Shown here in pieces: positions 1 through 64,000 of a DNA stretch of 64,000 bases. The notes beneath the pieces were generated by a model. That model saw only the letters and a program-made list of their open reading frames with translations, searched no databases and was not told the DNA's origin. This stretch comes from a virus. Each line of letters opens with the position of its first letter. Position 1 is the first letter of the stretch. The stretch spans positions 24,678-88,677 of the IMG/VR virus record IMGVR_UViG_3300030103_004672. One strand, written 5' to 3'. Position numbers and translations under genes: made by a program.

Positions 1-2
1 GT

Positions 3-587
3 ATAACAATAAGTAACTCGGGAGCAGATGTTACTGTAAAAACCGTGTCAGACACTCATCAGAGGTATACGGCTGGAAACGAAGACTTGGTATTTCTAAC
101 TCACCAAGACTTTAATATGGTAAGTATAACAACAGCAGCAGGTAGTGGATTTCCTTCTACTTATGATGACGGCCCGGTGCAACGAAATAATACTGATATT
201 AGTTCACTACTTTTTTCTGGAGGTGAAGAAGATGTTTTGTATGCTAGTTACGTGATACCGGCAGGTTTTAATGTAACTAGAGTTGGTGTATTTGGAAACA
301 ACCCTGAGAACAGTGCTACATTTATGGTAAAAACCTCAAACGTTATAGGTTCAGGTGCGGATAATGCATTTGAAGCAAATAAGCAAGTTTTAACATCAAC
401 CCCTACTACATTTGCGGCATTCAAGGCAGCAGCGTACCAAACTGGTGCGGAAGAGTCTACAGTGCCATCTGCTCCATTTCCAACCAACCCGACTGAAACT
501 ACTATCAAAGGCAACTATATAAATATTCAGGTCTATAATCCTGGCAGAATTTTTGGAGCTGTTATTCACTTAACTAGAATTACATAG
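3..587 (+). CDS. Partial virion-like protein (C-terminal part)
   Basis: The reading frame is open to the left edge, so the 5' end lies outside the window; a GTG at 45 is an internal codon, not a convincing start. The visible ~194 residues are rich in Thr, Ser, Asn, Gly and Val, with no enzyme motif or membrane segment. The alternating beta-type pattern and the ending (IHLTRIT) suit a phage fibre or other surface virion protein. I do not recognise a specific family. It ends 3 bases before the methyltransferase gene. The structural role is inferred from composition and phage context only. Confidence 0.55.
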   Translation: MTISNSGADVTVKTVSDTHQRYTAGNEDLVFLTHQDFNMVSITTAAGSGFPSTYDDGPVQRNNTDISSLLFSGGEEDVLYASYVIPAGFNVTRVGVFGNNPENSATFMVKTSNVIGSGADNAFEANKQVLTSTPTTFAAFKAAAYQTGAEESTVPSAPFPTNPTETTIKGNYINIQVYNPGRIFGAVIHLTRIT

Positions 588-590
588 TAA

Positions 591-1229
591 ATGTTAAAAT
601 ATACTAACGACGAATTAGGTAAGAGTATCCTGATCGACTCGAATGGTGAACAAGTAATGATGGAATGGGAAAAGCCATACATGGAAGCATGTATTGATTT
701 TCTTGAACCAAAAGGAGATGTTTTAGAGATAGGATTTGGTATGGGTTATTCTGCTACTCAGATTCAAAAACATACCCCTAAGTCATACACTATTGTAGAG
801 TGTGATCCTGTTGTGATTGAAAAATGTAAAGAATGGGCTAAACAATATGATAATGTAACTATCATAGAAGCCCGATGGCAAGAAGTAATTACAACTGATA
901 GATTAGGTAAATATGACGAAGTATTCTTTGATGATTTTCCTAACGATATTGAATACAAATCCGAATTAGAGTATTACAACGTAAATACAAGATTCCATCT
1001 TTTTATTGACTTCTTACGAATGCATCATCTAAAGCCTAACGCCAAAATATCTGGATATCTTTGCAAAGGTGAGAGCATGCAAAAAAACAAATATTGGAAG
1101 CATAAGTATATCGATAATAATGCCTGGGACTACAAAGAGAAAATTATTGATATCGAGGTGAGTAAAATACAAAAGTATCATAATTCTGTAAATAAAGCAG
1201 TGATACCTCTCTTAACATACAAATTGTAG
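591..1229 (+). CDS. SAM-dependent methyltransferase (guanidinoacetate/arginine methyltransferase-like)
   Basis: A 212-residue class I methyltransferase. The N-terminal segment EKPYMEAC is followed by SAM motif I, VLEIGFGMGYSA (about residues 45-56), then the acidic motif II TIVECDP and a post-motif FFDDFP. The combination of an E-K-P-Y lead-in with LEIGFGMG resembles the guanidinoacetate N-methyltransferase/RMT2 group, which methylates guanidino nitrogens. The actual substrate is unknown; small molecule, protein Arg or another acceptor are all possible. It starts 3 bases after the preceding gene and is followed by a dUTPase-like gene. Confidence 0.8.
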   Translation: MLKYTNDELGKSILIDSNGEQVMMEWEKPYMEACIDFLEPKGDVLEIGFGMGYSATQIQKHTPKSYTIVECDPVVIEKCKEWAKQYDNVTIIEARWQEVITTDRLGKYDEVFFDDFPNDIEYKSELEYYNVNTRFHLFIDFLRMHHLKPNAKISGYLCKGESMQKNKYWKHKYIDNNAWDYKEKIIDIEVSKIQKYHNSVNKAVIPLLTYKL

Positions 1230-1267
1230 TAAACATTATCGAATGCCAGTGTATAAAAAGTAAAACA

Positions 1268-1732
1268 ATGGCAAATACAGATAATAAATGTGCTAATCTA
1301 GAAGTACAAGATCATCACAAACATGCCGAAGATACATTTGGTTTAATTTATGACAAACAGCGAGAGCTCCAAGAAAGGTTAGGGTTTGATTTCTCTAATT
1401 ATACTCTTAAGGACGTTGCTGATTTTTGGTTTGTTAACAAACATGCTTTAGATGATGAAATGGGCGAAATGTTCGATGCACTTGGTGGTGTAAATGACGG
1501 TATAGCTAATGCAGCATGGAAGTATTGGAAGAAAGATAATTCGAAGGCATCAAAAATGTCTGTTAAAGATCTTTCAGAAGCTGACCGCCTTGAGTTATAT
1601 TATGAATGGATTGACGGTTTGCATTTCTACATGAACTTTGCGATTGCACTAGGCATGACAAGCAAAGACATCGTAAATTTATACATGGCAAAGAATGCAG
1701 AAAATTTTGACAGACAAGAAAGAGGTTATTAA
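1268..1732 (+). CDS. 56: dUTPase/dCTPase-like all-alpha NTP pyrophosphatase (gp56-like)
   Basis: A 154-residue all-helical protein of the dimeric dUTPase/MazG-type NTP pyrophosphatase fold. The metal-binding pattern is visible as LDDEMGEMFDALGG (around residues 60-73) and, later, EWIDGLHFYMNFA, followed by a C-terminal LYMAKNAENFDRQERGY segment typical of dimeric dUTPases. In T4, gp56 hydrolyses dCTP and dUTP, keeping unmodified cytosine out of phage DNA and supplying dCMP to the hydroxymethylase; a hydroxymethylase-like gene is present at 53162. Whether this protein accepts dCTP as well as dUTP cannot be read from the sequence. The polymerase gene starts 3 bases downstream. Confidence 0.75.
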   Translation: MANTDNKCANLEVQDHHKHAEDTFGLIYDKQRELQERLGFDFSNYTLKDVADFWFVNKHALDDEMGEMFDALGGVNDGIANAAWKYWKKDNSKASKMSVKDLSEADRLELYYEWIDGLHFYMNFAIALGMTSKDIVNLYMAKNAENFDRQERGY

Positions 1733-1735
1733 TAT

Positions 1736-3139
1736 ATGCTATTAGATGTTTCGCAGGAAGACGGTAACTTGATCGTATCGTACTATAATTTTGAAGGTAA
1801 GACTAGATTTAAACATTACGAATTAACATCAAAGGATTTGTACAATTGGTATCCATGTGATGCAAGTGATAAAAGAGCAGATCTTAAGATGAAGAACTGG
1901 GATGGTACACCAGTTAGAAAGGGTCGTACAAAGCATCTTAATAAGTATCGTGTTATTGAATACTTAGAGAACATACCTGAGCAAGATAAGAAGACTATAT
2001 TCGGATATGATTTTCCTAAGACATATTTTATTGATATCGAAGTTGAAGTAACTGATAGTTTCCCAGAACCTGAAAAGGCTGAGAATGCTATTACAGCTAT
2101 TTGTATAGTAACGCCTGCAAATCAATGTGTAGTTCTCGCAACACGAGACATTCCAAAGGAGCAATATGGTGCTATTGAAAACCAGATAAATGAACACTTC
2201 AAAAGCACTGGTGAGACATTTACATTTGACATGAAATGTTTTAAGTCTGAATACGACATGCTATACACATTTCTTAAGTCATTTGTAAGAAAGTTCCCTA
2301 TGATGACTGGTTGGAACTTTGTTAAGTTTGACTGGGCTTACATAGTAAATAGAGCAAAAAAGCTTGGGATAGATGCTTCAATAGCTTCACCCCTTGACAG
2401 GTTATTCAGCAACAATAATTATCCGTCACACGTTGGTGTTATGGATTACATGGAGATATATTCTAAGTGGGACAGAACTGTAAGTATCAAAGATGATCTT
2501 AAACTCGATACTGCTGGAGCTGCTGTACTAGGAATTAAGAAGATAAAGTATGATGGCACACTGCAGGATCTGTACGAGAAAGAATACTCAAAATACATAT
2601 TTTACAATGCTGTAGATACGGCTCTAGTACAACTAATCCATAAGAAGATTAAGACGATGGATATTGCGTTGACAATATCACATATGAGTAGGATTAGTAT
2701 ATTTAAAGCTGCCTCACCTGTTGCAATTACAGAATCTTTGTTATGTAAAGAATTCTTAAAGCAAAACAGAGTTATGGCAACTCTTGATGAGAAGAATACA
2801 AAAAGCAGACAGTATGAAGGTGCATTTGTAAAACAACCAATAACAGGCATGCATAACTCTGTTGCATGTTTTGACTTTGCATCACTTTATCCATCAATCA
2901 TGAGACAGATGAATGTCTCTCCTGAAAGTTTTGTAAAGAAGGTAGACCCTAAACATACGTCTGATGAAATGGCTGATGATAGAATAGTTGCTATAAATGG
3001 AGTCGTTTATAAGTCTGAGGAATCAATTCTAAAAAGGATTCTTGCAGATCTATATGGTCAGCGTAAAGAATATAAAAAGAAATCTTTCGAATTGCAGCAA
3101 AAAGCTTATGACCTCGAAAAAACCTTACCAAAAACATAA
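1736..3139 (+). CDS. 43: DNA polymerase, N-terminal part (split gp43: exonuclease, palm motif A)
   Basis: A 467-residue family B polymerase fragment of the T4/RB69 gp43 type. It has an N-terminal domain, a 3'-5' exonuclease domain with the Exo I signature FIDIEVE (Asp100, Glu102), and palm motif A as FDFASLYPSIMRQMNVSP with catalytic Asp380. It then enters the fingers (LYGQRKEYKKK) and stops in a charged helix ending LEKTLPKT. Motifs B (KxxxNSxYG) and C (DTDS) are absent here and lie in a separate gene at 12369. The two products together make about 845 residues, close to the ~900 of RB69 gp43. The break falls in the exposed fingers, so the two chains probably assemble into one enzyme. Confidence 0.93.
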   Translation: MLLDVSQEDGNLIVSYYNFEGKTRFKHYELTSKDLYNWYPCDASDKRADLKMKNWDGTPVRKGRTKHLNKYRVIEYLENIPEQDKKTIFGYDFPKTYFIDIEVEVTDSFPEPEKAENAITAICIVTPANQCVVLATRDIPKEQYGAIENQINEHFKSTGETFTFDMKCFKSEYDMLYTFLKSFVRKFPMMTGWNFVKFDWAYIVNRAKKLGIDASIASPLDRLFSNNNYPSHVGVMDYMEIYSKWDRTVSIKDDLKLDTAGAAVLGIKKIKYDGTLQDLYEKEYSKYIFYNAVDTALVQLIHKKIKTMDIALTISHMSRISIFKAASPVAITESLLCKEFLKQNRVMATLDEKNTKSRQYEGAFVKQPITGMHNSVACFDFASLYPSIMRQMNVSPESFVKKVDPKHTSDEMADDRIVAINGVVYKSEESILKRILADLYGQRKEYKKKSFELQQKAYDLEKTLPKT

Positions 3140-3205
3140 TTTTACCTTTTACTATCATCTTTAACCTGATAGATAAAACTCACAATCAAAAAGAATCACT
3201 AATTA

Positions 3206-4207
3206 ATGAGCATACCTAAACTATTTGAAGAAAGAATACCGTTCAAGCCATTTGAATTTCAGGAGTATTATACTGACGGTTGGCTAGCCCAGGCACAAGC
3301 CTTTTGGTTACATACCGAGATTGCAATGCAATCTGATATAAAAGACTGGAATGAGAATCTTAGTCCAGAAGAGAAGAATCTTGTGGGCAACATCTTATTA
3401 GGATTTGCTCAAACAGAATGCGCCGTTAGCGATTATTGGACAACCATGGTTACTAAATGGTTTCCAAAGCATGAAATTAAGCAGATGGCAATGATGTTTG
3501 GTTCACAGGAAACCATACATGCAACTGCCTATTCATACTTAAACGAAACTTTAGGTCTAGAAGATTTCGAGGCATTTTTGCACGAGCCTTCAATTGCAGA
3601 TAGATTTGAATTGTTGGTTGCAACTAAGGCTGACTACACTCATGAAGATCTAGCAATCAGCGAAGAGGCTAGAATCGATGTTGCAAAATCACTCGCAATA
3701 TTCTCTGCATTTGCTGAAGGCGTTTCACTGTACTCGTCATTTGCTGTGCTTTACTCTTTTCAGATGCGAAATTTATTAAAAGGTATCGGACAACAGATGA
3801 AGTGGTCAGTACGTGACGAGAGTCTTCATTCAAAAATGGGATGCAAACTATTCAACCATATGTGCACCGAATATCCTGAATTAAGAAGTGAAGTACGTAT
3901 TAAGGTAGAACAAGCAGCTGCCTTGATGGTCGAAATGGAGCACAAGTATATAGACAAAATATTTGAATCTGGCGATCTTGAAAATTTAACTGCTAGCGAC
4001 CTCAAAAATTTTATTTCTAGAAGAGCAAATGAAAAATTAGTTGAGCTAGGATATGAATCTATTTTTAATTATGACGCAGAAAGTGCGGATAATCTTAATT
4101 GGTTCTATCATTTAACAGGAGGTTTAACACACACTGACTTCTTTGCAATTCGACCTACTGACTATTCTAAGGCTGGAGAGGGCGATGATTGGGATAATGT
4201 TTGGTAA
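3206..4207 (+). CDS. nrdB: Ribonucleotide reductase class I, small (radical) subunit
   Basis: A 333-residue NrdB that houses the di-iron/tyrosyl radical cofactor used by NrdA to make dNDPs. Visible features are FWLHTE at 33-38 (radical-transfer Trp34), first metal ligand Glu71, ETIHATAY with Glu102, His105 and radical Tyr109, a third-helix Glu in AFAEGVSLY, and RDESLHS with the last Glu and His. All key residues of an active Tyr-radical class Ia-type subunit are therefore present. It lies in the insertion between the two polymerase pieces. nrdA follows 15 bases downstream, so the subunits are probably co-expressed in B-A order. Confidence 0.96.
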   Translation: MSIPKLFEERIPFKPFEFQEYYTDGWLAQAQAFWLHTEIAMQSDIKDWNENLSPEEKNLVGNILLGFAQTECAVSDYWTTMVTKWFPKHEIKQMAMMFGSQETIHATAYSYLNETLGLEDFEAFLHEPSIADRFELLVATKADYTHEDLAISEEARIDVAKSLAIFSAFAEGVSLYSSFAVLYSFQMRNLLKGIGQQMKWSVRDESLHSKMGCKLFNHMCTEYPELRSEVRIKVEQAAALMVEMEHKYIDKIFESGDLENLTASDLKNFISRRANEKLVELGYESIFNYDAESADNLNWFYHLTGGLTHTDFFAIRPTDYSKAGEGDDWDNVW

Positions 4208-4222
4208 AAAATATATTTAATA

Positions 4223-6007
4223 ATGAATACTGTAGATATTTTAGCCCATCAGTTAGGATGGGAGAGGGGAGTAGACTACCCAGAGTGGGGTCATACTGAT
4301 GTTTATTTGGCGACAATATCGAAGGGTTATTGTTATCAAAATGAAACACCTAGGGATGCATATTGGAGAGTTGCTACAACAATTTCAAAAAGGTTAAAAA
4401 AACCGGAGTTAGCCGATAAGTTCTTTAACTATATCTGGAATGGTTGGCTTTGTCTTGCATCACCAGTTTTATCAAACACTGGAACAGAAAGGGGCTTGCC
4501 AATTTCATGCTTTGGAATAGACGTTGGAGACAGCATCCATGAAATAGGCACTAAGAATCTAGAACTGATGTTGCTTGCTAAGTATGGTGGTGGGGTCGGA
4601 ATTGGCCATAACCAGATCAGACCAGCAGGATCAGAGATAACTAATAATGGAACAAGTGACGGTATAGTACCTTTCATTAAGATCAATGACTCTACTATAC
4701 TAGCTACAAACCAGGGAACAGTTAGGCGAGGTGCAGCTAGCTCAAACATTAACATTGATCATGAGGACTTTTGGGAATGGCTAGAGATAAGAGAGCCTAA
4801 GGGTGATATTAATAGACAATGCCTGAACATGAACCAGTGCGTGATTATTGGTGATAAGTTTATGAGAAAACTTCAGGAAGGAGATCGTGATGCCAGAGAA
4901 AGGTACTTAGCAGTTATCAAAAAGCGCAGGCAAACTGGGCAGCCCTATATAATGTATAGAGGTAATGTCAACAAGCAGAATCCAGAAGCATATAAAAATA
5001 ACGGCTTGAAAGTATTCATGACTAATATATGTAGCGAAATTGTCCTACATACCGATGAAAGCCACTCTTTTGTGTGTTGTTTATCGTCGCTGAATCTTGC
5101 GAAATATGATGAGTGGAAAAACACAAATTTAATTTATGACTCAACAGTTTTTTTAGACGGTGTATTAGAAGAGTTCATACAGCGTGCTAAGAACTTAAAG
5201 GGCTTTGAGAATGCAGTCAGATTTGCAGAAAAGGGAAGAGCCTTAGGTCTAGGGGTTTTAGGATGGCATACTTATTTGCAACAGCGAGGCATACCATTTG
5301 ACTCATTGGCCGCACAGTTTGAAACTAGGAATATATTTAGCCAACTCAAAATAGAGAGTGAGAGAGCAAGTAGAGATTTAGCTGAGGAATATGGAGAACC
5401 ATTGTGGTGCAGAGATACAGGTTTTAGAAATACACATCTTAGAGCCGTTGCGCCAACAGTGTCAAACTCAAAGTTATCTGGTGGCATTTCAGCAGGCATT
5501 GAACCAATTCCAGCGAACGTGTTCACAGATCAGTCTGCGAAGGGAACATTTATAAGAAAAAATCCAATATTAGAAACTGTATTAGATAGAATCGGCTATA
5601 ATAATGAATCTGCATGGAATAAAATCATGGCAGATGGTGGGTCTGTACAAGACCTACAAATTTTAGATGACTGGTGCTATTTGAGAGGTCGACTGGTTAG
5701 AACAGATGAGGTAACAGATCAAGAAAAATCTGAAATTTATCCAGCAAAAGACGTGTTTAAGACGTTTAAAGAGGTCAATCAGCTAGAACTTATAAGACAA
5801 GCAGGCATCAGGCAGCAATATATAGATCAAGCAGTTTCTCTAAACCTGGCATTCCCAAAGGCCGCCACACCTAAGTGGATACTGGATTGCCACCTAGAAG
5901 CATGGAAACTTGGTGTAAAAACTTTATACTATATGAGAACGGAATCAGTCCTTAGAGGAGACATCGCAGCAGCTGCTATGTCAGATTGCCTACACTGCGA
6001 CGGCTGA
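4223..6007 (+). CDS. nrdA: Ribonucleotide reductase class I, large (catalytic) subunit
   Basis: A 594-residue NrdA. Redox Cys96 lies in LPISCFG, the active-site trio is in TNICSEI (Asn268, thiyl Cys270, Glu272), the second redox Cys is in FVCCLSSLNL (285/286), the radical-path tyrosines are in KTLYYMRTES, and the C-terminal shuttle pair is in SDCLHCDG. The protein is much shorter than T4 or E. coli NrdA (about 750) and begins directly with the catalytic barrel, so there is no N-terminal ATP-cone. Allosteric overall-activity control by dATP is therefore probably absent. It pairs with the nrdB just upstream. Confidence 0.96.
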   Translation: MNTVDILAHQLGWERGVDYPEWGHTDVYLATISKGYCYQNETPRDAYWRVATTISKRLKKPELADKFFNYIWNGWLCLASPVLSNTGTERGLPISCFGIDVGDSIHEIGTKNLELMLLAKYGGGVGIGHNQIRPAGSEITNNGTSDGIVPFIKINDSTILATNQGTVRRGAASSNINIDHEDFWEWLEIREPKGDINRQCLNMNQCVIIGDKFMRKLQEGDRDARERYLAVIKKRRQTGQPYIMYRGNVNKQNPEAYKNNGLKVFMTNICSEIVLHTDESHSFVCCLSSLNLAKYDEWKNTNLIYDSTVFLDGVLEEFIQRAKNLKGFENAVRFAEKGRALGLGVLGWHTYLQQRGIPFDSLAAQFETRNIFSQLKIESERASRDLAEEYGEPLWCRDTGFRNTHLRAVAPTVSNSKLSGGISAGIEPIPANVFTDQSAKGTFIRKNPILETVLDRIGYNNESAWNKIMADGGSVQDLQILDDWCYLRGRLVRTDEVTDQEKSEIYPAKDVFKTFKEVNQLELIRQAGIRQQYIDQAVSLNLAFPKAATPKWILDCHLEAWKLGVKTLYYMRTESVLRGDIAAAAMSDCLHCDG

Positions 6008-6022
6008 TAATTATATTAATTA

Positions 6023-6775
6023 GTGGATAATTTAAACATTTATATAGTAGGACCATGTAGTGTGGAAAGTAGCTTTATTTTTGGATGCGTTGCAGAGAAA
6101 ATGACTAGCGCGATACCAGACGATAAGAACTGGTATTTAAAAGGAAGCTTTGACAAAGCGAACAGAACTAGTGTCGAAGCGCCTAGAGGTCCTGGAATTT
6201 ATGATTCTATTGATATTTTTGAAGATATTAAAGAAAAATTCACAAATATTAAAATCACTACCGATATCCACGAGCCCTGGCAGGCTGAAAAATTGAGGCA
6301 CATTGTTGATATGATCCAAGTTCCAGCATTTTTATGCAGACAAACTGATTTGATAAGAGAATGTGCACATAATTTTGATGTGATAAATGTAAAGAAAGGC
6401 CAATGGATGGATCCTGGATCAATGCGACATGTGGTTGAGAAGATACGTTATTATAATGAAGATGCAAAGGTATACATCACAGAACGTGGCACTCAGTTTG
6501 GATACGACAGGGTCATAGTAGACTATAGAGCTGTTGATATCATGAAGGAATTTTGCGATGGTGTCATATTGGATTGTACACATTCAACTCAACAGTTAGG
6601 GCAGGGAACTACTGGTGGTAATAGAAATCTTGCAAAGGCATATGTTAAAACTGCAAGAGAATTTGGTTATGATGGAATTTTTGCAGAAACACATCCAGCT
6701 CCAGATACTGCAATTTCTGATAAGGATAGCCAAATAGACTTAGAGTGGATGGCTAGCGTGATAAATACTATATGA
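6023..6775 (+). CDS. kdsA: 3-deoxy-D-manno-octulosonate 8-phosphate synthase (KdsA)
   Basis: A 250-residue TIM-barrel aldolase that condenses phosphoenolpyruvate with arabinose 5-phosphate to give KDO-8-phosphate, the committed step to the inner sugar of lipopolysaccharide. Family motifs appear in order: GPCSVES, GSFDKANRTS, ITTDIHEP, QVPAFLCRQTDL, NVKKGQWMDPG, ITERGTQFGYD, LDCTHSTQQ, and FAETHPAPDTAISD. It is slightly shorter than cellular KdsA (about 280). The start is GTG at 6023; no ATG gives an intact N-terminus. It overlaps the Nudix gene by 4 bases (ATGA). As a phage metabolic gene it may support or alter host LPS during infection (inference). Confidence 0.94.
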   Translation: MDNLNIYIVGPCSVESSFIFGCVAEKMTSAIPDDKNWYLKGSFDKANRTSVEAPRGPGIYDSIDIFEDIKEKFTNIKITTDIHEPWQAEKLRHIVDMIQVPAFLCRQTDLIRECAHNFDVINVKKGQWMDPGSMRHVVEKIRYYNEDAKVYITERGTQFGYDRVIVDYRAVDIMKEFCDGVILDCTHSTQQLGQGTTGGNRNLAKAYVKTAREFGYDGIFAETHPAPDTAISDKDSQIDLEWMASVINTI

Positions 6776-7221
6776 AATATTCAAGATCCGCAGGACTGGC
6801 AATCATATACAAAGGGACAGTATTAATGGGGCATCCTAGTAATGGATCTTGGGTTGGTAGATATAGTATTCCAAAAGGTCACGTTGAAGATAGCGAATCG
6901 ATTTTAGAGGCTGCGATTAGAGAGACAAAGGAAGAGGTTGGCATATCAGTTCCACTTGAAATGATTGACAAAACCCCTTACAGAGTTTACAGAATAGGTA
7001 AGCACAGCATTAAAACAGTTTTTTATTATATAGTAAAAATTGACGATCTTGGGCAAATCGGACTAGATACGATAAAGGTACCAAAAGAACAGCTTCAGAT
7101 AGAGGAAATCGACTGGGCTGGATTTATAACATACAAAGAAGCTAAGCTTAGATCATCTAGGTATCAATTAGCACTGATAGATAACTTACTTAATTTAGGA
7201 TTATTAAACCCAACTTTATAA
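6772..7221 (+). CDS. Nudix hydrolase
   Basis: A 149-residue Nudix protein. The Nudix box (GX5EX7REUXEEXGU) is complete, running from GHVEDSE to AAIRETKEEVGI, roughly residues 37-59. Members hydrolyse a pyrophosphate bond in a nucleoside diphosphate linked to another group, for example a damaged dNTP, a nucleotide sugar or a capped RNA. Nothing visible fixes the substrate. T4 has a distant functional counterpart, NudE. The start codon overlaps the kdsA stop (ATGA), so translation is probably coupled to kdsA, and a link to sugar-nucleotide chemistry is possible. Confidence 0.9.
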   Translation: MKYSRSAGLAIIYKGTVLMGHPSNGSWVGRYSIPKGHVEDSESILEAAIRETKEEVGISVPLEMIDKTPYRVYRIGKHSIKTVFYYIVKIDDLGQIGLDTIKVPKEQLQIEEIDWAGFITYKEAKLRSSRYQLALIDNLLNLGLLNPTL

Positions 7222-7230
7222 AAAAATATT

Positions 7231-7410
7231 ATGATGGAAAAATTTGAAAACATTGAGACTTTGATTGAATCAGCAAGAGTAGAGGCTGAAAAATTCTATC
7301 AGAAAGGAAACAAAACAGCTGGCACTAGATTAAGAAAACTCATGCAGGATTTAAAGAACGCTGCACAAGAAGTTAGAGTAGAAGTACAAGAGACTAAGGC
7401 TAACCTATAA
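7231..7410 (+). CDS. Histone H1-like protein (Hc1 family)
   Basis: A 59-residue charged helical protein. The core AEKFYQKGNKTAGTRLRK, followed by LMQDLKNAAQEVRVEVQETK, matches the short Hc1/histone H1-like proteins common in Bacteroidetes, whose consensus has the same KFY.K.NKAAGTRLRK...EIK..AQ.IR.E..E.K pattern. Such proteins are thought to bind and compact DNA. Two adjacent ATGs (7231 and 7234) could serve as start; neither has a Shine-Dalgarno sequence. It follows the Nudix gene by 9 bases. A role in phage or host nucleoid organisation is inferred from the family. Confidence 0.8.
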   Translation: MMEKFENIETLIESARVEAEKFYQKGNKTAGTRLRKLMQDLKNAAQEVRVEVQETKANL

Positions 7411-7426
7411 ACAAGTAGGATCTTTT

Positions 7427-7442
7427 TCGTATAATATTTATG
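7427..7442 (+). promoter_or_regulatory. Candidate early/middle promoter element (GTATAATATT)
   Basis: The AT-rich segment TTTTTCGTATAATATTTATG lies directly before the 7440 gene. It belongs to a small group of similar elements (T-run followed by GTTATATTA or GTATAATATT) ahead of non-structural genes, and it differs from the TGATATATAA box seen before late genes. Role inferred from repetition only. Confidence 0.35.
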
Positions 7443-8522
7443 GAAAAGCATACGCAGCTAAAGTACTTAACAGACTACATTAGTGATAAATCTACAAGTA
7501 TAGCAATCGCTGCGCTTGTAGGTAAACTAAGTCCAAAGGCGAGTTCACACAAATCAGGTTGGGCATACCACTTAGCAAACCAGTGCCATAATGCCGGTTA
7601 CGAAAACGTCACAGTAGTAACAGATACTACCACAAATTGGGATGATTTCGATGTCGTGCTAATTGAGCATGGGATGGAGTTCAAGGGCACTTTTAATATT
7701 TTCGGTGGTGCAAATGATGATCTTTATTATCAAATAACACGGATCTTTAGTTCTGCTAAGATGTTCAGCCTTCATCATGATATGCCTTGCATAGGTTCTT
7801 TGATAGAAAAAAGGCTGCATACTGGAAGCGACTTATTCAAGACGCTAGAAAGAAAAATTGAAGAGGTTAAAAAGATTTGTGCAAACAATATTACCAGAAT
7901 TGATTGCATCGAAAAAACCGACAAGCTATGTTTTGGTGACAGCCACTCATTTAGCCAATACACACCAGGATATATGACTAGTCGCCACGACGGTCTAACT
8001 ATGCACGGTGCATTAAAACGAGGTCTAGACACATATGTCTATCCTTGGATAAAGTCTCTAAGAATATACCTTGGAAATATCGACGTTAGGCATCATCTTA
8101 TGCGACAGCATAATCCAGAAATGGCTGTTGATAAATTACTAGCTCAATATGAAGATGGTCTTATGAAGCTACAAGAATCAGGAGTTGTGGATATAGAAGT
8201 TGTGCACACTTTACCAATAGAAAACGAGAGTAGAGCTTTGCCAAAAACTGGATACTACAAAGGTACTCCATTTACTGGAACATGGGAAGAACGAACTGAT
8301 TTGGTAAAGCAAATTAATAAAGGTATTGATAAAATGTGTGAAAGAAATGGTTGGAGTTCTTATAAGCATCCTGAGGTATTTTATAACCATATAGGTGAAC
8401 TTCCGTTTGACGTTATGGAAAAGCCAAAATCAGTACATATCGCTCGAGAATACTATAGATGGGATTTAGTAAACAATCGTAAAAACAAAAAGCTGATCAA
8501 GCAATCGATGTCTTTGTTTTAA
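7440..8522 (+). CDS. SGNH-hydrolase-like phage protein
   Basis: A 360-residue soluble protein. LCFGDSHSFSQYTPGYM (about residues 160-176) resembles block I (GDSx) of SGNH/GDSL hydrolases, and IYLGNIDVRHHLMRQ (about 208-222) resembles the GxND/catalytic region of that fold. If active it would be an esterase or deacylase-type enzyme, but the D-x-H block near the C-terminus is not obvious. It is followed 4 bases later by the 400-residue gene and then a PLP enzyme, so the three may work together, possibly on a modified nucleotide or surface glycan. Function unproven. Confidence 0.5.
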   Translation: MEKHTQLKYLTDYISDKSTSIAIAALVGKLSPKASSHKSGWAYHLANQCHNAGYENVTVVTDTTTNWDDFDVVLIEHGMEFKGTFNIFGGANDDLYYQITRIFSSAKMFSLHHDMPCIGSLIEKRLHTGSDLFKTLERKIEEVKKICANNITRIDCIEKTDKLCFGDSHSFSQYTPGYMTSRHDGLTMHGALKRGLDTYVYPWIKSLRIYLGNIDVRHHLMRQHNPEMAVDKLLAQYEDGLMKLQESGVVDIEVVHTLPIENESRALPKTGYYKGTPFTGTWEERTDLVKQINKGIDKMCERNGWSSYKHPEVFYNHIGELPFDVMEKPKSVHIAREYYRWDLVNNRKNKKLIKQSMSLF

Positions 8523-8526
8523 AATT

Positions 8527-9729
8527 ATGGAAATAAAAACAACCAAATACTACGACGAATATTTGAGGTATTTTAATTTAGCAAAGAGGCAACAGGATTC
8601 GAGCAATCTCGGACATGTGCCACACGCAGATTCAGATCTAGATGATGAACTAATGCATCACATTGAACTATACGATGTGGTAGAGAGAAAATATGCCGGG
8701 TTTTCACAGATTGTTAACGATTGTTTTTACGGATGGTCAGAAGATCACCCGTATTGGTCAAGAATGAATGCAGGTCTTTATACAACTCAAAGAAAGCAGG
8801 TTGCAACGAACTGGACTGGCAAGCAAAATCATTTTGATCTGGCAGAATGGCTTTATGTTTTTATACTTCATAGAGTCACAGGATCTGCTATTAACTATGC
8901 AACTAAGCCAAGTGGCTATCATAACACCCTTCTATTTGATTTATGGCAATCTGATACTATAGAACAAATGTGCAAACAGGTTAAGGAGGCAACAAAATCT
9001 TTTTACACATCTGTTGGCTATCAGTTTCCAGCATTCCCAAAGCCACCTGCGCCAAAATCAAATGCTGATTTTAGCTTTAGCACAAAGAGAGAATACGTGT
9101 ATAAAAGAGGCGGCGATTACTTTCTATGTGAGTTCGCACCTAGACTTGCAAGGGATATGGCGCATTTTCTTGAGCAGGGTGGCAAAAAGGATCTTAGAGA
9201 GCTTGGAGAATGGATGTTTAAATGGAATAAGGACAATGGACTAAGAGCTTACAAATTTCAATATGCAGCTGTTATTGCCGATGTTGCAGATTGGTTTCCA
9301 CAATATATCAATAGGGAATCTATGTTTTTCTATGGAACAAACGCGGTAGAGTGCATTGGTTATCTAGCAGATCCAATAAATGGCAAGGGCAAAAAATCAG
9401 AGCCTTTTTTAGATGCAGTCATGACAAGAATTTATGAAGATACTGGATCACTACCATATAATGCCGAGGATGTTGCATGTGACTTTATTCGTTGGATAGA
9501 AAATTACATGAGACCAGGTGCGGATTATAAGCATATCAACATGGACACTCTTTGGAACTCATCTACAATAATTGATCATCCGTTTGGTAGACAGAGGGCA
9601 ATGCTTGAGTTAGGGCTATTAGAATCTTTCAATGGAATGACCAATCACCCATCTGATGACAAAGTTATAAAAGCAGCTGGTATTGATGTAGATGAGTACA
9701 AAAAACGTGTTTCGAAACTTTATAATTAA
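8527..9729 (+). CDS. Helical phage protein, possible AGPT-pyrophosphorylase-like base-hypermodification enzyme
   Basis: A 400-residue, mainly helical protein that I do not recognise with certainty. Distinctive segments are FILHRVTGSAINYATKPSGYHNT (about 117-139), a mid-protein YAAVIADVADWFP, and FFYGTNAVECIGYL. The His-Arg motif plus an 'A..IADV' and 'GTNA' arrangement recalls the alpha-glutamyl/putrescinyl-thymine pyrophosphorylases, which swap the pyrophosphate on an activated hydroxymethyl base for an amine. That assignment is tentative. Context favours it: a PLP enzyme follows 4 bases downstream, and a hydroxymethylase-type gene and an ATP-grasp gene occur at 53162-55003. It could equally be an unrelated glycosylase-fold protein. 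Confidence 0.4.
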   Translation: MEIKTTKYYDEYLRYFNLAKRQQDSSNLGHVPHADSDLDDELMHHIELYDVVERKYAGFSQIVNDCFYGWSEDHPYWSRMNAGLYTTQRKQVATNWTGKQNHFDLAEWLYVFILHRVTGSAINYATKPSGYHNTLLFDLWQSDTIEQMCKQVKEATKSFYTSVGYQFPAFPKPPAPKSNADFSFSTKREYVYKRGGDYFLCEFAPRLARDMAHFLEQGGKKDLRELGEWMFKWNKDNGLRAYKFQYAAVIADVADWFPQYINRESMFFYGTNAVECIGYLADPINGKGKKSEPFLDAVMTRIYEDTGSLPYNAEDVACDFIRWIENYMRPGADYKHINMDTLWNSSTIIDHPFGRQRAMLELGLLESFNGMTNHPSDDKVIKAAGIDVDEYKKRVSKLYN

Positions 9730-9733
9730 GATT

Positions 9734-10621
9734 ATGCCACATAACAAACATACAGATAGTCTATCTAATCAAGATCTAAATCTAATGATGCCTAATCGTG
9801 AAGCATGGCTTGATTTAGCTGGAGATTGGGAAGATCCATTTGATGCTCCTACAATTATTGAACATGATGGCTTTAAAGTCGTTAGAGAAGATATGATGGG
9901 ATTTGGATCAAAGTGTAGATTTGGAGACATCTTAGTACAAAAGGCAGCTTCAGATACTCTTGTATATGTACAGCCTCGATACGGATTTGCAGGTATATCG
10001 CTTGCATATCTTGCCAAAAAGTACAATAAAAAATTAGTATTATTTAGTCCTAGCCAAAAACAAATATCAGATCACCAGGCAATATGTATAGAAAGAGGAG
10101 CTACAATGAAATTTAGAAGAATTGCAGCAATGCCAAATCTAAATAAAATAGCCGCAGATTGGGCTAAAGATAATGGTGCATTTTTCATTCCACTCGGATT
10201 AAGACATCCGTTAGTAACTGCAGCTGCCGTAAAAGTTGCATATGATTTAGCAGAGAACAATGGCTATCCAGAAGAAGTTTGGTCTGCAATATCAACAGGT
10301 GTGCTTCAACGATCTTTACAAATAGCGTGGCCAGATTCTAAATTCAATGCAGTTGCAGTTGCTAGAAATATAAAAAGAGGTGAAAGGGGAAAGGCAAAGA
10401 TGTGGTCACATCCAAAAGCATTTAACCAAAACGTGGATCAAAAATACTATCCTCCATTTCCTTCTGCGCTGAACTATGATGCAAAGGCTTGGGAATTTAT
10501 GAAAAGAAATGGATCTCCTGGCGCTTGGTTTTGGAATGTTGGGGGTGATCCTAAACCTGAATTCGATGAAACAAAAGACAAAACTGATTCACAGAGGGAA
10601 TGGGGAGAAATAAGAGATTAA
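9734..10621 (+). CDS. PLP-dependent enzyme, fold type II-like
   Basis: A 295-residue protein resembling the tryptophan-synthase-beta/ACC-deaminase fold. GFGSKCRFGDILVQKAA carries a likely cofactor Lys60 (compare the GGNKxRKLE motif of the family). It is followed by DTLVYVQPRYGFAGISLAYLA, a Rossmann-like second strand (KKLVLFSPS), and a candidate phosphate-cradle STGVLQRSL. The long segment DHQAICIERGA also fits fold type II spacing. I place the start at ATG 9734, 5 bases after the previous stop; an upstream TTG would overlap that gene. The substrate is unknown. PLP enzymes tailor hypermodified bases in some phages, which suits the upstream neighbour. Confidence 0.6.
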   Translation: MPHNKHTDSLSNQDLNLMMPNREAWLDLAGDWEDPFDAPTIIEHDGFKVVREDMMGFGSKCRFGDILVQKAASDTLVYVQPRYGFAGISLAYLAKKYNKKLVLFSPSQKQISDHQAICIERGATMKFRRIAAMPNLNKIAADWAKDNGAFFIPLGLRHPLVTAAAVKVAYDLAENNGYPEEVWSAISTGVLQRSLQIAWPDSKFNAVAVARNIKRGERGKAKMWSHPKAFNQNVDQKYYPPFPSALNYDAKAWEFMKRNGSPGAWFWNVGGDPKPEFDETKDKTDSQREWGEIRD

Positions 10622-10662
10622 ACAATTAACAAAAAATTAGTAAAATAACTAAAAATAAAAAA

Positions 10663-11424
10663 ATGGCAAGTACAGTATCACTTAATAAAATTAACGGGTA
10701 TGAATTTCAATCATACGTCAAAAAACTATTATCAATTGACAAATTTATTTTCATCAAAATAGGAAATGAAACCACAACTTCTTCAGTATACCTACCTGAA
10801 CGAGATGCTGTTAAATTGGCAAACATTCCTACTTCTGACCTATTTGATTTTGATCAAGAGCTTGATGGTGATATAAAAGTTAGTTTTTACAATGGATCTA
10901 AAGTAGTAGATGCAATTTCACACTTTAAAGGTGAAGTAACTGGTGATGTTGTCTATGATAATATAGATGATGCTAATCTTGCAGCAGACTTTGTGATTCA
11001 AAATGACAAACTTAAAATTAATCTAGCTTGCGCAGATCCAAGTTTATCATTTATGGAAATGAACAAAGAGGAGATGTCGAGAGCATTTGGTGTTGAGAAC
11101 AAGTTATTTGAGTTTGACCTTTTAACTGTTGATGCGGATAGAATTAAATCACTATTTAATCTAGAGAAGGAAGAAGATGTATTTTCTTTCTCAATTAGTG
11201 AACGAGGAGTTAATGTAGTTGGTGCAGCTTATGATGCAGTCATTGCTACTAAGTTTGCAGGAGATGTTCCTGTAGGCACTAAGGTCACTGCATATAAAAA
11301 GTATTTCAATTTGTTAGACAAAGAAAACTATAAAGTGATTGTTTGTGAAAACAAAATTGTATTTAAATCAATGGATACAGACACTCTACTCACAGTTGCT
11401 GTAGCTGTAGTAGATGAGGACTAA
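10663..11424 (+). CDS. 45: DNA polymerase sliding clamp (gp45-like)
   Basis: A 253-residue protein with the repetitive beta-alpha-beta layout of the T4 gp45 clamp (228 residues). An early MTRA-like region gives way to LFDFDQELDG, an inner ADPSLSF segment (compare the AADPS of gp45), FEFDLLTVDADRIKSLFNL, and a C-terminal ENYKVIVCENKIVFK...TLLTVAVAV, close in pattern to the NYKLLLW...YVVALEA end of gp45. The ring tethers polymerase to DNA and in T4 also activates late transcription with gp55 and gp33. It has an A-rich leader and is followed by a strong terminator, so it ends a transcription unit. Confidence 0.75.
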   Translation: MASTVSLNKINGYEFQSYVKKLLSIDKFIFIKIGNETTTSSVYLPERDAVKLANIPTSDLFDFDQELDGDIKVSFYNGSKVVDAISHFKGEVTGDVVYDNIDDANLAADFVIQNDKLKINLACADPSLSFMEMNKEEMSRAFGVENKLFEFDLLTVDADRIKSLFNLEKEEDVFSFSISERGVNVVGAAYDAVIATKFAGDVPVGTKVTAYKKYFNLLDKENYKVIVCENKIVFKSMDTDTLLTVAVAVVDED

Positions 11425-11473
11425 GTTTCAATTTTGAATATACTTGTTATATTTAATTTGTATATGTTATCTG

Positions 11474-11502
11474 AATGGCCTGCTTTGCGGGCCATTTTTA
11501 TT
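11474..11502 (+). terminator. Rho-independent terminator after the clamp gene
   Basis: Inverted repeat AATGGCC (11474-11480) and GGCCATT (11490-11496) with a nine-base loop, followed by a T-rich tract. It lies 50 bases after the clamp stop codon and ends that transcription unit before the homing endonuclease gene. Confidence 0.85.
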
Positions 11503-11525
11503 AAATATAATGTATAGTGCGTTTT

Positions 11526-11536
11526 TGATATATAAA
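11526..11536 (+). promoter_or_regulatory. TGATATATAAA late-promoter-like box
   Basis: A perfect copy of the box found before several late genes. Here it abuts the start codon of the HNH endonuclease gene (2 bases between), so a transcript from it would begin downstream of this ATG; the match may be fortuitous or drive only an internal start. Confidence 0.4.
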
Positions 11537-11538
11537 GT

Positions 11539-12348
11539 ATGAATCACAAGAAAATACATGACTTAATAATCAAAAGGGCAAAAGAGAGAACTTTAGAAGG
11601 CTACTCCGAAAAACACCACATTATACCAAAATGCCTAGGCGGAACTGATGATCAAGATAATCTAGTACATCTAACAGCAAGGGAGCATTTTATCATACAC
11701 AAACTACTATGTGAGATCTACCCAAATGAATCAAAACTCCATTGGGCTGCATTTATGATGGCAACTGCACGAGGCAAACACATGGACAACCGAGATTACC
11801 GAATAGGCTCTAGAGAATATGAAAGGCTTAGAGAATCTTTAGAGATTAGTGACGAGACTAGGCGAAAATCAGGTATTGCAAACATTGGTAACAAGTATAG
11901 ACTAGGAAAAAAACATTCTGACGAAAGCAAAAAAAAGATGAGCCAGGCAGCTATGGGAAATACAAATTCGAGAGGCTATAAACACACTGAAGAAGCAAGA
12001 AAAAATATGAGTAAGGCTGCGAAGGCAAGAGATCGTAAACCACACTCTGGGGAAACTAAGCAAAAAATGAGTGATGCCTGGAAATTAAAAAAGGAACAGG
12101 GCTACGAGTCACCGATGAAAGGTATAAAGAGGCCTGAAGAAGTAAAGAAGAAAATATCTGCTTCTAAAACTGGTGTTAAGCGTGGCAAGTTCTCGCAAGA
12201 ATGGCTTGATAACATGTCAAAATCTCTAAAGGGAAAAGCGAAGGGCAAAATATGGATTAACAACGGTGTAAAGGGTAGCATGATACTCCCAGATGAGCCA
12301 ATTCCAGAAGGCTGGACACGTGGCATGCTTAGAAGAAAACAAAATTGA
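11539..12348 (+). CDS. HNH homing endonuclease with NUMOD3-type repeats
   Basis: A 269-residue free-standing homing endonuclease. The N-terminal HNH domain reads EKHHIIPKCLGG...DNLVHLTAREHFIIHKLL (about residues 23-60), with the paired His, Asn and distal His of the family. A central array of DNA-binding NUMOD3-like helices (KHSDESKKKMS, KHTEEARKNMS, PHSGETKQKMS, RPEEVKKKIS) follows, then a C-terminal WINNGVKGS...EGWTRGML module common to phage homing enzymes. It sits immediately upstream of the 3' polymerase fragment, suggesting that its invasion broke the polymerase gene and that it may still cut gp43 in relatives. Confidence 0.9.
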   Translation: MNHKKIHDLIIKRAKERTLEGYSEKHHIIPKCLGGTDDQDNLVHLTAREHFIIHKLLCEIYPNESKLHWAAFMMATARGKHMDNRDYRIGSREYERLRESLEISDETRRKSGIANIGNKYRLGKKHSDESKKKMSQAAMGNTNSRGYKHTEEARKNMSKAAKARDRKPHSGETKQKMSDAWKLKKEQGYESPMKGIKRPEEVKKKISASKTGVKRGKFSQEWLDNMSKSLKGKAKGKIWINNGVKGSMILPDEPIPEGWTRGMLRRKQN

Positions 12349-12371
12349 TAATTTAGTTATAATATTCAATG
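12346..12371 (+). promoter_or_regulatory. Candidate promoter element before the polymerase C-part
   Basis: TTTAGTTATAATATTCAATG spans the 20-base gap between the homing endonuclease and the 3' polymerase gene. It matches the GTTATAATATT/GTTATATTA elements seen before several replication or nucleotide genes. Its presence would give the downstream half of gp43 its own expression. Confidence 0.4.
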
Positions 12372-13505
12372 GATCGAAAATTAGAAAAAAAGTACGAAGA
12401 GTTAGCAGAGCTTAAAAAATTAGCAGGCGAGTATTATAACTACGAACAAGGAATCAAGCTCATGCTTAATTCGATCTACGGTGCATTTGGAAATCCATAC
12501 TTTTATTTCTTCAATGTTGACATAGCAGAAACTATCACACTTCAGGGTAAAGATGCTATTCTTTACACAGAAGAATTAGTAAACAAATACTTTAGAGAAT
12601 TTTGGCATTTAGATACGGATGCACACAATAAGATGGGTATCACCGTTACTGGAAAGATCAAGCAACCTGTAGGAATCTATATTGACACTGATTCAATTTA
12701 CATGAAATTTGAAGAAGTTATCAAAAACTCAGACTGGGAAGGTGATTCTAAAACTTTTATACTTAATTTATACAAGCATAGATTAGGAGAATACATTGAA
12801 CGCATTCTACAAAAATATGCTGATGACAACAACGCCGAAAACTTCTTAAGCTTCGAACTAGAAAGCATTGCAAAGAATGCTATCTGGTTAGCTAAAAAGA
12901 AATACATGCAAAATATAGTTTGGAAAGATCCTGACTTACATTATGATGATCTTACTAAGATCAGCGCTAAGGGATTTGAAATTATTCAATCATCTACTCC
13001 GATATTTGCAAGGCAGAAGTTAAAAGACTTATTAAAATACATCTTTTCTGTTGAAGAGCTTAGCATGAAGGATTTTGCAGGTCGTCTTAAAGAAATAAAG
13101 CGTGAGTTCAAGCTTGCAAACGTTGAAAATATAAGTTTTGCAAAAAAGGTAAACAATTATCAAAGGTATGTTCTAAACGACATAGATAGATTTGAGATTA
13201 CTAAAGGATGCCCTATCGGTGTAAGAAGTGCAGGATATCATAATTACTTGCTAAATAATTCAAATGCAAAAATGAAATACAAACCGCTTGGTAATGGCGA
13301 AAAGTTAAAAATGTATTTTTCTACAGATAGGCACTGTGATGTATTTGCATATGCACCTGGTGATTATCCTTATGAATTTGCACCTGAAATAGATTACGAT
13401 GTGCAATTTGAGAAAACTATATTAGATCCAATAAATCGGGTTATTAAGGCGATGGGATTCAAGCCATTTGATCGTAACTTGATTTATGCAGTGTCTTTAT
13501 TCTAA
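12369..13505 (+). CDS. 43: DNA polymerase, C-terminal part (split gp43: motifs B and C, thumb)
   Basis: A 378-residue second piece of the family B polymerase. It begins with a charged helix (RKLEKKYEELAELK), then motif B KLMLNSIYGAFGNP (Lys30, Asn34, Tyr37-Gly38), motif C YIDTDSIYM (Asp106, Asp108), and the thumb, ending GFKPFDRNLIYAVSLF. The N-terminal part (exonuclease and motif A) ends about 9.2 kb upstream at 3139. Start and end helices of the two pieces look contiguous, with no intein residues or extra domain. Catalysis needs Asp380 of the other chain and Asp108 here, so the two products must associate to polymerise. Confidence 0.94.
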   Translation: MDRKLEKKYEELAELKKLAGEYYNYEQGIKLMLNSIYGAFGNPYFYFFNVDIAETITLQGKDAILYTEELVNKYFREFWHLDTDAHNKMGITVTGKIKQPVGIYIDTDSIYMKFEEVIKNSDWEGDSKTFILNLYKHRLGEYIERILQKYADDNNAENFLSFELESIAKNAIWLAKKKYMQNIVWKDPDLHYDDLTKISAKGFEIIQSSTPIFARQKLKDLLKYIFSVEELSMKDFAGRLKEIKREFKLANVENISFAKKVNNYQRYVLNDIDRFEITKGCPIGVRSAGYHNYLLNNSNAKMKYKPLGNGEKLKMYFSTDRHCDVFAYAPGDYPYEFAPEIDYDVQFEKTILDPINRVIKAMGFKPFDRNLIYAVSLF

Positions 13506-13545
13506 ACATTTTGATCAATTGCCATATAAAAAATAAACTTTTAAA

Positions 13546-14739
13546 ATGGCAACAAAAACATTCTCGTTTGATGATCTAAATAAGGAAATGAGTAAAATCT
13601 CTCAATATGGAGATACGCTTGATAAGTCAACAATTTCATCAATTGATCATTTCATACCCACTGGTAATTTTCATCTAAACGCATGCCTTACAGGTTCACT
13701 ATTTGGAGGGTTTCCAAATAATCGAGCAGTTGCTCTAGCAGGACCTTCTGGAACTGGTAAGACTTTTTTGGTTTTAAATGCGATCAAACAGGCTCAAGAT
13801 TTAGGTTATTCAATCATATTCTATGATTCAGAGAATGCTGTAGATAAGGAATTAGTAGAAAAGTTTAACATTGATACTTCAAAATTTAGATATGAGCCAT
13901 GTAATACTGTTCAAGAGTTTAGAAAATCTGTAACTGCAGTTGCTGATAACCTTATTGAAATGAAAAATAAGGGATTTGAGTTACCTAAAGTTATGATCAT
14001 ATTAGATTCGGCAGGTAATTTAGCAACACAAAAAGAAATTGATGATGCTAAGTCCGGCAGTGACAAAGCTGACATGACACGTGCAAAACTACTGAAATCA
14101 ACTTTCAGAATCCTAATGACAAAACTTGGTATTTGTCAAATACCTTTCTTGTTTACAAACCACACTTATCAGACCCAAGACTTATTCTCTAAGACTGTTG
14201 GGGGCGGTGGAACTGGGCCTGAGTACGCAGCTTCTATTATTTTGTTCTTAGGAAAGGCAAAACTAAAAGAAGGTACTGAGCAAACTGGAATTGTTGTGAC
14301 CGCAAAGCCGAACAAAAATAGATTTGCCAAGCCACTTCCAATCAAATTCCACATCTCTTTTAATAAGGGCATGAATCCATATGTTGGCCTTGAAGAATAT
14401 ATTAGTTGGGATCTTTGCGGAATAGAAAGGGGTAGATTTATAACAGAATCCCAGTTTAAAAAGTTAAATTCAACGCAGCAGGATGAATGCAGAAAGCATG
14501 AGTACGAAGATTCAGGAAAGACTAAGATTGTTTACTTCCAACCATCTCAAACCGCTAGAAAACTTTGTGTGAAACATCTTAATGACACCGTTGATCTTAA
14601 TGAACTATTTACACCTAGAGTTATTACTAGTGACGTGCTTCAGTCTATCGAGCCAATTATAAATGAGAAATTTTCTTATGGTACTGAAGATCTAAATGCA
14701 GCAGATCTGTCTATTATGTTAGAAGGAGACGATGTTTGA
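13546..14739 (+). CDS. uvsX: UvsX, RecA-like recombinase
   Basis: A 397-residue strand-exchange protein, like T4 UvsX (391). Walker A is AGPSGTGKT (65-73), an acidic motif lies in IIFYDSENAVD, Walker B is KVMIILDSAG, and the family segment QIPFLFTNHTYQ...VGGGGTGPEYAAS follows, with the glycine-rich DNA-binding loop. It drives recombination-dependent replication and repair. It overlaps the next small gene by 8 bases and leads the uvsX-gp41-gp47-gp46 cluster. Confidence 0.95.
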   Translation: MATKTFSFDDLNKEMSKISQYGDTLDKSTISSIDHFIPTGNFHLNACLTGSLFGGFPNNRAVALAGPSGTGKTFLVLNAIKQAQDLGYSIIFYDSENAVDKELVEKFNIDTSKFRYEPCNTVQEFRKSVTAVADNLIEMKNKGFELPKVMIILDSAGNLATQKEIDDAKSGSDKADMTRAKLLKSTFRILMTKLGICQIPFLFTNHTYQTQDLFSKTVGGGGTGPEYAASIILFLGKAKLKEGTEQTGIVVTAKPNKNRFAKPLPIKFHISFNKGMNPYVGLEEYISWDLCGIERGRFITESQFKKLNSTQQDECRKHEYEDSGKTKIVYFQPSQTARKLCVKHLNDTVDLNELFTPRVITSDVLQSIEPIINEKFSYGTEDLNAADLSIMLEGDDV

Positions 14740-15031
14740 TAGACGAATCGATACAGGCAAGTTAAAAGTCAAATACGTTTTAGGCAATCACGCAGCGATG
14801 CCTAATTACCCTGATGGTGAGGACATCATATTTGAAATTATACGAGAACTATGTTCAAAGCCTAACAAGAAAACTAAGTTTACTGATGTTTCAATTTCTA
14901 AAAAGTTTGGTATAAGTATTGATGAAGTCAACAATAAACTTCTAAAATTTGTTCATGAGAATATAATAGAAATGGTTGGCAACACTCGTACTAAAATAAC
15001 TTATGATTTTAAATCAAACCCATATTCTTAA
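14732..15031 (+). CDS. Small hypothetical protein between uvsX and helicase
   Basis: A 99-residue protein I cannot assign. The middle (IIFEIIRELCSKPNK...VSISKKFGISIDEVNNKLLKFVHENIIEMVG) looks like a winged-helix DNA-binding fold: helix, helix-turn-helix and a short beta wing (RTKITYDF). In T4 the position between uvsX and gp41 is taken by gp40, but no similarity to gp40 is evident. It starts within the uvsX stop region and ends 2 bases before the helicase start, so it is probably translationally coupled to both. Confidence 0.75.
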   Translation: MFDRRIDTGKLKVKYVLGNHAAMPNYPDGEDIIFEIIRELCSKPNKKTKFTDVSISKKFGISIDEVNNKLLKFVHENIIEMVGNTRTKITYDFKSNPYS

Positions 15032-15033
15032 TC

Positions 15034-16320
15034 ATGCGCAGTAGTATAGATCACGAAAAAATATTTTTTAATTACTTTTTAGAAAAGCCTACATATTTAA
15101 AGTCAGTTGGCAAAAACTTCTTTAAAAATCAAGATTTAGATTTTGTTGTAAATCTATGTAAAGACTTCTTTATTAAGTTTGGTGAAGCCCCTTCAAAGGA
15201 TCAGGTAAAGGCTCTTGTCAAAGACGTTGAGTCTGAGGTATCTGATGATATGATAGATTCTATATTTAATGTGTCTGTCAAGGAATACGATCACGAATGG
15301 CTTAAAAGAACTGCAGAGGCTTGGGTAAAATGGAACCATTTTGACAAGCAAATTGTAAGAACTATTGAATACATTAAGACTGTTGACGTTTCGCCTGAGA
15401 ACGTAGAAGACGTCGTAGGTCGTGCCATAAACATGATTTCAACTGACGGTTCGTTGACATTTGATGCTGATGTAGGATTAGATTTCTTTAATCCTGAAGA
15501 TCACATACAAAGAACAACTAAGAAATTAGAGACTGGCTGGAATTTTATAGATAACATCTCAGGAGGTGGTTACGATCCAAAGTCATTAATTGTATATGCA
15601 GGTGAACAGAACGTCGGTAAGTCTATTTGGTTGGCTAATGATGCAGCTAACTTTGTACGCATGGGCCATAATGTAGTTTTCGTTACTGCTGAAATGTCTG
15701 CTCAAAAAGTATTAAAGAGAATCGGATCGAATCTACTGAATGTGAAAATGATGGATTATGATCAGAAGTCTGTCAACAGAGACTTCATGAAGAGAAAGCT
15801 TGAAAAGGTATCTCGTGGTATTCTACCACCTGGTAAACTCTTTGTTAAGGAATTTCCAACATCACAAGGAACTGTACTAGATATTGAAGCGTATCTAAAA
15901 ACTTTAGAAGAATCTCAAGATCATAAGGTAAATGTTGTTATTGTTGACTATATAAATATATTAGCCAACTACCGAAATCCTAATACAGAGAATACTTACA
16001 TGAAAATAAAGCAGATTGCTGAAGATTTACGTGCACTTGCAGTTAAAAGAGACATGTTAATTATTTCGGCGACTCAAATAAATCGTGGCGCCTGGGACTC
16101 GAGTGAAGTAAAGATGGAGAACATTGCTGAATCAGCAGGTCTGGCGCATACTGTTGATGTTATGTACGCACTGATCCAGGATTCAATGATGCATGCAGGC
16201 AGAGAATATTGGCTTAAAGTTTTAAAAATAAGAGATGGCCAAGGCAAGGGAAGTAGATGTCGATTTAATATCGACTACGACTACATGAGACTTACAGAGA
16301 CTGGTGATATAACACAATAG
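15034..16320 (+). CDS. 41: Replicative DNA helicase (gp41, DnaB family)
   Basis: A 428-residue hexameric 5'-3' helicase. A helical N-terminal domain precedes the RecA core with Walker A AGEQNVGKS (189-197), VVFVTAEMSAQKVLKRIG (H1a/H2 region), Walker B NVVIVDYINIL, and an H3/H4 region IISATQINRGAWDSSEVKMENIAESAG. It unwinds the fork ahead of gp43 and in T4 partners with primase gp61, which is not in this window. It is 2 bases after the small gene and 5 bases before the next, in a tight operon. Confidence 0.95.
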   Translation: MRSSIDHEKIFFNYFLEKPTYLKSVGKNFFKNQDLDFVVNLCKDFFIKFGEAPSKDQVKALVKDVESEVSDDMIDSIFNVSVKEYDHEWLKRTAEAWVKWNHFDKQIVRTIEYIKTVDVSPENVEDVVGRAINMISTDGSLTFDADVGLDFFNPEDHIQRTTKKLETGWNFIDNISGGGYDPKSLIVYAGEQNVGKSIWLANDAANFVRMGHNVVFVTAEMSAQKVLKRIGSNLLNVKMMDYDQKSVNRDFMKRKLEKVSRGILPPGKLFVKEFPTSQGTVLDIEAYLKTLEESQDHKVNVVIVDYINILANYRNPNTENTYMKIKQIAEDLRALAVKRDMLIISATQINRGAWDSSEVKMENIAESAGLAHTVDVMYALIQDSMMHAGREYWLKVLKIRDGQGKGSRCRFNIDYDYMRLTETGDITQ

Positions 16321-16325
16321 AAATT

Positions 16326-16760
16326 ATGAATAGAGATAAAATATTTAACAATACTTACGGAGAGCAAGATCTAAGTGATTCTAAAATAGAATTTAAGGTT
16401 GCACCTAGTTACGAGACAGATCTAGATCCTGATGACCAGATGCACTACAACATATTGTTCAAAAAAATAGATGCTTTAATAGAGGACTCAGAATTCAGCC
16501 AGCTTAGTAAAGTCACACCTGATGGTGTTGTTAAAAAGCTTAACAAAGTACAAATCAACAAAGTATTTCTATACGTTATCGAACATTTAGGTACTTCTTA
16601 TTCAAGGATAGATCTATTTAGTGTGATTTCTGACTACTTTGATGTATTTCCAAATAAGTTTTATAATTCATTGTCTAACAAATTTAAAGATGAATTGATA
16701 CTAGAGCTTGATAAGAAGTACGATATTCTTAAGAAGAAAAAAATTAATAAACTCTTTTAA
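16326..16760 (+). CDS. Hypothetical protein in the recombination/replication operon
   Basis: A 144-residue, charged, helical protein without a motif I recognise. Lys-rich C-terminus (KYDILKKKKINKLF). It sits between the helicase and gp47 genes, overlapping the gp47 start by one base, so it is probably expressed with them. A role as a small replication accessory protein is possible from position only. Confidence 0.75.
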   Translation: MNRDKIFNNTYGEQDLSDSKIEFKVAPSYETDLDPDDQMHYNILFKKIDALIEDSEFSQLSKVTPDGVVKKLNKVQINKVFLYVIEHLGTSYSRIDLFSVISDYFDVFPNKFYNSLSNKFKDELILELDKKYDILKKKKINKLF

Positions 16761-17863
16761 TGAAAAGGGTTTGGATGATATCCGACACGCATCTCGGCTG
16801 TCGGTCTAACTCAGTCATGTGGCTGAATTTAATCGAGGACTACTTTTTTAATTTTTTTATACCTTTAGTTAAAAAGGAATATAAAAAAGGCGATGTACTA
16901 TTCCATCTTGGTGATGTCTTCGATAACAGGCAAAGCCTAAACTTAGCAGCACAAAACCTTGGTATAAGAGTTTTTGAAGAACTTGGTAAAATATTTCCCG
17001 AAGTGCATATTATCGTTGGGAATCATGATATCATGAGAAAAAACTCAAATGATATTTCTTCGGTTGACTGTCTAAAATATATTCCGAATGTAAATGTGCA
17101 TAAGGAGCCAAAAATTATTAGTCGTAACTCAAATGCAAACTGTGTGCTCATGCCATGGAGGCGTAACTCAGATCATGAAAAGGAAACTCTTGCTAAAATA
17201 GCTAAAAAGCTAAAAGGAGATAAAAAGTCATTCTTGTTCTGTCACTCAGAAACACAAGGCGTGCAGACAAGCCCTAGTAAAAGGCATTTACATGATGGCG
17301 GTAATTCAGTTGAAGTGTTTAAAGGATATCATAGAGTTTATTCTGGACATATCCACTATAGACAAGAAAAGAAAAACTTTACACTAGTTGGAAATCCTTA
17401 TCACATGACAAGATCAGATAGGGATAATACTAAAGGCATATACCTTTTAGATCTAGAGACAGGTGATCATACCTTTTTTGAAAACAAATATTCTCCAAAG
17501 TTCACTAGATATTATATGAATGATTTATTTGAGAGAAGAATGGCTGACATCAAATCAGAAATAGAAAATAATTTCGTTGACATATTCGTTCCTTCAAACG
17601 CTCTAGGCAAATACAATATAAACCAGTTTATGACCTACTTAGATGGTCACGCTAGAAAATTAGAGCCAAGAATTTATGATGAGGAAAATCCCATAGAATG
17701 CCAAGATGATAACATTTCAGATTTTAAAGGTGAATTAGACATATTTAAGATAGCTCAAGATTACGTTAATGGTCTGGATTATGACGAAGAACTAAAACAA
17801 AAGTTAGTGAATTCCATAAAAGAGTTATATTTAGAGACAACCACACCATCGTATGCGCATTAA
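16760..17863 (+). CDS. 47: Recombination endonuclease subunit gp47 (Mre11/SbcD-like)
   Basis: A 367-residue calcineurin-type nuclease. Metal motifs appear in order: MISDTHLGCR (D-x-H), FHLGDVFDNR (G-D), IIVGNHDIMR (GNHD), LFCHSETQG, and YSGHIHYRQ (GHIH). With gp46 it resects DNA ends for UvsX-dependent recombination. All catalytic residues are intact, unlike the related-fold protein at 55038. Its 3' end overlaps the gp46 start by 11 bases. Confidence 0.95.
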   Translation: MKRVWMISDTHLGCRSNSVMWLNLIEDYFFNFFIPLVKKEYKKGDVLFHLGDVFDNRQSLNLAAQNLGIRVFEELGKIFPEVHIIVGNHDIMRKNSNDISSVDCLKYIPNVNVHKEPKIISRNSNANCVLMPWRRNSDHEKETLAKIAKKLKGDKKSFLFCHSETQGVQTSPSKRHLHDGGNSVEVFKGYHRVYSGHIHYRQEKKNFTLVGNPYHMTRSDRDNTKGIYLLDLETGDHTFFENKYSPKFTRYYMNDLFERRMADIKSEIENNFVDIFVPSNALGKYNINQFMTYLDGHARKLEPRIYDEENPIECQDDNISDFKGELDIFKIAQDYVNGLDYDEELKQKLVNSIKELYLETTTPSYAH

Positions 17864-19520
17864 ATCACTGCAATTTAAGAACTTCGCAAGCTACGGTAAC
17901 CGAATACAGAACATTGAATTTGAAAAGGGTAAAGGCGACCTTTACTTAGTTCTTGGTAACAATGGCGTAGGAAAAAGCACTCTTGCTAGAGTGATGACAT
18001 ATTTATGCTATGGAAGAGTTGAAGGTGTAAACCTCAGAGATCTTCCAAACAGAGTTAATAGTGGCCTGTGGGGAAAAATACATCTCGAAAGCAAAGGTAA
18101 GCACATAGAAATAGAAAGAGGAATAGCACCTAGTATTTTCAATGTAAAAATAAATGGCGAAGAATACGATGTTGCAGGTAAAAGCAACATGCAGGATTTT
18201 CTGGAAACTGAGATGTATGAAATCCCTTACCATGTATTTAAGAATGTAATCATATTGTCAGTTAATGATTTTAAATCATTCATTACGATGTCTCCGCATG
18301 ATAAAAAGATGATCGTCGATAGAATATTTGGATTTTCTGTGATAAACGATATGCGTGAGATTGTAAAACAAAAGCGCAGAGAGATTATTGATGAAATAAG
18401 AACGTTTGATGATGAAATAAGAACGCTAGACGATTCTATTAGATCTGTGGCTAATCAGCTTGAAAAACTTGAAAAAGAAAATGAAGCTAAGAATAAAGCA
18501 GAAATAAAAATACTAAAGGAAAAGCTCATCAAACTTGGCGAGAGCAAGAAAAAGCTAGTAGAAGCAAATAATAAGATAAAGGATCAAATATCTAAAGTTG
18601 ATAAAGAGCTTAAGGAAGAATCATCTTTAGCATACGACATTAAGTCAAAAATACGAGGCATTCAAACTGGTCTTAAATTATATGAACAGAAGGCATGCCC
18701 TACATGTAGTGCACCTTTGGATTCCGATTTCCATACAAACCTAAAGCAAGATAAATTAGATCAGGCAGAAGACCTTAAAGAATCTTTTAAAGCTGCAAGC
18801 GAAAATGTAACTTCGCTAGAATCTAAGATGTCAAAGCTGAGGGAGCAGAATAGAGAGATTATATCACGAGCTAGTAACTTGGATGCATCAGTTAATCAAT
18901 TAAAAGAGGAACTAGTAAAGTTAGCTAAGCGCGAATCAAATGACTCAGACCATTTAAAAACCCTAGTTAAGCAGTTTGGGGATAGGCTAAAATCTAAAAA
19001 AGATTCTAAGAATAAAATAGAGGGTGAAGACTATTATTTGACTATTTTGGAGAATATGATGGGCGACGATGGTATTAAGAATATGGCAATTAGATCAGTC
19101 TTGCCTTCTCTAAACAACAATGTAACTCTGATGGCAAAGGAAATGGGAATTCCATTTGGTATCAGGTTTGATGAAAAATTTAATTGCACTCTACATCATC
19201 TAGGAGAAGAAATAAGCCCAAAGACTTTATCAACAGGTGAGAAAAAGAAGGTTGATTTCGTAGTGATCATGTCACTGATAAAAATGATAAAGATTAGATT
19301 CCCTAGCCTAAATATTTTATTCCTAGATGAAATCTTCTCAAGTATAGACGCTGATGGAGTTTACCATATCGTTAGCATTTTACACAATACCATACAGGAG
19401 ATTGGTTTAAATACATTTGTAATTAATCATACTGTACTACCTAGCGAATACTTTGATAAAAAATTAGAGATAAGTAAGGATGCAGGTTTTAGTGAGTTCA
19501 ACATTGAAACAATAGGCTGA
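17853..19520 (+). CDS. 46: Recombination endonuclease subunit gp46 (Rad50/SbcC-like)
   Basis: A 555-residue SMC-type ATPase. Walker A is LGNNGVGKSTLARV (near residue 34), two long coiled coils flank the zinc hook CPTC (282-285), the C-terminal half has the signature LSTGEKKKVDFV, and Walker B is ILFLDEIFSSID. It is the ATP-driven partner of gp47. The arms are rich in Lys and Glu, as expected for coiled coils. Confidence 0.95.
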   Translation: MRIKSLQFKNFASYGNRIQNIEFEKGKGDLYLVLGNNGVGKSTLARVMTYLCYGRVEGVNLRDLPNRVNSGLWGKIHLESKGKHIEIERGIAPSIFNVKINGEEYDVAGKSNMQDFLETEMYEIPYHVFKNVIILSVNDFKSFITMSPHDKKMIVDRIFGFSVINDMREIVKQKRREIIDEIRTFDDEIRTLDDSIRSVANQLEKLEKENEAKNKAEIKILKEKLIKLGESKKKLVEANNKIKDQISKVDKELKEESSLAYDIKSKIRGIQTGLKLYEQKACPTCSAPLDSDFHTNLKQDKLDQAEDLKESFKAASENVTSLESKMSKLREQNREIISRASNLDASVNQLKEELVKLAKRESNDSDHLKTLVKQFGDRLKSKKDSKNKIEGEDYYLTILENMMGDDGIKNMAIRSVLPSLNNNVTLMAKEMGIPFGIRFDEKFNCTLHHLGEEISPKTLSTGEKKKVDFVVIMSLIKMIKIRFPSLNILFLDEIFSSIDADGVYHIVSILHNTIQEIGLNTFVINHTVLPSEYFDKKLEISKDAGFSEFNIETIG

Positions 19521-19527
19521 TATATAA
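19518..19527 (+). promoter_or_regulatory. Late-promoter-like box TGATATATAA
   Basis: A copy of the TGATATATAA box overlapping the gp46 stop, 33 bases before the start of the gp15-like gene. It marks the switch from replication to virion genes. Confidence 0.6.
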
Positions 19528-19560
19528 TTCAGCGCAACTTTGTGCAAATTTTTAGTTAAT

Positions 19561-20763
19561 ATGTCAGCATACAATCAGGAATTTAATAAAGACAACGTAG
19601 TTCTTAGGTATATTATTGTTGCCTTGCTTGCTGAACTAAGAGAAAAGGTATTTTATTACAATCAGCTTGATGAGGACACTACTCAGAAAGTACAAGTTCC
19701 TTTTTATTATTCAGTTACAGGAAACGAGAGGTTGTTGTTAGATGTTTTTAAGTTTGGAACTGCTGAAAACGACGAAGCGATAGGTGATTATGATGTTGTG
19801 CCAAGGGGAGTGATTCAACTAACAGGAGTTTCTATTGATTCAGGCTCACTAACTAATAAGTTTACAAGAGCAAGTTTTGTTAGAAATATTGGTGGATATT
19901 TAAAAACTCTTATGTTGGATACAGCATACATTCCATTAGTAATGACATTTGATACAACTGTGGTTTGTTCGTCTAATCTTGAAATGCTTAAGGTTACAGA
20001 ATCTTTGATGAGTAGAATGTATAAAACAACCAGATTTCAGGTTGATTTAGGCATGTTTAGAGTTGAAGCATCTGTTGGTTTACCTGAGGACTATTCACAA
20101 AATAAACTTTTTGAGTATGGCCTCTCTGATAAAAAGGAGTTTACTGTGACATTTGCACTAGAAGTTAAATCGTTCCTTCCTGTATTTGACGGAGGATTCT
20201 TAATGAAAGAAATAGATGTTTTAGCAGAAGAGGCGATTGATAAAGCTATAGCTGAACATGAAGCTGCTGTTCAAGCGGCACGAGGCACTGGGCTAGTTCC
20301 TGGTGTCGGGGCAGGTACTGTAGATAACGGAACTCCAAATCCGTCACCTAGTAATATAGAATCTACACAGGCTAATGACGATGGCACCTACACAATAACA
20401 TTTAAAGATGGAACAACAACTGTCACAGATGATTTGAGAACCGTTTCTCCTACTGCAACTGGAGACGGCGCATTTCCAGAAATACCACTAAGTATTGGCC
20501 AAGTTGGAGTTTTAAGAAATGGTACAATAGAATTTATAGGTGGGTCTATGACGGAAATGCAATCGAGCGTTGAGCCTATTAAGAAATTTTCACCGCAGTC
20601 AACAGTATCTGGAGATTCAAATTCTGCATTTGTAGATCCTGATAGTATTAATGAGCCTAATTTCTCAAGCAACACGGTGACTACAAATCAGCCAGCGCCA
20701 GAGCAGAAAGATAGTAAAGTATATAGAAATGCTTCAAATGAAGATAACAACAGTAATACATAA
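19561..20763 (+). CDS. 15: Tail completion/sheath terminator-like protein (gp15-like)
   Basis: A 400-residue protein. The first ~230 residues follow the layout of T4 gp15: an N-terminal helix (LRYIIVALLAELREKV), VPFYYSVTGNERLLLD, VPRGVIQLTGVSID, YIPLVMTFDTTVVCSSNLEMLKV and TVTFALEVKSFLPVFD, matching the VPITY...LPRINLHL...PIKMIYELSIFTRYED...WSLTFEVNGWMYPP order of gp15. The C-terminal ~160 residues are low-complexity, rich in Ser, Thr, Asn and Pro, and beta-prone. I choose ATG 19561, which follows a late-promoter-like box, over a weak TTG at 19540. gp15 caps the tail and joins it to the neck. Assignment is by pattern only. Confidence 0.55.
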   Translation: MSAYNQEFNKDNVVLRYIIVALLAELREKVFYYNQLDEDTTQKVQVPFYYSVTGNERLLLDVFKFGTAENDEAIGDYDVVPRGVIQLTGVSIDSGSLTNKFTRASFVRNIGGYLKTLMLDTAYIPLVMTFDTTVVCSSNLEMLKVTESLMSRMYKTTRFQVDLGMFRVEASVGLPEDYSQNKLFEYGLSDKKEFTVTFALEVKSFLPVFDGGFLMKEIDVLAEEAIDKAIAEHEAAVQAARGTGLVPGVGAGTVDNGTPNPSPSNIESTQANDDGTYTITFKDGTTTVTDDLRTVSPTATGDGAFPEIPLSIGQVGVLRNGTIEFIGGSMTEMQSSVEPIKKFSPQSTVSGDSNSAFVDPDSINEPNFSSNTVTTNQPAPEQKDSKVYRNASNEDNNSNT

Positions 20764-20790
20764 TACATTTTTTATGATGTTACTTTTTTA
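20752..20790 (+). terminator. Weak hairpin-T terminator candidate
   Basis: An imperfect inverted repeat (AGTAATACATAATA against TATGATGTTACT) followed by six Ts, overlapping the stop codon of the gp15-like gene. The stem is AU-rich, so termination may be partial. Confidence 0.35.
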
Positions 20791-20794
20791 TTGA

Positions 20795-20805
20795 TGATAT
20801 ATAAA
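20795..20805 (+). promoter_or_regulatory. Late-promoter-like box TGATATATAAA
   Basis: A perfect TGATATATAAA copy 16 bases before the start of the 615-residue gene. It agrees with the boxes before gp18 and the gene after gp23. Confidence 0.65.
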
Positions 20806-20821
20806 ACAAATTAGATTATAG

Positions 20822-22669
20822 ATGTCGAAGATTAACGAAGGACAGACCCAAGTTTATATGAATGGGATGGTAACACCACAAGTTGGTGTTGATACAAGTG
20901 CAGCTTATCTCAATACGCCTCCACAGCAATTGATGGATTTAGCTTACGAATTTTTTAAAAGCGGTAAATCAGAATCACAAGTTCTTGCAATTTTAGTAGG
21001 AATGGGTACTCCACAACAGTTAGCATACTCGGCAATTCAACATTATAAAATGGAAACAATGCAAAATAACCCAACAGTAGCAGAAAATACTAATCAAAAA
21101 AATAATTCAACGATGAACTTCACACTTACTGGTCTATATGAAATGGTAGTTAAAACCTTAGATAGCTTAAAAGAAATGTCTAGCGACAACTCTAGAGTTT
21201 CCTTTTCAGTTAAAGCCGCAACAGAAATATTGGAAAATGTAACAAGACAATTCCCAGTTAAATTCAATTCTCTTGGAGTAGATGGCCTTACAGAGGAAGT
21301 TGAGGCTACAGTGAATCCTTCACTTAAATTTATGATAGCCAAAAATATACACAATCAGATTTCAGCATATAATTGGATCGATCCAGTGTTAGAATTAAAA
21401 GGTTTTATCGAAGAATGCTATAACGAAAGAAAGTGGGCATTTAGAATTGCAGAGTCTGTATCTAACATGACCAGAAAAGACGGAATGTATGCTAAGCTAG
21501 GAGAAGAAATGGGTGCATTATTAAATGAATCAGAGCAAGTTATCTTTTCAAAGATGCCATTGATATCTTATTCAAACCCTTGGTCTCCAGAAGCTAAGAA
21601 ATTAGTTGCTGAAATGAAGGAAGCTAAGAAAGAAAGCACTCCACAATCTGGAGCAACACCATACCGACTATTTACGCCAATGATTACCGAAGGCGAGTCT
21701 ATGATATTCAGACTGCACGGAAAGGATTACAAGATGACTGATGGTTCTATCGAAGAAACAAAGGTTACAGATAACAGATACAACGTCATTGCAATGACTT
21801 TAGCTGAGGCTAATCATTCCGGAGACTCAATTGTATTCTTCGGTGATAATGGAAAATCATTAGAATTTAATATTAATGAAGGGACTATCATGTTAGGAAA
21901 TATGGATATTTCTAACCATAGCTCGATTGAAATTCAAGAAGCACTTATTGCTACTAAATTCTATGGATTTAGAGATCAGTGGAAGATCAACAACCTTTGC
22001 ACATTATTTGAAAATATAGGAATGGTAACTGAAATGGATAACTTCCTTAATTTAACATCAGAGCAATTTCTACATGTATACTTAACTATGTTGAGCCTCC
22101 CTTTGAAAGAGGGTGTTTATGTAAATAAAGTAAATCACTCAATGGGCCTCAATGAAATGAAGTTTTTTGAGTCTGCAACTGATGCATTAAATGAAGCAAA
22201 GGATTTTATTGGATACGATGCTACCACATATCTTTCTGAGAAGCTACAAAAAGAGAATAACGAGAAAGCTATTGTTGAAGCTAAAAGATCTAAGATCAAC
22301 GAAGAAATCGATTTTCTAGAAGAAAAAAGAAAGGAGATCGAAGATGCTATGTCCAGAATTGGAGAAGACGAGTCTTTAAAAGAAGCCTTAGAGTTAATCA
22401 GCACTGAAATTGCTAAAAAGGAAAAAGAACTTTCAGGAACTTATACAACTGAGAAGATCAAAAACATTAATCAATATCTAAATGATGGTTATGTCGAGGC
22501 TACTGTTGCCAAGAATATACCAGGTTTAAGAAAAGGCGAGGCAATTTTAGTAAATGCAGAAGAATATTCTAGCCTTGGCGATGAAGATTTGATTGATACA
22601 ATTATCGTTAAAAGCGGAAACACTAAAATGGTAAAAAGAGGTGATTTAGAGATTAGTCTATCTAAGTAA
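20822..22669 (+). CDS. Large hypothetical, probable virion or assembly protein
   Basis: A 615-residue protein I cannot assign. The N-terminal ~70 residues (LMDLAYEFFKSGKSESQVLAIL...TPQQLAYSAIQ) look like a three-helix UBA-like bundle. The middle is mixed alpha/beta, residues about 480-550 form a coiled coil (SKINEEIDFLEEKRKEIEDAM), and the end is a small beta domain (GYVEATVAKNIPGLRKGEAILV). It has its own late-promoter-like box and precedes gp55, gp4 and portal genes, so a structural or assembly role is likely. No signal peptide or membrane segment. Confidence 0.7.
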   Translation: MSKINEGQTQVYMNGMVTPQVGVDTSAAYLNTPPQQLMDLAYEFFKSGKSESQVLAILVGMGTPQQLAYSAIQHYKMETMQNNPTVAENTNQKNNSTMNFTLTGLYEMVVKTLDSLKEMSSDNSRVSFSVKAATEILENVTRQFPVKFNSLGVDGLTEEVEATVNPSLKFMIAKNIHNQISAYNWIDPVLELKGFIEECYNERKWAFRIAESVSNMTRKDGMYAKLGEEMGALLNESEQVIFSKMPLISYSNPWSPEAKKLVAEMKEAKKESTPQSGATPYRLFTPMITEGESMIFRLHGKDYKMTDGSIEETKVTDNRYNVIAMTLAEANHSGDSIVFFGDNGKSLEFNINEGTIMLGNMDISNHSSIEIQEALIATKFYGFRDQWKINNLCTLFENIGMVTEMDNFLNLTSEQFLHVYLTMLSLPLKEGVYVNKVNHSMGLNEMKFFESATDALNEAKDFIGYDATTYLSEKLQKENNEKAIVEAKRSKINEEIDFLEEKRKEIEDAMSRIGEDESLKEALELISTEIAKKEKELSGTYTTEKIKNINQYLNDGYVEATVAKNIPGLRKGEAILVNAEEYSSLGDEDLIDTIIVKSGNTKMVKRGDLEISLSK

Positions 22670-22680
22670 GTATATTGTTT

Positions 22681-22704
22681 GCCAATAAACCATTGGCTTT
22701 TATT
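22681..22704 (+). terminator. Hairpin-T terminator before gp55
   Basis: GCCAAT (22681-22686), a five-base loop and ATTGGC (22692-22697), followed by TTTTATT. A short stem, but well placed, 12 bases after the upstream stop. Confidence 0.65.
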
Positions 22705-22727
22705 TCATATAATAATAAATAAGCAAT

Positions 22728-23093
22728 ATGCCTAGAAAAAGAAAATATCTAAATAATAGAGACCTCTTAGAAGAGATCAAAAAATCAAGAGAGCAGGACG
22801 AGCTCACCCCTAAGGCATTAAAAATGCTTATGATGTTAGCTGAGAGATCTTCTAACCGATTACAATATAGAGATCCAGACGATAAGCAAGATTGTATAGC
22901 TTATGCTTACATGGATTTATACAGATACTGGAGAAACTTTGATCCTGCTAGAAGTAGTAATGCATTCGCATATTTTACAGAAGTAGCAAAGAGAGGATTT
23001 GCTAAAGGCTGGAATGCTTTGCATCCTAAAAAATACCATGGCACGGTTTCAATAAATGGAAGCGCAGATTCCGACGGGATTTACACTATTTAA
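22728..23093 (+). CDS. 55: Late-gene sigma factor (gp55-like)
   Basis: A 121-residue protein matching the sigma region 2-like core of T4 gp55. YLNNRDLLEEI aligns with YVNNKELLQAI, then LKMLMMLAERSSNRLQYRD, DCIAYAYMDLYRYWRNFDPARSSNAFAYFTEVAKRGF aligns with the gp55 segment ending [23 protein letters not shown]. gp55 directs host RNA polymerase to late promoters. This protein is about 65 residues shorter than T4 gp55, and the missing part includes the tail that binds the sliding clamp in T4. The recurrent TGATATATAA boxes are its likely targets. Confidence 0.85.
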   Translation: MPRKRKYLNNRDLLEEIKKSREQDELTPKALKMLMMLAERSSNRLQYRDPDDKQDCIAYAYMDLYRYWRNFDPARSSNAFAYFTEVAKRGFAKGWNALHPKKYHGTVSINGSADSDGIYTI

Positions 23094-23569
23094 TGAGCAT
23101 CAAAAAAGTAAAACCTACTGTAAAGTCCGGTTTTAAACAAGGATATTACAAACCTGTTAACATTGAAAAATATGTTGGTGCATTTCCAATAATTTACAGA
23201 AGCAGCTGGGAAAGAAAGTTTTGCCACTGGTGTGATCATAATGAAGATGTTATATCTTGGATGTCCGAGCCCTTTTCAATTAAATATTTTAATCTACTAG
23301 ATAAACGATTTCATAACTATTTTCCAGACTTTTTTATAACAATGAAAAATGGTGACGAACAAACAAATTATGTAGTTGAAATAAAGCCAAAGTCGCAGTT
23401 GGTAAAACCAAAACCTCCATCGCGTAAATCAAAAAAGGCAGTTGAAAACTATAAATATAGTTACGAAATGTACGTTAAAAATCTTTGCAAGACAGATGCA
23501 TTGAATAAAGAGGCACAACGTAGAAATTATAAGGTCATGCTGTTAACAGAAGATTCAAAGATATTTTAA
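23093..23569 (+). CDS. 4: Head completion protein gp4-like nuclease
   Basis: A 158-residue protein matching T4 gp4. KPVNIEKYVGAFPIIYRSSWERKFCHWCDHN aligns with the KPQNPEKYVG...VIYRSSWELKAMRWFD segment, followed by HNYFPDFFITMKNG and YVVEIKPKSQ, the D...EIK core of a PD-(D/E)XK nuclease. In T4 gp4 finishes the packaged head before tail joining. It overlaps the gp55 stop (ATGA-type) and the next gene by one base. Confidence 0.92.
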   Translation: MSIKKVKPTVKSGFKQGYYKPVNIEKYVGAFPIIYRSSWERKFCHWCDHNEDVISWMSEPFSIKYFNLLDKRFHNYFPDFFITMKNGDEQTNYVVEIKPKSQLVKPKPPSRKSKKAVENYKYSYEMYVKNLCKTDALNKEAQRRNYKVMLLTEDSKIF

Positions 23570-24156
23570 TGGCACAACTAGATGGAACATTTAGGCTTGA
23601 ACTAGATTATGCGCTTAGTTCAAATGGTGGTGCGAAAAAAGCATCAAAATTTTCACAAGAAGAAATAGAATTACTAAAAGCAAGTAGTAGAGGATTCTTA
23701 GAGCCTGGGAAAATGTATGCATTTGAATATGATACAGACTTAGAACCGGAATACGACGAATATCCAATAGTTATCGGTTTAGGTTATTATAAACAAAAAA
23801 ATACAGACAATCAGCTTGGTATAAATTTACATTACATGCCATACGACGTGAGGCTACCATTTATAGAACTTATTATAAAGTCGATGCAATCACACATAGA
23901 ACAAGAGCTAGATAAAAGTTTCGGTGATGGCGAAGCACAGAATCCATATCCGCAATTTACATGGGACAACGTAAAGAAGGCCTATGGATCAAAATACAAT
24001 CTTTCATATTGTGTTCGACAGTACAGAATGAAACAAATCGAGAATATTAAAGTATTAGGTTATGAAGATTGGTATTTAGGTACCTTAAATGACGAGGATA
24101 ATTTTTCAGGAACTAATATGAGAATGGTTCAAAACAATTATTACAAGAATATATAA
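23569..24156 (+). CDS. Conserved virion-associated protein next to gp4 and portal
   Basis: A 195-residue protein. The pattern PGKMYAFEYD...YDEYPIVIGLGYY...LGINLHYMPYDVRLPFIELI (about residues 45-110) is one I associate with T4-superfamily phages (G-x-MYxFxY..., GxNxHYxP), but I cannot give it a firm gene number. In T4, gp53 (baseplate wedge) follows gp4, yet similarity to T4 gp53 is not visible. Tight coupling to gp4 and 17 bases to the portal gene support a head/neck or baseplate role. Confidence 0.65.
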   Translation: MAQLDGTFRLELDYALSSNGGAKKASKFSQEEIELLKASSRGFLEPGKMYAFEYDTDLEPEYDEYPIVIGLGYYKQKNTDNQLGINLHYMPYDVRLPFIELIIKSMQSHIEQELDKSFGDGEAQNPYPQFTWDNVKKAYGSKYNLSYCVRQYRMKQIENIKVLGYEDWYLGTLNDEDNFSGTNMRMVQNNYYKNI

Positions 24157-24173
24157 AACAACTATAAGTAGAA

Positions 24174-25820
24174 ATGGCCGGCTTTACAAACAGAAAAGGA
24201 CCCTTAACTAATACTAATCCCGTTAGAAAGTTACTCAAGGATTTATCAAATCTTGGGATGGCTTATGACGATATGATTTTGCGGAATTCAAGAGCTATTG
24301 GTTTTGCTGAAAATCAAATGGGCTATACGATGAATCCCATGGGATCTGATGCAGATGACATGTACGGTTTTTTTGCAGGTCTTTCCCTAACAGATACATC
24401 ATTGAAGAAGAACATCAGTTTCTTCGATAAAAACTATGCTAAGAAAAGAGAACAGCTTAGAACATTCGCCGTTCAGGATGAAATAGAAGACATCTTAGAT
24501 GTTATATGCGACGAGTGTATTGTATTTGATGAGTCTAATTATATGGCTTATGCAGATTATCATGGTGAAATTTCTAAAGCTATCGAAGAGGAAATCTCTG
24601 ACACATATAATAACATTTACAATTATTTTGGTTTTAATGATGCTGTATCGCCTTGGAACTATTTTAGAAAATGGTTAGTTGATGGCTACCTTGCATTTGA
24701 AATAATCTACAATGACAGGCAGACTGAGATTATTGGTTTTAAAGAACTAGATCCTGTGTCTCTATTACCGGTCGTTGATACAGAAACCGGTCAAAAGATG
24801 TGGATCCAGTATAAGGACCAGGGTCCTAAGGAGAGAAAGCTTTATGACACGCAAATTATTTACCTGTCTTATTCTTCTGTTAATTCTCCACAGAGAATAT
24901 CTTATGTTGAAAGGCTGATTAGAGCATTTAATATGTTACGCATTATGGAGACCACAAGAATCATATGGTCTGTTACTAATGCTTCCTACAAAACACAATT
25001 TATAATACCAGTTGGTGGTAAATCTAAGACGAGAGCAAAACAATCACTTGCACAACTCATGAATTCCTACAGAGAAGTTGTTGAATTTGATCATAACTCA
25101 GGTGAATTACAAACCAATGGTAAGCCAATGATGGCATTTAATAAAGAATATTGGTTACCAAGCAAGGACGGGGAAGTTCCAGAAATTTCTACAATAGGTG
25201 GAGATGGTCCTGATTTAGGGGACACGGAATCTCTTAAATACTTTTCTGATAAGCTGAAATTAGCATCAAAAATACCATTTTCTAGATTCGATAGAGAGGC
25301 TGCAAGTACCTACAGCATGGATGCAAGTGGTATGATGCGAGACGAGATTAAGTTCTCAAAGTTTGTTGATAGGTTAAGATCTATATGGCAAGAGGTTTTA
25401 ATTAAACCACTGTATATTCAATTATGTATGAATCACCCTGAATTGAATGACGATGTGGCGTTTAAGGCAGGTCTTGCACTCAAATTCGTTAAGGATAATG
25501 TATTTGAAGAAATGAAGGAAATGGAGCTTCAAAATAGAAGAATAGATTTCATTGGTAACATGAAAACACAATTGAGCGTAACTGATGAAAACATGAATGA
25601 AATTCCATATTTTGATCTAGGATGGTTAATAAGTAAATATGGTGGATTCACTAGAGATGACCTGAAAGCAAATAGTCGAGCTAAGCGTAGAGAGGAGCTT
25701 GAAAAAGAAGGTTATAGAGAAGAAGACATCGAAAAGATTCTATTAGGAGCCGATAAATCTAAATTTAAGGCTACAAAAACCGAAGAAGATCCATTGGGTG
25801 GCTTAGGCGGCGGAATATAA
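24174..25820 (+). CDS. 20: Portal vertex protein gp20
   Basis: A 548-residue portal protein (T4 gp20 is 524). Recognisable segments include DEIEDILDVICDECIVFD, FRKWLVDGYLAFEIIYND, IGFKELDPVSLLPV, ERLIRAFNMLRIMETTRIIWSV...RFIIPVGG-like FIIPVGG, EYWLPSKDGEVPEISTIGGDGPDLGD and the stem/crown region SRFDREAASTYSMDASG. It forms the dodecameric DNA gate, docks terminase gp17 and nucleates the prohead. It lies just upstream of the protease-scaffold gene. Confidence 0.96.
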   Translation: MAGFTNRKGPLTNTNPVRKLLKDLSNLGMAYDDMILRNSRAIGFAENQMGYTMNPMGSDADDMYGFFAGLSLTDTSLKKNISFFDKNYAKKREQLRTFAVQDEIEDILDVICDECIVFDESNYMAYADYHGEISKAIEEEISDTYNNIYNYFGFNDAVSPWNYFRKWLVDGYLAFEIIYNDRQTEIIGFKELDPVSLLPVVDTETGQKMWIQYKDQGPKERKLYDTQIIYLSYSSVNSPQRISYVERLIRAFNMLRIMETTRIIWSVTNASYKTQFIIPVGGKSKTRAKQSLAQLMNSYREVVEFDHNSGELQTNGKPMMAFNKEYWLPSKDGEVPEISTIGGDGPDLGDTESLKYFSDKLKLASKIPFSRFDREAASTYSMDASGMMRDEIKFSKFVDRLRSIWQEVLIKPLYIQLCMNHPELNDDVAFKAGLALKFVKDNVFEEMKEMELQNRRIDFIGNMKTQLSVTDENMNEIPYFDLGWLISKYGGFTRDDLKANSRAKRREELEKEGYREEDIEKILLGADKSKFKATKTEEDPLGGLGGGI

Positions 25821-25841
25821 TATAAAAAATATAGTATCACT

Positions 25842-25854
25842 TTAATATATAAAA
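25842..25854 (+). promoter_or_regulatory. Late-promoter-like box TTAATATATAAAA
   Basis: A variant of the late box (TAATATATAAA) 12 bases before the protease-scaffold start. Confidence 0.5.
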
Positions 25855-25866
25855 AAACCTTGACAG

Positions 25867-27537
25867 ATGTCTAAAAATTTATTAATCATAGAAAGATCGA
25901 GCACCGTACTCAATACGCAGAAGGAGACGGATGGTTCGGTAATACTCGAAGGAGTCTTTACACAAATAGGAGTAAAGAACAAGAATAACAGAATTTACGA
26001 AGAAGAGGAAGTTCTACCTCATATTAATGAGCTAAAAGAGAAGGTTGCTAGTAAAAAATTATTAGGCGAACTTGATCATCCAAAGGATTTTGATATTAGC
26101 TTATCAAATGTATCTCACGTTATCGAGGATCTAAGATATGATGAAAACAAAAAACAAGTTTTAGGTCGAATTAAATTATTGAACACATCTAAAGGTAAAG
26201 AAGCAAAGGCGCTAATAGAAGACGGTATTCCATTACACATCTCTAGCAGGGCTGCTGGAACTGTAGGTGATGATGGTCGAGTAAAAATTAAAAAATTCTT
26301 TACATATGACTTAGTCGCTGATCCTGGTTTTGAAAACGCAGAATTAGCAAGAGTTAACGAATCATTTGGATTTGATGCAGATGACTCTTTATACATCTAT
26401 GAAGTTAATGAACAGATAAATAAACCAAATAAAAAATCAGAAGAAATGGCTCAAGAACAATATGTAACTGTTGAGGACTTTAACAAGTATACTGAATACT
26501 TAAAAAATGAAATTGAGAGAGTAAAAGAAACAGCTAACGATGATCAGTCTGCTACAATTCAAAAACTAGTTGAGTATTCTGAGCATATCGCTGAGAAAGT
26601 AAATCAGGTTACTGATTATGTTGAGTATGTAGCTGAAAATGTCGATAAGAGCATTTCATATACTGACTACTTAGCAGAAAATATGAACAATATTAAGGAA
26701 TACACAGATTATTTAGCTGAACAGTTAGATACAGGTATTCAATATTCTGAGCATGTTGCTGAAAAGACAGATCAGTCTATCGAATATGCTAATTACCTAG
26801 GAGAAAGCTTAGAGAAAGGAATTGCATATAGCGAGTACATTGCTGAGAAACTCGATAAGAGCATTGCCTATTCTGAGTACTTGAAAGAGAATGTCGAAAA
26901 GAGCATTACTTATACTGAGTATGTTGCTGAAGAAGTAAACAACGAATACGGAAAGATTTTAGCTGAAAATGCTAAAGATACAGCTGATGGTAAAATTGTT
27001 GTAGAGTCTGACGATTCTTACAAAGCTAACATTAGTGAAAAACTAACAGCTCTTGTTGAGAAGGCTGAATCTAAGAGCAATCACAACTTGTTCTTCATGA
27101 ATTTCTTAACTGAAAAGAAAAGAAATGAGTTCGGTGCATTAAACAATGAAAAGCAAGATAAGATTGTAGAGCAAATGAATTCAAACCGTTGCATGTCTAC
27201 CATAGACGCTGAGAGAATTTGGGATTCTTGCTTTGTTACTGAATCTAATAAATTAGATGTTGTAGATAGCATGCCAGAGAAATACCGCGCAAAATGGGAA
27301 TCATTGAGTGAAGGTAAGAAAAACCAGATTCTAGCCGAGTCACAGTTCAGAAGCTTAGATACTCAATATGCTATCGATAACTTCTGGGCAACTAGAGATC
27401 TTCGCGATACTAAAGTTGAGTTAGAAAAAATCAACGAATCTAAAGTTGCTGGTGAGGATGTAGAAAATCCATATGCAGTAAATGAAGATTTCAAGAATGA
27501 CTTAGTTAACAGACTAAGATTCAACTTAGGAAGATAA
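25867..27537 (+). CDS. 21: Prohead protease gp21 fused to a gp22-like scaffold
   Basis: A 556-residue protein. Residues 1-~185 are a gp21-type prohead protease: GVFTQIGVKNKNNRIY, catalytic His71 in LLGELDHPKD, Ser126/127 in LHISSRAAG and a likely Asp152 in YDLVADPGF. Spacings (55 and 26) resemble T4 gp21 (His85, Ser140, Asp168). The rest is helical and acidic, with nine 14-residue repeats (237-362) and a Lys/Glu-rich C-terminal part, as expected for a core scaffold such as gp22. In T4 the two are separate genes. An internal ATG at 26446 (Met194, MAQEQYVTVEDF) lies exactly at the junction and could give free scaffold, as lambda C/Nu3 does. Confidence 0.88.
   Translation: MSKNLLIIERSSTVLNTQKETDGSVILEGVFTQIGVKNKNNRIYEEEEVLPHINELKEKVASKKLLGELDHPKDFDISLSNVSHVIEDLRYDENKKQVLGRIKLLNTSKGKEAKALIEDGIPLHISSRAAGTVGDDGRVKIKKFFTYDLVADPGFENAELARVNESFGFDADDSLYIYEVNEQINKPNKKSEEMAQEQYVTVEDFNKYTEYLKNEIERVKETANDDQSATIQKLVEYSEHIAEKVNQVTDYVEYVAENVDKSISYTDYLAENMNNIKEYTDYLAEQLDTGIQYSEHVAEKTDQSIEYANYLGESLEKGIAYSEYIAEKLDKSIAYSEYLKENVEKSITYTEYVAEEVNNEYGKILAENAKDTADGKIVVESDDSYKANISEKLTALVEKAESKSNHNLFFMNFLTEKKRNEFGALNNEKQDKIVEQMNSNRCMSTIDAERIWDSCFVTESNKLDVVDSMPEKYRAKWESLSEGKKNQILAESQFRSLDTQYAIDNFWATRDLRDTKVELEKINESKVAGEDVENPYAVNEDFKNDLVNRLRFNLGR
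26575..26952 (+). repeat. Nine tandem 42-base (14-residue) coding repeats in the scaffold
   Basis: Nine in-frame copies of a 14-residue unit of the form Y-[ST]-[ED]-Y-[LVI]-A-E-x-[LV]-D-K-S-I-x (for example YSEYIAEKLDKSIA). Fourteen residues equal two heptads, so the array should form a continuous coiled coil. DNA copies have diverged, suggesting selection on the protein rather than recent expansion. Confidence 0.85.
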
Positions 27538-27563
27538 TAGTTATTTAATCAATTATTTTTGTA

Positions 27564-27588
27564 GGGGCCAAGTTTTGGCCCCTTTTTT
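27564..27588 (+). terminator. Strong terminator before the capsid gene
   Basis: GGGGCCA (27564-27570), loop AGTTT, TGGCCCC (27576-27582), then TTTTTT. It separates the protease-scaffold transcript from that of the major capsid protein. Confidence 0.92.
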
Positions 27589-27620
27589 ATATTATATTAT
27601 AAAAATCGAATATATCGACA

Positions 27621-27630
27621 TGATATATAA
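27621..27630 (+). promoter_or_regulatory. Late-promoter-like box of the capsid gene
   Basis: TGATATATAA 74 bases before the capsid start, directly after the terminator. The leader between is A-rich and lacks a Shine-Dalgarno sequence. Confidence 0.7.
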
Positions 27631-27703
27631 TACGTATCCAAGGACTAAGAAGCAAAAAGTCAGGATAGTAAATCTTAATTAAAAATTAAAAAACATAAAA
27701 ATT

Positions 27704-29440
27704 ATGTACGCAAATCGTCTTATTAATGAGGCTGAGGTTCAAAAGACTTGGACACCTATCATTTCAGAGGCTACTGGTATCGAGGACAAAAGCAAACTTG
27801 CTTGGATGTCTAAGTATTGCCACTACCATAACTTGAATGAGAGTGTTTATAACACTGTGCACCTCAACCCTAACATGAACCTTCAAGGTATGAATGCGCC
27901 AGCTTTCCCAAATGACCCAACTACCTTGAATGCATTCCCAGGCCAAGTAACTGGTTCTGGTGACAAACCTTTCTCTTTGCTTCCACTTGCTATGCAGGTT
28001 GCTGCTCAGACTGTAGGTCTTGACTTAGTACCTGTTGTGCCAATGCAAGGTCCTATGGGAGTATTAACTTACCTGGACTTCGTATACGGTGGTGGTAGAA
28101 TTCAAGATGCTGGTGGAAAAGCAACTGATTCTGCACCATTGATGATCAAATTCGCTTTTGATAACTTACAAGGTGCTGCTTTAGTAGAAAACGACCTAGT
28201 ATACGCATCTTCTGCCGCGCTTACTACAACTGTTGCTCCTTACGAATTAACATTCATTGGATTATCAAGAATTGATGGTAAATCTATTTTCCGTGTAAGA
28301 GGTAACGATGACGCCACTGCAACTACTGCTGGTGTTTACCAACAAGGTGAAGTAGGTTATGAGCCTATCTATGATGCAATTGCTAATAACGTAGACTTCT
28401 ACGATGCTGCTGCCGCACAAGCTGGTGATGTAAAAGGTACAGTTGACGGAAATGTTGAGTTAGTAAAAGCTTTAGAAGATCATATCCCAGGTTTCTCAGG
28501 TTCTGCATTTGAAGCAAACAACCCAGTTGGATCTGCTCCTACTTTCGGTGTTGAGAATATCGGTGGTGTTGACCCATACCAAAGAGGTGTTGGTGAAGCT
28601 ACTCCTGATAACAACTTAGGTCTTTCTTTATTCAACAAGTCAGTTGCTGCTATGACTTACCAAGTTGCAGCTGCTGTTACTCGTGAGCAAGTACAAGATC
28701 TTAAGCAATTCGGAATCGATGCAGTTGCTCAAGTAGAGGCTGTACTTGTTAATGAATTGACTCAGTCAATCAACAAGTTAATCCTTGATCGTATCTTCAA
28801 GCTTGGTGTAACTAACGCATTCCAAGTATCTCAAGTCAATGGAACAGTTCTTTCTGCTCACTTTGACCTAACTGGAGGTGTTGGTACTACAATTGCTCTC
28901 GGCCAAGATAACACTGGTACTGCTCGTTCAGTAACTGTTGATAGTGTTAACGTTGCTGGCGGTGGAGAAACTCAGGGTACTCTACAGCGTAGAATCTTAA
29001 CTAAGATCTTAGCTGCTACAAACCTTATCGCTGTACGTGGACGTCGTGGTCCAGCTACTTTCGCTGTAACTAGCGGAAAGATGGCCACTGCTATCCAAGA
29101 CGTTGCAGGTTTCGTACCTTACCCACTATCAAATACAGTTAACCAAGCTGGTGGATCACTCTACCCAATTGGTGCTGTTGCTGGTGTAACTATCTACGTT
29201 GATCCAAACCGTGATTTTGATGATAACAAGATTGCTGTTGGACGTAAAGGAGATGGAAACTCACCAGGATTGGTATTCATGCCTTACTTAATGGCTGAAT
29301 CAGTTGAGACAATCGCTGAAGGAACTATGGCTCCTAAAATTGCGGTTAAATCACGTTTCGCTCTTGTTGAGGCTGGTTTCCACCCACAAACTATGTACTA
29401 CACTTTAGACTTCGTGTTGACAGGTGTTGACTTGATCTAA
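27704..29440 (+). CDS. 23: Major capsid protein gp23
   Basis: A 578-residue T4-type capsid protein. The N-terminal region (RLINEAEVQKTW...LAWMSKYCHYHNLNES) is followed by LPLAMQVAAQTVGLDLVPVVPMQGPMGVLTYLDFVYGGG, AAVTREQVQDLKQFGIDAVAQVEAVLVNELTQSINKLIL, RRILTKI, VRGRRGPATFAVT and a C-terminal TIAEGTMAPKIAVKSRFALVEAGFHP...YYTLDF, all typical of gp23. The N-terminal part should be removed by the gp21-type protease. It has its own promoter-like box and is bounded by strong terminators on both sides, suiting very high expression. Its codon choice is visibly more GC-ending than its neighbours. Confidence 0.97.
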   Translation: MYANRLINEAEVQKTWTPIISEATGIEDKSKLAWMSKYCHYHNLNESVYNTVHLNPNMNLQGMNAPAFPNDPTTLNAFPGQVTGSGDKPFSLLPLAMQVAAQTVGLDLVPVVPMQGPMGVLTYLDFVYGGGRIQDAGGKATDSAPLMIKFAFDNLQGAALVENDLVYASSAALTTTVAPYELTFIGLSRIDGKSIFRVRGNDDATATTAGVYQQGEVGYEPIYDAIANNVDFYDAAAAQAGDVKGTVDGNVELVKALEDHIPGFSGSAFEANNPVGSAPTFGVENIGGVDPYQRGVGEATPDNNLGLSLFNKSVAAMTYQVAAAVTREQVQDLKQFGIDAVAQVEAVLVNELTQSINKLILDRIFKLGVTNAFQVSQVNGTVLSAHFDLTGGVGTTIALGQDNTGTARSVTVDSVNVAGGGETQGTLQRRILTKILAATNLIAVRGRRGPATFAVTSGKMATAIQDVAGFVPYPLSNTVNQAGGSLYPIGAVAGVTIYVDPNRDFDDNKIAVGRKGDGNSPGLVFMPYLMAESVETIAEGTMAPKIAVKSRFALVEAGFHPQTMYYTLDFVLTGVDLI

Positions 29441-29466
29441 TCATAGTCAAAGTACTTTGTTTTAAA

Positions 29467-29490
29467 GGGGCTCATATGAGCCCCTTTTTT
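29467..29490 (+). terminator. Strong terminator after the capsid gene
   Basis: GGGGCTC (29467-29473), loop ATAT, GAGCCCC (29478-29484), then a T-run. It ends the capsid transcript 26 bases after the stop codon. Confidence 0.93.
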
Positions 29491-29493
29491 ATT

Positions 29494-29504
29494 TGATATA
29501 TAAA
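29494..29504 (+). promoter_or_regulatory. Late-promoter-like box TGATATATAAA
   Basis: A perfect copy 19 bases before the next start, immediately after the capsid terminator. Confidence 0.7.
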
Positions 29505-29523
29505 ATAACAAAAAAATAATCAA

Positions 29524-30534
29524 ATGATTTTTTCTTACGACACCTTTAATAGAATCAACGAATCTGTAGAAAGAGTTGAAAAAAATGGATTAGTAGAAGA
29601 AGGCCTGCTTGCCGCTATTAAATTTCCAATTAAATTTACTAAAATTAAAAATAATGCCAAGAAATATCTAAAGGCTAAAATGAAGCACATGTCTGTAGAG
29701 GTTGCATTGGCTAAAAAGAAAGCAAATACCAACTGGGCTGACCTTCCACCAGAAAAGAAAGAAGTGGTAAAATTGGCTGCAGATGCTAAAAAGAGAGCAA
29801 TTGACCTAGAAATGAAGTCTATTACAGACAGGATTGCTAAATTGGCTTCTAGTCCTATGTTACAGGATTATGCAGCTTATAAGAAAGGGGAAGCAGATTT
29901 AGAGGCTGCACTAGAGCTCCAAAAAAATATGGAGAGTGAAGCTGACCAAATATTAATTCAAAAGAGAATTAAAAATCTTCAGACTAAACAGGCTGAAAGA
30001 AAGGCTGAACTAGAAACAAAACCTGATCCGGAAGAAGATAAAGGTGGTAAAAGTGATCAGAAGGCGGACGAAACGCCGTCAAGAGCTGAACAAGATGCTG
30101 AGGCTGAAAGGGAAAAGGAGAAGGCTGCAGAGGATAAAAAGAAACAGGCTTTAGAAGATGCTAAAAATAAGATTGCTGACGCTAAAGCTGCATATGATAA
30201 GGTTAAGGATGGTGATGATGAAAGAGCAAAGTTTGACGCACAGATAACGTTTAAGCAAGCACAGCAGGAGAAAGCAAAGATAGAGGGAAATACCGAACTA
30301 TACCAAGCACTAGCTAAGGATCAAGGAGATATCCTAAAGAAAATTGACAATCTAGATAAAAATAAAGATCCCAAGGTAAAAAAGCATGAAGATAAGATTA
30401 AGGAATACGAAGAAGCAATTGATGTCTTAAAAGACAAGACAGACAAAAAATCAAAAGGAGATCTTCAAATAATACAGTCTGCATTGAAATCCGAAAAAGA
30501 AAAATTAGCTAAGGCTAAAGAAGAATCAAAATAA
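29524..30534 (+). CDS. Lys/Glu-rich helical protein, possible internal head or core protein
   Basis: A 336-residue protein. From about residue 60 it is almost entirely charged helix (EREKEKAAEDKKKQALEDAKNK), which predicts extended coiled coil. The N-terminus MIFSYDTFNRINES has the hydrophobic-then-Glu pattern of T4 capsid-targeting sequences, followed by LVEEGLLAAIKFPIKF. Placement directly after gp23 with its own late-type box suggests an abundant head-associated or scaffold-like protein. I know no named homologue. Confidence 0.75.
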   Translation: MIFSYDTFNRINESVERVEKNGLVEEGLLAAIKFPIKFTKIKNNAKKYLKAKMKHMSVEVALAKKKANTNWADLPPEKKEVVKLAADAKKRAIDLEMKSITDRIAKLASSPMLQDYAAYKKGEADLEAALELQKNMESEADQILIQKRIKNLQTKQAERKAELETKPDPEEDKGGKSDQKADETPSRAEQDAEAEREKEKAAEDKKKQALEDAKNKIADAKAAYDKVKDGDDERAKFDAQITFKQAQQEKAKIEGNTELYQALAKDQGDILKKIDNLDKNKDPKVKKHEDKIKEYEEAIDVLKDKTDKKSKGDLQIIQSALKSEKEKLAKAKEESK

Positions 30535-30540
30535 TTAATT

Positions 30541-30675
30541 ATGGCAACAGGTAGATTTATTTCAACGTCAGCGCGACAACAAGGACAAACTAAAAACAAT
30601 AATAAGAAGCGAACTAGCTCAACTAAAAGAAATAACAAGAGTAAATCTAAGCTTAGCGGCAAGAAATATCTATAG
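30541..30675 (+). CDS. Small very basic peptide (44 residues)
   Basis: MATGRFISTSARQQGQTKNN, then an Asn/Lys/Arg/Ser-rich tail ending LSGKKYL. There are almost no acidic residues, so it should bind nucleic acid or an acidic scaffold. It starts 6 bases after the preceding stop, and its TAG overlaps the GTG start of the next gene, which supports it being translated. T4 has small basic core proteins, but no direct similarity is claimed. Confidence 0.6.
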   Translation: MATGRFISTSARQQGQTKNNNKKRTSSTKRNNKSKSKLSGKKYL

Positions 30676-31169
30676 TGTATAAGGTTAGAGCCATAAATTT
30701 TGGATGGTACAGGCGTAAGCATGGTATTCTTCTAGAGAACCTGCCTCCTGCAAAACAGAAGCTAATTAAAAATAATGATTTTTTTAAATGGCTCGATGCA
30801 GATACACAAGCTATTGAAGTTATTTTTAAGCTAGAGGATAATAATGACATGATGAAAGTATTTCATCAACAAGTCTGGAATCCATTTACTGAACAAATAT
30901 CTACAAAAAAAGAATTAGATCAGTCTGCTAAGACGGTTGAATGGTCATGTGCAATTTGCAAGACTGACATACTTTGCAAATCAAGTTATACAAGAAAAGT
31001 AGAAAACTTCGTATGCGATAAATGCTCGGAAGTCCATAATTCAAAAAATAAGATAGTTGATCAACGAATTATTGATTCATCAAATGAATTTACTGAACAC
31101 TGCAGAAGCTTGCTAAAAAAAGAACAAAAAGAGTTCATAAAATATGCTAGAAAGACTGCTAAATCATAG
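30675..31169 (+). CDS. Zinc-ribbon hypothetical protein
   Basis: A 164-residue protein with two CxxC knuckles, CAICKTDILC...FVCDKCSEVH (about residues 93-121), forming a zinc ribbon. The flanking regions are basic and helical. The start is GTG overlapping the previous stop (TAGTG). DNA or RNA binding is plausible. It converges with the minus-strand gene, overlapping it by 6 bases. Confidence 0.75.
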   Translation: MYKVRAINFGWYRRKHGILLENLPPAKQKLIKNNDFFKWLDADTQAIEVIFKLEDNNDMMKVFHQQVWNPFTEQISTKKELDQSAKTVEWSCAICKTDILCKSSYTRKVENFVCDKCSEVHNSKNKIVDQRIIDSSNEFTEHCRSLLKKEQKEFIKYARKTAKS

Positions 31170-31970
31170 TTTTAAACCTTGATCTAATGTAATCTTTGGA
31201 AAGCAATCTAAAAGGCTTTTCGGATTTGTATTGTAAACCTTTATTTTTTTATTTTTTAAGGCACTTGCTATATGTGGAAATGCAGGAATGAACTGTATTT
31301 GGTAGGTTGAGTTTTTGGTTTTTCTTGTTGGGTATCCGTCATGAAAATGCGATTCATGATCGTTTGTTACCATGTCAAATCCTAGTAGAACAATCTTGGA
31401 TGCACCGAGATGATATGCAAGATTTATTGCAGCATAGCCACTATTATTACCATGTGCGATTGCATCTGAATTTTCTTCAAGCCCAAACTTGTTTCCTTTC
31501 CTTAAAACTGTAACACTATCGTTATAATTACGATTCCTGCCTATTGTAAACTTTAATCCATTAAAATTGTCAATATCATTTTGATACCAATTGTAAACCC
31601 TAGAATCAGTCCAATACAAAACAGAAGCAAATGGTACGCTATAAAATGCTTTGTTTATAGCTATAGTTTTTTTAAGTTTAAGCGAGTCAAAATCAAATGA
31701 CTTTAATGATGGACCACCGCCCACGATATAAATAGTTTCTCCCCTAAACACAGGATCTACCTTGCCAAATTTTATATTAGGCATACCTAAAGTCCTAGTT
31801 TTATTTCTAGGCATCTTAGTGGGTTCTATCCTGGTTTTTGTTGATTTTATCCGACGAGATATAGTGACGTCATCGCGTGGTTCGCCTATTCTTGATCTTA
31901 CCACTTTGGTTTTTAGTGATGGTGAATTTGCAGGAGTTTTTATCTTACGTAAACTTCGCCTTCTTTGCAT
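31164..31970 (-). CDS. Rossmann-like protein, DUF115/MptE-like (possible glycosyl- or pyrophosphotransferase)
   Basis: The only minus-strand gene in the window. After a basic N-terminal ~85 residues it has IYIVGGGPSLKSFDF, a nucleotide-binding loop seen in DUF115/MptE-like proteins and some sialyltransferases, then TIAINKAFYSVPFASVLYWTDSRVYNWY, NSGYAAINLAYHLGASKIVLLGFDMV and HFHDGYP. I choose ATG at 31970 (MQRRRSLRKI); an upstream ATG at 32024 would add 18 hydrophobic, Tyr-rich residues that look like translated leader. Opposite orientation to all neighbours and its own leader suggest separate control. Substrate unknown. Confidence 0.75.
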   Translation of the reverse strand: MQRRRSLRKIKTPANSPSLKTKVVRSRIGEPRDDVTISRRIKSTKTRIEPTKMPRNKTRTLGMPNIKFGKVDPVFRGETIYIVGGGPSLKSFDFDSLKLKKTIAINKAFYSVPFASVLYWTDSRVYNWYQNDIDNFNGLKFTIGRNRNYNDSVTVLRKGNKFGLEENSDAIAHGNNSGYAAINLAYHLGASKIVLLGFDMVTNDHESHFHDGYPTRKTKNSTYQIQFIPAFPHIASALKNKKIKVYNTNPKSLLDCFPKITLDQGLKL

Positions 31971-32040
31971 AATACAGTATCTATTGTAAACAAATTGATA
32001 GCTAATGATATAATTTATATACATTTCTACAATATTTCAA

Positions 32041-33003
32041 ATGAAAAATATAAGTTCAATACTACTTACTGAAAAATATAGGCCCAAGAATTTAGATGAT
32101 TTAATAGTACCTGAAAGGCTTAACAATAAACTTAACAAAGGAATCTATCAACATTTGCTGCTATATGGATCTCCAGGAACTGGTAAGACTAGCGCTGCTA
32201 AGGCATTGGTGAAACACTTTAGTCATCCATACCTTTATATTAACGCTTCAACCGATACTAGCATAGATGTCGTCAGAACAAGAATCACGGATTTTTGTGC
32301 TAACAGGTCAGTGATGGATGCATCTAACAAAATGAAAATAATTCTACTAGATGAGATCGATGGCGTATCTGATCAGTTCTTTAAAGCATTAAGAGCGACT
32401 ATGGATCAGTTTTCGGCCAATGCCCGCTTTGTTGCAACATGCAACTATATAAACAAGGTACCAGATCCTATTCAGTCTAGGTTCGAACTAATAGACTTCG
32501 ATTTTACAAAAGAGGAGGAGGCTGAAATCATGAAGTCATACATTATACGTGTCCTTAACATTTGTAAAGATGAAGGGATTAAGATCGATAAGTATGCGGC
32601 TGTAGAGCTTGTAAAAAGAAAATTCCCAGATTTAAGAACAATACTTAATATGCTTCAGGGATTTAAGTCACAGGGTGATGATATGATCACTGTTGAAGAT
32701 ATTAAAAAGTTCAACTCTATATACAAGGATGTGTTTGATTTAGTTATTGACAATACAGATCCTGTTAAAAATTATCAATATATGGTGTCTAATTACTCAA
32801 ACAGGGTTGATGATGTTTTATCATCTCTTGGTAGTGAGTTTATAGAATACATTCAGCAGGAGTTTAGTTCATACATTTCACTTATACCACAAATAGTTGT
32901 ATGTGTCGCTAAGTACCAATCACAACGTCAATTTGTTGTTGACCCGGTAGTGTCTATGTTAGCTTGTATTTATGAACTGCAATCAATAATTAACGAAGCA
33001 TAA
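32041..33003 (+). CDS. 44: Clamp loader large subunit gp44
   Basis: A 320-residue AAA+ ATPase like T4 gp44 (319). It opens with LTEKYRPKNLDDLIVPE, Walker A is GSPGTGKT (43-50), Walker B is IILLDEIDG, sensor 1 is FVATCNYINKV and the arginine finger lies in IQSRFE. It loads the gp45-type clamp encoded 20 kb away. The small-subunit candidate is at 34257, after the RNase H gene rather than adjacent as in T4. Confidence 0.95.
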   Translation: MKNISSILLTEKYRPKNLDDLIVPERLNNKLNKGIYQHLLLYGSPGTGKTSAAKALVKHFSHPYLYINASTDTSIDVVRTRITDFCANRSVMDASNKMKIILLDEIDGVSDQFFKALRATMDQFSANARFVATCNYINKVPDPIQSRFELIDFDFTKEEEAEIMKSYIIRVLNICKDEGIKIDKYAAVELVKRKFPDLRTILNMLQGFKSQGDDMITVEDIKKFNSIYKDVFDLVIDNTDPVKNYQYMVSNYSNRVDDVLSSLGSEFIEYIQQEFSSYISLIPQIVVCVAKYQSQRQFVVDPVVSMLACIYELQSIINEA

Positions 33004-33013
33004 ATTTTATTTT

Positions 33014-33040
33014 TAACAAAAAAAGTGTTATATTAAGTAT
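33014..33040 (+). promoter_or_regulatory. Candidate early/middle promoter element (GTGTTATATTA)
   Basis: AAAAAAAGTGTTATATTAAG in the gap between gp44 and the RNase H gene; member of the GTTATATTA group also found near 51830 and 55010. Confidence 0.35.
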
Positions 33041-34249
33041 ATGGCAAATAACAGATACACATTATTAATAGACGGAAATTACTTTTTATTTAGAACCTTG
33101 TTTGTAAATCCAAGTTCTAGATCTGGTGAATTATTAGCAGATGAAAACTCTATTGCAGTCTTTGTTAGAAAACTAGCAACAGACCTTACTTATCAAATAA
33201 GACTATTCGATGGACTTATTGGCAATATAGTATGGGCACAGGATTCTAAATCATGGCGAAAGCCATTCCATCCTGAATTAGATTATAAGGGTAGTAGAAA
33301 GAAAAACAATAAAGTCAATTGGGACAATTTTCAAAAGGCTTCTGAATCATTTACAAAGATTCTCGCACAATATGGAGTTAGTATTTCAAAAGCTGCAGGT
33401 GCAGAAGGAGATGACCTAGTATGGGCATGGTCTGAGAGACTAATAAATGACGGTACATCTTCTATAATTTTTTCAGGGGACAGAGACTTAATGCAATTGA
33501 TCCAGAGAAGTGGCGACAACCATATCTTATTTTACAGCCCAACTCACAAAAACTTGTCTGTTCCCATAGGTTTCAATAACTGGATTAGTCATAAGGAAGA
33601 TGACGAAGGCGTTGACATATTTAACATGTCATCTATAAGTGAAAACCAAACTAAGCAAAAGCTAGAGTCGGTTATCAAGAAGAAAAAGATTGATCCCTCT
33701 GAATTAAATGTAGAAATATTTAAACTTAACAAAGTTTTAACAGGTGACGCTGGTGACAATGTTCCGCCAGTCTATACAAAAATTGTTGCGGGCAAGGACG
33801 GTAAGGAGCGCAAGTATGGTGTGAGCGATAAGAAGGCTTCTAAAATTTGTATTGAATATGCAAAAAAATACAATGATTTGTCAATATCAAATCTTTTAAC
33901 TGACGATGCCTGCACTTATATGGCTAACACTATTATTAAGAACTTAAATATACAAGACAAAACGCAGGAAGATATCATAGAATCAATTAAGCTTAATTGC
34001 AAGTTGATGATACTGTCAACTGATTTAGTTCCATCGGAAGTATTAGAAGCAATGGAAGACGATATTAGCAACAATATAAATAATAAAACAGACTTATCTA
34101 AGTTTAAAAATATGAAATCTCTATTAGCTAATAGCGATTTTGTTACAAAGGATTTAGAAATGGCACAATCGTCATCATTCTTAAAAGATGCAGGAGACAG
34201 CGATATGTCATTTATTACAGATGCTAAACAAAATCAAAGTTTGTTCTAA
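33041..34249 (+). CDS. rnh: RNase H / 5'-3' exonuclease (FEN-1 family)
   Basis: A 402-residue flap-nuclease family protein like T4 RNase H (305). LLIDGNYFLFRTLF carries the first metal Asp, VWAQDSKSWRKPFHPELDYKGSRKK is the bridge/arch region, AGAEGDDLVWAWSE and IIFSGDRDLMQL hold the metal-site acidic residues, and VLTGDAGDNVPPVY is the H2TH-type DNA-binding segment. It removes RNA primers from lagging-strand fragments. It is about 100 residues longer than T4's, with extra sequence around 180-240 and at the acidic C-terminus. Confidence 0.93.
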   Translation: MANNRYTLLIDGNYFLFRTLFVNPSSRSGELLADENSIAVFVRKLATDLTYQIRLFDGLIGNIVWAQDSKSWRKPFHPELDYKGSRKKNNKVNWDNFQKASESFTKILAQYGVSISKAAGAEGDDLVWAWSERLINDGTSSIIFSGDRDLMQLIQRSGDNHILFYSPTHKNLSVPIGFNNWISHKEDDEGVDIFNMSSISENQTKQKLESVIKKKKIDPSELNVEIFKLNKVLTGDAGDNVPPVYTKIVAGKDGKERKYGVSDKKASKICIEYAKKYNDLSISNLLTDDACTYMANTIIKNLNIQDKTQEDIIESIKLNCKLMILSTDLVPSEVLEAMEDDISNNINNKTDLSKFKNMKSLLANSDFVTKDLEMAQSSSFLKDAGDSDMSFITDAKQNQSLF

Positions 34250-34256
34250 AATATAC

Positions 34257-34676
34257 ATGAAGCTATTTGACTACATATCAAAACTATTTGGATCGTCTGA
34301 TCTCGAGTGGGAGAAAATAAAAGACTATGACAAGTCTAAGAATTCATTTATGACTCAAAGATTTATGAGTATTAAATATCCTATTCAAGCTAATATGTTC
34401 AATGGCTTAAAAACTAACCCTGTAGGCATTGCAAATAGCTGGAGATTGGTTGCTTCAAAATTTAACCGAACGCCTTCATGGATCTATACCAAGGTTAAAA
34501 AGGCTTCGACAAAGACTAAAGATAATTGGTCACCTAACCCTGAAGCTCTTAAAATGTATTTAAAGCTTAATGAAATTGGTACTAGAGAATTTGAGTTAGC
34601 TTTAAAGATGGAACCTACAACCGTTAAAGCATCGATAAATAAGTTAGAAAAACAGATGCATGTCAATGCTAATTAA
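34257..34676 (+). CDS. 62: Probable clamp loader small subunit (gp62-like)
   Basis: A 139-residue basic helical protein. The opening MKLFDYISKLF and the segment KNSFMTQRFMSIKYPIQANMFN (about 24-45) resemble the NPFMVNRFLS...ANEMN pattern that I recall from gp62 of cyanophage T4 relatives. gp62 bridges the gp44 ATPase ring for clamp loading. I use ATG 34257, 7 bases after the RNase H stop; an upstream in-frame TTG overlaps that gene and is unlikely. The C-terminal half (NEIGTREFELALKMEPTTVKASINKLE) looks like a helix-turn-helix, so a small DNA-binding regulator is the alternative. Confidence 0.5.
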   Translation: MKLFDYISKLFGSSDLEWEKIKDYDKSKNSFMTQRFMSIKYPIQANMFNGLKTNPVGIANSWRLVASKFNRTPSWIYTKVKKASTKTKDNWSPNPEALKMYLKLNEIGTREFELALKMEPTTVKASINKLEKQMHVNAN

Positions 34677-35325
34677 TACTTCGGAATTTAGTATACCAAC
34701 AAGAATACATTTTACTCTCTTTAGATATGATCATACAGATTCGATTTTAATATCTAGAGTTAAGAGTACTTGCCATAATTATTCTAGAGATAAGGATTCA
34801 GATCATTTCATAGTAAGAGCATCACACCTAAAAAATGCCATAGAGACTTCCAGTAGGCTTAGTCATATAGCAAAGTCTGGTGAAGGTGGTGACTTTAAGT
34901 CTCTAAAGCTTAATTCAGTAATTTTTATATGGAAGATACTTAATAGTATGTCTAATCTAAGACTTGTGTCTTTTAACGTATCAAAAGATAAAAACTACAC
35001 CAGATTGTTTAAGCATGAAGGCAAGGACGTTTTTGGTTTTAACTTTAAGATCCAAGAAGGATTTATGGATCTTCCAAGAGTTTTATCAAGAAAAAACTTA
35101 GACAGATTCAATATGAAATTGATAGAGATGGGTCTAATGAAAAATTCATTTTTATCTAGATCTCCATTTTTTCAAATGGATGCAAGTCTATTCTTTGAGG
35201 CTCTTGCGTTGGCACAGATGGACCATGATGATCCAGAACTTGCATTGGTTTTAGAAAGTATTGATCCTCAGCTCGAAGAAGATAACCCAGTACTACTTGT
35301 TAAAACTGACTATTCAGCTTATTAA
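34660..35325 (+). CDS. Hypothetical protein downstream of the clamp-loader genes
   Basis: A 221-residue soluble protein, mixed alpha/beta, with an acidic C-terminus (DHDDPELALVLESIDPQLEEDNP). No motif recognised. It overlaps the preceding gene by 17 bases, so translation is probably coupled. In T4 this neighbourhood carries small replication and late-transcription accessory genes (59, 33, dsbA), but no clear match to those is visible. Confidence 0.7.
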   Translation: MSMLINTSEFSIPTRIHFTLFRYDHTDSILISRVKSTCHNYSRDKDSDHFIVRASHLKNAIETSSRLSHIAKSGEGGDFKSLKLNSVIFIWKILNSMSNLRLVSFNVSKDKNYTRLFKHEGKDVFGFNFKIQEGFMDLPRVLSRKNLDRFNMKLIEMGLMKNSFLSRSPFFQMDASLFFEALALAQMDHDDPELALVLESIDPQLEEDNPVLLVKTDYSAY

Positions 35326-35336
35326 GATATATAAAA
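35325..35336 (+). promoter_or_regulatory. Late-promoter-like box AGATATATAAAA
   Basis: A one-base variant of TGATATATAAA overlapping the previous stop and 24 bases before the neck-protein start. Confidence 0.6.
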
Positions 35337-35360
35337 GGCAAGTAATTCACTCAATGTCTA

Positions 35361-37304
35361 ATGGCTGTAAACGGAACCACTACAAATGAAAATGGCGATG
35401 CCATTCTAATATCGCTTCAAGAACCTTATAAAAATGTTGTTGAAGTTGTATCATTTACTGATGAAGTAGAAGGAGAGTCCACAGATTGTTTCTATACAAA
35501 ACAATTCAGATGGGGAACCGATGGAGTTGCATATTCTGATTATGTAGACTTAACAAACGAAAACCTAGCAGCTTTACTATTAAATCCTGAGGAACCTTTC
35601 TGGATTCAATACAAATATACACAAGTTGGTGATTGCACTTTAGAGTTTAAATCAATTGCACTAGAAATAGTAACAGATGGCGGTGTGATCTGTAGAGTAC
35701 CGCAGGTTGAGTGCTGCGATAGTCAGTCTATGTCAGGTGCACAAAACCTTGTAGTCGATTGCTGTGAATCTACATGGAATCCTTACGATTTGTCAAGAGC
35801 AAGTCAGATGTACAATCAATTGTCTTCTGTAGCTTCTCAGATATTCGGATTTTGTGTTAAATACTTTAAAACACAGGCTGATCAAAGATCAAAAGATGTT
35901 ATATTAAAGGAATATTCATTATTTGATGTTATTGACACTGCAGAGGTCAAGCTGATGATTCCCGATAATGCATTTCCGACAAGGGAATTGCAATTTAACC
36001 CTTTAATGATTGACTACCCAGTCCAATTTGAAGTGCATATTGTAAAATCAGAGTTCGAGAAAGTTTTCGGGGCAGGAGCAAAACCTGAGATGCGAGATTA
36101 TCTTTATTTTGAGCAATATCTTAATAAGGTTTATGAAGTAGATGCAATAGCAGAGCCAGATGACTTCTTATATGCAGGATCTTATTGGCGGGTTAGTTTA
36201 GTACAATATCAGCAGAGAACGGCAGTACAATATCCAGATAAAAACATAGAAGCTGTAAAAGATGCTATTGTTACGTCAGTTGAAGAAGAATTTGGGGAAG
36301 AGCGAGAAAAAGAATTTAAGGATGTACGCAAGCCTAAGCTTTATAACACAATCGGTAACCAAGATAACGATTACGTAAGGCGGATTCTTGATAAACAACT
36401 TATTATAAAACAGGAAAACGTTTACAATTTCTATACAATAATCTCTAAATACCATTATAAGCTGAGCTCAATGAAAAAGGGTGAAGAGGCAGTAGAGTAC
36501 CGATTTACAGATGGTTGGACTGCAGAACAAAATAGGGCATTCACAGGATGGATAAGGCCAACATATATAAACCAAATAGGAAGCAACGTACTAATAACGG
36601 CAGTTTCAGATATCGGTGGCCGAGCTGCATTGAGTACAAATGGTTTGCCACAGCCTGCAAATAGAAAGGTAGTAGCTGGTGATTTCTTGCGAATAACTGG
36701 CACAAATTCATATAATGGTATTCAGGAAATATTGTCGATTTCAGGTAATACAGTGATACTGAATACCCCATTTGTAGATGCTACTATAAACCCAAATGCT
36801 AAATTTAAGAAAGAAGGCGGAAGCAGATTTTTTGTTTACGAGTCAAATGACCAAGAATATTTTTCATTAATACAAACCGTAGGTGCTTTCATAGTAAACA
36901 TAAATGATACTAAATATGAGTTTGATATGCCATTCCAGTTTCTTGCTAATAATTTTTATTCATATGTCATAAATCTTAACAATAAAGCTAGGCAATTAAG
37001 TTTATTTGTTTACGAAACTCAAATGAACGTGACACAACCAAATGCGGGTTCTACAGGTGAACTTAAAAAGGTGTACGAAAACACCATTACGATTAGTCCT
37101 GTAGCAGTGCCTAGCGGACATTCTTGGAGGTTATTAGCTTCTGATGTTGACTTTACAAACAATAGAATATGGAATACTCCAATAGAAATAGAAGAACAGA
37201 ATTTAGTATTGAGCCAATATGTGGTTAATGACACAAGTTTAGCTTTATTAATTGACAATGCATCTCCAAGGCTATTAGTTCCACGCACTAATAATCCAAG
37301 ATAA
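35361..37304 (+). CDS. Large virion protein with a gp14-like neck region
   Basis: A 647-residue protein with no membrane segment. Residues ~165-300 (VKYFKTQAD...EYSLFDVIDTAEVKLMIPDNAFP...FEVHIVKSEFEKVFG...DYLYFEQYLNKVYEVDAIAEPDDFLYAGSYWRVSLVQYQQR) follow the order of the neck protein gp14: a short N-terminal strand, an FG hinge, a phrase for the reported interface and a final strand. The N-terminal ~120 residues (with a CC...CC cluster) and C-terminal ~250 residues are beta-rich additions. It is the first gene of the late cluster that also holds the terminase and tail genes. The gp14 match is by eye. Confidence 0.55.
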   Translation: MAVNGTTTNENGDAILISLQEPYKNVVEVVSFTDEVEGESTDCFYTKQFRWGTDGVAYSDYVDLTNENLAALLLNPEEPFWIQYKYTQVGDCTLEFKSIALEIVTDGGVICRVPQVECCDSQSMSGAQNLVVDCCESTWNPYDLSRASQMYNQLSSVASQIFGFCVKYFKTQADQRSKDVILKEYSLFDVIDTAEVKLMIPDNAFPTRELQFNPLMIDYPVQFEVHIVKSEFEKVFGAGAKPEMRDYLYFEQYLNKVYEVDAIAEPDDFLYAGSYWRVSLVQYQQRTAVQYPDKNIEAVKDAIVTSVEEEFGEEREKEFKDVRKPKLYNTIGNQDNDYVRRILDKQLIIKQENVYNFYTIISKYHYKLSSMKKGEEAVEYRFTDGWTAEQNRAFTGWIRPTYINQIGSNVLITAVSDIGGRAALSTNGLPQPANRKVVAGDFLRITGTNSYNGIQEILSISGNTVILNTPFVDATINPNAKFKKEGGSRFFVYESNDQEYFSLIQTVGAFIVNINDTKYEFDMPFQFLANNFYSYVINLNNKARQLSLFVYETQMNVTQPNAGSTGELKKVYENTITISPVAVPSGHSWRLLASDVDFTNNRIWNTPIEIEEQNLVLSQYVVNDTSLALLIDNASPRLLVPRTNNPR

Positions 37305-37319
37305 TATATAATATAAATA
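37303..37319 (+). promoter_or_regulatory. AT-rich element containing TATAAATA
   Basis: AATATATAATATAAATA lies between the neck gene and the small terminase gene. It includes TATAAATA, the exact late-promoter core of T4, 8 bases before the start codon. Such close spacing makes promoter function uncertain. Confidence 0.35.
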
Positions 37320-37326
37320 AAGATAC

Positions 37327-37929
37327 ATGGAAGAATCTAAGAAAAATCTTAGAGAGAGCCTAGATGATATATTAGGCTCAGATTTACCAGATGAAGTTCC
37401 TGGACTTTCCGATGCTCCAGATTTAAGGCCCGTTAGAAAGACTAGCATAAATGTCGGTCTAGAACGCGCTAAGAAAAAGGCTACAAAAGTAATGGACTCA
37501 CTCTTAAAATTTTATTTGAGTGAAGAAATTATCGAAGAACAGGAGTACATTAAGGCTAAAAGCGAACTTGATAAGTACGCATTGACTTCGTTAATAAGAC
37601 AGATGGAAAATAGCGAAAAGGCTATAACTACATTGATGGCAACTATTGATGAGGGTGATGTTTCGCCTAGAATGTTTGAAGTTCTTAGTGATTTGCAAAG
37701 AACTATGCTAGATATAATTAAGAGCCAAACAATGTACATGGTTGCAATTGAAGAGAACGCTAAAAAAATATCTAGAGATCTAGATGTTTATCATGGAACT
37801 AGTAACAAAAAACTTAAAGGCGAATCCGGTGTGAAATCAAGGGGAACTAAGGATTTAATGAAAGCTTTACAAAATTCAATAAACGAAGAAAATATACAAG
37901 ATGTCGATTCAAGTGAAGATGAAGAATAA
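37327..37929 (+). CDS. 16: Probable small terminase subunit (gp16-like)
   Basis: A 200-residue acidic, helical protein (T4 gp16 is 164). An acidic disordered N-terminus (DDILGSDLPDEVPGLSD) is followed by long helices (LERAKKKATKVMDSLLKFYLSEEIIEEQEYIKAKSELD; LSDLQRTMLDIIKSQ), which suits the coiled-coil core of gp16. It lies just upstream of gp17, the usual place for the small subunit, with a GroES-like gene between. Assigned on architecture and position rather than on a sequence motif. Confidence 0.6.
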   Translation: MEESKKNLRESLDDILGSDLPDEVPGLSDAPDLRPVRKTSINVGLERAKKKATKVMDSLLKFYLSEEIIEEQEYIKAKSELDKYALTSLIRQMENSEKAITTLMATIDEGDVSPRMFEVLSDLQRTMLDIIKSQTMYMVAIEENAKKISRDLDVYHGTSNKKLKGESGVKSRGTKDLMKALQNSINEENIQDVDSSEDEE

Positions 37930-38191
37930 ATTTATTCTTATCAAAGATTTAGATGAAGATGGATTAACCGAAACCGAATCTGGTTTGTTTGTTCCAAAGG
38001 ATAAATTAGAAGTAGGTAGAACTGCAATAGTATTAGCAGCCGGAGATTGTGATAAAGTTAAAAAAGGTGATATAGTCTATAAAATAAAAGGCAACGGAAC
38101 GCCTATTATTCTGAATGATATTAAAATGGAGATGATTCATATAGACTTTATATTAGGTGTTATAGAAAATGGCGAAACCGCAACCACATAG
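37919..38191 (+). CDS. GroES-like co-chaperonin
   Basis: A 90-residue protein following the GroES outline. KFILIKDLDEDG corresponds to the first strand (PLGDRVLV), TETESGLFVPKD to the KTxSGIxLP segment, AIVLAAGDCDKVKKGDIVYKIK to the VVAVG...VKVGDxVL segment, and the end DFILGVIENG to the ESDILAVIE terminus. The mobile loop, which contacts GroEL, would be the acidic DEDGLTETESG. T4 gp31 plays this role for capsid folding but sits elsewhere and has a longer loop. I use ATG 37919 (MKNKFIL); ATG 37901 would add six residues. It overlaps both terminase genes. Confidence 0.8.
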   Translation: MKNKFILIKDLDEDGLTETESGLFVPKDKLEVGRTAIVLAAGDCDKVKKGDIVYKIKGNGTPIILNDIKMEMIHIDFILGVIENGETATT

Positions 38192-39983
38192 TGCAGGATT
38201 TGACTTCAGTGTAGATGCTGCAGAAAGTAATTTTTCTTGGTCAACTGAAAAAGTTAACCAATTGATGATTGCTTTAGATGAGGGCTATAAACCAAAAGCA
38301 CACCCCTTTCATAGTGGTGATCCAAATCTCAGAAAGGGTAACATTGTATTTAATTATACAGATAAGGAAATTAAGGAAATACGAAAGTGTGCTACTGATA
38401 TAGTTTATTTTGCAAATACCTATTGTACTGTAATGACAGATGAGGGCTTGAAGTCTATAACACTAAGACCTTATCAGGAAGAAATGCTAGAGCAATTTCA
38501 AAACGAAAGGTTCAATGTATGCTTAGCAAGCCGACAGGTAGGAAAAACTATATGTTCATCAATTTTTGTTGCATGGTACTCACTTTTTAATTTTGATAAA
38601 AACGCATTAGTTCTTTCAAATAAAGGTGCAACCACAAGAGAGATTATTGATAAGGGTAAAACTATCTTAACCCACTTGCCTTTCTTTCTTAAACCTGGTG
38701 TGATAAAATGGGACGTATTTAGTTCAAAATTTGATAATGGTTGCAGAATTATTGGACAAACAACTACTAAGAAGGCTGCTATCGGTTTTACGATCCATCT
38801 TCTATTTATGGATGAGTTTGCACATATTCCAAATCAGTTTGTTGATACTTTTTATGAGAACGTTTATCCAACAATTTCGGCATCCACGACATCAAAGGTT
38901 ATTATAACAAGCACACCAAACGGATTTAATAAGTTTTACGATATTTACAATGGCGCTTCATCAGGACTGAATGAGTATACACCATTTAGAGTGGATTGGT
39001 GGGATGTCCCAGGACGTGATGAGGCATGGATGCAGCAAGAAGTTTCAAACCTTGGAAGCGAGGAGGCTTTTAACCGCCAATACGGAAATCAGTTTATAGC
39101 ATCATCGTCTTTATTATTAAGTCCAGATAGTATTAAAAAACTTGGACAAAATAGAAAAGAATTCGTTTTTAGAGACATTCCAGAGTTTGAAGGAGAAGGT
39201 ATAGATTACCAAGGTCTAGTTTGGGATCCTGATTTTGATATTGATGATGCATCTGATGAGCTGAACTATTACATGTTTTCAGTTGATATTGCAGAGGGAG
39301 CAGGCGGAGATTATTCAGTTATCAATATATTTAAGGTGGAAATAATGGACTCGAAGGACTTTGATAAAGTACACACACCCGGTTCATTTGTTGACTTTTT
39401 TAGAATGCGCCAGATTGCAAGATTTAGGAGTAACGAACACTCTATAGAAGAGTTCTCAAAGGTTTTGTATGTCTTAGGTTTTGAGGTATTTTACCCAGAG
39501 AACCTAAAAATGATAATAGAATGGAATGTTTTTGGATCGGAAGTTGTAAAAAGGCTAGAAACTGTTTTTCCAGCAAGAAATAATTTTGATGAGGAGACTA
39601 TTGTGAAATTTAAGCACCGCGTTGACGGAACATCACTAAAATTTGGTCTTAAAGTAAAAAGTGATAATAAACCTATTTTTTGTCAAAACTTTAAAAAATA
39701 TGTGGTTCAAAATAGAATTGTATTCAACGAAACAGAAACAGTAAATGAGGCTAATTCTTTTGGTAGAATGCCAAATGGATCTTATGCAGGCCAACTTGGC
39801 AATGATGATCTAATTATGACATGCATAAATGGATGTGAATTTTTCAATACTATGGACTTCACTGAATTTGCTGAGGAGATTTATGAATATGTTGATTTTG
39901 GCGATCAGGACAAGATAGATAAAATCTTAGAGTCCGACTCTAAGGGTGGAAATCTTAACTATGATATTTACGATATCATTTAA
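38169..39983 (+). CDS. 17: Large terminase subunit gp17
   Basis: A 604-residue packaging motor (T4 gp17 is 610). Adenine-binding LRPYQEEML, Walker A SRQVGKT (121-127), Walker B LLFMDEF (Asp215, Glu216), coupling motif IITSTPNG, and a C-terminal RNase H-fold nuclease with FSVDIAEGAGGDYSV (first metal Asp near 369) and a late GNDDLIM acidic site. It cuts and pumps DNA into the prohead through gp20. It overlaps the GroES-like gene by 23 bases. Confidence 0.97.
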   Translation: MAKPQPHSAGFDFSVDAAESNFSWSTEKVNQLMIALDEGYKPKAHPFHSGDPNLRKGNIVFNYTDKEIKEIRKCATDIVYFANTYCTVMTDEGLKSITLRPYQEEMLEQFQNERFNVCLASRQVGKTICSSIFVAWYSLFNFDKNALVLSNKGATTREIIDKGKTILTHLPFFLKPGVIKWDVFSSKFDNGCRIIGQTTTKKAAIGFTIHLLFMDEFAHIPNQFVDTFYENVYPTISASTTSKVIITSTPNGFNKFYDIYNGASSGLNEYTPFRVDWWDVPGRDEAWMQQEVSNLGSEEAFNRQYGNQFIASSSLLLSPDSIKKLGQNRKEFVFRDIPEFEGEGIDYQGLVWDPDFDIDDASDELNYYMFSVDIAEGAGGDYSVINIFKVEIMDSKDFDKVHTPGSFVDFFRMRQIARFRSNEHSIEEFSKVLYVLGFEVFYPENLKMIIEWNVFGSEVVKRLETVFPARNNFDEETIVKFKHRVDGTSLKFGLKVKSDNKPIFCQNFKKYVVQNRIVFNETETVNEANSFGRMPNGSYAGQLGNDDLIMTCINGCEFFNTMDFTEFAEEIYEYVDFGDQDKIDKILESDSKGGNLNYDIYDII

Positions 39984-40014
39984 AAAATTATCAGATAAAA
40001 ATACTAATTGTAGC

Positions 40015-40025
40015 TGATATATAAA
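40015..40025 (+). promoter_or_regulatory. Late-promoter-like box of the sheath gene
   Basis: A perfect TGATATATAAA 28 bases before the gp18 start, after a 30-base gap from gp17. Confidence 0.7.
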
Positions 40026-40053
40026 TCAAATCTTAGTAAAAAAATATTATAAA

Positions 40054-43000
40054 ATGGCATTAGATCCGCAAATAACGTCGCTGAAAGCCTCTGGAACGTA
40101 TAGATTCGAATTTGACAAGAGTCAAGTTGTTAACATTCCAGCTAACCAGATTAGATTGGTTGTAGGTTTTTCTAAAAAAGGTCCATTCAATACGCCAGTG
40201 TTTGTTCCAGATACTGCTTTCTTTAAGCAAGTTTTCGGCGATATTGATAGAAACTTAGAAAAGAAAGATTCTTTCTTCCATAGAAGTTGTTTAGTTGCTC
40301 TTGAGAGAGGTCCAATTTTAGCAATGAATCTTTTAAATCTAGACGAAAACGATCAGGTTGAATATATTCAATTTGCAACTGGTGCTACACCAGGTAATGT
40401 ACAGGTTAACACTCCAAAGAATGGAGAATATCAAGGATTCTATAACAGAGACAGATTCTTCTTCCCAGACAGTGATGCATTCTTAGATAATGTTTCGCCT
40501 GCTGTTAACAGAGATGCTTTATCTGGCGCTTCTACTAATAACCTATTAGATTTTGTTAATCTAGGCCAAAATGCTGTATCTGTATTTGTTAAAAAGGCAG
40601 CAGCAGAAAATGTAGCTGGATTTGACATTACAGTTGAAGAATTTTACGGATCTGCAAACATCCCTGGATTCTTAGATAAGGACAGTTTGATATCTGACTT
40701 TATGGTAGATGTTTCTGTAATCGAAGGTAACTTTGGTGGAGATTTTTCTCTAGCAAATCCATACGAAAGATTTGATGCTGATCCATTATTCCAACCATAT
40801 TTTGATAAGAGCTCTGGTCTTTTAAGAAAGAAAGTTGCTACTGACGATAGTGATACCTCAATAACTGAGTTCTTGAACTTGCCAGAAGTTAACGAAATCG
40901 CAAGATATACGGCTTGTTTAATTCCAAACTTTATTGATCAGCTTGGAAACAATCTTTTTATCGAGAACTTAATAAACAGAGACACTGCAACTACAGGTCT
41001 TTTCGTAACAGTTAACGAAGACCTATTCTCAGGAGACTTCTTAATCGATGGAGTTGCTGGAGGTATTGACTTAATAGGACACAACCTGGAGAAGTCGCAA
41101 CCATCAACTGTTAACTTCCTTTCTTACCAAGGAGCTATTAAGTCAGATGTCGAGAGCTGTAAAGAATTCTCTACTCCTAATACCGTAGAAGTTTCTGCTA
41201 CCGATGTTGTGGCCGTTAGCACAAACGCTTCTGGGGACATTGAGATTACTGTTACTGGATCTGCTGGAGAAACTTTATATGATGCCCTAAGCGCAATGAC
41301 AGCAAACACCGCAACTACTATAGGTACTTATTTAAAGGGTGCAGTTAGCAACGAATATGTACCAGTTATTGGCAAGCAAGTATTAACAGGTTCTGTTACT
41401 ATTTCACTATCTGCGGTTGGAGGTATTGTTGTAGGAGACTTCCCGGTCACTGTTGGTGATATATTAACATACCTAAACCCTACTGACTTAGACTACATAG
41501 TACATGAGTGGGACGGCTCTGCACAAACTACAAAAATTGTAGGCGCGCCTGCATCTGCACTTTATACCCAAGTTTCTTCTGGAACTTTTACTGATGGGGA
41601 CACTGCAATCTATTCGTATACTAATGGTGGTGTAACAACTGACACACAATCGTTCTTAGTATTTGATGAAGCGACTTATGGCTACATACACGAAACAGAC
41701 ACTGGTATTGCTATTAGTGACCCTGCATACAATCTAACTATAGCTAAAGTAAGTCCTTACACAGATGAGAATTATGCTACTCCATTAGGAGCAACTGATT
41801 TCACTAAGTTTAACATTGACACAGCTAGCCCAGGTACTGGTGGATTCTTAACATCTAGTGGTACATTCGCAACGGCTAACTGCCTTAATGTTATAACGTT
41901 AAAAGGAGATCTTAACTTAACTGTTGATATCTTAGCAGATTCATCTGATGAGCCAACATTATTCCCTAACCAAGTTCTCATCGCCGCTACTGAAGATGAG
42001 GTTGTGAATGGAGATGTTGCTGTTGGAAGATACCTAGTACATAGTGATGGCGATCTAAGCAACCCATCTAGATTAACTAGAATTAATGAAGTTCAGGGTG
42101 GTAAAACTACTGCTAATTATGCTGCTATCCCAGCAGGAACTACTGCTATTCTAGTAACAACACAATCTGAGATCTTAGTAGATACTCAAAACGACGGCAC
42201 AACTGCTGGAGTTAAGAAGGTTGAACTTTACTACCCAATCGACCAATGGTTTGACTACCTAAATGTATTCAAACTAGATGGGTTTTCACTTGATCCAACT
42301 AAGCACGTGCCTGATGGAACTAATGATCGTCAAAACGATATCCTCAACGATACAATCGGAGCTGGAACAAACTTGTTCAAAGCACTGACTGACAGAGACA
42401 TCATTAACTTCAGATATTTAGTAGATACGTTTGGTAACGGTATTGAAGCTAATTCAAAATCTGTTTACACAAAACTATGTTCAAGCAGAAAGAATGCTTC
42501 TGCGATTATCAATGCGCCTTCTGCTAGAGATTTCAAGAAGAGCACTGATCCATCATTCCTAGATGCAACTAAAACGCTTTCTACAAGATTTATTGCTGAG
42601 GGTGGTGATCTAAGCAAGAATCCAACAGTGAGATACTCACTACCATCTATTGCGGATGGCGCCAGCTTTGGATTCTACTTCTTCCCATTCGTACAAGTAC
42701 GAGACTTAGGAAGAAATATCAGCGTACCGCCCGCAGCTTACGTATCAAACAACTTCATTAACAAGTTTGAAAATGCATTACCATGGTCATTGGTTGCTGG
42801 AGTACGACGCGGAGTCTTAGGCGGTGCTGGATTAGTCGGTCTTGAAACGAATCTTGATACTAGTGATAGAGCAAATATCGAGCCATTTGGTCTCAACCCA
42901 ATCATCTTCCAAAGTGGAACTGGGCCTACTATCTTTGCTAACAAAACGGCACAGCAGAATCCAACATCTGCACTTAGCTCAATTAACGTTAGAGAAGTAG

Positions 43001-43302
43001 TGATCTATATCCAAGATGGTATCGACGCAATCTTGAAAAACTACTTGTTTGAGTTTAACACTCCACAAACAAGACTAGAGATCGTAACGTTAGCAAACAA
43101 CTTCTTGCAAACTGTTCAGAACGACGATGGAGTATTTGACTTCAGAAACGTGATGGATGAAACAAATAACCCGCCAGAAGTTATTGACAGAAACATTGGA
43201 ATAATTGACACCTTCATCGAGCCTGTTAGAGGTATGGAAATTCTCGTACAGAGAACAACAATCTTGAGAACTGGAGCGATTAGCAGTGGAAACTTCCAAT
43301 AA
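40054..43302 (+). CDS. 18: Tail sheath protein gp18, enlarged
   Basis: A 1082-residue contractile sheath (T4 gp18 is 659). The N-terminal IRLVVGFSKKGPFNTPVFVPD and the conserved C-terminal domain (VVIYIQDGIDAILKNYLFEFNTP...TLANNFLQTVQN...PPEVIDRNIGIIDTFIEPVRGMEILVQRTTI) are typical of gp18 and carry the inter-subunit handshake. Roughly residues 365-730 are an extra block, Thr/Ala/Gly-rich and beta-prone, which should sit on the outer surface of the sheath. Codon choice is like that of the capsid gene, as expected for high expression. Confidence 0.95.
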   Translation: MALDPQITSLKASGTYRFEFDKSQVVNIPANQIRLVVGFSKKGPFNTPVFVPDTAFFKQVFGDIDRNLEKKDSFFHRSCLVALERGPILAMNLLNLDENDQVEYIQFATGATPGNVQVNTPKNGEYQGFYNRDRFFFPDSDAFLDNVSPAVNRDALSGASTNNLLDFVNLGQNAVSVFVKKAAAENVAGFDITVEEFYGSANIPGFLDKDSLISDFMVDVSVIEGNFGGDFSLANPYERFDADPLFQPYFDKSSGLLRKKVATDDSDTSITEFLNLPEVNEIARYTACLIPNFIDQLGNNLFIENLINRDTATTGLFVTVNEDLFSGDFLIDGVAGGIDLIGHNLEKSQPSTVNFLSYQGAIKSDVESCKEFSTPNTVEVSATDVVAVSTNASGDIEITVTGSAGETLYDALSAMTANTATTIGTYLKGAVSNEYVPVIGKQVLTGSVTISLSAVGGIVVGDFPVTVGDILTYLNPTDLDYIVHEWDGSAQTTKIVGAPASALYTQVSSGTFTDGDTAIYSYTNGGVTTDTQSFLVFDEATYGYIHETDTGIAISDPAYNLTIAKVSPYTDENYATPLGATDFTKFNIDTASPGTGGFLTSSGTFATANCLNVITLKGDLNLTVDILADSSDEPTLFPNQVLIAATEDEVVNGDVAVGRYLVHSDGDLSNPSRLTRINEVQGGKTTANYAAIPAGTTAILVTTQSEILVDTQNDGTTAGVKKVELYYPIDQWFDYLNVFKLDGFSLDPTKHVPDGTNDRQNDILNDTIGAGTNLFKALTDRDIINFRYLVDTFGNGIEANSKSVYTKLCSSRKNASAIINAPSARDFKKSTDPSFLDATKTLSTRFIAEGGDLSKNPTVRYSLPSIADGASFGFYFFPFVQVRDLGRNISVPPAAYVSNNFINKFENALPWSLVAGVRRGVLGGAGLVGLETNLDTSDRANIEPFGLNPIIFQSGTGPTIFANKTAQQNPTSALSSINVREVVIYIQDGIDAILKNYLFEFNTPQTRLEIVTLANNFLQTVQNDDGVFDFRNVMDETNNPPEVIDRNIGIIDTFIEPVRGMEILVQRTTILRTGAISSGNFQ

Positions 43303-43333
43303 CAGATAGATAAATAAAAAAAAGAGATAGAAT

Positions 43334-43894
43334 ATGCCACTTCCGCATTATACACAGAGTAGAACGAGTAATAACCTTTTCGAGCCAATATATCCCAGTT
43401 TGTTTGAGGTGACTTTGTTTACACCTCCTTCAATTGGAGCTGACACAGCAGTATTGCTTGAGCACGTCAAATCTATTGGTGGTCTTAACGGACTTAACCC
43501 ATCAGTTGACGCTGTAGGACAAAAGTACAAATTTGCTGATCGTTCATTCGCTTCAATGCCAGGTCAGACTTTCATTGATGTAAGTATGAACTTCACATTG
43601 AACTTGAATGATGCAAATGAGAACTTCATTTACAACACTATGAGAAACTGGTATAAGTTGATCTACGATCCATTAACTGCTGAGATGGGTCTTAAGAGAG
43701 ACTATGTTGGTAGTGCAATTATCGTACAGTACAACCGTCCTGGTGATGTATTTAGAAAGATTACTCTAAATGACATCTTCCCAACTGGTGCTCCTGAATT
43801 CTTAGATGAATTAAATTACGAGACCAACGATCCAGCTGAATTGTCAATGACATACCGTTGTGACCACTGGGTTGAGGAGAACGTTGGAGGATAA
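43334..43894 (+). CDS. 19: Tail tube protein gp19
   Basis: A 186-residue tail tube subunit (T4 gp19 is 163). SLFEVTLFTP, then LLEHVKSIGGLNGLNPSVDAVGQKYKFADRSFA, FTLNLNDANENFIYNTMRNWYKLIYDPLTAEMG and LSMTYRCDHWVEE match the conserved tube fold. It polymerises inside the sheath, guided by the tape measure. It is followed by a strong terminator. Confidence 0.95.
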   Translation: MPLPHYTQSRTSNNLFEPIYPSLFEVTLFTPPSIGADTAVLLEHVKSIGGLNGLNPSVDAVGQKYKFADRSFASMPGQTFIDVSMNFTLNLNDANENFIYNTMRNWYKLIYDPLTAEMGLKRDYVGSAIIVQYNRPGDVFRKITLNDIFPTGAPEFLDELNYETNDPAELSMTYRCDHWVEENVGG

Positions 43895-43916
43895 TTCAAA
43901 CTCTCAATTATTTTAA

Positions 43917-43947
43917 AAAGGGCCAAAAAAAAATTGGCCCTTTTTTT
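43917..43947 (+). terminator. Strong terminator after gp19
   Basis: AAAGGGCCAA (43917-43926) and TTGGCCCTTT (43934-43943) with an A-rich loop, then more Ts. It ends the sheath-tube transcript. Confidence 0.92.
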
Positions 43948-43965
43948 ATTTTCCAAGATTAGACA

Positions 43966-43975
43966 TGATATATAA
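43966..43975 (+). promoter_or_regulatory. Late-promoter-like box TGATATATAA
   Basis: TGATATATAA directly after the gp19 terminator and 20 bases before the GIY-YIG gene; it probably drives the downstream baseplate and tape-measure genes. Confidence 0.65.
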
Positions 43976-43995
43976 TACATAATATAGATTAACTA

Positions 43996-44466
43996 ATGGT
44001 AATTTTTAAAGTAACACATAAATCAAACGGTAAGGTTTACATTGGTTATTCAACTAACGACAATCCTAACTTTTATGGATCTGGCAAATACATCAAAAAG
44101 GCAATTCAACATTTTGGAATTGATAGTTTTGATAAAACACTAATCGAGTCTTTCGAAGACGATGCTAGCATAGCAACAGTCATGGAGAGGGTTGATTATT
44201 GGATTAAACATTTTAAAGCAGATAGTTCAAAGTATGGATATAACGAAAGTATAGTTGAATTAATACCAAAAAAGAAGAAACTCACAAGAAAGCTTCAGGT
44301 TTTGCTATCAAGTGAACATGAAGATGCTCTAAATTCTATTATAATTTCTAAATCAATGGAACAGGGAACAAAACCTATGGCATTGTCTAAATATATCAGA
44401 CAGCTAATTATCCAACATATAGTGGAAGAAACAAATATTCAAAAACAATTTAGTCAAAAAAATTAA
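43996..44466 (+). CDS. GIY-YIG endonuclease-like protein (homing type)
   Basis: A 156-residue protein. FKVTHKSNGKVYIGYSTNDN is the two-strand GIY-YIG core (with FKV for GIY and YIG retained), followed by YGSGKYIKKAIQHFG and ERVDYWIKHFKA, helices of the phage Seg-type nucleases that carry the catalytic Arg/Glu. The C-terminal 60 residues (LTRKLQVLLSSEHEDALN...MALSKYIRQLII) resemble a ribbon-helix-helix DNA-binding unit. It lies between tube and baseplate genes, a typical free-standing homing gene location. Confidence 0.75.
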   Translation: MVIFKVTHKSNGKVYIGYSTNDNPNFYGSGKYIKKAIQHFGIDSFDKTLIESFEDDASIATVMERVDYWIKHFKADSSKYGYNESIVELIPKKKKLTRKLQVLLSSEHEDALNSIIISKSMEQGTKPMALSKYIRQLIIQHIVEETNIQKQFSQKN

Positions 44467-44478
44467 AATAACAAAAAC

Positions 44479-45582
44479 ATGGATAACAATTTTGGAAATG
44501 TACATGGTGATGACAGAAAGGCACACCAAGAAAACTTGAAAAAGGAATTTGAAGCAAAGGAAGCTGAAGCGGCAGCAAAGGCGGCACCCAAGGGCGCAGG
44601 TCCAACCGGTCCTACCGAAGAAGCCGTAGATGTTGACTCTTATGAGGATAAAGTTGCTGAAACTGATGATAAAGGAACTATCACTAACTTAGGTAGGGTT
44701 GCACATGAGCGCAACAGATCGGTTAATCCCGATGATCCTAAGATCAAGAGAATGCGTGAACTAACAGGTTATCATTCTTTAGACACAAAGCTATTCCCTT
44801 CAGGTGGAAAATTCTATAGAGATGATTTCGAGATTCATATTAGAGCGGCAAGAGTTGCAGAAATCAGAGACTTCTCTACAATGAATGAAGATGACATCAA
44901 TGATGTTGATGAAAAGTTAAATGAGATCCTCGTAGGATGTTGTAAGGTCATGTTTGGGCAACAGAGAGGATCATATAGAGATATTCTAGAAGAAGATAGA
45001 ATCTATGTGATTCTGAGCATCAGAGAGCTTACATTTAAACAAGGAGAACAACAACTAATGATGCCTGTCGGATCACGTAAATGTTCTGGTGTTTGTTCGT
45101 TCGGTGATCAAATGGAACTTAAAACATCAAACCTTCAATTCGAAAGACCTGATATGGAGATTGAAAAGTATTATGATGATCATACAAAGTCTTACGCAAT
45201 TGAAACTAAAAACTACGGAACTATTTACATGGCTCCTCCAACAATTGGAGTTATGCGCCAGCTTAGTGAATGGATTAAGGCAAAAGAGCAAGAAGGCAAA
45301 AAGTGGGATAAGTCCAGTGTAACTACAATGCCATATCTGCAAAGAGAATGGCGCGGATGGAGTGACCGAGAAATATTTCAGTCTGTTTCTAACATGCAAG
45401 GTTGGGATGCCACGAAATATGCTTTAATTTATCGATTAGCTGAGAGAATGCGAGTTGGTGTGAAACAAGAAATGATCTTTGATTGTGAAGGTTGCGGTGC
45501 TGAGATCACCGTGCCCTTAACGTTTCCCGGAGGGCTCAAATCTCTTTTCGTTATTTCAGATATCTCTTCTGAACTTCTTTAA
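44479..45582 (+). CDS. 26: T4_baseplate family protein (gp26-like)
   Basis: A 367-residue protein. After ~75 low-complexity residues it has KLFPSGGKFYRDDFEIHIRAARVAEIRDFSTMN, then LNEILVGCC...DRIYVILSIRELTFK and a zinc-type set C...C in GSRKCSGVCSFGD and IFDCEGCGAEITV. This order (PSGG.FY, a 9-helix region, a late C-x-x-C beta domain) is that of the T4 gp26-type baseplate/hub assembly proteins, here longer than T4 gp26 (208). It lies upstream of the tape measure, fitting a tail-assembly role. Confidence 0.7.
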   Translation: MDNNFGNVHGDDRKAHQENLKKEFEAKEAEAAAKAAPKGAGPTGPTEEAVDVDSYEDKVAETDDKGTITNLGRVAHERNRSVNPDDPKIKRMRELTGYHSLDTKLFPSGGKFYRDDFEIHIRAARVAEIRDFSTMNEDDINDVDEKLNEILVGCCKVMFGQQRGSYRDILEEDRIYVILSIRELTFKQGEQQLMMPVGSRKCSGVCSFGDQMELKTSNLQFERPDMEIEKYYDDHTKSYAIETKNYGTIYMAPPTIGVMRQLSEWIKAKEQEGKKWDKSSVTTMPYLQREWRGWSDREIFQSVSNMQGWDATKYALIYRLAERMRVGVKQEMIFDCEGCGAEITVPLTFPGGLKSLFVISDISSELL

Positions 45583-45598
45583 AACGAGGGTCATATTG

Positions 45599-45838
45599 AT
45601 GGAAAAGCTTCACATGCAAGTCAGTGAAATTGATGCTCTTCCATTTTATGAATTTGAATTTACCATCGAGTCGTACAACGATATTGTTGAAGAAAGAAAC
45701 GAACATGAAAAGAAACAGCAAGCTGATCAAGAAGGACAACTCGACATGGATAAATACAAAAAGACTTTAGGAAATCCGTCTAAACTGATGGGTAGCTCTG
45801 GCATGAAAATGCCGAGTTTAAAGATGCCTAAACTCTAA
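45599..45838 (+). CDS. Small tail-assembly-associated protein
   Basis: A 79-residue protein starting at ATG 45599 (a TTG one codon upstream is also possible). The first half is helical (LPFYEFEFTIESYNDIVEERNEHEKK); the second is Met/Lys/Ser-rich and disordered (MKMPSLKMPKL). It lies in the slot between the gp26-like and tape-measure genes, where tail chaperone products (T4 gp51-like, or the second frame of G/GT systems) often occur. The role is inferred from position only. Confidence 0.65.
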   Translation: MEKLHMQVSEIDALPFYEFEFTIESYNDIVEERNEHEKKQQADQEGQLDMDKYKKTLGNPSKLMGSSGMKMPSLKMPKL

Positions 45839-45857
45839 AAAAAGGTCTATTGCCTAG

Positions 45858-48800
45858 ATGGCTCGTTTTAAGCTAGAAGATTTAATGTCCCCATTAAAGG
45901 CTCTTGAACAGAAGTTCCAGGAGCTAGTGGACCAAGGTGGAGCTGGCGGCGGTGGTAGCGCTGCTGCCGGCCAGGCCGTTGCCACTGGTGATATGTCCTC
46001 GTTAGTAGAGATAAACACGGCAATCGCAAGTGAATTACAGGGGCAAACTACTCTCTTAAAACAAATTGCTGCAAACACCAGAGGAGGCGGTGGTGGAGGT
46101 GATGGCGGAATGTCAGCAAGACTTGGAAGAGCTGGAGAAGCAATCATGTTGGTATCGGGTGGTATCTTAGCACTTGGTCGTGCCCTTCGAAGGTTGGGCC
46201 GAAGATCAAAGTCTATCAATAAAGGTATAGATTCGATAGGAAACCTTTTAGATAAGCTTGGTGAAGAGTTCGACGATAAACAACAAATTACAAAGCTCAG
46301 GGAAGGTGGAGAGGCGCTTACTGCGGTAGGCGATGGTATATTGCGTTTCATGAAAGCCATGGCGATATCGTCGCTATTAGCAATACCTGCGGCAATAGGT
46401 GCTCCAATAGTATTCTTTATAGTTAGAATGGCAGGCCGTACATTCTCGGCAATGGGCAGACAGGCTAAAGAGATAAAAGCAGGTGCCAATGCAATAGAGC
46501 AGATAGGATACGGGTTAACAGAATTTGCTATAGGGTTCGGTGTACTTATGCTAATTTCATTGGCTGTAATAGCGATGCCACAATTAGCGTTAGTTGGTGT
46601 AGGACTTCTATTAAGTATGGCACTTGTATTTAGGATAATAGGTGCTGGTGCTAAACAAATAAGAAAGGGTGGTCGTGCAGTGGCATTTGTAGGTCTCGGA
46701 TTAGCTGCATTTGGCGCTGGATATTTTATATTTGCACTAGCCATAAGCAAAGCAGGTGTAACATTTAAATCTGTTGGAATTCAAATGCTTGTCTTAGTAG
46801 GTATGCTAGGTGTATTTGGTCTTGCCGGCAACATTATTGCTAAAAATCCTTTGGGTCCACAGATACTTCTTTACGGCCTAGCAGCGTTTGCAGCATTAGG
46901 ATTAGGACTGCTAGTATTCAGTTTTGGATACAAAAAATTTGCAGAAGCAACCAAGGGAATGAAGATGATGGACGCTGTCGTCCAAGGGGCAGTCTTGCTT
47001 GAGGTCGGACTAGTAATGGCATTGATGGGTCTAGCAGTATTTGCTTCCGCAGGTAGTGTGCTATTAGGTCCAGTTATGTATGGAGCCATCGGATTATCAC
47101 TGGTAGAATTATCAAAAGGATTAGTTAAGTTTAAGGAAGCAAAGTTCACTAAAGAAGATGCTGAAAACATGGGGGCTGTGCTCACAGTAATTAAAGCTGC
47201 ATTTAGTAATGGTCCATTTGAAACAAAAGGCGGAGGTTTTGGCGGATTTTTAGGAAGTATTGGAAATGCAATAGCAGCACCGTTTGAGACTGCGGCTGTA
47301 GCCGGATCAGCAGCGTCTATGTCATTGATAGGTGGCGCGCTGGTCGATCTATCAAAAGGTTTAGCCAAGTATAAGGCTGTCAAATTTACACAAACTGACG
47401 CAGAGGATCTTGCCGTTGGAATCACATCTATAAGTGCAGCATTTGCTAATGCAGGCGGAGGGGCTAAGTATATGCTAGGTATTAAGATTAAACCTAGCAA
47501 CACTGAGGCTGGTATAAGCGCAACGAAAAAGGCTGGAAAGAGCCTAATATCGATAGCTAATGGCTTGAAAGCATTCATGGCGCTATCGGACACAATACCT
47601 TTTGGTAAGGTTGAGAATAAAGGAGATGGCAATGTAACAATTAAGAAAGCTAATGGCCAAGAAGACCTTAAGGGGGAAACATTAGCTTACAGGCTCGTAA
47701 ATGGAGTTGGAATGGTTCAACAGGCATTCGCTGCAATTGGTGAACAAAACACATCACCTGCGCCAGGACTCTTTGGCATGATTGGATTCAACCAAAATGC
47801 AGTTGCGCAGGGTATTAAGGCAACTAAGAATGCTGGCAAGTCAATGGACAGCATAGTCAAAGGGCTTAGAGCATTTATGTCAACTGCTGGTGCAATTGAT
47901 TTTGGAAAGATAGAAGGTGTTGGTGAAGGTAATGTGGTTATTAAGAAGGCCGACGGTTCAGACGACACTGGAGGGGAAACTCTCGCATATATGGTAGTAA
48001 ATGGAATCGGTATGGTTCAACAGGCATTTGCAGCTATAGGGGAGGAAAGTGCGCCGGCGCCTGGATTATTTGGTATGATCGGTTTTAGCCAAAACGCAGT
48101 TAATAGAGGTATTAAGGTCACTAAGAACGCAGGCAAGAGATTGACTGAGATTGCAAAGGCACTTCAGGCGTATTCTCAAATGATAACATCAGGTCCACCA
48201 TTTGGAGATCCCTCAAATCCTAATGGCCCAGGTAAAGGGACTATAACTGAAGCTGTTATAAACTCAATGGGTGTTGTACAAGCTGGTTTTGAAGCTATTG
48301 GTAAAAAAAGTAAGCCATCTAGAGCATTCTTTGGTATAGCTGGTGCTTTAGGATTTAAAGAAAACCCAGTTAAGCAGGGTATCAGGAAAGTAAGAGGAGC
48401 AGGTAGAGAATTAACGAAAATAGCTAAGGGTTTAAAGGCATTCGCTGATATAATAAGTTCAGGCGTCAAGTTCGGAAACCCAGAAAGTCCAACATTTGGA
48501 GGATCAAATACAATAACCGCTGCTGTTGTTAATTCAATGGGTATTGTTACCGCCGGTTTTGAGGCAATAGGCAAGAAAAGTAAGCCATCTAAGGCATTCT
48601 TTGGTCTTGGAGGCGCTTTAGGGTTCAAAGAGAATCCTGTTAAGCAAGGTATTAGAAAGGTTAGAGGTGCAGGTAAGCAGTTAAGAGAAATAGCTAGTGG
48701 CCTTAAGGCATTCGCCGATATAATGAATTCCGGTATTGATTTTGGTGATCCGAAGAGTGAAACCTTTGGAGGATCAAAAACCCTTACAGCGGCTGTGGTT

Positions 48801-50954
48801 AATTCAATGGGTATAGTATCCGCGGCATTTAGCGCAATAGGAAAGAAGAGTAGACCTTCTAAGGCATTCTTTGGGCTTGCTGGAGCTTTAGGATTTAAAG
48901 ATAATCCAGTTAAGCAAGGTATTAAGAAAGTTAAGGGCGCTGGAAAGCAACTCAAGGAAATAGCGATAGGCTTAGCCGAGTTCCAAAAATTGGCTAACTC
49001 AAAGATTGTGTTCGGTGATGCTGCAGATCCACAGCCCGGTACTTTAGCTGAAGCTGTTATGAATTCGATTGGATTTGTAAACGCAGCATTTGCAGCAATT
49101 GGAAACGATGGAAAGCCTGAGGGTGGCCGAAGACGTGGACTGTTTAGTTTTTTCTTTCCTGTAAGAGAAAGTGCAACGCAGCTAGGTATCAAAAAAGTTA
49201 AAGGTGCAGGAAAACAATTAAAAGATATAGCAGACGGTCTAATGGGATTTGTTGCTTTAACTGAGAAAGACAACCTATTTGATGATCCTAATACAGGTGC
49301 TCAGGGTGTTTTAGGACCAGCAGTCAAGAAGACAATTTTGTTTGTTGCTGAAGCGTTTGCAGCTATCGGAGGGCAGAGTAAGGATTCTCAAGCTTTAGGA
49401 GGTGCTGCAAAATTCTTTGCATTTAAGGAAAACCCTGTAAAACAAGGTATTAAGAAGATAAAAGGCGCAGGTACTCAGTTAAAAGAAATATCTGACGGAT
49501 TACTAGGATTTGTAAAGTTAACTGAGAAGAAAAATTTATTCCCATCTGAAAAGGGCCCAGGCTTGTTGGCACCTGCAGTGTCTTCAGCAATGATGTTTGT
49601 AGCTGATGCATTCGCTCAAATAGGTGGACAAAGCAAGCCTTCTTCTGCTATGTTTGGAGCTGGAGGTGTCTTTGGATTTAATGAAAACGCCGTTGCACAG
49701 GGTATAAAGAAAATTAAGGGAGCGGGTTCTGAGCTTGCCAATATAGCTAAGGGTTTAGAAACGTTTTCTAAAATTGCAGAACCAAAGCGTGGTAAAGATC
49801 CATTTGGCCCAGAAGGACATATAGGAAAGGCTGTAGTTGCAGGAGTTTCTTTTGTTTCATCTGCATTTGCTATTGCAGGAGGTGGAAATGTACCTAGCGA
49901 GATATCTAAGAATTTCCCTATATTAGCTAATCTATATGTTGACCCAACTGAAATAAAGAGAGGTATTGATGCCGTGTCAGGAGCTGGTGAAAAGGTTAAA
50001 GTAATAGCAGAAGCATTAAAAGCTGTAATGAAAGCAGATCCTAAGGGAATGGGAGAGAACTTAGTAACTGCTGGCCAAAATTTTGTAAAAGGAACAGGTC
50101 TTTATTCTTTAGCATTCGGTATACCTGGTGGAACACAAATACCTAGCGGACTAAAGGATGTGATGTTCGGTGCAAATAATATTTCACAAGGATCTGTTAG
50201 TAGAGGGCTTAAGGTTATGGATGGTGCAGCCAACAAAATTGAGTCAATTGGAATGGCGTTTGGAAAAATAGAAAGGATTAGGATGTTTACTGCAGGTCGC
50301 CAGCTTGCATTAGGCATGGCATCAACAGCTGCAGGTATTAATATTCTGTTTGGTGAAGAAGATGCACCTGAGGTTGAACTTACTTCAAATGGTATATCAT
50401 GGGGAAGTATGCGGCGTCGTAAAAAGAAAGCTGGGAAAACTAACATTCAGAAATTAAACATGTTTGCAGACTTTTACATCAGAATTGGTAAGGGCGCAAG
50501 TGAGTTTAGCAAGGCTGCAAGATCTATGAACATGTTTGCGAGTGCAATTAACAAGATCGAGATTCCAAAGGCTGAGGCAATGACTGACTTCATGCATGTA
50601 ACCAGTACTATGGGTAACAGACGAAGATTCGATGTTACAATCTTGAAAAAACTTGCTATCGCAATAGACGAGCTAAAGGCTGCAGTTGTAAGAAACGTAG
50701 AAGCCACTGAATCAGCACCGCCTGCAGGATCTGCAGATCCAGGTGGAGAAGGTACCGCATCAGCACCAGGAGATAGACCAGCAGGAACATTCGAGAATCT
50801 TGAAAAACTATTAAATAGTGGTGGAGGTGAAGCCGGTGGAGGAGGTGCAAGCGGAGGTGCCGATATGTCTGGCGCGCTAAGCCAACTGAATAGTACACTT
50901 CAGAGACTTCCTGGGGCAATTGCCAATGCTATAGAAGGCAATAGAGGTTTTTAA
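45858..50954 (+). CDS. 29: Tail tape measure protein, very long and repetitive
   Basis: A 1698-residue protein, about three times T4 gp29 (590). Order: short coiled N-terminus, a glycine-rich linker (~26-85), a hydrophobic central part with several possible membrane-spanning helices (about 120-460), eleven imperfect ~85-100-residue repeats (about 550-1480), then a helical region and a glycine-rich C-terminus. Position after the sheath, tube and gp26-like genes and the overall build identify the tape measure, which sets tail length. At ~0.15 nm per residue the tail would be around 250 nm if fully helical (estimate). Long open frames on the other strand here are by-products of its codon pattern. 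Confidence 0.85.
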   Translation: MARFKLEDLMSPLKALEQKFQELVDQGGAGGGGSAAAGQAVATGDMSSLVEINTAIASELQGQTTLLKQIAANTRGGGGGGDGGMSARLGRAGEAIMLVSGGILALGRALRRLGRRSKSINKGIDSIGNLLDKLGEEFDDKQQITKLREGGEALTAVGDGILRFMKAMAISSLLAIPAAIGAPIVFFIVRMAGRTFSAMGRQAKEIKAGANAIEQIGYGLTEFAIGFGVLMLISLAVIAMPQLALVGVGLLLSMALVFRIIGAGAKQIRKGGRAVAFVGLGLAAFGAGYFIFALAISKAGVTFKSVGIQMLVLVGMLGVFGLAGNIIAKNPLGPQILLYGLAAFAALGLGLLVFSFGYKKFAEATKGMKMMDAVVQGAVLLEVGLVMALMGLAVFASAGSVLLGPVMYGAIGLSLVELSKGLVKFKEAKFTKEDAENMGAVLTVIKAAFSNGPFETKGGGFGGFLGSIGNAIAAPFETAAVAGSAASMSLIGGALVDLSKGLAKYKAVKFTQTDAEDLAVGITSISAAFANAGGGAKYMLGIKIKPSNTEAGISATKKAGKSLISIANGLKAFMALSDTIPFGKVENKGDGNVTIKKANGQEDLKGETLAYRLVNGVGMVQQAFAAIGEQNTSPAPGLFGMIGFNQNAVAQGIKATKNAGKSMDSIVKGLRAFMSTAGAIDFGKIEGVGEGNVVIKKADGSDDTGGETLAYMVVNGIGMVQQAFAAIGEESAPAPGLFGMIGFSQNAVNRGIKVTKNAGKRLTEIAKALQAYSQMITSGPPFGDPSNPNGPGKGTITEAVINSMGVVQAGFEAIGKKSKPSRAFFGIAGALGFKENPVKQGIRKVRGAGRELTKIAKGLKAFADIISSGVKFGNPESPTFGGSNTITAAVVNSMGIVTAGFEAIGKKSKPSKAFFGLGGALGFKENPVKQGIRKVRGAGKQLREIASGLKAFADIMNSGIDFGDPKSETFGGSKTLTAAVVNSMGIVSAAFSAIGKKSRPSKAFFGLAGALGFKDNPVKQGIKKVKGAGKQLKEIAIGLAEFQKLANSKIVFGDAADPQPGTLAEAVMNSIGFVNAAFAAIGNDGKPEGGRRRGLFSFFFPVRESATQLGIKKVKGAGKQLKDIADGLMGFVALTEKDNLFDDPNTGAQGVLGPAVKKTILFVAEAFAAIGGQSKDSQALGGAAKFFAFKENPVKQGIKKIKGAGTQLKEISDGLLGFVKLTEKKNLFPSEKGPGLLAPAVSSAMMFVADAFAQIGGQSKPSSAMFGAGGVFGFNENAVAQGIKKIKGAGSELANIAKGLETFSKIAEPKRGKDPFGPEGHIGKAVVAGVSFVSSAFAIAGGGNVPSEISKNFPILANLYVDPTEIKRGIDAVSGAGEKVKVIAEALKAVMKADPKGMGENLVTAGQNFVKGTGLYSLAFGIPGGTQIPSGLKDVMFGANNISQGSVSRGLKVMDGAANKIESIGMAFGKIERIRMFTAGRQLALGMASTAAGINILFGEEDAPEVELTSNGISWGSMRRRKKKAGKTNIQKLNMFADFYIRIGKGASEFSKAARSMNMFASAINKIEIPKAEAMTDFMHVTSTMGNRRRFDVTILKKLAIAIDELKAAVVRNVEATESAPPAGSADPGGEGTASAPGDRPAGTFENLEKLLNSGGGEAGGGGASGGADMSGALSQLNSTLQRLPGAIANAIEGNRGF
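47512..50290 (+). repeat. Eleven ~250-300-base repeats inside the tape measure gene
   Basis: Each unit contains a helix of the form QGI-K-K-V-K-GAGKQLKEIA-x-GL-x-x-F. Copies start near 47512, 47811, 48106, 48378, 48648, 48918, 49184, 49443, 49700, 49960 and 50204. The 48378, 48648 and 48918 units are the most alike, including the shared AFFGLAGALGFKENPVKQGI stretch, so they duplicated most recently. Confidence 0.85.
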
Positions 50955-51019
50955 TTCTTTCTTAAAATTGCATTTAAACTTTTTGATTCTATAGAATATA
51001 ATTACAAAAGTTAATATAC

Positions 51020-51814
51020 ATGGGTGAAATTGTTTGGATTGATCTAGAAACAACTGGTATTTCAAGAACTGAAGATAGAATTATCGAGATTTGCATGATA
51101 AAAACTGATGCAGATGGAAACGAGATCGATAAATTTTACAGCTTGATAAATCCAGAGGGTGTAAAATCTAGGCAAGAAGCTCTAGATAAACATGGAATAC
51201 AAGATTCAGAACTGGAAGACAAGCCTACTTTCAGATCAGTAGCTAAAGAGATAGTTGACTTCATAGGAGATGCTGATCTTGGAGGTTATAACCTTTTCTA
51301 TTTTGACCTGCCATTTATTATTGAGGAATTTATTAGAAGCGGGATAGTATTTGACTACAGATCTAAAAATATAATCGATCCATATAAGGCAATCATAAAA
51401 TACGAATCCAGAGATTTAGAATCTGTATACCGCAGATTATTTGGCACAGAACTTGAGGGCTCTCATAGAGCTGAAACCGACATCAGAGCAACCATGAAAG
51501 TCTTCGAAAAGCAAAAAGAAATATATGGCTTATCTAAAGATCCTAATCAAATAGACTTAGATATAAATCCAGAGAGATCAGGAATGATTGATTCTGATGG
51601 CAAATTCGTTATTAAAGAGGTAGATGGAAAAAAACAAGTTGTATTTAACTTTGGTAAATATAAGGGAAAATCATTCAAGGCTGTATATGAAACTGATTCT
51701 AGATATATTGATTGGTTCATAAATATGGGTGATTTTGCATCTGAGAGCAAAATGTATGCAAAAAAAATGATTAATAAAATTTCTGCTGAAACTCCTATGC
51801 CAGATATTTTTTAA
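51020..51814 (+). CDS. DnaQ-like 3'-5' exonuclease with ExoX-type C-terminal domain
   Basis: A 264-residue DEDDh exonuclease. Exo I is IVWIDLETTGIS, Exo II is LGGYNLFYFDLPFI, and Exo III is SHRAETDIRATM. The C-terminal part (VFNFGKYKGKSFKAVYETDSRYIDWFINMGDF) is the small domain found at the end of exonuclease X-like proteins. It could edit or degrade host or phage DNA. The polymerase at 1736 already carries its own exonuclease, so this is an extra activity. Confidence 0.92.
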   Translation: MGEIVWIDLETTGISRTEDRIIEICMIKTDADGNEIDKFYSLINPEGVKSRQEALDKHGIQDSELEDKPTFRSVAKEIVDFIGDADLGGYNLFYFDLPFIIEEFIRSGIVFDYRSKNIIDPYKAIIKYESRDLESVYRRLFGTELEGSHRAETDIRATMKVFEKQKEIYGLSKDPNQIDLDINPERSGMIDSDGKFVIKEVDGKKQVVFNFGKYKGKSFKAVYETDSRYIDWFINMGDFASESKMYAKKMINKISAETPMPDIF

Positions 51815-51821
51815 TCTGAGT

Positions 51822-51845
51822 TTTTTTTGTTATATTATAAAGGTG
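51822..51845 (+). promoter_or_regulatory. Candidate early/middle promoter element (T-run GTTATATTA)
   Basis: TTTTTTTTGTTATATTATAA lies 23 bases before the KTSC gene and is nearly identical to the element at 55004-55020. Confidence 0.45.
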
Positions 51846-51867
51846 ATACATAAAAAAATTTAAGAAT

Positions 51868-52092
51868 ATGTTAATTGAAAATGATCAAAATAGATCAAAG
51901 TATATTGAGCGTGCGATTTATAACTACATAACAAAGACACTCAAAATAAGATTTGTATCAGGGCAAGTATACGAATACGAAAACTTTGATGAAGAAGTAT
52001 ATGACAAATTTATTAAGGCTGAATCGCAACAGGCTTTTTTCACAGAGCAGATCAAGCCAAATTATGATGGTACTGAACTTTTGCTTGATTAA
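51868..52092 (+). CDS. KTSC-domain protein
   Basis: A 74-residue protein that is essentially one KTSC domain: SKYIERAIYNYITKTLKIRFVSG then VYEYENFDEEVYDKFIKAESQQAFFTEQIKPNY. The usual consensus (S..I..i.Yd....L.v.F.sG.vY.Y..v....y..f..A.S.g.yf...I) is matched throughout. Function unknown; the domain is found with tRNA-synthetase and nucleic-acid proteins. It overlaps the GMP-kinase-like gene by one base. Confidence 0.8.
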   Translation: MLIENDQNRSKYIERAIYNYITKTLKIRFVSGQVYEYENFDEEVYDKFIKAESQQAFFTEQIKPNYDGTELLLD

Positions 52093-52568
52093 TGGGTAAG
52101 GTTATTTTAGTAGGTAAGTCAGCTGCTGGTAAGGATCACCTAAGAAAGATATTACAGAGCAGGGGCTTTAAATATGCAGTTTCTTACACAACGAGACCTA
52201 AGAGGGAGAAAGAGATAGACGGCTTAGATTATTTTTTTATAGAAAAGAAAGATTTTAACAATAAGCTATTGTCAGGGGAATGGTACGAATATGTAAAGTT
52301 TAATAATTGGTATTACGGAACAACTAGGAAACAGTTCAAAAACTGCAATCTATTTATAATGACACCAGCAGGTTTAAGCAAGGTCGATCCAATTGATAGA
52401 AAGCAATGTACTGTGATTTACTTAGATGTAAGCAATGAAGTAAGAATGCAGCGTTTATTGGACCGAGGAGATAATAATGATAGTTTAGAACGTAGGATGT
52501 CTGCAGACGATAGAGACTTTGAAACTTTTACAGATTTCGATATTAGAATAACAGAATCTAATTTTTAA
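52092..52568 (+). CDS. Guanylate kinase-like nucleotide kinase
   Basis: A 158-residue P-loop kinase. P-loop LVGKSAAGKDHL, then the GMP-binding motif SYTTRPKREKEIDGLDYFFI with the YTTR..R..E signature, and EWYEYVKFNNWYYGT, typical of guanylate kinases. It is shorter than cellular Gmk (about 200). It may phosphorylate (d)GMP, or a modified monophosphate, for the phage dNTP pool. The next kinase gene follows 3 bases downstream. Confidence 0.88.
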   Translation: MGKVILVGKSAAGKDHLRKILQSRGFKYAVSYTTRPKREKEIDGLDYFFIEKKDFNNKLLSGEWYEYVKFNNWYYGTTRKQFKNCNLFIMTPAGLSKVDPIDRKQCTVIYLDVSNEVRMQRLLDRGDNNDSLERRMSADDRDFETFTDFDIRITESNF

Positions 52569-52571
52569 CAC

Positions 52572-53165
52572 ATGATAGTAATTATAGAAGGCCAAGACCG
52601 TACTGGTAAAGATACACAAACTGAGCTATTAAGACAAAAGTATAAACACTTATCATTTCATAAGCTACACTACTCAACACCGCCAACTAAAACAATATAC
52701 ACTAGCATTGATTACAGTTCAAAGCTATATGATGGTATGTTCAAAATGATCCATAGTGCTAGTGAAACAGATCAAAACTTACTTATAAACAGAGCACACC
52801 TAGGTGAATCTGTTTACTCTCCGTTATACCGAGGATATTCTGGTGATTACATATTTGACATTGAAAAACAATATCTAGAAACACTAACAGATGATTTATT
52901 TCTAATTGTCCTAGTAAATGATCCATATTTTGTAATGTCTAGAGATGACGGTGACAGCCACCACAAAAATAGCGAAGAACGCATTGCTAAAGAGCGTGAT
53001 ATGTTTACTCGTGCATATATGAAAAGTGGTATTACTAACAAGCTCTTAATAAATTGTAGAGATTTAACTCCTGATGTGATTCACTACGATATAAGTAAAT
53101 TTATTGAAGACACCATTCATAGTAGATTGGTAAGTCATGATCAAATACAAATACAGTTTCAATGA
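52572..53165 (+). CDS. Thymidylate kinase-like deoxynucleotide kinase
   Basis: A 197-residue P-loop kinase with EGQDRTGKDTQTELLRQKY (Walker A GQDRTGKD and a TQ pair as in thymidylate kinases), a DR.H-like segment LLINRAHLGESVYSPLYRGY and a lid with DDGDSHHKNSEERIAKER. It may phosphorylate dTMP, hydroxymethyl-dCMP or a similar monophosphate; T4 uses an unrelated-looking gp1 for that. Kinases of this fold also act on hydroxymethylpyrimidines in DNA in hypermodifying phages. It overlaps the hydroxymethylase gene by 4 bases, which ties it to that pathway. Confidence 0.8.
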   Translation: MIVIIEGQDRTGKDTQTELLRQKYKHLSFHKLHYSTPPTKTIYTSIDYSSKLYDGMFKMIHSASETDQNLLINRAHLGESVYSPLYRGYSGDYIFDIEKQYLETLTDDLFLIVLVNDPYFVMSRDDGDSHHKNSEERIAKERDMFTRAYMKSGITNKLLINCRDLTPDVIHYDISKFIEDTIHSRLVSHDQIQIQFQ

Positions 53166-54031
53166 TAGCAACATTTAAAGGTCAAACATTTGCAGATGTA
53201 TATCAAGAACTTTTAACAGAGCTTTACAGCGATCCGCATTGTGTTAGCAATCCTCGTGGAATGGCTTGTAAAGAAATGCTTAATGTAAGTCTTCATATTG
53301 AAGATCCAGAATTTCCACTATACGAGAATGAACGCAGGTCTAGCCAATTACGCTATATAGCAGGTGAGCTATTATGGTATTTCACAGGTCGTAATGATAT
53401 TGACTTCATATCTAAGTATTCAAAGTTTTGGGCACATTTAGATAATGGTGACGGCACGGTTAATTCTGCTTATGGTAATTTAATATTCAGGGAAGAGAAT
53501 GAACATGGTGTTTCCCAGTGGCAGTGGGCATACGATTCATTAGTTGCAGATAAAGACACTAGACAGGCAGTGTTACATTACAATAAACCTAGTCATCAAT
53601 TTAAAGGTAATAAGGATTTTGTTTGTACGATGTACTCAAACTTTCATATTAGAAATAATAAGTTATATCTGAAGACTGCAATGAGATCTAATGATGCAAT
53701 ATTAGGTACTCCTACAGACATAGCATTCTTTTGTTTTTTGCAACAACAGATGCATCGACTTCTACTTCCACATTATCCAAAGCTAGAATTAGGAAGTTAT
53801 ACTCACACGGTTGACTCTATGCATATTTATGAAAGACACTTTGATCTAGTTAAGGATATGCTAGCTAATGATTTTCAGGCATTTTCATTCCCAAAAATAG
53901 ATCACAATCTAGTTGATTACAAAGGTATTCCATCAAACACCTTAATAAATACAGTATATAGCATAGTCAACGGTTCTATTCTTAATCCATCTACTAAAAT
54001 TATGACATGGATTTATGATAATGCCAAATAG
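53162..54031 (+). CDS. 42: Thymidylate synthase-fold enzyme, probable dCMP hydroxymethylase
   Basis: A 289-residue TS-family protein. Catalytic Cys155 is in DFVCTMYSNF, phosphate-binding Arg175-Ser176 in MRSND, and the substrate-contacting His221/Tyr223 in MHIYERH. At the place of TS Asn177 (GLPFNIASY) it has Asp186 (LGTPTDIAFF). Asp at that position is a hallmark of T4 dCMP hydroxymethylase gp42, which prefers dCMP over dUMP and makes 5-hydroxymethyl-dCMP. The gp56-like gene at 1268 fits the same pathway. A TS or dUMP hydroxymethylase role is less likely but not excluded. Confidence 0.8.
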   Translation: MIATFKGQTFADVYQELLTELYSDPHCVSNPRGMACKEMLNVSLHIEDPEFPLYENERRSSQLRYIAGELLWYFTGRNDIDFISKYSKFWAHLDNGDGTVNSAYGNLIFREENEHGVSQWQWAYDSLVADKDTRQAVLHYNKPSHQFKGNKDFVCTMYSNFHIRNNKLYLKTAMRSNDAILGTPTDIAFFCFLQQQMHRLLLPHYPKLELGSYTHTVDSMHIYERHFDLVKDMLANDFQAFSFPKIDHNLVDYKGIPSNTLINTVYSIVNGSILNPSTKIMTWIYDNAK

Positions 54032-54052
54032 ACTCAAAAAAAATAGCTAATA

Positions 54053-55003
54053 ATGAAGCTACTAGATTTTAACCAATTTATCAACGAGAATTTCTCTGAA
54101 CAATACCCAGGCCTTAAGAAGGTATATTTAGCTACGAAAAGATCTAGTGGTCAGTATTGGTTATCTTACAAGGGATTTGCAGGCAACAAATTCTTTACAC
54201 AAATAACTGAAAAAAATATTGATGATTTAGACATCAATAAGGATTACCCTGTTTTAACTTACAATAAAGAGCTTGTTACTAAGCTTATTGATTCTGGAAG
54301 AATAAAAGAAGAAAACGTTTACAATCTTCCAAAGCACGTAGATTTATCAGGATCTAAAGAAGAATTTCACAAGTTAGCTGGTGATCATGAAAATGTTCCG
54401 ACTACAGTTTATACTAAGGAAGATGCCCTAGAGAAACTTAATTTCCCAATCATCGCAAAACCCTCACAAGGCCACAGCGGAATGGGAATACAAATTTTTA
54501 AGACTAAAGAAGATTTTGAAAAGGCAGACGAAAATAAATTTGATACATTCTCTGAATTTATAGATAAGGCTGAAGAGCAGAGGTTTTTTGTATTTAAAGG
54601 AGAGCCGTTCTTTTGGCAAGAAAGACAGCCTAATAATGCAAAGGCAAAATCAGGCGACGGCGGAGCAGATTCAAAAATGAATTTTAAGTATTGTAGAAAG
54701 GATCCGGCTAATATTCCATCTGAATATGCAAGTGTTATCAAAGAATTTTCTAAGATGTATGAGAACCTACCTATGATATGTTTTGACATGATGAAAGATA
54801 AAAATGGTAAGGTATTCGTTATTGAGCCAAATAGCCAACCAGGTCCACCATTTGATTCGACTGCGAAGATGTATGAGAAGATTTACGAAGACTTCTACGG
54901 TGAGAAGATGGATAAGGCATCTAAAGATAAGCTCGATGAATATTCTAAGCAAATGATTGAGATGACTTTAGCAGATGATTCAGGAAGATTTTCAACTGAA
55001 TAA
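54053..55003 (+). CDS. ATP-grasp ligase with capsid-targeting-like N-terminus
   Basis: A 316-residue ATP-grasp protein. The central NFPIIAKPSQGHSGMGIQIF is the ATP-binding glycine loop, RFFVFKGEPFFWQ follows, and ICFDMMKDKNGKVFVIEPNSQPGPPFD holds the metal-binding Glu/Asn pair. Such enzymes join a carboxylate to an amine or thiol using ATP. The first 14 residues, MKLLDFNQFINENF, resemble the T4 capsid-targeting sequence MKTYQEFIAEA cut by gp21. The enzyme may thus be packed in the head and injected, or it may act on hydroxymethylated bases with the upstream gene. Substrate unknown. Confidence 0.78.
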   Translation: MKLLDFNQFINENFSEQYPGLKKVYLATKRSSGQYWLSYKGFAGNKFFTQITEKNIDDLDINKDYPVLTYNKELVTKLIDSGRIKEENVYNLPKHVDLSGSKEEFHKLAGDHENVPTTVYTKEDALEKLNFPIIAKPSQGHSGMGIQIFKTKEDFEKADENKFDTFSEFIDKAEEQRFFVFKGEPFFWQERQPNNAKAKSGDGGADSKMNFKYCRKDPANIPSEYASVIKEFSKMYENLPMICFDMMKDKNGKVFVIEPNSQPGPPFDSTAKMYEKIYEDFYGEKMDKASKDKLDEYSKQMIEMTLADDSGRFSTE

Positions 55004-55020
55004 TTTTTTTGTTATATTAG
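55003..55020 (+). promoter_or_regulatory. Candidate early/middle promoter element (T-run GTTATATTA)
   Basis: ATTTTTTTGTTATATTAG, overlapping the ATP-grasp stop and 18 bases before the phosphoesterase start; same form as the element at 51822. Confidence 0.45.
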
Positions 55021-55037
55021 TATTCTAAATAACTTAC

Positions 55038-55619
55038 ATGATAAAAACCCAAGAAGAGCTTTTGAAGGCCATTGATGATCCTTCATTTGATTTCTTTATT
55101 ACTTCAGATACTTGGTTTGGCAGAAAGCAAATCATAGATATCGCAAACCGACCTTTTAGCACTTTGAATGAGATGAATGATACTCTTGTTGAAAAGTGGA
55201 ATGAGAAGGTATCTAAAAGTGACATAGTGTTTCACCTTGGCAATTTTGCTTGGGATCCTATAACAGCTGAAAATATGTTATCTAGGCTGAATGGTAACAT
55301 TATATTTTGTGTAAGCGACGACGATGATGCAATATCACTCATGTCGGAAGCTGACGAGACAATAAACATTATTGACAATGATATAGTAATATTAGAAGAA
55401 CGAGATTTAGTTCTTTGCCATTATCCATTACGAGTTTGGCCTGGTAAGAGCTCTGGTACTATACACATCCACGGCCACACTATATTTTCACATAAAACAA
55501 ATTTAACAGAAGAGCTTCGCATAAATGCGTGTATCGACTTCTGGAATTATGCACCCATTCGTTTTTCAACCCTTAAAGACTTAATAAATGAACAAAACTT
55601 ATCGTCAACTAGCAAGTGA
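55038..55619 (+). CDS. Metallophosphoesterase-fold protein with lost active-site residues
   Basis: A 193-residue calcineurin-like protein. The fold is clear (FFITSDTWFGRKQIIDIANRPF, IVFHLGNFAW, a mid-strand IIFCVSDDDDAI, LCHYPLRVWPG, IHIHGHTIF), but signature residues differ: DTHFGH is DTWFGR, HLGDF is HLGNF, and GNHD is SDDD. The late H-Y and HGHT histidines remain. It is therefore probably inactive as a two-metal phosphatase, or altered in specificity. The end overlaps the sigma gene by 32 bases. Confidence 0.85.
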   Translation: MIKTQEELLKAIDDPSFDFFITSDTWFGRKQIIDIANRPFSTLNEMNDTLVEKWNEKVSKSDIVFHLGNFAWDPITAENMLSRLNGNIIFCVSDDDDAISLMSEADETINIIDNDIVILEERDLVLCHYPLRVWPGKSSGTIHIHGHTIFSHKTNLTEELRINACIDFWNYAPIRFSTLKDLINEQNLSSTSK

Positions 55620-56202
55620 ATTTAAAAATACAAGATCTGAGGAATCTTTTTCTCAACTATACCAAAAAATAAAACCAGGATTAACAAGTTATGTAAATAA
55701 GATATTAAAAGATCCAGAGTTAACACAGGATGTTGTATCTACGACACTTACTAAAATATTCCTGAAGATAGATCAATATAATGAAGACTATCAGATTACA
55801 ACCTGGGCTTACAAGATAGCCTATAATGATGCAATAGGTAAAATTAGAGACCGTCAAAAAAGAGTCAGCATGAATGCATTTACTGATGCTGGTCAAGATG
55901 TTCGCCGAGCTGCTGTTCCTGCGTCTATAGCAGACGACGATCTAACTAATGATGAGTATTTAGAGGAAGACAATATTTTGCAAGAGAAGTTTGATAAGAC
56001 CACCGAAGCAATTAAATCACTTCCTGCCTTATACAAGCCTTACATGGTAGAACGGTTTTTGAATAATAGATCGTACAATGATATCCTTGACATGATGCAA
56101 GCAAAGGAAAAGGGAATCAATCTACAAACTGTAAAAAACAGAATATTCAGAGGGCGAAAACTAGTAAAAGACTCATTAAACAATGAGGTAGTTTTTCAGT
56201 AA
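55588..56202 (+). CDS. ECF-type sigma-70 family factor
   Basis: A 204-residue sigma factor. Region 2 reads ELTQDVVSTTLTKIFLKIDQYNEDYQITTWAYKIAYNDAIGKIRDRQKR (about 41-91), with the FLKIDQY..TTWAYKIA pattern of region 2.2-2.4. Region 4 reads IKSLPALYKPYMVERFLNNRSYNDILDMM...INLQTVKNRIFRGRKLVKDSL (about 143-198), the usual helix-turn-helix. It should bind host core RNA polymerase and redirect it to a promoter class of its own. It is distinct from the gp55-type late sigma at 22728. A membrane protein gene follows 12 bases later. Confidence 0.88.
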   Translation: MNKTYRQLASEFKNTRSEESFSQLYQKIKPGLTSYVNKILKDPELTQDVVSTTLTKIFLKIDQYNEDYQITTWAYKIAYNDAIGKIRDRQKRVSMNAFTDAGQDVRRAAVPASIADDDLTNDEYLEEDNILQEKFDKTTEAIKSLPALYKPYMVERFLNNRSYNDILDMMQAKEKGINLQTVKNRIFRGRKLVKDSLNNEVVFQ

Positions 56203-56214
56203 AATAAATAAAAT

Positions 56215-56676
56215 ATGTTTATATTTAAGCTAATTCGAGAAATAAGATTATGGCGAAAGGTTAAGAAAGTATTAGAAGAAAATACTGATTCTCTTAACGA
56301 AAGTGGCTTTCGTGTTGATTGGGTTGGTCGTGCATATACTGTAATAAATTTACCAGAAGAGGTTGCTAACCATAATGAAACTGTCCAGGAAGGATATGTC
56401 CTACAAAAGCTCAGAGACTATGATGAGTTATTTTTAAAGTTAGGAGTTTCTGATGTATTGATACCAGAGATGGAAAGAATCGATGAGCCAGGAGCTGCTG
56501 CCTTTTTACTAATATTAGCACCAGCTCGCAGATATCTTAATTTAGGCAGAATATTGCTGTCATTATTAAGTGCAGTGCTTGGCATATTTGCTATTCGAGT
56601 TATTTTTAAACTTATCAGCAAATATAACGTGCCTATTGCAGAGTTCTTTAATAATGCAAAAGAAATAATATTTTAA
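56215..56676 (+). CDS. Small membrane-associated protein after the sigma gene
   Basis: A 153-residue protein with a soluble N-terminal ~95 residues and hydrophobic C-terminal helices (AAAFLLILA, then LLSLLSAVLGIFAIRVIFKLI). No family recognised. Adjacent membrane proteins are often anti-sigma factors in ECF systems, so a regulator role is possible, but no zinc-binding anti-sigma motif is seen. It overlaps the next gene by one base. Confidence 0.7.
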   Translation: MFIFKLIREIRLWRKVKKVLEENTDSLNESGFRVDWVGRAYTVINLPEEVANHNETVQEGYVLQKLRDYDELFLKLGVSDVLIPEMERIDEPGAAAFLLILAPARRYLNLGRILLSLLSAVLGIFAIRVIFKLISKYNVPIAEFFNNAKEIIF

Positions 56677-57416
56677 TGTCGATATCACAAGAACTTAAAA
56701 AGACGGTCAGTTTAAATGGCAAGAGGTATTACGATGTAGGAATTGACAAGCTGTTGCCTTCAGTAACCACAGTAATAGGTGAATTTGCTGATAAATCAGG
56801 AATTAAACATTGGATAGAAAGAGTAGGTGCGGAGAAGGCTCAGAAGATTACAAAATTTTCTGCAAACCGGGGTACGGTTATGCACCAAATGATTGAATAT
56901 TTTTTAACTTCATTCGAGAGGGAAGAAAGGCTTAGACTCATGGAGGCTCGCGAGAAAATAAAAAGTTATTGTGAATCCGAGGGATTTACTAGAGATGAAC
57001 GGCGAATGGGCGAGCGTTTATTCTACAATTTTTACAACACCGACACATTTGATAGAATAAAAAGAGTTGATAAATTAGAGGAAGCAGTTTGGTCAACAAA
57101 GAACGGTGGGTTTGCAGGGCGAACTGATGCTATATACGAAAACCAAAACGGCGGTATTATAATTCTTGACTTTAAAACCGCCAGAAAGGCAAAAAAGAGA
57201 AAATGGATAGATGATTATTTTCTGCAGGCAGCAGCTTATTACATTGCATATTGGGAAATGACTGGCGTGAAACCTGAAGGTGGAGAGATCTGGATAAGTA
57301 ACGAACAAGAAGGGTTTCCACAAGTTTTTGAGATCTATGAGAAGGATATGCAATACTATGGAGCTAAATTTTTAACCATGGTCAAAGATTTTCACACCAA
57401 ATACAACGAAGATTAA
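56676..57416 (+). CDS. PD-(D/E)XK exonuclease (Cas4/MGME1-like)
   Basis: A 246-residue nuclease. NRGTVMHQMIEYF carries the early His70, GGFAGRTDAIYE has Asp151, IIILDFKTARKAK has Asp165-x-Lys167, and DDYFLQAAAYYIAYWE has Gln184, giving the complete RecB/Cas4-type set. LLPSVTTVI at the start is also typical of MGME1/phage exonucleases. It could resect DNA ends or degrade host DNA. It is the last gene of this transcription unit before a late-box variant. Confidence 0.9.
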   Translation: MSISQELKKTVSLNGKRYYDVGIDKLLPSVTTVIGEFADKSGIKHWIERVGAEKAQKITKFSANRGTVMHQMIEYFLTSFEREERLRLMEAREKIKSYCESEGFTRDERRMGERLFYNFYNTDTFDRIKRVDKLEEAVWSTKNGGFAGRTDAIYENQNGGIIILDFKTARKAKKRKWIDDYFLQAAAYYIAYWEMTGVKPEGGEIWISNEQEGFPQVFEIYEKDMQYYGAKFLTMVKDFHTKYNED

Positions 57417-57425
57417 ATATATAAA
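57415..57425 (+). promoter_or_regulatory. Late-promoter-like box AAATATATAAA
   Basis: A variant of the late box overlapping the nuclease stop, 16 bases before the TTG start of the next gene. Confidence 0.5.
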
Positions 57426-57440
57426 GAAAAAATCATCATC

Positions 57441-57722
57441 TTGGGAAGAATTAAAAAATTTGCAGATTTTGTCTTAGAAGGCAAATCAGTTAAAATCATA
57501 CCAGCGGGTGATGAAGAGCAGGGTGATGGTTCAGACAGGGAAACTGAGGCGGAAGTTACATCATTTATGGATGCAGAAGAAGACAACTGCCCACGATGCG
57601 GTGAGCATGTAGAGGACTGCAGATGTGATGATTCGGATTATTGGTCAACCCAGACTTACCACAGAGTACCCAAAGGTAAAGTGGAAAAACCAAAACCAAA
57701 ACAGAATTTTAAAGACAAATAA
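57441..57722 (+). CDS. Small zinc-knuckle protein with capsid-targeting-like N-terminus
   Basis: A 93-residue protein starting at TTG 57441; no ATG precedes the conserved start. IKKFADFVLEGK at the N-terminus resembles the T4 capsid-targeting sequence (KTYQEFIAEA), including a gp21-type cleavage point after Leu-Glu. An acidic middle is followed by NCPRCGEHVEDCRCDD, a compact Cys4 zinc knuckle, and a basic tail. A late-box variant lies upstream. It may be an internal protein delivered with DNA (inference). Confidence 0.65.
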   Translation: MGRIKKFADFVLEGKSVKIIPAGDEEQGDGSDRETEAEVTSFMDAEEDNCPRCGEHVEDCRCDDSDYWSTQTYHRVPKGKVEKPKPKQNFKDK

Positions 57723-57740
57723 CTTTTTAATAATTTTTAT

Positions 57741-58064
57741 ATGAAATATACAGAATACGTAAATTATGCAGTGTTAACTATTGTTTTTCTAGTTTTTATG
57801 CAGACATGTGGCACTAAAAAAAGAATAAGTAGAGCTTATGATGATCATCAGGAAACCCTTGATAGCCTTCAGACTGAGGTAGATTCCTTAAAGTCTATGA
57901 ATGCTAAAAAGTTTGGTGAGCTTTATGAACTATTAATAACCGAGGATGAAATGGTTGAACTGATCAAAGAAACACCTGCATGGAAAACGCTAAGAATTGA
58001 GGAGATATCTGACAAAGAAAGAATCTCAATTAACGCGTTAGAAGAAAGAGATCCAAATGAGTAG
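57741..58064 (+). CDS. Membrane-anchored coiled-coil protein
   Basis: A 107-residue protein. One N-terminal hydrophobic helix (VNYAVLTIVFLVFMQTCG) is followed by Lys/Arg and then a coiled coil (DDHQETLDSLQTEVDSLKSM). The Cys at the end of the hydrophobic stretch could be a lipidation site, though FMQTC is not a strong lipobox. A signal-anchor topology with the coiled coil on the far side is the other option. Similar small proteins occur in T4-like phages; function unknown. Its end overlaps the next gene by 8 bases. Confidence 0.65.
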   Translation: MKYTEYVNYAVLTIVFLVFMQTCGTKKRISRAYDDHQETLDSLQTEVDSLKSMNAKKFGELYELLITEDEMVELIKETPAWKTLRIEEISDKERISINALEERDPNE

Positions 58065-58572
58065 AATAATTCCAGGCGTGCCCACACCCAGATCAGGTGA
58101 TCCAACCTGTGTTCTTTCGACTTGTGCTAGAATAATAGCACAGGTCGATTGTGTTTTAACTGTGTTGCAGGGTGCAACTGGTTGTGTAGAAATACAGCTT
58201 TTTAATAAAGAGGGTAAACCGCTCGATCTAGATAGGTTTTCCGAAATGCACGTTATGCTCTATGATGAGCTAGAATGTGTAGTTGCAAATTTCTTTTGGC
58301 CAAACATACCTACAGGATGTACAGGTCATCTTATAGAAGTATTACAGAGAACCACTTCAACTGGAACTATTGTTGACAAAGGTTTAATTAAGGTTTGTCT
58401 TTCAAAAGAATGTACAAGTAGAAGCCCAGGTAAGATATTTGCAGAGATAAGGCTGACCGAACCTGCAACTGAAACAGGTGGCACTGACGATATTATAGGA
58501 GTCAAGTGTATTTGGGTTGCTCAGATATTAGAATCATTAATTTATAAAAACGGATGCGATGACGGCTGCTAA
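58057..58572 (+). CDS. Cys-rich hypothetical protein
   Basis: A 171-residue, beta-prone protein with many cysteines (CVLSTCARI, VDCVL, TGCVE, ELECVV, TGCTG, VCLSKECTS, KNGCDDGC). No signal peptide. The alternating hydrophobic pattern (CVEIQLFNKEGKPLDLD; KIFAEIRL) suggests an immunoglobulin- or BppU-like beta sandwich, as found in phage baseplate or fibre proteins. Assignment is uncertain. It overlaps the following membrane-protein gene by 14 bases. Confidence 0.65.
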   Translation: MSRIIPGVPTPRSGDPTCVLSTCARIIAQVDCVLTVLQGATGCVEIQLFNKEGKPLDLDRFSEMHVMLYDELECVVANFFWPNIPTGCTGHLIEVLQRTTSTGTIVDKGLIKVCLSKECTSRSPGKIFAEIRLTEPATETGGTDDIIGVKCIWVAQILESLIYKNGCDDGC

Positions 58573-59293
58573 AAGCAAACTAGTTAATTTTTTCATCATA
58601 GGTATTTTTACAAGTCTTTACATTTTAGTTGCAACAATATCTATGATCAATAGTGTTGATTTCTTTGATCTTAGTCATGATAGAAACTTGGCATGGTCAT
58701 TGGCCATTGGATTTGAAATGGGTGCAGCAGCATCTCTTGCTGCAATCATTATATTAGACAAGACAAATAAATTTTTAGTTTGGGGACTATTCTTGCTATT
58801 AACACTTTTCCAAATGATGGCAAATTCATATCATGCCTTTGTTAGCCTTGAAGAATTCCAGGGTTGGATAGAGTTATTCGGACTACAAGAAGAAGAGCCA
58901 TTAACACAAAAAAGAATTTTAGCCATTTTAAGTGGTGCTATTTTACCACTTGTAGCTTTAGGTTTTATTAAATCATTGGTTGACTATTTAAGACCTGATG
59001 ATTTACAGATACCAAAACAAATTCAAGCTGAAGAAGAAATAGCTAACAAAAGAATTATGAATGTAATTGATCAAAATGAAAACATTGGTTTCAATTATAC
59101 TGATAAAGAACAAAGTGAAGAACAGCTCAAAACTATAGAGGTAGTTGTTGAGCCAAAGGTGGTCAATGATACGACTAATGTGAGTGCAAACGACGAAAAG
59201 GAATCTGTTTCTGAAAAGGACACAACTGATAGTTTGGATAAGAATCAGGTTCAACGGCCTCGAAAGGCATTCACCAAGCAGTATAAGCCCTAA
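58559..59293 (+). CDS. Multi-pass membrane protein
   Basis: A 244-residue protein with about four membrane helices: FFIIGIFTSLYILVATISMI, LAIGFEMGAAASLAAIIIL, FLVWGLFLLLTLFQMMA and ILSGAILPLVALGFIKSLV. The last ~95 residues are a soluble, acidic tail. No channel or enzyme motif is recognised. Inner-membrane location is likely. It precedes PhoH and the two-component genes and might take part in the same envelope-linked process (inference from position). Confidence 0.75.
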   Translation: MTAAKSKLVNFFIIGIFTSLYILVATISMINSVDFFDLSHDRNLAWSLAIGFEMGAAASLAAIIILDKTNKFLVWGLFLLLTLFQMMANSYHAFVSLEEFQGWIELFGLQEEEPLTQKRILAILSGAILPLVALGFIKSLVDYLRPDDLQIPKQIQAEEEIANKRIMNVIDQNENIGFNYTDKEQSEEQLKTIEVVVEPKVVNDTTNVSANDEKESVSEKDTTDSLDKNQVQRPRKAFTKQYKP

Positions 59294-59334
59294 ATCTGCA
59301 TTATGAAACAGGGTAAAAAATATACTACTGGTTT

Positions 59335-60018
59335 ATGTCAAAGGAAGCGCGCGAAGAATCTGTGTTTCATGAAAAACGGAGACCTAAAAATCCAATAAAA
59401 TTTAATATTACATTAAACGAGGAGCAAAAGTTAGCAAAAGAAAAAATATTAAGAAACACAATAACAGTTCTAGCTGGTAGAGCTGGATCTGGAAAGACAC
59501 TGTTAGCTTGCCAAATTGCTTTAGATGGATTGTTTCGAAAGGAATACGAAAAAATTATTATAACAAGGCCAACCGTATCCAAAGAGGATATCGGATTTCT
59601 GCCAGGAAACTTAAAAGAGAAACTAGATCCCTGGGTTCAGCCAATTTACCAAAACATGTATCAATTATATGATCGTGAAAAGGTAAATAAACATCTAGAA
59701 AATAGTGATATCGAGATAGTACCTATCTCATTTATGCGAGGCAGGACATTCTTAGATAGCTGTGTAATTGTTGATGAGGCACAAAACGTGACAATGGAGC
59801 AAATGCAAATGATTGTAACTAGAGTTGGTTTGCGAAGCAAAATGATAATTTGTGGAGATGCTGCTCAGATAGATCTAAAAACAAGAAGAGAATCAGGTTT
59901 TAGCTTTTTATATGATGCAGCAGAAAGCATTGAGCACTTAGCAGCCATCTTGCTTGAAACTAACCATAGAAATCCTATTGTAGATGAGCTAATTGAATAT
60001 TATTCTAAGTATAGTTAA
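59335..60018 (+). CDS. phoH: PhoH-like ATPase
   Basis: A 227-residue P-loop protein of the PhoH group. Walker A is AGRAGSGKT (47-55), followed by IIITRPTVSKEDIGFLPGNLKEKLDPWVQPIY, a segment diagnostic for PhoH, then FMRGRTFLDSCVIVDEAQNVT (Walker B) and ICGDAAQIDLKTRRESGFSF. PhoH is common in marine phages; it is implicated in RNA or phosphate-stress functions, but its role there is unsettled. It is followed 10 bases later by a histidine kinase gene. Confidence 0.93.
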   Translation: MSKEAREESVFHEKRRPKNPIKFNITLNEEQKLAKEKILRNTITVLAGRAGSGKTLLACQIALDGLFRKEYEKIIITRPTVSKEDIGFLPGNLKEKLDPWVQPIYQNMYQLYDREKVNKHLENSDIEIVPISFMRGRTFLDSCVIVDEAQNVTMEQMQMIVTRVGLRSKMIICGDAAQIDLKTRRESGFSFLYDAAESIEHLAAILLETNHRNPIVDELIEYYSKYS

Positions 60019-60028
60019 TAAATAACTT

Positions 60029-61651
60029 ATGGTCATAGACTTAAAGTATATTTTTACTGCCGTTTCGGCTATGCTAACAATTTTAACATTTTTTGTTGTC
60101 AAGACACTAGGAGTATTTGATATAATAGAGCACTCTCAAACAGTAGATCTTTTTGAATATTTTTCATTTATATTGTTCTTGCCTTTCTTTTTTCATTTGG
60201 GTTGGCAAATTTTTACGACTACAAAGAGAGAGAAGGTTAGCCGAAAGGCACTACAAGACATTCTTGATGATTCATGCTTGGTATTGAGAGCAGATGCTAA
60301 CGGTAAAATAGTTTTTGTTAATGATTTATTTTGCAAAACATCTGGATACAAACCACATGAACTTTTAGGAAAGGAATATAACTCACTCGGTTGTAAGGAA
60401 TATCATGATGATGAATTTTGGGAAAACGCTATAAGTACTACAGTCAAATATAGATCTATATGGCAAGAGGTTGTAACTAATATGCATAAAGAAGAACGGT
60501 GCTATATAGTTAACACTTGGATGATGGCAGAATTTAATGAAAACGGTGAGCATATAGGTTTTCTTTCTGTAAGCCAGGACATAACTAAACTTATGGATTC
60601 ATTAGACATGGTTGATAAAAAATCAAAAGAAGTTGAGAACGTTTTGTCAGCTATTGATAAATCAAATGCAGTAATTGAATTTTTACCACATGGGCATATT
60701 ATAACAGCAAATAAAAACTTTCTGGACTTGATGGGATATTCTCTTGAAGAAATAAAAAATGAACATCATTCGATATTTGTAGATGAAAAAACAAAAATAT
60801 CCAAAGGGTACGATAACTTTTGGAAATCTTTAAGAAACGGTAATTTTAGATCTGGTGAATTTACGAGATATAAAAAAAATGGAGAAACCGTTTACATTCA
60901 GGGCACTTACAACCCTATTATGGATGAAGATGGAAATCTAGAAAGAGTTCTCAAGGTTGTTACGGACATAACAGATTCAGTTGTACAGAAACAAGAAATA
61001 GAAAGAAAAAATGCATATTTGGAACACGCAGCTAAAATATTGCGACATGACATGCATTCAGGAATTAACACATATATACCTCGAGGTCTATCATCTCTAA
61101 AAAGGAGAATCACTGATGAGAAAATAGAAGAGTTGCGTTTATCTTCTCCTATGAAAATGTTAGAGGAGGGGCTTAAACATGCACAAAGGGTTTACAATGG
61201 CGTAAAAGAATTCACAAACTTAGTTAAAAAAGATGCAATTCTAGAAAAAGAGTTTCTTGATCTAAATGTAATTTTAGAAAATTATTTGTCGTCAACATCC
61301 TATAAATCACAGGTTAATATAGACGTATTGCCGTCTGCGGAGGTAAATGAATCATTATTTTGCACAGCTATAGACAATCTAATTAGAAACGGCTTAAAAT
61401 ATAATGATAGTCCAACTAAACAGATAAATATTTATTATGAATCAGGGTATTTGATTATCAAGGATAACGGCCGAGGAATGACTAAAGAACAATTTAGACA
61501 TTACAGTCAACCGTATACCAGAGGTAAAAATCAAAAAGAAGCAGGATCTGGTTTAGGATTAAATATTTGTATATCGATACTAGCAGAACATGGGTTTGAA
61601 GTAGAGTCTACAAAACTTAAAAATGGAACTAAAATAAAAATAAAATTATGA
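60029..61651 (+). CDS. Membrane PAS-PAS sensor histidine kinase
   Basis: A 540-residue kinase. Two N-terminal membrane helices (about 6-28, 44-63) with only a short loop, then two PAS domains (about 74-188 and 203-318, each ending in a VSQDIT/VTDIT motif), a dimerisation/phosphotransfer region with ILRHDMHSGINTYI (His340), and an ATPase domain with N box AIDNLIRNGLKYN (Asn450, Asn454), G1 IKDNGRGM and G2 GSGLGLNI. All catalytic elements are intact. The lack of an external sensor domain implies sensing inside the cell or in the membrane. The response regulator start overlaps its stop (ATGA). A full kinase in a phage is unusual. Confidence 0.95.
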   Translation: MVIDLKYIFTAVSAMLTILTFFVVKTLGVFDIIEHSQTVDLFEYFSFILFLPFFFHLGWQIFTTTKREKVSRKALQDILDDSCLVLRADANGKIVFVNDLFCKTSGYKPHELLGKEYNSLGCKEYHDDEFWENAISTTVKYRSIWQEVVTNMHKEERCYIVNTWMMAEFNENGEHIGFLSVSQDITKLMDSLDMVDKKSKEVENVLSAIDKSNAVIEFLPHGHIITANKNFLDLMGYSLEEIKNEHHSIFVDEKTKISKGYDNFWKSLRNGNFRSGEFTRYKKNGETVYIQGTYNPIMDEDGNLERVLKVVTDITDSVVQKQEIERKNAYLEHAAKILRHDMHSGINTYIPRGLSSLKRRITDEKIEELRLSSPMKMLEEGLKHAQRVYNGVKEFTNLVKKDAILEKEFLDLNVILENYLSSTSYKSQVNIDVLPSAEVNESLFCTAIDNLIRNGLKYNDSPTKQINIYYESGYLIIKDNGRGMTKEQFRHYSQPYTRGKNQKEAGSGLGLNICISILAEHGFEVESTKLKNGTKIKIKL

Positions 61652-62085
61652 TACCATCAATATTATTAGTAGATGATGAAGATCTATTTCATTTAGTATT
61701 CGAAGACGCATGTAGCTTATTAGACATTACACTTTCTTTACAGTCAGTAAATTCAGCTGACGATGCAGCAACTATGTTTAAGGAATGGTATGATAATGGG
61801 CACAGTGGTGATAGACCTGCATGTGCTTTTATAGATTTAAACATTATAGGTTCTTCATTTGATGGAATAGAACTTATAAGAAAAATAAACAAAGAATATG
61901 GTAATGGTGTCGTTATTGGTATCATATCATCATCTAGTGATCAAGATGAAATAGAAAAATCTAAAGAAGTCGGTGCACAGTTTTGGATTATAAAGTCTGA
62001 CGAAATAGAGCCTCGATTGGAACAATTTAGGGAAGATTACGAAGGATTTAAAGATAGAATCATGCCTTTTAAAGTTTACAAATAA
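61648..62085 (+). CDS. Stand-alone response regulator receiver (CheY-like)
   Basis: A 145-residue receiver domain. SILLVDDEDLF has the acidic pair Asp9-Asp10, CAFIDLNIIG holds phospho-acceptor Asp63, GIISSSSDQ gives the switch Ser, and FWIIKSDE gives Lys116. There is no DNA-binding or enzymatic output domain, so it must act by protein contacts, as CheY or Spo0F do. Translational overlap with the kinase makes a cognate pair very likely. Candidate partners in the phage are the coiled-coil membrane protein immediately downstream or the ECF sigma (inference). Confidence 0.93.
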   Translation: MIPSILLVDDEDLFHLVFEDACSLLDITLSLQSVNSADDAATMFKEWYDNGHSGDRPACAFIDLNIIGSSFDGIELIRKINKEYGNGVVIGIISSSSDQDEIEKSKEVGAQFWIIKSDEIEPRLEQFREDYEGFKDRIMPFKVYK

Positions 62086-62086
62086 T

Positions 62087-62674
62087 ATGATTATAAAGGG
62101 TTCCCATAGGGATTTAATTTTACAGTTAATATCAAAAAAGGTTTTTTTAGAGGGAAACATTCTAAAGCTATTGCGCGCTGAAGAAGGTGACACTGAAATA
62201 AACGATTACCTGACAGCGTGCAAGGATAAGGACCAATCCGCTAGAAAAAAGAGGCTTGCGATTACTAAGAAGATCCAATCGCAAAACAGAGAACTAATAG
62301 ATGCAGATAAAGCAAACAACGCGCTGATGCGTCAGATTTCTGAATCACTAGAACAGACTAAAATAGCTAAGGATGAAGCAGATAAAGCTAGGCATGAAGC
62401 AGAATTACTTAGAGATGCTGCAGTAGAAGACTTGGATGCACTACAGAAACGAGTACAGACAGAATTAATAGGTACTATCGTAAGAGTCTCGCTGATAGTT
62501 ATATGTTCAGTAGGGCTGTTAACAACTGGACTGTATATCTATGTTATGTCTATAGGTGCAGATACAAAAATCGTAGAGTCGACATGGTCAAATTTATTTG
62601 GAATTTTGCTTACCAACTCATTTAGTATAATTGGAACTATTATGGGTGTTAAATACGCGACAGAAAAGCAATAA
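62087..62674 (+). CDS. Coiled-coil membrane protein of the two-component operon
   Basis: A 195-residue protein that begins 1 base after the receiver stop. A soluble N-terminal ~45 residues, a coiled coil (about 50-122, DADKANNALMRQISESLEQTK and onward, rich in Lys/Glu/Ala), then two membrane helices (about 128-152 and 168-188) with a short loop. The coiled coil would project into the cytoplasm. No known domain. Its place in the operon suggests it is the effector or a regulator of the kinase-receiver pair, for example at the host membrane. Confidence 0.75.
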   Translation: MIIKGSHRDLILQLISKKVFLEGNILKLLRAEEGDTEINDYLTACKDKDQSARKKRLAITKKIQSQNRELIDADKANNALMRQISESLEQTKIAKDEADKARHEAELLRDAAVEDLDALQKRVQTELIGTIVRVSLIVICSVGLLTTGLYIYVMSIGADTKIVESTWSNLFGILLTNSFSIIGTIMGVKYATEKQ

Positions 62675-62690
62675 TATTTAACGAAAAAAA

Positions 62691-62704
62691 CTATATATAA
62701 AAAA
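62691..62704 (+). promoter_or_regulatory. Late-promoter-like element CTATATATAAAAA
   Basis: In the 121-base gap after the coiled-coil gene; a variant of the late box that could drive the last two genes. The gap contains no gene that I can support; an ATG at 62758 gives only six codons. Confidence 0.45.
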
Positions 62705-62795
62705 TAAGGGCCAACATTATTAGCATAGTTTAGAATATTAAATACAAAGCATTTTATATGTTAGAATTTGGTCGGTAAACATACGAGAATGAAAT

Positions 62796-63023
62796 ATGTG
62801 GATCAAAGAAATATTCAAAGACAAAAACGATATAAATGAAAAATCTGTTATAGGATTCCTTTCATTTGCAGTAATGGTAACTTTTGCAGTGGCAGATCTC
62901 CTTACAGGTTATGTAGGCACAGACCTAGTAATCAACGAGTTTATTTATAATTCATTTGTTTTGATAACCTTAGGTTCTCTAGGAATTGCGGGAGCCGAAA
63001 AAATATTTGGCTCACGATCATGA
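62796..63023 (+). CDS. Small two-helix membrane protein (holin-like size)
   Basis: A 75-residue protein with two hydrophobic helices (VIGFLSFAVMVTFAVADLLTG; NSFVLITLGSLGIAG) separated by a short polar loop and a charged N-terminus. This is the size and topology of class II holins, but many phage membrane peptides share it and no endolysin lies beside it here. The stop overlaps the next start (ATGA), so it may be coupled to the secreted protein gene. Confidence 0.65.
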   Translation: MWIKEIFKDKNDINEKSVIGFLSFAVMVTFAVADLLTGYVGTDLVINEFIYNSFVLITLGSLGIAGAEKIFGSRS

Positions 63024-64000
63024 TAAAGAATTTATTAACACTAATTACATTTTTACCTTTATTTCTATCAGCTCAAACAAGCTGGGTAGCATTTAGATTA
63101 GAAACTGATACTCATCCCGAAGAATTTTCTTGGTATGTTGAAGAAGTGGCAACTGGTGATACAGTTGATCAAGGAGGTAATTATGTAGGTGGCTCATATG
63201 GTCCAGCAGGAGAAAGAACACTTATAACTGAGTATATTGAATTACCTAATACAGGAGATTATATTTTATGGTTAGAGGACGCAGCTGGAAATGGATTTGA
63301 CAGTATACCTAATGATGAAGTTGAATTCTTTGTTGGTAACTGGTGTGGATTTCAAAATGATGACATACCAGGATATACAAACTGGACAGCTTGGGGCTAT
63401 CCATTTACAATACCTAACTCATGTCCTTTACCAACTATTGGTTGTTTAGATCCTAATTCATCTAATTATGACTCATTAGCTAATTTTACTTTATTTGGAA
63501 CTGCTTGTGAATATATTTGGGATGTAACATTTCAATTAGATATTTCAAATGCACCTCCTATGGATACTCCTGAGGTAAATGGAATATTTAATGCGTGGTG
63601 TGGTGATTGTAATCAAATGACTGATATGGGTAATGGTATATGGGAAACCACTATATCAATACCAGGTGGAGTATATCCTTACAAATTTTCAGCTGATGAT
63701 TTTGCTATACAAGAACAGCCATTTATTGGTGCTAATAATTCTTGTTTTCAAGAAGATTTTGGATTTGTAAATAGAATATTAGATGTAGACAGAGATACAG
63801 TATTACCATTAGTATGCTGGGAGTCTTGTTTACCATGCGGTGCAGTTCCTGGTTGTACTGATCCTACTTCACCTAATTGGAATCCATGGGCTAATTATGA
63901 TGATGGAACTTGTTTAATTACTTGTCCTCCTAATTCAGAAATACTTCAAATAGAATTAACAACTGATCAATATCCTGATGAAACAGAATGGGAAGTAAGA
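63020..64000 (+). CDS. Partial secreted protein with flavobacterial Cys-rich repeats
   Basis: The frame is open to the right edge (327 residues visible). MIKNLLTLITFLPLFLSAQT is a clear signal peptide with the SAQ cleavage site typical of Bacteroidetes. Two motifs GCLDPNSSNYDSLANF and GCTDPTSPNWNPWANYDDGTC are the short repeat common in secreted, type IX-exported flavobacterial proteins. A segment WDVTFQLDIS...GIFNAWCGDCNQM looks like a starch-binding or pullulanase-type beta domain. RLETDTHPEEFSW recurs as ELTTDQYPDETEW, showing a large internal repeat. Codon use is more T/A-ending than in neighbours, suggesting a recent host origin. Confidence 0.85.
   Translation, partial: MIKNLLTLITFLPLFLSAQTSWVAFRLETDTHPEEFSWYVEEVATGDTVDQGGNYVGGSYGPAGERTLITEYIELPNTGDYILWLEDAAGNGFDSIPNDEVEFFVGNWCGFQNDDIPGYTNWTAWGYPFTIPNSCPLPTIGCLDPNSSNYDSLANFTLFGTACEYIWDVTFQLDISNAPPMDTPEVNGIFNAWCGDCNQMTDMGNGIWETTISIPGGVYPYKFSADDFAIQEQPFIGANNSCFQEDFGFVNRILDVDRDTVLPLVCWESCLPCGAVPGCTDPTSPNWNPWANYDDGTCLITCPPNSEILQIELTTDQYPDETEWEVR

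Follow-up and report, generated by a model that had tools for sequence, protein, structure and literature searches.

The P1-P2-P3 cassette and its occurrence

Three genes follow one another closely on the plus strand of the window, the whole 64,000-nucleotide stretch analysed here, which comes from a fragmentary record (88.7 kb) of a marine T4-like phage. P1 (7440..8522, 360 aa) has an N-terminal Rossmann-like and a C-terminal SGNH-hydrolase-like domain and is the constant gene of the locus; P2 (8527..9729, 400 aa) is a putative base-flipping transferase; and P3 (9734..10621, 295 aa) encodes a fold-type-II PLP enzyme whose Lys60 codon lies at 9911-9913. The ORF list gives gaps of 4 bases between P1 and P2 and between P2 and P3, as the initial annotation had described. 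The reading frame of P3 opens at 9692, and an alignment of relatives places the conserved start at the ATG at 9734. Directly upstream of the cassette lies a KDO-8-phosphate-synthase-like gene (clusters c149/c150), absent from related loci except L005, the window's own near-copy.

We show that P1-P2-P3 is a cassette kept across uncultured T4-like phages, its genes recurring together too regularly for coincidence. In IMG/VR, P2 loci number at least 580 and P1 loci at least 590; within the stretches fetched, P1 was present in 100 of 115 P2 loci and P3 in 84 of 115, and 37 of the 43 P2 loci having at least 4.5 kb on each side carried both. About 13 of the 115 had neither P1 nor P3 nearby, on contigs that are short, and several P2 loci without P1 and P3 adjoin an HhH-GPD protein and a cluster c4 protein. 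At locus L311, P1 and P2 are fused as one protein. Among 50,697 phage records, P2 had zero matches, P3 had three, all distant, and P1 matched only in Aeromonas and Stenotrophomonas T4-like phages and in Tenacibaculum phages. None of these searches returned a T4 match, which bears out the earlier statement that the genes have no T4 counterpart, and the window had no match at the DNA level in the 'phages' collection.

Predicted folds of the three proteins

P1, which matches PHROGs 13881/17781, was modelled with AlphaFold2 at a pLDDT of 89. A Foldseek search of the model against the PDB returned GDSL/SGNH proteins (E=6e-6, prob 1.00; TMt 0.65 to the GDSL-like lipase 3p94), so that the SGNH-hydrolase fold suggested previously is confirmed at the level of the model. 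The corresponding motifs are G166-D167-S168-H169, N213-I214-D215-x-R217-x-H219 and H333; across the alignment GDSH and His333 are invariant and the block III Asn is nearly so, while the Asp three residues before His333 in block V is not conserved (K/Q/R/S/G instead). Kinship of P1 with the T4 beta-glucosyltransferase was also considered and rejected, having produced one weak match (E=0.1) and none among the listed structure matches.

The segment of P2 earlier described as conserved-looking, HRVTGSAINYATKPSGYHNT (residues 115-134), contains residues invariant across 36 relatives (R116, G119, S120, I122, N123, Y124, P128-Y131 and N133). P2 matched no Pfam, PHROG or NCBIfam profile, and its AlphaFold2 model (pLDDT 87.7) is all-helical. 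Searched against BFVD, the model matched A0A6J5L8T5, named 'Amino acid:DNA transferase domain-containing protein' (E=2e-39, 58% identical), and A0A6J5LCY1, an ADDT (E=1.2e-3, TM 0.39-0.46), with weaker matches to HMUDK of PhiW-14 and SP10. At thresholds as loose as E=10, neither PF18723 (HMUDK_hel / aGPT-Pplase1) nor PF18724 (ADDT / aGPT-Pplase2) matched P2 or any of its 36 relatives, and the records carrying P2 gave no match either; the SN1 positive control reached 1.9e-48 with PF18724. On the evidence of the model, the fold of P2 appears related to the amino acid:DNA transferase and 5-hmdU-DNA-kinase helical enzymes, outside PF18723/PF18724. The initial assignment of P2 as AGPT-pyrophosphorylase-like therefore stands as apparent fold kinship to ADDT and HMUDK-helical proteins and falls as a profile match, the check proposed along with it. 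Comparing profiles, P2 showed no significant similarity to ADDT, HMUDK_hel or AC; these comparisons have little power, because ADDT and HMUDK_hel are themselves poorly joined (E=0.016). The cluster C4 profile matched each of the 36 P2 sequences, the best at E=1e-4 in a very small set, and hhalign gave E=0.011; this is no more than suggestive of P2 and c4 being paralogues.

When the P2 model was searched against the PDB, no match was significant; the solved ADDT structures 25qc/8z2m did not appear, and the weak matches that did were to HhH glycosylases (OGG1, AGOG, AlkA-like). Together with the PF00730 HhH-GPD protein upstream of P2 in one phage group, these matches could point to P2 and its partners working in DNA repair or base excision, on hydroxymethylcytosine or host DNA. 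We consider this very improbable, as it leaves unexplained the PLP enzyme, the inositol and UDP-galactopyranose mutase modules found at the same slot in relatives, and the fold matches to named transferases.

The earlier designation of P3 as a fold-type-II PLP enzyme agrees with its match to phrog_7093 (E=7.7e-37) and, below the curated cut-off, to PF00291 (E=4e-4). Lys60 and G189-x-L-x-R193 are invariant in 14 sequences and, judged by position, would be the Schiff-base lysine and the glycine-rich phosphate loop. SN1_023, the PLP enzyme of the M6-type thymidine-hypermodification cluster, belongs to the same PHROG (E=2e-160) and was found by the P3 profile at 5e-6. The M6/SN1-type cluster consists of a hydroxymethylase, an HMUDK kinase, aGPT-Pplase1/HMUDK_hel, a PLP enzyme, a radical SAM protein and ADDT. 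It shares with the cassette phage the clustering, in a phage genome, of a hydroxymethylase, a helical protein of apparent transferase fold and a phrog_7093 PLP enzyme. In contrast, the cassette has neither the HMUDK kinase nor an adjacent radical SAM protein, P2 falls outside PF18723/PF18724, and the SGNH protein P1 is absent from the SN1 cluster.

The nearest solved structures to P1 are carbohydrate and lipid esterases, and those to P3 are cysteine synthases. These neighbours, along with the KDO gene upstream, would also fit a cassette for the synthesis or tailoring of a small metabolite, or for modifying a protein, the cell envelope or a host product; P1 would then be an esterase, P3 a lyase or synthase for amino acids and P2 an unrelated helical protein. 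Such a role is unlikely given that fold relatives of P2 are named as amino acid:DNA transferases and HMUDK, that P1 is fused to an HMUDK_hel domain in Aeromonas phages, that P3 and the M6-type PLP enzyme share one PHROG, and that DNA polymerase, RNR and a dUTPase_2 gene lie beside the slot; the KDO gene, moreover, recurs only in the near-copy of the window.

Hydroxymethylase and probable target base

A thymidylate synthase homologue of the dCMP-hydroxymethylase type is encoded at 53162..54031 (+). Its product was aligned to T4 gp42 (1b49) and CMP hydroxymethylase, and its nearest solved structures are CMP/dCMP hydroxymethylases. Asp186 occupies the position of Asn177 in thymidylate synthases, where N177D sets the preference for dCMP (PMC8670742) and Asp177 serves as a marker of cytosine modification (PMC8670742; PMC12783734). 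All 23 hydroxymethylase-like sequences of P1/P2 phages (the window and 22 relatives) carry Asp at this position, whereas all five controls, true thymidylate synthases and the M6-type hmdU enzyme, carry Asn. Because the window and the 22 relatives checked uniformly carry the cytosine-specific Asp, the decorated base is probably hydroxymethylcytosine, a difference from the thymidine target of M6/SN1. The characterised ADDT/HMUDK/PLP pathways known to us all act on hmdU, which would favour thymine or hmU as the decorated base; both the conserved Asp and the nearest solved structures speak against it, and we regard this as a slim prospect.

Several nucleotide genes accompany the hydroxymethylase. 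A thymidylate-kinase-like gene (52572..53165, +) overlaps its start by 4 bases, and a guanylate-kinase-like gene (52092..52568, +) ends 3 bases upstream of the former; their products may be, respectively, an hm-dCMP kinase and a second nucleotide kinase. A dUTPase_2 (PF08761)-family gene at 1268..1732 (+), proposed to encode a gp56-like dCTPase/dUTPase, belongs to a family (cluster c7/d5) conserved beside the cassette in related phages. The ATP-grasp gene at 54053-55003 was considered as a cassette member and set aside: since a similar gene (cluster d23) also occurs in inositol-type phages, it seems to belong to the general gene set of this phage group. The hydroxymethylase, thymidylate-kinase-like and ATP-grasp genes that the initial annotation reported at 52572-55003 are thus all present, but the nucleotide kinases and the ATP-grasp gene would be at most putative parts of the cassette. 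The DNA-kinase step of hypermodifying phages invoked there found no counterpart: a search of 17 target records with PF18748 (5-hmdU DNA kinase) gave no match over the cut-off, against 1.8e-19 for the SN1 control, so that these records lack the activation chemistry of hmdU phages.

Exchangeable modules and the proposed pathway

The slot holding the cassette adjoins DUF6378, DNA polymerase and RNR genes, and in relatives P1 stays constant while P2 and P3 are replaced by other genes, a feature overlooked in the earlier reading. The 67 P1-centred loci comprised 42 of an inositol type, 20 of the P2 type, one Galf-type and four with neither; none had both. The inositol-type module consists of an inositol-1-phosphate synthase (PF01658, E=1.5e-22), a HAD-like protein, an FkbM methyltransferase and an HMUDK_hel protein. 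AC, the module equivalent of P2, matched PF18723 at 32.1, 30.4, 28.4 and 40.3 bits, above the cut-off of 25. ORF233c of Aeromonas phage 44RR is a P1-HMUDK_hel fusion of 795 aa, with an N-terminal half corresponding to P1 (33% identity) and, where the window has P2, an HMUDK_hel-related C-terminal half with homologues that score above the PF18723 cut-off; P1 was present in 59 of 60 loci found by this C-terminal domain. A neighbouring Na+/solute symporter gene in 44RR was considered as an inositol importer, and its nearest solved chains are sodium/glucose cotransporters. In Aeromonas phage 25, a UDP-galactopyranose mutase and a glycosyltransferase-like protein adjoin P1 in place of P2/P3. Phages 44RR, 31 and 25 have gene 42 and no glucosyltransferase, and the group placed on their hydroxymethylcytosine was reported as unknown (Petrov et al. 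2010, PMC2993671).

Overall, we put at roughly two in three the probability that the cassette serves as the decoration module of a pathway hypermodifying cytosines in phage DNA, with the group added by the P1-P2-P3 phage probably small and amino-acid-derived. The dCMP hydroxymethylase encoded at 53162, to judge strongly from its Asp, would produce hm-dCMP; the kinases would carry this to the triphosphate while the dCTPase-like enzyme drains dCTP, so that hydroxymethylcytosine is incorporated in DNA. From its fold and context, P2 might then flip the modified cytosine out and couple its 5-CH2 to an amino acid or a comparable nucleophile, and P3 might trim the added group, decarboxylation being the likeliest reaction. 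Since P1 likewise serves phages whose modules are for inositol or sugars, its step would not vary with the group attached; most plausibly, P1 could act through a covalent serine on hydroxymethylcytosine or the growing adduct, either activating the former for transfer or acylating/deacylating the product. The outcome would be a bulky cytosine shielding the phage genome from host nucleases.

Alternatively, P1 itself could be the transferase, or the hydroxymethylcytosine activator replacing the DNA kinase, with P2 or HMUDK_hel merely flipping the base as in the SP10-like kinase-helical HMUDK. Consistent with this are the constancy of P1 among varying helical partners, the P1-HMUDK_hel and P1-P2 fusions, which mirror the kinase-helical pairing, and the negative HMUDK kinase search. 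To our knowledge, however, SGNH folds are esterases and acyltransferases and not kinases, and the neighbours of P1 in phage 25 are a UDP-galactopyranose mutase and a glycosyltransferase-like protein, a setting in which hydroxymethylcytosine would require no activation. We deem this arrangement possible though doubtful.

The proposed hypermodification pathway resembles T4-type glycosylation of hydroxymethylcytosine (gp42 plus alpha/beta-GT) in its T4-like phage, gp42-homologous hydroxymethylase and dUTPase_2-family gene, whereas its decoration genes are ADDT-like, PLP and SGNH; the T4 beta-GT profile had no match in the window's record, a negative that carries no information because its controls gave no match either. 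5-Carbamoyloxymethyl-C (MetaGPA) and the CmoX/CmoY 5-carboxymethyl-C amide are likewise non-sugar cytosine decorations in phages (PMC8670742; PMC12783734), made by a carbamoyltransferase, or by a Cx-SAM transferase and an AMP-forming ligase, none described as P1-, P2- or P3-like. The literature searched contained no amino-acid-derived, (methyl)inositol or galactofuranose cytosine modification. The core of the original proposal of an undescribed cytosine-decorating pathway is thus supported by the folds of P1 and P2, the PHROG of P3 and the dCMP-type hydroxymethylase, although not by a P2 profile match or an HMUDK kinase.

It is an even call whether P1 marks a family of swappable-module loci that decorate hydroxymethylcytosine in T4-like phages. 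Cytosine would then receive an amino-acid-derived group from P2/P3, (methyl)inositol from the module of inositol-1-phosphate synthase, HAD-like protein, FkbM and HMUDK_hel, or galactofuranose from that of UDP-galactopyranose mutase and the glycosyltransferase-like protein, with one constant SGNH enzyme working alongside each. The 44RR P1-HMUDK_hel fusion with its symporter, and the phage 25 mutase and glycosyltransferase-like protein with P1, are candidate DNA protection systems that can be checked in cultured phages. Amino-acid-type hypermodification is known on uracil, in thymidine pathways, and here the same kind of machinery would act on cytosine, in a very abundant uncultured group of phages. 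The cassette would represent an undescribed, modular DNA disguise of viruses, and a constant enzyme with swappable modules suggests a route by which phages may quickly change that disguise.

Layout and linkage of the cassette

The cassette comprises three genes on the same strand, encoding an SGNH-domain protein (P1, 7440-8522), an all-helical protein (P2, 8527-9729) and a fold-type-II PLP enzyme (P3, from the ATG at 9734 to 10621, in a frame open from 9692), with both intergenic gaps being 4 bases long. Directly upstream lies a short ORF for a histone H1-like Hc1 protein (7231-7410; PF07432, E=4e-22). A KDO-8-phosphate-synthase-like gene (6023-6775), with a NUDIX hydrolase gene immediately after it, is also upstream and shows no conservation with the cassette; farther upstream the record encodes NrdA, NrdB, a family B DNA polymerase (its N-terminal part) and a dUTPase_2-family protein. 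The polymerase is encoded in two separate pieces about 9 kb apart (1736-3139 and 12369-13505) with the cassette between them, and a NUMOD3/HNH homing-endonuclease-like gene (11539-12348) precedes the second piece.

A search of 50,697 named phage records found no P2 relative, and at least 580 P2 loci occur in IMG/VR. On the stretches fetched for 115 P2 loci, P1 was present as well in 100 and P3 in 84; both accompanied P2 at 37 of the 43 loci with at least 4.5 kb on either side. Gene order varies (P1-P2-P3, P2-P3-P1, P2-P1-P3) yet the linkage is kept, which argues for a functional unit. An additional gene, c4, occurs in 36 loci, mostly right after P2, of which it may be a paralogue; a search of the 88.7-kb record containing the window did not find it. 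One phage group (L044-L059) carries an HhH-GPD glycosylase-like protein (PF00730) upstream of P2 and c4 (e.g., L045:819-1595), with P1 and P3 missing on the available contigs.

Protein folds and the target base

The initial annotation had tentatively called P2 AGPT-pyrophosphorylase-like, a likeness that holds at the level of predicted fold but not of family profile: P2 matched no Pfam profile. Its AlphaFold2 model is all helical (pLDDT 87.7), and the best match among predicted viral structures is an "Amino acid:DNA transferase domain-containing protein" (58% identical, E=2e-39), with a second protein of that name at E=1.2e-3 and the 5-hmdU DNA kinase proteins of PhiW-14 and SP10 below significance. 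Nothing in the PDB matched the fold significantly, HhH DNA glycosylases being among the weak matches. Judged by fold, P2 may thus work in a manner resembling the aGPT-PPlase group.

P3 matches phrog_7093 (E=8e-37) and, weakly, PF00291, with Lys60 and a G-x-L-x-R loop invariant in the alignment. The PLP enzyme encoded in the SN1/M6 cluster for thymidine hypermodification falls in the same PHROG (E=2e-160), and the P3 profile recovered it from the SN1 record at 5e-6. P3-related PLP domains also occur inside a ParB-DNA methylase polypeptide of Erythrobacter phage R6L (L001:6885-9316) and in a Microcystis phage protein named DNA modification methylase.

The M6-type pathway, in which HMUDK, ADDT and PLP enzymes hypermodify thymidine, is known to act on hmU (PMC9476957), whereas the target of P1-P2-P3 is most likely cytosine. 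CMP and dCMP hydroxymethylases are the best alignment partners of the TS-like protein (53162-54031), which carries Asp at residue 186, the equivalent of E. coli TS 177. The same Asp occurs in 22 P1/P2-phage relatives, among them those of 44RR, 25 and avDM9; Asn stands there in one bacterial TS, in three TS enzymes from Aeromonas phages and in the enzyme of SN1. Since the N177D switch is established to set dCMP preference (PMC8670742), this residue points to cytosine as the most likely modified base.

Alternative modules beside P1

The N-terminal half of Aeromonas phage 44RR ORF233c (795 residues) is P1, and its C-terminal half weakly matches HMUDK_hel, the 5-hmdU-kinase helical domain (PF18723). 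Searching with this C-terminal half returned 60 loci, 59 with P1; the sole exception is truncated. Many sit in the slot that also houses P2-type loci, made up of a DUF6378 gene, P1, a module, a dUTPase_2-family gene, DNA polymerase, NrdB and NrdA. The module there (L127-L185, L278-L344) encodes inositol-1-phosphate synthase (PF01658), a small HAD-like protein, an FkbM methyltransferase and an HMUDK_hel protein exceeding the Pfam cut-off, and is likely an inositol-type DNA decoration module. A C5-cytosine-methyltransferase-like gene (PF00145) adjoins it at L137:7490-8683.

A separate P1-centred search added 67 loci, some on contigs overlapping those fetched earlier so that the counts are not fully independent: 42 were of inositol type, 20 of P2 type, one of UDP-galactopyranose mutase type, four had neither and none had both. 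No P3 turned up in the inositol-type genomes tested, and none in 44RR or phage 25. In the motA-nrdC.10 slot, Aeromonas phage 25 carries P1 with UDP-galactopyranose mutase and a glycosyltransferase-like protein (L258:1332-4603); in 44RR this slot instead contains a Na+/solute symporter along with the P1-HMUDK_hel fusion. On one contig (L311), a fused P1-P2 protein is encoded by one open frame of 786 residues.

Caulobacter phage Cr30 also has the inositol synthase/HAD pair, next to a true ADDT (PF18724, E=1e-52) and a TAGT-like glycosyltransferase (L346:3732-8257). In Stenotrophomonas phage IME-SM1 the pair is embedded in a cluster of 7-deazaguanine genes (folE/QueC/QueE; L345:5995-9693), where inositol is perhaps placed on deazaguanine. 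These modification loci lend independent support to inositol as a DNA decoration.

Reported phage cytosine decorations include glucose, arabinose and other pentoses, carbamoyl and carboxymethyl-amide (PMC8670742, PMC12783734, PMC12838424, PMC6024577), and phages 44RR, 31 and 25 have gene 42 and lack glucosyltransferase genes (Petrov et al., PMC2993671). One paper describes a phage inositol synthase simply as a bacteria-like gene (PMC9025141), and in the openly readable literature searched we found neither inositol nor galactofuranose linked to phage DNA, although parts of this scheme may have been predicted earlier.

A putative decoration pathway

The best reading, at a probability of roughly two in three, is that the cassette is a genuine, conserved DNA-cytosine decoration cassette. 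The analysis shows gene content, linkage, folds and residues; we infer that hmC would be made at the nucleotide level and polymerised into DNA, after which P2 would attach an amino acid to the flipped-out base and P3 would decarboxylate or otherwise trim the attached group.

P1 would perform a step common to all modules. Its AlphaFold2 model (pLDDT 89) has a C-terminal domain resembling GDSL/SGNH hydrolases (structure search E=6e-6, probability 1.00); GDSH (166-169) and His333 are invariant and Asn213 nearly so, the usual SGNH Asp three residues ahead of the His is unconserved, and its PHROGs (13881/17781) carry no functional annotation. The P1 fusions and the missing HMUDK kinase, for which the phage records searched gave no match, favour a candidate role as activator or partner of the transferase, while the SGNH fold and the galactofuranose context favour acyl-transfer tailoring of the outer group. 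More broadly, the chances are about even that P1 forms the base of a modular decoration system whose modules would supply amino-acid, inositol or galactofuranose groups.
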